Positions 1 to 7,626 of a stretch of 7,626 bases of DNA are shown here, one piece after another (positions within the stretch are counted from its first letter, which is position 1; every line of letters begins with the position of its first letter). The translations under genes and the position numbers were made by a program. Below the pieces are notes generated by a model. It was not told the origin of the DNA. It saw only the letters and a program-made list of their open reading frames with translations, and did no database searches. This stretch comes from Promethearchaeota archaeon (GTDB taxonomy: Archaea > Asgardarchaeota > Lokiarchaeia > Sigynarchaeales > SOKP01), in assembly GCA_030620005.1 (NCBI GenBank), contig JAUXAJ010000248.1, positions 1-7,626 of the forward strand, read 5' to 3'.

Positions 1-369
1 AAAGCGAAAATAGGGGAAGTATCGCACCATACTTTTGCGTATCATTGGGCGAGAATAATTGAAGGCGTTGAAGCGATCGAATTAGTCGCACAATTGCTCG
101 AAGATCCTGACATTGTCAATCCTGACTGCAAAACATTAGATATCGAGCCAAGAGAAGGTAGTGGTGTTGGCGTGACAGAAGCACCAAGAGGCTTGCTATT
201 ATACAACATCTGGTCGGATGATCAAGGTATTTGTAAAAAATTAAACCTTTTAGTTGCGACCAACCATAACATTGCTGGAATCGAAAAGTCGTTAATGCAC
301 GTGGCCAAGCAAGTGTTTGAAGATAAGGCTTTAGAAGGAATAAAATTACCAGATCCATGGATCAAATAG
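1..369 (+). CDS. vhuA: F420-non-reducing [NiFe] hydrogenase large subunit, C-terminal part (VhuA/MvhA type), 5' end outside window
   Basis: The frame is open from base 1 and ends at TAG 367-369, giving 122 visible residues of a group 3 [NiFe] hydrogenase large subunit, the H2-activating subunit of the cytoplasmic Mvh/Vhu complex. Recognisable segments are HTFAYHWARIIEG (residues 10-22 of the visible part), then GVGVTEAPRG and LLVATNHNIAGIEKSL, which match the conserved C-terminal third (G-V-G-x-x-E-A-P-R-G, then L-x-V-A-T). The N-terminal L1 CxxC lies upstream of the window. The terminal DPCxxCxxH nickel-ligand motif is absent: the protein stops at DPWIK, and the motif is encoded by the separate vhuU 51 bases downstream. 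That split is known from the selenocysteine-containing Vhu enzyme of Methanococcus. An internal ATG at 94 gives only a truncated product and is not the real start. The assignment is firm; VhuA rather than MvhA rests on the split. Confidence 0.92.
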   Translation, partial: KAKIGEVSHHTFAYHWARIIEGVEAIELVAQLLEDPDIVNPDCKTLDIEPREGSGVGVTEAPRGLLLYNIWSDDQGICKKLNLLVATNHNIAGIEKSLMHVAKQVFEDKALEGIKLPDPWIK

Positions 370-420
370 ACATAATGGAAATTCTATAATCAAAAATAAA
401 TTAAAAGAGTGAACAAAAAA

Positions 421-570
421 ATGAGTGATGTACCAGAAGGAGTAGTAAATATCTTGGAAATGATAGTCCGCTGTTTTGATTGCTGACTATCGTGCGCTGC
501 CCATATCACTGTTGTGAATGAGGAAGGCAAAGAGATTTACTCTCGCAAGTTGAATGTTGGTTTAGGATGA
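421..570 (+). CDS. vhuU: Selenocysteine-containing hydrogenase subunit VhuU (UGA at 484-486 read as Sec)
   Basis: This gene of 49 codons plus a TGA stop (568-570) is normally missed because of an in-frame TGA at codon 22. Read as selenocysteine (U), the core is LEMIVRCFDCULSCAAH (residues 12-28), which aligns with the end of [NiFe] large subunits (EMVVRAYDPCLSCATH-like). U22 and C25 are then the two terminal nickel ligands that VhuA lacks. Residues 29-49 after H28 resemble the C-terminal extension that the maturation endopeptidase removes; cleavage after H28 is inferred. The start ATG is preceded by GAGTGA at 407-412 with 8-base spacing. The gene lies between vhuA and hdrC, and a SECIS-like hairpin follows at once. 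Oddities: the motif reads D-C-U where the usual form is D-P-C, and the terminator is itself UGA. The alternative is a pseudogene with a premature stop, but the intact frame and motif on both sides of the UGA argue against it. Confidence 0.87.
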
Positions 571-629
571 AATATCCAATAAAAATTATAGATTGGATAT
601 GACTGCCCTTGCACGGGTTAAAACCAACA
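555..629 (+). promoter_or_regulatory. SECIS-like element for vhuU with eukaryotic-type AUGA/GA core
   Basis: This RNA element should recruit the selenocysteine insertion machinery to the UGA at 484. A perfect 9-bp basal stem pairs TGTTGGTTT (555-563) with AAACCAACA (621-629). A perfect 9-bp upper stem pairs ATATCCAAT (572-580) with ATTGGATAT (592-600). The 11-base apical loop (581-591) opens with five A. At the base of the upper stem lie ATGA (567-570) on the 5' side and GA (601-602) on the 3' side, as in the non-Watson-Crick quartet of eukaryotic SECIS elements. The same stretch also contains GAA (569-571), the archaeal hallmark. Less typical are the extra A571 and a long 3' internal strand (603-620) that could form AGG 564-566/CCT 607-609 or a small CCC/GGG hairpin (606-608/615-617). 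The basal stem lies inside the vhuU coding end and the ATGA contains its stop codon. The fold was worked out by eye, not computed. Confidence 0.75.
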
Positions 630-679
630 AGTATGAATGAGATATGAAATAAAAAAATAAAAAAAAAATGTGAGAAAAA

Positions 680-1186
680 TTGTCGATAGATTTTGAATTT
701 AGGAAACAAGTTATGGATAACCACATTGGATCTGAAGCCATTAAATATTGCTATCAATGTAGTAGATGCACTGATTATTGTCCTGTATCTGCTGTCACGA
801 TTGATTTTTATTCCACTGGAGGCTATAATCCAAGGGCTAATATTTTGAAAGCGCTTCTGGGTTATAAAGATGCGATTTTTTCAGCCGATCCACTGGCTAT
901 TTGGGGTTGTACCGTATGTGATACATGCGACGAGGTGTGTCCACAGAACATTGAGCTGACTGAAATCTTTAGTTTCTTGAAAAATGAGAGTACCGCACAG
1001 GGAAAAGCTCCTGACTTTATTTATGCTCAAGCTAAAGCAATCTTTGATAGCGCTAAAGCAATTCCATCTCAGACAGCCATAGAGCGAAGAAGAGAACAGC
1101 TAGGATTACCCGCTGTAGTTGCTCCGGATATTAATGAAGTTCAAACAATATTAAAAAATTTAGGTGCTGATAAAAAAATAAAATAA
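680..1186 (+). CDS. hdrC: Heterodisulfide reductase subunit C (HdrC), two [4Fe-4S] clusters
   Basis: This 168-residue ferredoxin-like subunit passes electrons between HdrA and HdrB in cytoplasmic heterodisulfide reductase. Two classic cluster motifs are visible: C24-x2-C27-x2-C30-x3-C34-P and C77-x2-C80-x2-C83-x3-C87-P. Between them lies the GGYNPRANILKALLG segment typical of HdrC. The C-terminal part (about 100-168) is helical and ends lysine-rich. The start chosen is TTG 680, with GTGAG (670-674) five bases upstream. An in-frame ATG at 668 is followed directly by TGA, and ATG 712 would cut into the conserved N-terminus. The gene is 109 bases after vhuU, a gap largely taken by the SECIS candidate, and 15 bases before hdrB, so co-transcription is likely. 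Length is close to the usual 170-200 residues. Confidence 0.92.
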   Translation: MSIDFEFRKQVMDNHIGSEAIKYCYQCSRCTDYCPVSAVTIDFYSTGGYNPRANILKALLGYKDAIFSADPLAIWGCTVCDTCDEVCPQNIELTEIFSFLKNESTAQGKAPDFIYAQAKAIFDSAKAIPSQTAIERRREQLGLPAVVAPDINEVQTILKNLGADKKIK

Positions 1187-1201
1187 TCTGAGGAATGAAA
1201 A

Positions 1202-2074
1202 ATGACAGAGTATAAAATGTTTGAAGGTTGTACGATTGGAAACAGGATTCCATTTATAGAAGCGGCTTCAAGGAAAGTTTTAGACAAGATTGGAGTTCAA
1301 ACTTCGCAAGCTGCCTTTTCGTGCTGTCCAGATCCCACTGGAATGAAAAGTTTTGATAATAATTCGTGGTTAGTACTCGGCGCTCGTAATTTATGTTTGG
1401 CTGAATCTGAAGGAAAAGACATTCTATCCCTATGTAATGGTTGCGCTAATACACTTAGAGGCGTGGGTCATCAATTAAAACACGATTCTTTAAAAAAGGA
1501 TAAAGTAAATGCCGAGTTAGCAAAGATTGGCAAGGAATTTAAAGGTTCAATTGATGTAAAGCACTTTGTAGATATTATTAAGGATAAACTGGACGCGGTT
1601 AAAGGGGCTATAACAAAACAACTAGACGGTTTAAAAGTTGCGTGCCATCCTGGTTGCCATTACATGCGACCGGCTGAATGGATGGAATCTGACGATCCAA
1701 TGCGACCAAAAAACTTAAAGGAAATTGTTGCTGTAACCGGTGCCACCGTTGCTGAATACGATGAATTAGCCTTATGTTGTGGTTCCGCAGTAACAAACGC
1801 GTACGAGGAACACGGGCTTGCTAATCTTAAGAAAAAAATGGATAGTATTGCAAAATCAGGAGCAGATGTGATTTGTGTAAACTGCCCAGCATGCTTCCAG
1901 CAATTTGACACGAAACAACGAGATCTTTCTAAAAAATACGAGAAAGAATATAACATACCAGTACTTTACTTAACAGAATTGTTAGCTTTGTCCATGGGTA
2001 TCAGTGCTGACGAAATTGGGTTGAAATTCCATAGAACACGATTAAAAGCAATTTTAGAAAAACACGGCTTGTAA
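1202..2074 (+). CDS. hdrB: Heterodisulfide reductase subunit B (HdrB), two CCG domains
   Basis: This 290-residue catalytic subunit of cytoplasmic heterodisulfide reductase normally carries two noncubane [4Fe-4S] clusters that cleave a CoM-S-S-CoB-type disulfide. The substrate in a non-methanogenic Asgard host is not known to me. Both cysteine-rich CCG domains are complete: C10-x30-C41-C42-x35-C78-x2-C81, and C152-x39-C192-C193-x34-C228-x2-C231. FEGCTIGNR at the N-terminus, HPGCHY and ALCCGSA are family signatures. The ATG follows TGAGGA (1189-1194) with 7-base spacing and only 15 bases separate it from hdrC. The length matches the family (about 290-300). A T-tract terminator follows. With vhuA/vhuU upstream it implies an electron-confurcating or -bifurcating hydrogenase-Hdr complex; HdrA is not in view. 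Confidence 0.95.
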   Translation: MTEYKMFEGCTIGNRIPFIEAASRKVLDKIGVQTSQAAFSCCPDPTGMKSFDNNSWLVLGARNLCLAESEGKDILSLCNGCANTLRGVGHQLKHDSLKKDKVNAELAKIGKEFKGSIDVKHFVDIIKDKLDAVKGAITKQLDGLKVACHPGCHYMRPAEWMESDDPMRPKNLKEIVAVTGATVAEYDELALCCGSAVTNAYEEHGLANLKKKMDSIAKSGADVICVNCPACFQQFDTKQRDLSKKYEKEYNIPVLYLTELLALSMGISADEIGLKFHRTRLKAILEKHGL

Positions 2075-2090
2075 ACGAGTACAAATTTAA

Positions 2091-2101
2091 TTTTTTTTTT
2101 T
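2091..2101 (+). terminator. T-tract terminator after hdrB
   Basis: A run of 11 T begins 16 bases after the hdrB stop and is followed by further T-rich sequence to about 2130, including two tandem TTTACTAATTT-like copies (about 2103-2124). Archaeal RNA polymerase terminates at such tracts without a hairpin, so this probably ends the vhu-hdr transcript. Read-through into hypC cannot be excluded. Confidence 0.6.
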
Positions 2102-2227
2102 CTTTACTAATTTTTACTAATTTTATTCTTTAAATTAATTATTTTCACCTTTAAAATTTCAAGCAATAATTTTATTTAATATTACACATTTCTTGCCATA
2201 AGAATTTGATAAGTATAATGAATAATC

Positions 2228-2476
2228 ATGTGTCTTGCAATACCCGGAAAAATAATAGAAATCGACGCTGAAAATAAAACAGCTTTAGTAGATTTTGACG
2301 GCATTCAACAGAAAGTAATTATTGCCTTAATTCAAAATCCTGAAGTTGGTAAATATCTAATCATTCACGCGGGTTATGCCATTGAAATAATGAACGAGAA
2401 TGACGCATTAGAAGCAATCGAGCAATGGAAAGAAATTGCAGAAGATCAAGATTTAAACCTTACTGATGTAATTTAA
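2228..2476 (+). CDS. hypC: [NiFe]-hydrogenase maturation chaperone HypC
   Basis: This 82-residue HypC/HupF family protein opens with the diagnostic MCLAIPGKI. C2, exposed after removal of Met1, is the residue that carries the Fe(CN)2CO precursor between HypD and the apo large subunit. A small beta-barrel with VDFDGIQQKV (about 21-30) and VGKYLIIHAGYAIEIM (about 40-55) fits the family, as does the length. The C-terminus (about 60-82) is acidic. The gene stands 153 bases after hdrB beyond a T-tract. An AT-rich stretch near 2171-2184 (TTTATTTAATATTA) may be its TATA region. No clear ribosome binding site precedes the ATG. It converges with the membrane-protein gene on the other strand (46-base gap). 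Its likely client is the VhuA-VhuU hydrogenase upstream. Confidence 0.93.
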   Translation: MCLAIPGKIIEIDAENKTALVDFDGIQQKVIIALIQNPEVGKYLIIHAGYAIEIMNENDALEAIEQWKEIAEDQDLNLTDVI

Positions 2477-2522
2477 TAGCTAATTTAATGTTTTCCTTAA
2501 ATTTATAAAATAAAATAATTAT

Positions 2523-3122
2523 TTATTTATCAGTTCCTCTAATTTTACTAATTATTAAACCAATTAGCGCTGCAAAAAAGAATAATATACCAATTATTAA
2601 GAAGCTAAATTTAATGGTAGCGCATAAAGCAACAACAAAAGGAATGTAAGGAAAAAACGATGTAGGGTTATTCAACATTACGAGTAAATTCATGTTTTCT
2701 ATTAAATCTAACACTCCCGCAACTATTGGGGTTAAGCTCAAAAAAATTCCAATTCTTTGGAATTTTCCTTTTAGTCTACGCGTTACCAATAAAATGCAAC
2801 CAAAAATAAATGGAGCATAGCCAAGAATAAATAAAAAGTCCCAATACACTCCTAATGCTTGTTGAATTATTATTTCTTCGCCCCAATCATTAAATATCAC
2901 GTGTATTTGTTCGGTTGTCCAAGCAAATTCAAAATCTAAAATCCCATAATCACTGTCTAACGCTGAAAGCGGTGCAAATATCAATTGATTAATTAGAATG
3001 AAGATCAAGAAACTTATTATTGTAATAATTGCAATGGCTTTATCTCCAGGAGATTCCTTCAATTTTTCTATAAACATTTCTATTTCACATTTCAAATTAT
3101 TGTAATAATATGCATTTATCAC
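2523..3122 (-). CDS. Four-helix integral membrane protein of unknown function
   Basis: This 199-residue protein has membrane segments at about 28-51, 93-113, 124-143 and 172-192, with a further hydrophobic stretch near 157-171. The loop after helix 1 carries LDFEFAWTTEQ and a tryptophan (W80), which should lie in one compartment. Helix 3 ends in the motif VLDLIENMNLL. From memory, D-x-x-E-N in the third helix and an acidic FEFAWT-like loop recur in a family of uncharacterised bacterial and archaeal membrane proteins; I cannot name it with confidence. The start is ambiguous: ATG 3122 has GTGAT five bases upstream, while an internal ATG (Met16, 3075-3077) has GTGAA and begins just before the hydrophilic KLKESPGDK. 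The gene lies 48 bases downstream of cooC on the same strand, so the two may be co-transcribed. No function is proposed. Confidence 0.8.
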   Translation of the reverse strand: MINAYYYNNLKCEIEMFIEKLKESPGDKAIAIITIISFLIFILINQLIFAPLSALDSDYGILDFEFAWTTEQIHVIFNDWGEEIIIQQALGVYWDFLFILGYAPFIFGCILLVTRRLKGKFQRIGIFLSLTPIVAGVLDLIENMNLLVMLNNPTSFFPYIPFVVALCATIKFSFLIIGILFFFAALIGLIISKIRGTDK

Positions 3123-3170
3123 GTAATATTTATTAAGAATTGCTTTTTAATTTCTAACGAATTAGGTACT

Positions 3171-3974
3171 TCATAAATCAAACAATTCAATTTTTAACTG
3201 CTTTAATTTTGAATAAAGACTTTTTATTGCCGCCATGCCTTTTGACTCTGGATCGTGATCTATAGGCGAAATACCAGCTAGATCTGCTTTACCGATTTCG
3301 GGATCGAATGGAATAATGTGATATAAAGGGACTTCCCATTCTTGTACTCTTTTATTCATGGTTTGAAGTTGGGAATCGTCAAAAATTTTGTTAGCTATTA
3401 AATAAATATTAATAACTCCTAATTTTTTTGATAATTGAATAATTTTAGAGCACAAATCTAAAGATTTCTGAGAAGGTTCGGTTATAACTAGCATTATGTC
3501 AATTCCTTTGGCTGTTCCTCTGCCTAAATGCTCCAATCCCGCTTCAAAATCCACGATGATAACTTCGTCTCGTTTAACAAATAAATTAAATAGTAATGTC
3601 CGAATTAACGCGTTTTCTGGACACAAACACCCCGTTAAAGGTTCTTCAATCGATCCTAAAACTAATAATTGCAAACCATCTGGTCCAGTAACTTTATACT
3701 TATCAGGGATGTCAGAAACTTTTGGATTGATGTTATACACGCCAGGACCAGCACCTTTAATAATCACTCGATCTTCAATCATTTTTTTCATTTCTGAAAT
3801 TGGCACTATTTTATCCTTAACTTCTTGACTAATACCTAAAGTATAACTCAAATTCATGGCAGAATCGTTATCAATGGCGAGAACCTTAAAGCCGTCTTTT
3901 GCAAAAAGCCTGGCTAAAGTACCTGCTATTAATGTTTTCCCTACTCCACCTTTACCAGATACAGCTATCTTTAT
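3171..3974 (-). CDS. cooC: CooC-type nickel-insertion ATPase (MinD/ParA-like), apparent AUA start codon
   Basis: This 267-residue P-loop ATPase of the CooC family uses ATP to mature the nickel centre of carbon monoxide dehydrogenase/acetyl-CoA synthase. Seen: deviant Walker A GKGGVGKT (7-14), VLAIDNDSAMNLSYTLG (31-47), the metal-binding C-x-C pair C116/C118 in GCLCPENALIR, and Walker B with VDFEAGLEHLGRGTA (about 141-155). C116/C118 match the Ni-binding Cys pair of Carboxydothermus CooC1 in spacing and context. The first ATG (3857) lies after the P-loop and cannot be the true start. Upstream there is no ATG, GTG or TTG before the in-frame stop at 3981-3983. The natural N-terminus M-K-I-A-V-S-G-K-G would be encoded from ATA at 3972-3974, behind AAGGTGA. 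So the start is AUA, or an ATG altered by mutation or sequence error. No CODH gene is in the window. Confidence 0.9.
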   Translation of the reverse strand: MKIAVSGKGGVGKTLIAGTLARLFAKDGFKVLAIDNDSAMNLSYTLGISQEVKDKIVPISEMKKMIEDRVIIKGAGPGVYNINPKVSDIPDKYKVTGPDGLQLLVLGSIEEPLTGCLCPENALIRTLLFNLFVKRDEVIIVDFEAGLEHLGRGTAKGIDIMLVITEPSQKSLDLCSKIIQLSKKLGVINIYLIANKIFDDSQLQTMNKRVQEWEVPLYHIIPFDPEIGKADLAGISPIDHDPESKGMAAIKSLYSKLKQLKIELFDL

Positions 3975-3980
3975 CTCTAT

Positions 3981-3987
3981 TCACCTT
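3981..3987 (-). promoter_or_regulatory. Ribosome binding site that decides the cooC start
   Basis: AAGGTGA on the - strand lies six bases before the ATA at 3972-3974, the ideal archaeal spacing. It supports translation starting at that ATA rather than at the internal ATG 3857, which would remove the P-loop. Confidence 0.7.
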
Positions 3988-4078
3988 AAGTTTGATAATA
4001 AAGCATAATTAAAAAAAATTTCGAAGAAGGTAGTGATCACACGGTTGAAAAGTTTTTAATACCCAACCTCTTTTTTTC

Positions 4079-4246
4079 TCAAGCAATAGCAATGGCAATC
4101 ATTGACGCAATGGAGACGCCAAGAAATAAAGGAACCGGATACCCCGGTATTGTTAGACCTAAATCGTACTCAAAAAGCACTTGGTTCTTGACCTTGCACT
4201 GGAAGGCAGACAAAACACCCGTAAGCGCGTCGTAAGTCTTGTTAAT
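4079..4246 (-). pseudogene. Relic: C-terminal end of a secreted, membrane-anchored protein
   Basis: A 55-codon open stretch ends at TGA 4079-4081 and is blocked upstream by TGA 4247-4249, with no start codon that would give a sensible protein. It reads YDALTGVLSAF (5-15), then VLFEYDLG (23-30), then IPGYP (33-37) and a membrane helix of about 20 residues ending in AIAIA. This arrangement (a TGVL strand, a short beta segment, I-P-G-Y-P, one helix) resembles, from memory, the C-terminal anchor of large Asgard surface proteins. Beyond the TGA the frame continues with EKKERLGI, just the basic tail expected after such a helix, so the stop looks like a late mutation (for example CGA to TGA). The rest of the protein is missing. 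It lies in the intergenic space between cooC and the CPBP gene. Its base composition is less AT-rich than its flanks, as expected of former coding DNA. Confidence 0.55.
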
Positions 4247-4302
4247 TCAGAAAGAACATAAAATGCTTCAGAGAAATTTTTACGAAAAATTAAAAATAAT
4301 TG

Positions 4303-4361
4303 ATTTAAAGCCGACTATAATCCTGATTATCCCATATCGATTTAAGTCGGAGCATTTAAAT
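4303..4361. repeat. Interrupted inverted repeat (hairpin) in the intergenic region
   Basis: ATTTAAA (4303-4309) pairs with TTTAAAT (4355-4361), and CCGACT (4311-4316) with AGTCGG (4345-4350), separated by an unequal bulge. A smaller inverted repeat, ATAATC (4317-4322)/GATTAT (4325-4330), sits inside the loop. It has no T-tract immediately after it and no recognised RNA family features. The rest of 4250-4480 shows no gene on either strand. It could be a regulatory hairpin, a small RNA or the scar of a lost element. Confidence 0.4.
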
Positions 4362-4487
4362 TCTACTTTTTTGTTCTAAAATCCATGTTTTGTCATTTTT
4401 CGGTTAATTCTCGAAATTCAAAAATATCCTCAATTAAAGACCTATAATTTTTAATAAAAGACTATTTTCTTATTTATTTATTAATTA

Positions 4488-4498
4488 TTTATATAAAA
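4488..4498 (+). promoter_or_regulatory. TATA box for the CPBP protease gene
   Basis: TTTATATAAAA is a close match to the archaeal TATA consensus. It would place transcription start near 4521, leaving a leader of about 24 bases with GTGAT (4533-4537) before the ATG at 4545. Confidence 0.5.
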
Positions 4499-4544
4499 AA
4501 TAGAAACTTATAATGTAAATCGAAATTAAGCAAGTGATATCGGA

Positions 4545-5423
4545 ATGGTTAAAGGATGGTCTATCTTAGAAGTATTAGTTGTTTATGTTTTGGGATTCAT
4601 AATTGGTCGTTTTTTAATGTCTTTTTTTGCCGATTTCATGGAAATGGAGAGGCTCTTGCTTGGATTTAATTACATCTTTCCTATTTTGTTTTACTTTTTT
4701 CCCGTTTTAATAATACTTGGAGCAAAAAGAAGCTTCAAGTCTTACGGATACACCAAAGAAAAAGGTGAATTTAATGTGGATGTTGGAATGTCTCTTTTTT
4801 TATATGCCACCATTCCATTCCTTTTCGGATTCATGGTGATATCTTTCCTTGGTTTCGGGCTATTTGATCCATTAGGCGCCATAATAATTACGGGATTTAC
4901 GATCGTCGCCTTGATTTTCGTCTTAAAGGCATTAAAAAAAAGAAGTATAGACGAGGAGATTGAAAAAAGTAAGACGAGGGCTAATTTTATATTGATGATT
5001 ATACTACTACTTGTTCCCTTGCTTCTTGGTCTTGTTTTTAATAGCTTTTCAATGAATCTTATCTCATTAGTGCTGTGGCAGTTTTTCATATCGGGATTTG
5101 GGGAAGAATTCAAGTACCGGGGGTACTACCAATCCACGATTAACAACGAGTTCGGTCGACCTTATTCGCTCGCGGGAATCGAATTTGGTCCAGGCTTGAT
5201 CATCGCATCGATATTGTTTGCCGTATCACACGCTTTAAATCCATTTAATCCTTTTACTGGAAGTTATCAAATCGAAATTTGGTGGGGCACTTTTACATTC
5301 ATAACGGGATTTACATTTGGGTTGATTCGGGAAAAAACAGAAAGCATCGTTGCTGCAGGGATTTATCACGGGCTCCCTGATGCAGTAGGGGAGGGGATAG
5401 CATTTGTCTTTGGATGGTTGTAA
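4545..5423 (+). CDS. CPBP-family (CAAX protease/bacteriocin-processing, Abi-type) intramembrane metalloprotease
   Basis: This 292-residue protein has about seven to eight membrane segments, among them 7-28, 43-60, 83-104, 109-130, 147-166 and 170-184. The catalytic part at the C-terminal end has all the family motifs. Motif 1 is E187-E188-x3-R192 (GEEFKYRG). Motif 2 is F225-x3-H229 (FAVSH). Motif 3 is H275 in YHGLPD, with D279 four residues on. Glu and His residues of this kind form the metalloprotease site in Rce1-like enzymes, so it should be active; its substrate is unknown. A basic cytoplasmic loop (KKRSIDEEIEKSKTR, 131-145) separates the N- and C-terminal halves. The start ATG has GTGAT upstream and a TATA box at 4488. 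The second half of the gene is richer in G+C than its surroundings. The gene stands alone and ends facing a truncated toxin gene. Confidence 0.9.
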   Translation: MVKGWSILEVLVVYVLGFIIGRFLMSFFADFMEMERLLLGFNYIFPILFYFFPVLIILGAKRSFKSYGYTKEKGEFNVDVGMSLFLYATIPFLFGFMVISFLGFGLFDPLGAIIITGFTIVALIFVLKALKKRSIDEEIEKSKTRANFILMIILLLVPLLLGLVFNSFSMNLISLVLWQFFISGFGEEFKYRGYYQSTINNEFGRPYSLAGIEFGPGLIIASILFAVSHALNPFNPFTGSYQIEIWWGTFTFITGFTFGLIREKTESIVAAGIYHGLPDAVGEGIAFVFGWL

Positions 5424-5430
5424 TTTCAAG

Positions 5431-5508
5431 ATGAATCGATGTTTCTGATAAATAATTATAAATGTTTCTTAACTGTCGATTTGCTTTTTCTGAGATTCTA
5501 ATCTCCAT
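5431..5508 (-). pseudogene. N-terminal remnant of a RelE/ParE-type toxin
   Basis: The frame from ATG 5506-5508 begins MEIRISEKANRQLRNIYNYL, the usual opening of RelE/ParE-superfamily toxins (basic first strand, S-E-K-A, then a Q-L-x-x-I-Y helix). The similarity stops after about 24-26 residues. The frame runs on to 5311, but that part is only the complement of the CPBP gene and looks nothing like a toxin. The start overlaps the end of the antitoxin gene by 40 bases, the arrangement of an intact toxin-antitoxin pair. The body with the catalytic and C-terminal strands is missing, so the product should be inactive. Loss coincides with the edge of the CPBP gene. Confidence 0.65.
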
Positions 5509-5699
5509 TTTCTCGATATTTCTTTCATTTCTTCAAGAGAATAAGTTTTTCCTTTTCTAAAGTCTTCCAAACCTTCTAATACTTGTTTCTTCACATATAA
5601 AAAATCTATTATTTCATCAATATCCTCTGAAGGTGTATCTTCTGGCAAATTTTTTATGAGGGAGAATATTTTTTCTTTGATTTTACTCATATTTGTCAT
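5469..5699 (-). CDS. Putative antitoxin of a RelE/ParE-type toxin-antitoxin pair, toxin lost
   Basis: This small 76-residue protein is helical and charged, with EDIDEIIDFLYVKKQVLEGLEDFRK across about 25-48, followed by GKTYSLEEMKEISRKW (50-65). The pattern of an I-I-x-x-L-Y-V-K-K-x-x-x-G-L helix and then a G-x-x-x-S-x-E-E-x-x-x-x-x-x-x-K-W tail is typical of archaeal RelE-family antitoxins. The tail normally wraps the toxin; the N-terminal part may dimerise or bind DNA. Its end overlaps the start of the toxin remnant, supporting the pairing. A TATA box at 5720-5730 lies so close to the start that the transcript may be leaderless. Translation may begin at ATG 5697-5699 or at Met4 (5688-5690). 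No function is likely as a lone antitoxin unless it acts on a partner elsewhere. Confidence 0.7.
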   Translation of the reverse strand: MTNMSKIKEKIFSLIKNLPEDTPSEDIDEIIDFLYVKKQVLEGLEDFRKGKTYSLEEMKEISRKWRLESQKKQIDS

Positions 5700-5719
5700 T
5701 AATTAAATAGTAATTTATA

Positions 5720-5730
5720 CTTTTATAAAA
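5720..5730 (-). promoter_or_regulatory. TATA box for the antitoxin gene
   Basis: TTTTATAAAAG on the - strand sits about 21-31 bases ahead of the antitoxin ATG (5699). The predicted transcription start therefore falls at or next to the start codon, consistent with a leaderless mRNA. Confidence 0.5.
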
Positions 5731-5742
5731 TTAATTCTCTTT

Positions 5743-5776
5743 AAAAAAAAGGGTCGAAAAAGGTTACGTAAAAAAA
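5743..5776 (-). terminator. T-tract terminator after the zinc-ribbon protein gene
   Basis: On the - strand, seven T (5776-5770) and then eight T (5750-5743) follow the stop codon at 5793-5795 by about 16 and 42 bases. Paired T-tracts of this sort act as archaeal terminators and separate this gene from the antitoxin promoter just downstream. Confidence 0.5.
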
Positions 5777-5792
5777 TGGAGTGTGGATTTTT

Positions 5793-6812
5793 TTACTCTT
5801 TAGGGAATTCATCATCATTCTCGGTAGCGTCCTCATCTTTCGGGATTTCATCAATTACGGTTTTTTCTTCTTGTTCTACTTCTTCTGCTTGAGAGGGTTC
5901 TTCTTCCGTTATTAAAACAGCAACCTGTTCATCTTTATTCGCTTCTATTATTCGTGTGATATCATCCTCTTCAATGATTTGTACGGCTACCTGTTTTTCT
6001 TTCTCTTCTTCTACAACTTCCTTGACCACTTCTTCAATAGTCAGGGAAACCCCACAATTGTCGCAAAATTTGGCATCAACTCTATTCTCATTGCCACATC
6101 TTTTACAAATGTACGGTTCCTTCCTTAAATATTCTGCATCTATTAGTGAGAAACCGCATTTATCGCAAAATTTCGCAATTATCCTATTTTCGTTACCGCA
6201 GTTGTTGCAAACATCTACTTCTTTTTCTTCTTCAATTATATCTTCTTTTACTTCTTCAATAGGAACTGGTCCAAGTTTGATTTCAATCTTATTTAACATT
6301 GCTTTGAATGTTTGCATCTTAATATAGTCCTCAGCTTCTGCGGAATTATATGTCTTTAGCATTTCTTCAACTAAACCTGGTTTTTCCTGAAGTTTAGGGT
6401 GCTTTAAGTTTCCTAAAAACGAGTCTATAGAATCTTGAGTGCCTATTGGTAAGCTCATCCACGAAGAAGTAGTTTTGAAATTTTCAATTTTCGTTATGAA
6501 ACGTTTAATTTCTTGAGCAGTATTTACAAATTCTGAAACGCCTTCTTTTTTGATAGATAAAGCATCTCCAAACATTATATTAAGTTGGTCTAGTTTACGA
6601 ATGATGCTTTCCATTTTAATAAAAGCGCTTTCTTTTGCTATATAATACAATTCAACTATTTCGTTCATTAATTTGGGCTTCTCTTTCAACTTTGGATGGT
6701 CCATGTATAGTAATAAAGCTTCGAGTTGCCTTTCTGTGGACTGAGCAAGCCCAATCCATTCCTTACCCTTTTTTTCTTCTATTTCTATTTTTATTTTATA
6801 AATTTCTTCCAT
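5793..6812 (-). CDS. Protein with duplicated helical module, two double zinc ribbons and an acidic tail; function unknown
   Basis: This 339-residue soluble protein has three parts. Residues 1-180 hold an imperfect internal duplication. Copy 1 (about 33-80) has MDHPKLKEKPKLMNEIVELY and a following FIKMESIIRKLDQL. Copy 2 (about 133-180) has LKHPKLQEKPGLVEEMLKTY and YIKMQTFKAMLNKIEIKLG. Residues 202-219 and 236-253 form two zinc ribbons, each C-x2-C-G-N-E-N-R, a short linker, F-C-D-x-C-G-x-S-L (C202/C205/C216/C219 and C236/C239/C250/C253). The last 85 residues are highly acidic, with a short repeat QVAV..I.EE at 274-282 and 296-304. There is no signal peptide or membrane helix. Such FCxxCG ribbons are common adaptors in archaeal and bacterial proteins and do not define a role. 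It is transcribed alone, ending in a T-tract. I do not recognise the helical module. Confidence 0.85.
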   Translation of the reverse strand: MEEIYKIKIEIEEKKGKEWIGLAQSTERQLEALLLYMDHPKLKEKPKLMNEIVELYYIAKESAFIKMESIIRKLDQLNIMFGDALSIKKEGVSEFVNTAQEIKRFITKIENFKTTSSWMSLPIGTQDSIDSFLGNLKHPKLQEKPGLVEEMLKTYNSAEAEDYIKMQTFKAMLNKIEIKLGPVPIEEVKEDIIEEEKEVDVCNNCGNENRIIAKFCDKCGFSLIDAEYLRKEPYICKRCGNENRVDAKFCDNCGVSLTIEEVVKEVVEEEKEKQVAVQIIEEDDITRIIEANKDEQVAVLITEEEPSQAEEVEQEEKTVIDEIPKDEDATENDDEFPKE

Positions 6813-7031
6813 AAATTTTCATATAGTGTTAGAAAATTTAAATTTATCATGACTGCTTCCATCTTAGGTTTAAAAATAATTAAGCTTTCAACGATTCTTT
6901 TATTACAATATCTTATTATGTCATGTTATATTAGTCCATTTGACTTCGCAAGAAGTAAGAAATGTATCAAAATAAGTTGATTAAAAATTTATGCGAAAGT
7001 TTGCAGGTTACACGATATTACTTATACTTAC

Positions 7032-7626
7032 GTGTGCCCTGAGTGCATCAAGCCGTATTTACATGGTACTAATTTCTCAAGTCTAGAAGAAATTCGTAAT
7101 TATCAGAAAGAACACGCTAAAAAATTAAAATTAGTAAATTCTAAATCAAATTATAATTTATTAGGATTTGTTAAAATAAAATTTAGGAATGATTTGGCTT
7201 ATTCTGGGATCATAATTCAAGATCTATGCGAAAACAAAATAATAGAAACTAACTTTAAATCGTTTGAGCCAATTTTTGTTAAATATTTCCCTTCAGTCCT
7301 GTTTTTAAACCGAACTGATATATATTTAGATTTAATTAAGGATTTAGAAGTGGTTCCCGATTGTTATATTCTAAACTCTGGCGGTCAAATTCATCCCTTC
7401 TTACATGGATGTGCCTGTGATGTAGGATTAAAGTTAGATGTTCCCGTTATTGGATATACTAAAAAATTATTATTTGGCAAGCTAAAAAAAAAAAAAGGAG
7501 GATTCAGAAGTTTTTGGAGTTTATCACGAAGAGAAATTAATTGGCCATGCTATTCCAAAACCTAATTCTAAAAAATTTCTATATGTTTCTGTTGGAAATA
7601 ATTTGTCTCTTCAAACAACATGCGAG
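7032..7626 (+). pseudogene. Endonuclease V (Nfi) homologue, catalytic residues replaced and frame broken at A13
   Basis: The fold signature of endonuclease V is clear. SLEEIRNYQKEHAKKL (17-32) matches the N-terminal PEEAI..Q helix. Further matches are DLAYSGIIIQDL (54-65), FVKYFPSVLFLNR (82-94), PDCYILNSGGQIHP (109-122), LKLDVPVIGYTKKLL (133-147) and, after a frame change, GHAIPKPNSKKFLYVSVGNN. Aligned by eye with Thermotoga EndoV, the metal-binding D43, E89 and D110 become K48, R94 and N115, and H214 becomes N. The enzyme should not cleave deaminated DNA. The first frame ends at TAA 7563-7565; the homology moves to the +1 frame at the A run 7484-7496 and stays open to the window edge. The start is uncertain: GTG 7032 has no ribosome binding site. 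The 219 bases upstream hold no supported gene. It may be a decaying pseudogene or a non-catalytic paralogue with slippage. Confidence 0.8.
7484..7496 (+). repeat. Run of 13 A at the endonuclease V frame break
   Basis: Thirteen consecutive A lie where the endonuclease V homology switches frame. With 12 A (or 15) the two halves join into one reading frame. The run could be a mutational or sequencing indel, or a site of polymerase slippage that restores the frame in part of the transcripts. Confidence 0.85.

Follow-up and report, generated by a model that had tools for sequence, protein, structure and literature searches.

Introduction

How did eukaryotes come to depend on SBP2, a protein of the L7Ae family, for selenocysteine (Sec) insertion, when archaea lack it? 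This question bears on a SECIS element that straddles the end of a vhuU gene of Lokiarchaeia, in a stretch of 7,626 nt (the window, to which all positions refer). According to the accessible text of Huang et al. (2024; PMC11227280), 85.1% of 1439 Asgard selenoprotein genes carry eukaryotic-type SECIS elements and SBP2 is absent in Asgard; the first description of such eSECIS-like elements is credited there to Mariotti et al. (2016). The same text describes the type I element of frhA/vhuU as having an AUGA_GA or AUGA_AA core and an A-rich loop, and states that in Lokiarchaeia the UGA stop often overlaps AUGA, while a review, in the part accessible, gives the Lokiarchaeota SECIS one apical loop (PMC9499178). 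As the eukaryotic-type core is thus already reported for Lokiarchaeia, the core described here is a further example and not the first. Should the Asgard element prove to be a junction of three helices, the step from archaeal to eukaryotic decoding would become concrete and testable.

Results

The vhuU locus

The gene order in the window is vhuA, vhuU, hdrC, hdrB (Table 1). The vhuA fragment matches its NCBIfam family with E 9.7e-25 and 87 bits (the cut-off of 800 is set for the whole protein), and the best NCBIfam match of VhuU is the VhuU selenoprotein family, with E 2.1e-13 and 49.8 bits, under the cut-off of 70. Farther along, the window holds a HypC hydrogenase chaperone over cut-off (2228-2476), weaker matches under cut-off to a MinD-type ATPase (3162-4040, minus strand) and a CPBP-type membrane protease (4545-5423), and an open frame at 7032-7626 with a motif reminiscent of endonuclease V; an apparent frame change in this last frame, at a poly-A run near 7486-7496, may be an assembly error or real.

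Table 1. Features of the vhuU region and parts of the SECIS element (window positions).
Feature	Position	Strand	Basis or remark
vhuA 3' end (NiFe hydrogenase large subunit, C-terminal part)	1..369	+	NCBIfam NF041785 VhuA
vhuU, MSDVPEGVVNILEMIVRCFDCULSCAAHITVVNEEGKEIYSRKLNVGLG*	421..570	+	49 residues; NCBIfam NF041786
In-frame UGA, probably decoded as Sec; DCU-LSC motif	484..486	+	TGA in 59/59 vhuU copies
Whole SECIS of vhuU, straddling the gene end	555..629	+	fold, covariation
Lower stem (C helix), 5' strand, TGTTGGTTT	555..563	+	pairs with 621-629
AUGA core; UGA 568-570 doubles as vhuU stop	567..570	+	sequence
Unpaired extra A	571..571	+	in 13/45 vhuU rows, never without 3' GA
Upper stem (NC helix), 5' strand	572..580	+	covarying pairs with 592-600
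Apical loop AAAAATTATAG, 11 nt, A-rich	581..591	+	little or no variation at A581-A585
Upper stem (NC helix), 3' strand	592..600	+	fold, covariation
GA, 3' half of tandem G.A core	601..602	+	AA in 25/45 rows, GG in 1/45
Third helix (T helix), 5' strand GCCC	605..608	+	pairs with GGGU 615-618
T-helix loop UUGCAC, conserved GC	609..614	+	loop GC in 43/45 vhuU rows and 53/56 other unique elements
Third helix (T helix), 3' strand GGGU	615..618	+	fold; helix covariation in 71 distinct elements from several genes
Lower stem (C helix), 3' strand, AAACCAACA	621..629	+	fold, covariation
hdrC-like 4Fe-4S protein, gene after vhuU (listed start TTG)	680..1186	+	Pfam Fer4_8 E 2.5e-10
hdrB (CCG domain)	1202..2074	+	Pfam PF02754 E 6.7e-27

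Fold and layout of the element

The original prediction had proposed a SECIS with a eukaryotic-type AUGA...GA core in an archaeon, in which ATGA and GA lie between two perfect 9-bp stems and an A-rich apical loop begins 10 bases after ATGA. This is borne out: the coordinates are correct as given, both stems are in the minimum free energy (MFE) fold, and both are conserved and covary in relatives. The MFE fold of 545-640 contains the two stems and a hairpin at 605-618 at -21.7 kcal/mol (z -2.4); among 200 shuffles, 3 reach this stability. We scored the plan as a 9-bp outer stem, A/G/TTGA, a 9-bp inner stem, a loop of 8-20 nt and GA/AA; it is present in the window, and 20,000 dinucleotide shuffles of 401-680 did not produce it once. 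When the window was searched with a covariance model made from the vhuU rows, no second place matched at E 1 or better. Rfam families do not match the element up to E 1 or any of 14 Asgard SECIS loci; two weak matches lie elsewhere in the window.

Under the type I definition the upper stem has 7-15 bp with at most 2 mismatches and the apical loop 8-20 nt; here the core reads [A]UGA...[G/A]A, the upper stem has 9 bp and 0 mismatches, the loop has 11 nt, and the element lies 3' of a selenoprotein gene, overlapping the 3' end of vhuU with its in-frame TGA. The Val-Gly-Leu codons of vhuU (556-564) overlap the 5' strand of the lower stem, and the vhuU stop lies within AUGA. We regard the vhuU element as a confirmed SECIS in an Asgard (Lokiarchaeia) lineage.

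Conservation and covariation among vhuU relatives

A homology search with vhuA gave 75 related loci, which with the window make 76 sources. In 59 of these (window included) vhuU directly follows vhuA, and all 59 have the Sec TGA. The covariance model R1, built from the vhuU element and containing the third hairpin, located vhuU and its SECIS 1.15-1.7 kb downstream in 11 more loci, with U in the vhuU peptide in 11/11. In these displaced copies (L008, L010, L011, L015, L027, L033, L049, L059, L066, L070, L072) vhuU lies behind hdr genes, and the vhuA/vhuU gene order varies between copies. One vhuU copy (L013, 5366 onward) has TAA 12 codons after the Sec TGA, which may be decay or an assembly error; its downstream SECIS core is identical to that of L003.

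For the first vhuU alignment (A1) we removed 6 elements that were duplicates and set aside 9 vhuU loci as divergent; L064 was restored for the second (A2), which has 45 distinct rows. In A2, both-sided change is found at 10 of 22 pairs (shuffled mean 4.5) and in 41 cells (shuffled mean 13), each reached in 0/500 shuffles, and sliding the partner strand abolishes the signal. Silent third-base changes in the Val codon (GTT/GTA/GTG) and the Gly codon (GGT/GGC) are matched by changes of their 3' UTR partners: all 6 departures at the Val third base keep pairing, and the 43 rows with letters at the Gly third base have GC or TA in 39, a wobble in 2 and no pair in 2. Two copies (L022, L034) keep AUGA despite a TAG just upstream that ends the frame, which argues that AUGA is an RNA motif and more than a stop. 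Of the 9 divergent vhuU elements, R1 detects only 2 at E 1, and at E 0.1 it matches nothing in 9 of the 19 genomes.

We rejected UGA 568-570 as a second Sec codon: the peptide beyond it is variable, L022 and L034 end at the TAG just upstream, and L054, L056, L057 and L061 have TAA or TAG at the corresponding place.

A third hairpin across genes and classes

The suspicion that the 3' internal strand (603-620) might form a third helix proved right: the strand holds G-CCC-UUGCAC-GGG-U, and the hairpin at 605-618 is real, conserved and covarying in relatives. Its pairs are nearly invariant, without covariation, in lokiarchaeal vhuU; vhuU alone therefore cannot prove the helix, and its covariation comes from other genes. 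An R1 search over 80 genomes of the class gave a match in 65, and we examined 68 elements (56 weaker R1 places and 12 earlier ones). The upstream gene is hdrA and/or frhD in 32, prx-like in 10, selD in 1 and vhuU in 1; 23 of the remainder follow other open reading frames with in-frame TGA, and one (L085) has no gene.

In an alignment fitted to the model, with 71 distinct rows from several genes (6 of them vhuU rows added on purpose), all pairs together have 469 both-sided cells against 148 when shuffled. The third helix alone has 38 against 10.5 (0/500), with both-sided change at all four pairs, a covariation that is measured partly on this alignment fitted to R1. The number of pairs with both-sided change is unremarkable, both for the third helix (4 against 3.1 shuffled, reached in 122/500) and for the whole element over the 71 rows (reached in 112/500). 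A MAFFT alignment of mixed elements (A3) misplaced the third helix and was kept out of the counts.

In the raw sequence after the core, read without the covariance model, a hairpin over threshold is found in 56/56 unique elements and a loop GC in 53/56; the hairpin threshold is passed by 35% of element shuffles and 20% of random 26-mers, and hairpin and loop GC occur together in 2.8% of random 26-mers. Four loci with no or poor parse (L085, L145, L158, L174) were left out of these and the linker counts. The third helix stands 2 nt from the lower stem here, 0 nt in 26/47 other elements and 0-2 nt in 41/47, under a scoring that favours short linkers, and the linker before it varies from 0 to 4 nt. 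Our script gave no lower stem in 9/56 unique elements, 7 of them in the short membrane-protein family described below.

Since R1 contains the hairpin, a separate test dispensed with any SECIS search and used selD genes found by protein, namely the best 30 loci per class, without random draw, for Lokiarchaeia and the class of a Thorarchaeota genome. A GC-loop hairpin follows GA/AA in 24/29 lokiarchaeal selD genes (11% of shuffles), the other 5 having a GUG or UGUGU loop, and in 29/30 thorarchaeal ones (29% of shuffles); L196, too short, is not in the hairpin count, and the alignment (A8) is without L176, L187, L196, L200 and L205. Thorarchaeal selD has 9 both-sided cells in the third helix against 2.4 shuffled and 11 in the lower stem against 1.9; in lokiarchaeal selD the two helices together have 28 against 7.9. 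Further pair types are unremarkable (reached in 80/500 shuffles for Loki and 267/500 for the Thor lower stem). The third helix is 0 nt from the lower stem in the counted selD layouts. By eye, and uncounted, vhuU regions of Hel-, Frey-, Borr-, Thor- and Prometheoarchaeum-type have such hairpins as well, the exception being L054, in which AUGA and the GC loop are both absent. As judged by sequence comparison, the SECIS elements of vhuU, hdrA/frhD, selD and prx in Lokiarchaeia, and those of selD in Thorarchaeota, conserve a third hairpin in their 3' internal strand.

Candidate selenoprotein genes beside SECIS matches

Several SECIS matches lie downstream of candidate selenoprotein genes. One candidate Asgard family consists of short one-helix membrane proteins, each upstream of a SECIS match (L093, L132, L135, L144, L146, L147, L149, L150, L154, L155, L157, L168, L169), with a GGGU motif (or close variant), a Cys 2-4 residues on and then a variable tail. 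Among the database relatives of L155, 11/14 are 47 aa long, the length expected if cut at UGA. We read seven of these relatives: GGG is the C-terminus of six, and the seventh (P0002) carries W at the position of the UGA. Two members tested gave no Pfam match above cut-off, and the family is outside the seven families listed in the accessible text of PMC11227280.

A zinc-ribbon-like peptide of 37-39 aa (L141, L142, L158, L167, L174) ends in FK-TGA-TAA in 5/5 and is followed by a SECIS match at a distance of about 27-40 nt (approximate for L158 and L174, in which the SECIS parse failed or was poor); a C-terminal selenocysteine is possible in these peptides. Two frames (L153:1189-1482 and L163:1180-1464) belong with the CC/Se motif (seleno)protein family NF041239, have U and are followed by a SECIS match; L163 scores E 8.8e-12, over the cut-off, and L153 E 7.1e-8, under it. 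Weaker SECIS matches follow membrane-protein frames with in-frame TGA (GIAUDSF; FVAUG) in L097, L164 and L095.

Discussion

From the comparative evidence we consider it probable that vhuU has its cis-acting SECIS in this element, built as a three-way junction, and that Sec is inserted at UGA 484-486. Comparison of sequences demonstrates the predicted three-helix secondary structure, the core, the GC of the third loop, the position and the association with UGA-containing genes. In the mechanism that we propose, the SECIS at the end of the vhuU message would make the ribosome insert Sec at 484-486, where it would be the Sec ligand of the Vhu [NiFeSe] hydrogenase. The RNA would fold into a lower stem, an upper stem and a third hairpin opposite AUGA; the sheared G.A pairs of AUGA/GA and the helix on the non-bulged strand would make a k-junction, in which the third helix stacks on the lower stem. 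SBP2 would presumably play no part in recognition, which would fall to EFSec together with Sec-tRNA or else to a factor specific to Asgard archaea. UGA 568-570 is presumably a real stop, as a ribosome that reaches it would already have unwound the SECIS and would terminate.

SepSecS was found in 13/13 Asgard genomes tested, and both EFSec proteins tested are over the selB cut-off; from these relatives we infer the Sec machinery of the window's own genome. Several observations weigh against the main reading: tRNA-Sec reaches the Rfam cut-off in only 5/13 genomes, a lokiarchaeal SECIS was reported not to function in M. maripaludis (PMC11881835), the vhuU copy L013 has its internal TAA, L054 lacks AUGA and the GC loop by eye, some elements gave no lower stem, and R1 misses most of the divergent vhuU elements. 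The family NF045535, 'putative selenocysteine system protein', is encoded near SepSecS (L250-L257), and a related domain stands at the end of 790-aa lokiarchaeal proteins (L288, L289); none was found in a Borrarchaeum genome (G017).

The published models, in the accessible text of PMC11227280, have an upper stem, an internal loop and a lower stem only, and the near-invariance of the hairpin pairs in lokiarchaeal vhuU, without covariation, would agree with an ordinary two-stem type I element whose loose 3' internal strand forms a hairpin by accident. However, nearly every element examined has the hairpin, whichever of the several genes and of the two classes it comes from; compensatory changes occur in the hairpin, its loop keeps GC, and it is also found in selD genes picked by protein, so that this already disfavoured reading is unlikely and we favor the three-way junction.

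Hairpins can act in mRNA end formation or in translation, and those described here lie between vhuU and hdrC, where they might serve the end of the vhuU message or hdrC translation and not Sec insertion. Yet the element recurs in different surroundings, behind other genes that have an in-frame UGA (hdrA/frhD, selD, prx), it moves with vhuU where vhuU lies elsewhere, and a U-run is absent after it; we give this explanation very little credence. Even less probable is that the element is a GAA_A SECIS of the euryarchaeal type or that it can be read in both ways, the latter being what the original prediction drew from the GAA at 569-571. This part of the prediction did not hold, since GAA owes to an extra A that is missing in 32/45 vhuU rows, 25 of these having AA, and that is accompanied by 3' GA in all 13 carriers. 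Moreover, the strand opposite GAA has about 18-20 nt and a hairpin, where the euryarchaeal loop needs a single A, and the upper stem has two C-G pairs where three consecutive C/G pairs are needed. In the accessible parts of the literature, euryarchaeal-type structures are given for 3.4% of Asgard genes and doubted by the authors themselves (PMC11227280), and a lokiarchaeal SECIS was without function in M. maripaludis (PMC11881835).

The topology of the SECIS with three helices fits a k-junction, that is, a kink-turn whose non-bulged strand bears an additional helix, the T helix, which is stacked on the C helix (PMC10573300 and PMC4005666, accessible texts). AUGA belongs to the bulged strand; the non-bulged one carries GA and also the hairpin, which covaries in relatives. 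By sequence, G569.A602 and A570.G601 are compatible with tandem sheared pairs, with an extra A at 571, and the short linkers are compatible with a predicted coaxial arrangement of T and C helices; we infer the three-dimensional k-junction fold and its coaxial stacking from this model. The main reservations are the A.A second pair in 25/45 vhuU rows (GG in one) and the variable linkers. According to the accessible text of Li et al. (PMC10573300), A. fulgidus L7Ae failed to fold two k-junctions, and the T helix was suggested as the block. This fits the reported absence of SBP2 in Asgard, with which it is consistent without being proof of a k-junction.

Tentatively, and with more doubt than confidence, we suggest a wider reading: that Asgard SECIS elements are k-junctions whose third helix bars L7Ae-family proteins; that Sec is inserted through EFSec and an Asgard-specific reader, with NF045535 as candidate, touching the GC third loop; that eukaryotic SECIS elements arose when the third helix was lost and the kink-turn became accessible to a protein of the L7Ae family, which was the origin of SBP2-dependence; and that the same model also uncovers selenoprotein genes outside the published Asgard list. 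The third hairpin may alter how the SECIS is recognised. If the Asgard element is indeed a junction of three helices, it may be necessary to revise both the SECIS models in print for Asgard archaea and the description with one loop, and selenoprotein genes of Asgard genomes can be found with a covariance model that includes the third helix.

Relative to the published Asgard models within reach, the third hairpin may be new. In the searchable literature, to which Mariotti et al. (2016) and supplements do not belong, we found no mention of a third helix, extra hairpin or stem-loop for Lokiarchaeota SECIS. In the same literature k-junction and SECIS co-occur only in PMC11227280, as a reference title, and the results for three-way junction together with SECIS include no Asgard paper by title. 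The accessible texts of PMC4005666 and PMC10573300 do not mention SECIS.

Compared with known systems, the element shares with euryarchaeal SECIS (Methanococcales, Methanopyrus) the 3' UTR position and a kink-turn-like core, but lacks their GAA_A asymmetric loop and GC clamp. With eukaryotic SECIS it shares the AUGA_GA quartet, a similar stem length, unpaired As in the apical loop and the 3' position; it differs in its third helix, which the accessible text of PMC11227280 does not mention for the eukaryotic form of two stems and an internal loop, and the Rfam covariance models do not match it up to E 1. The closest description is that of the Asgard type I eSECIS-like elements, with the same AUGA_GA core, upper stem of 7-15 bp, A-rich apical loop, UGG/CCA in the frhA/vhuU lower stem and stop UGA overlapping AUGA, whereas the second hairpin conserved here is absent from the model in the accessible text of PMC11227280. 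Finally, the k-junctions of TPP riboswitches and DUF-3268, as far as described in the accessible texts of PMC4005666 and PMC10573300, share with our element a third helix on the non-bulged strand beside the C helix and resemble it, at the level of sequence, in the tandem G.A pairs next to a 5' loop; they differ from it in linker lengths and in function, which here would be recoding and not ligand binding.
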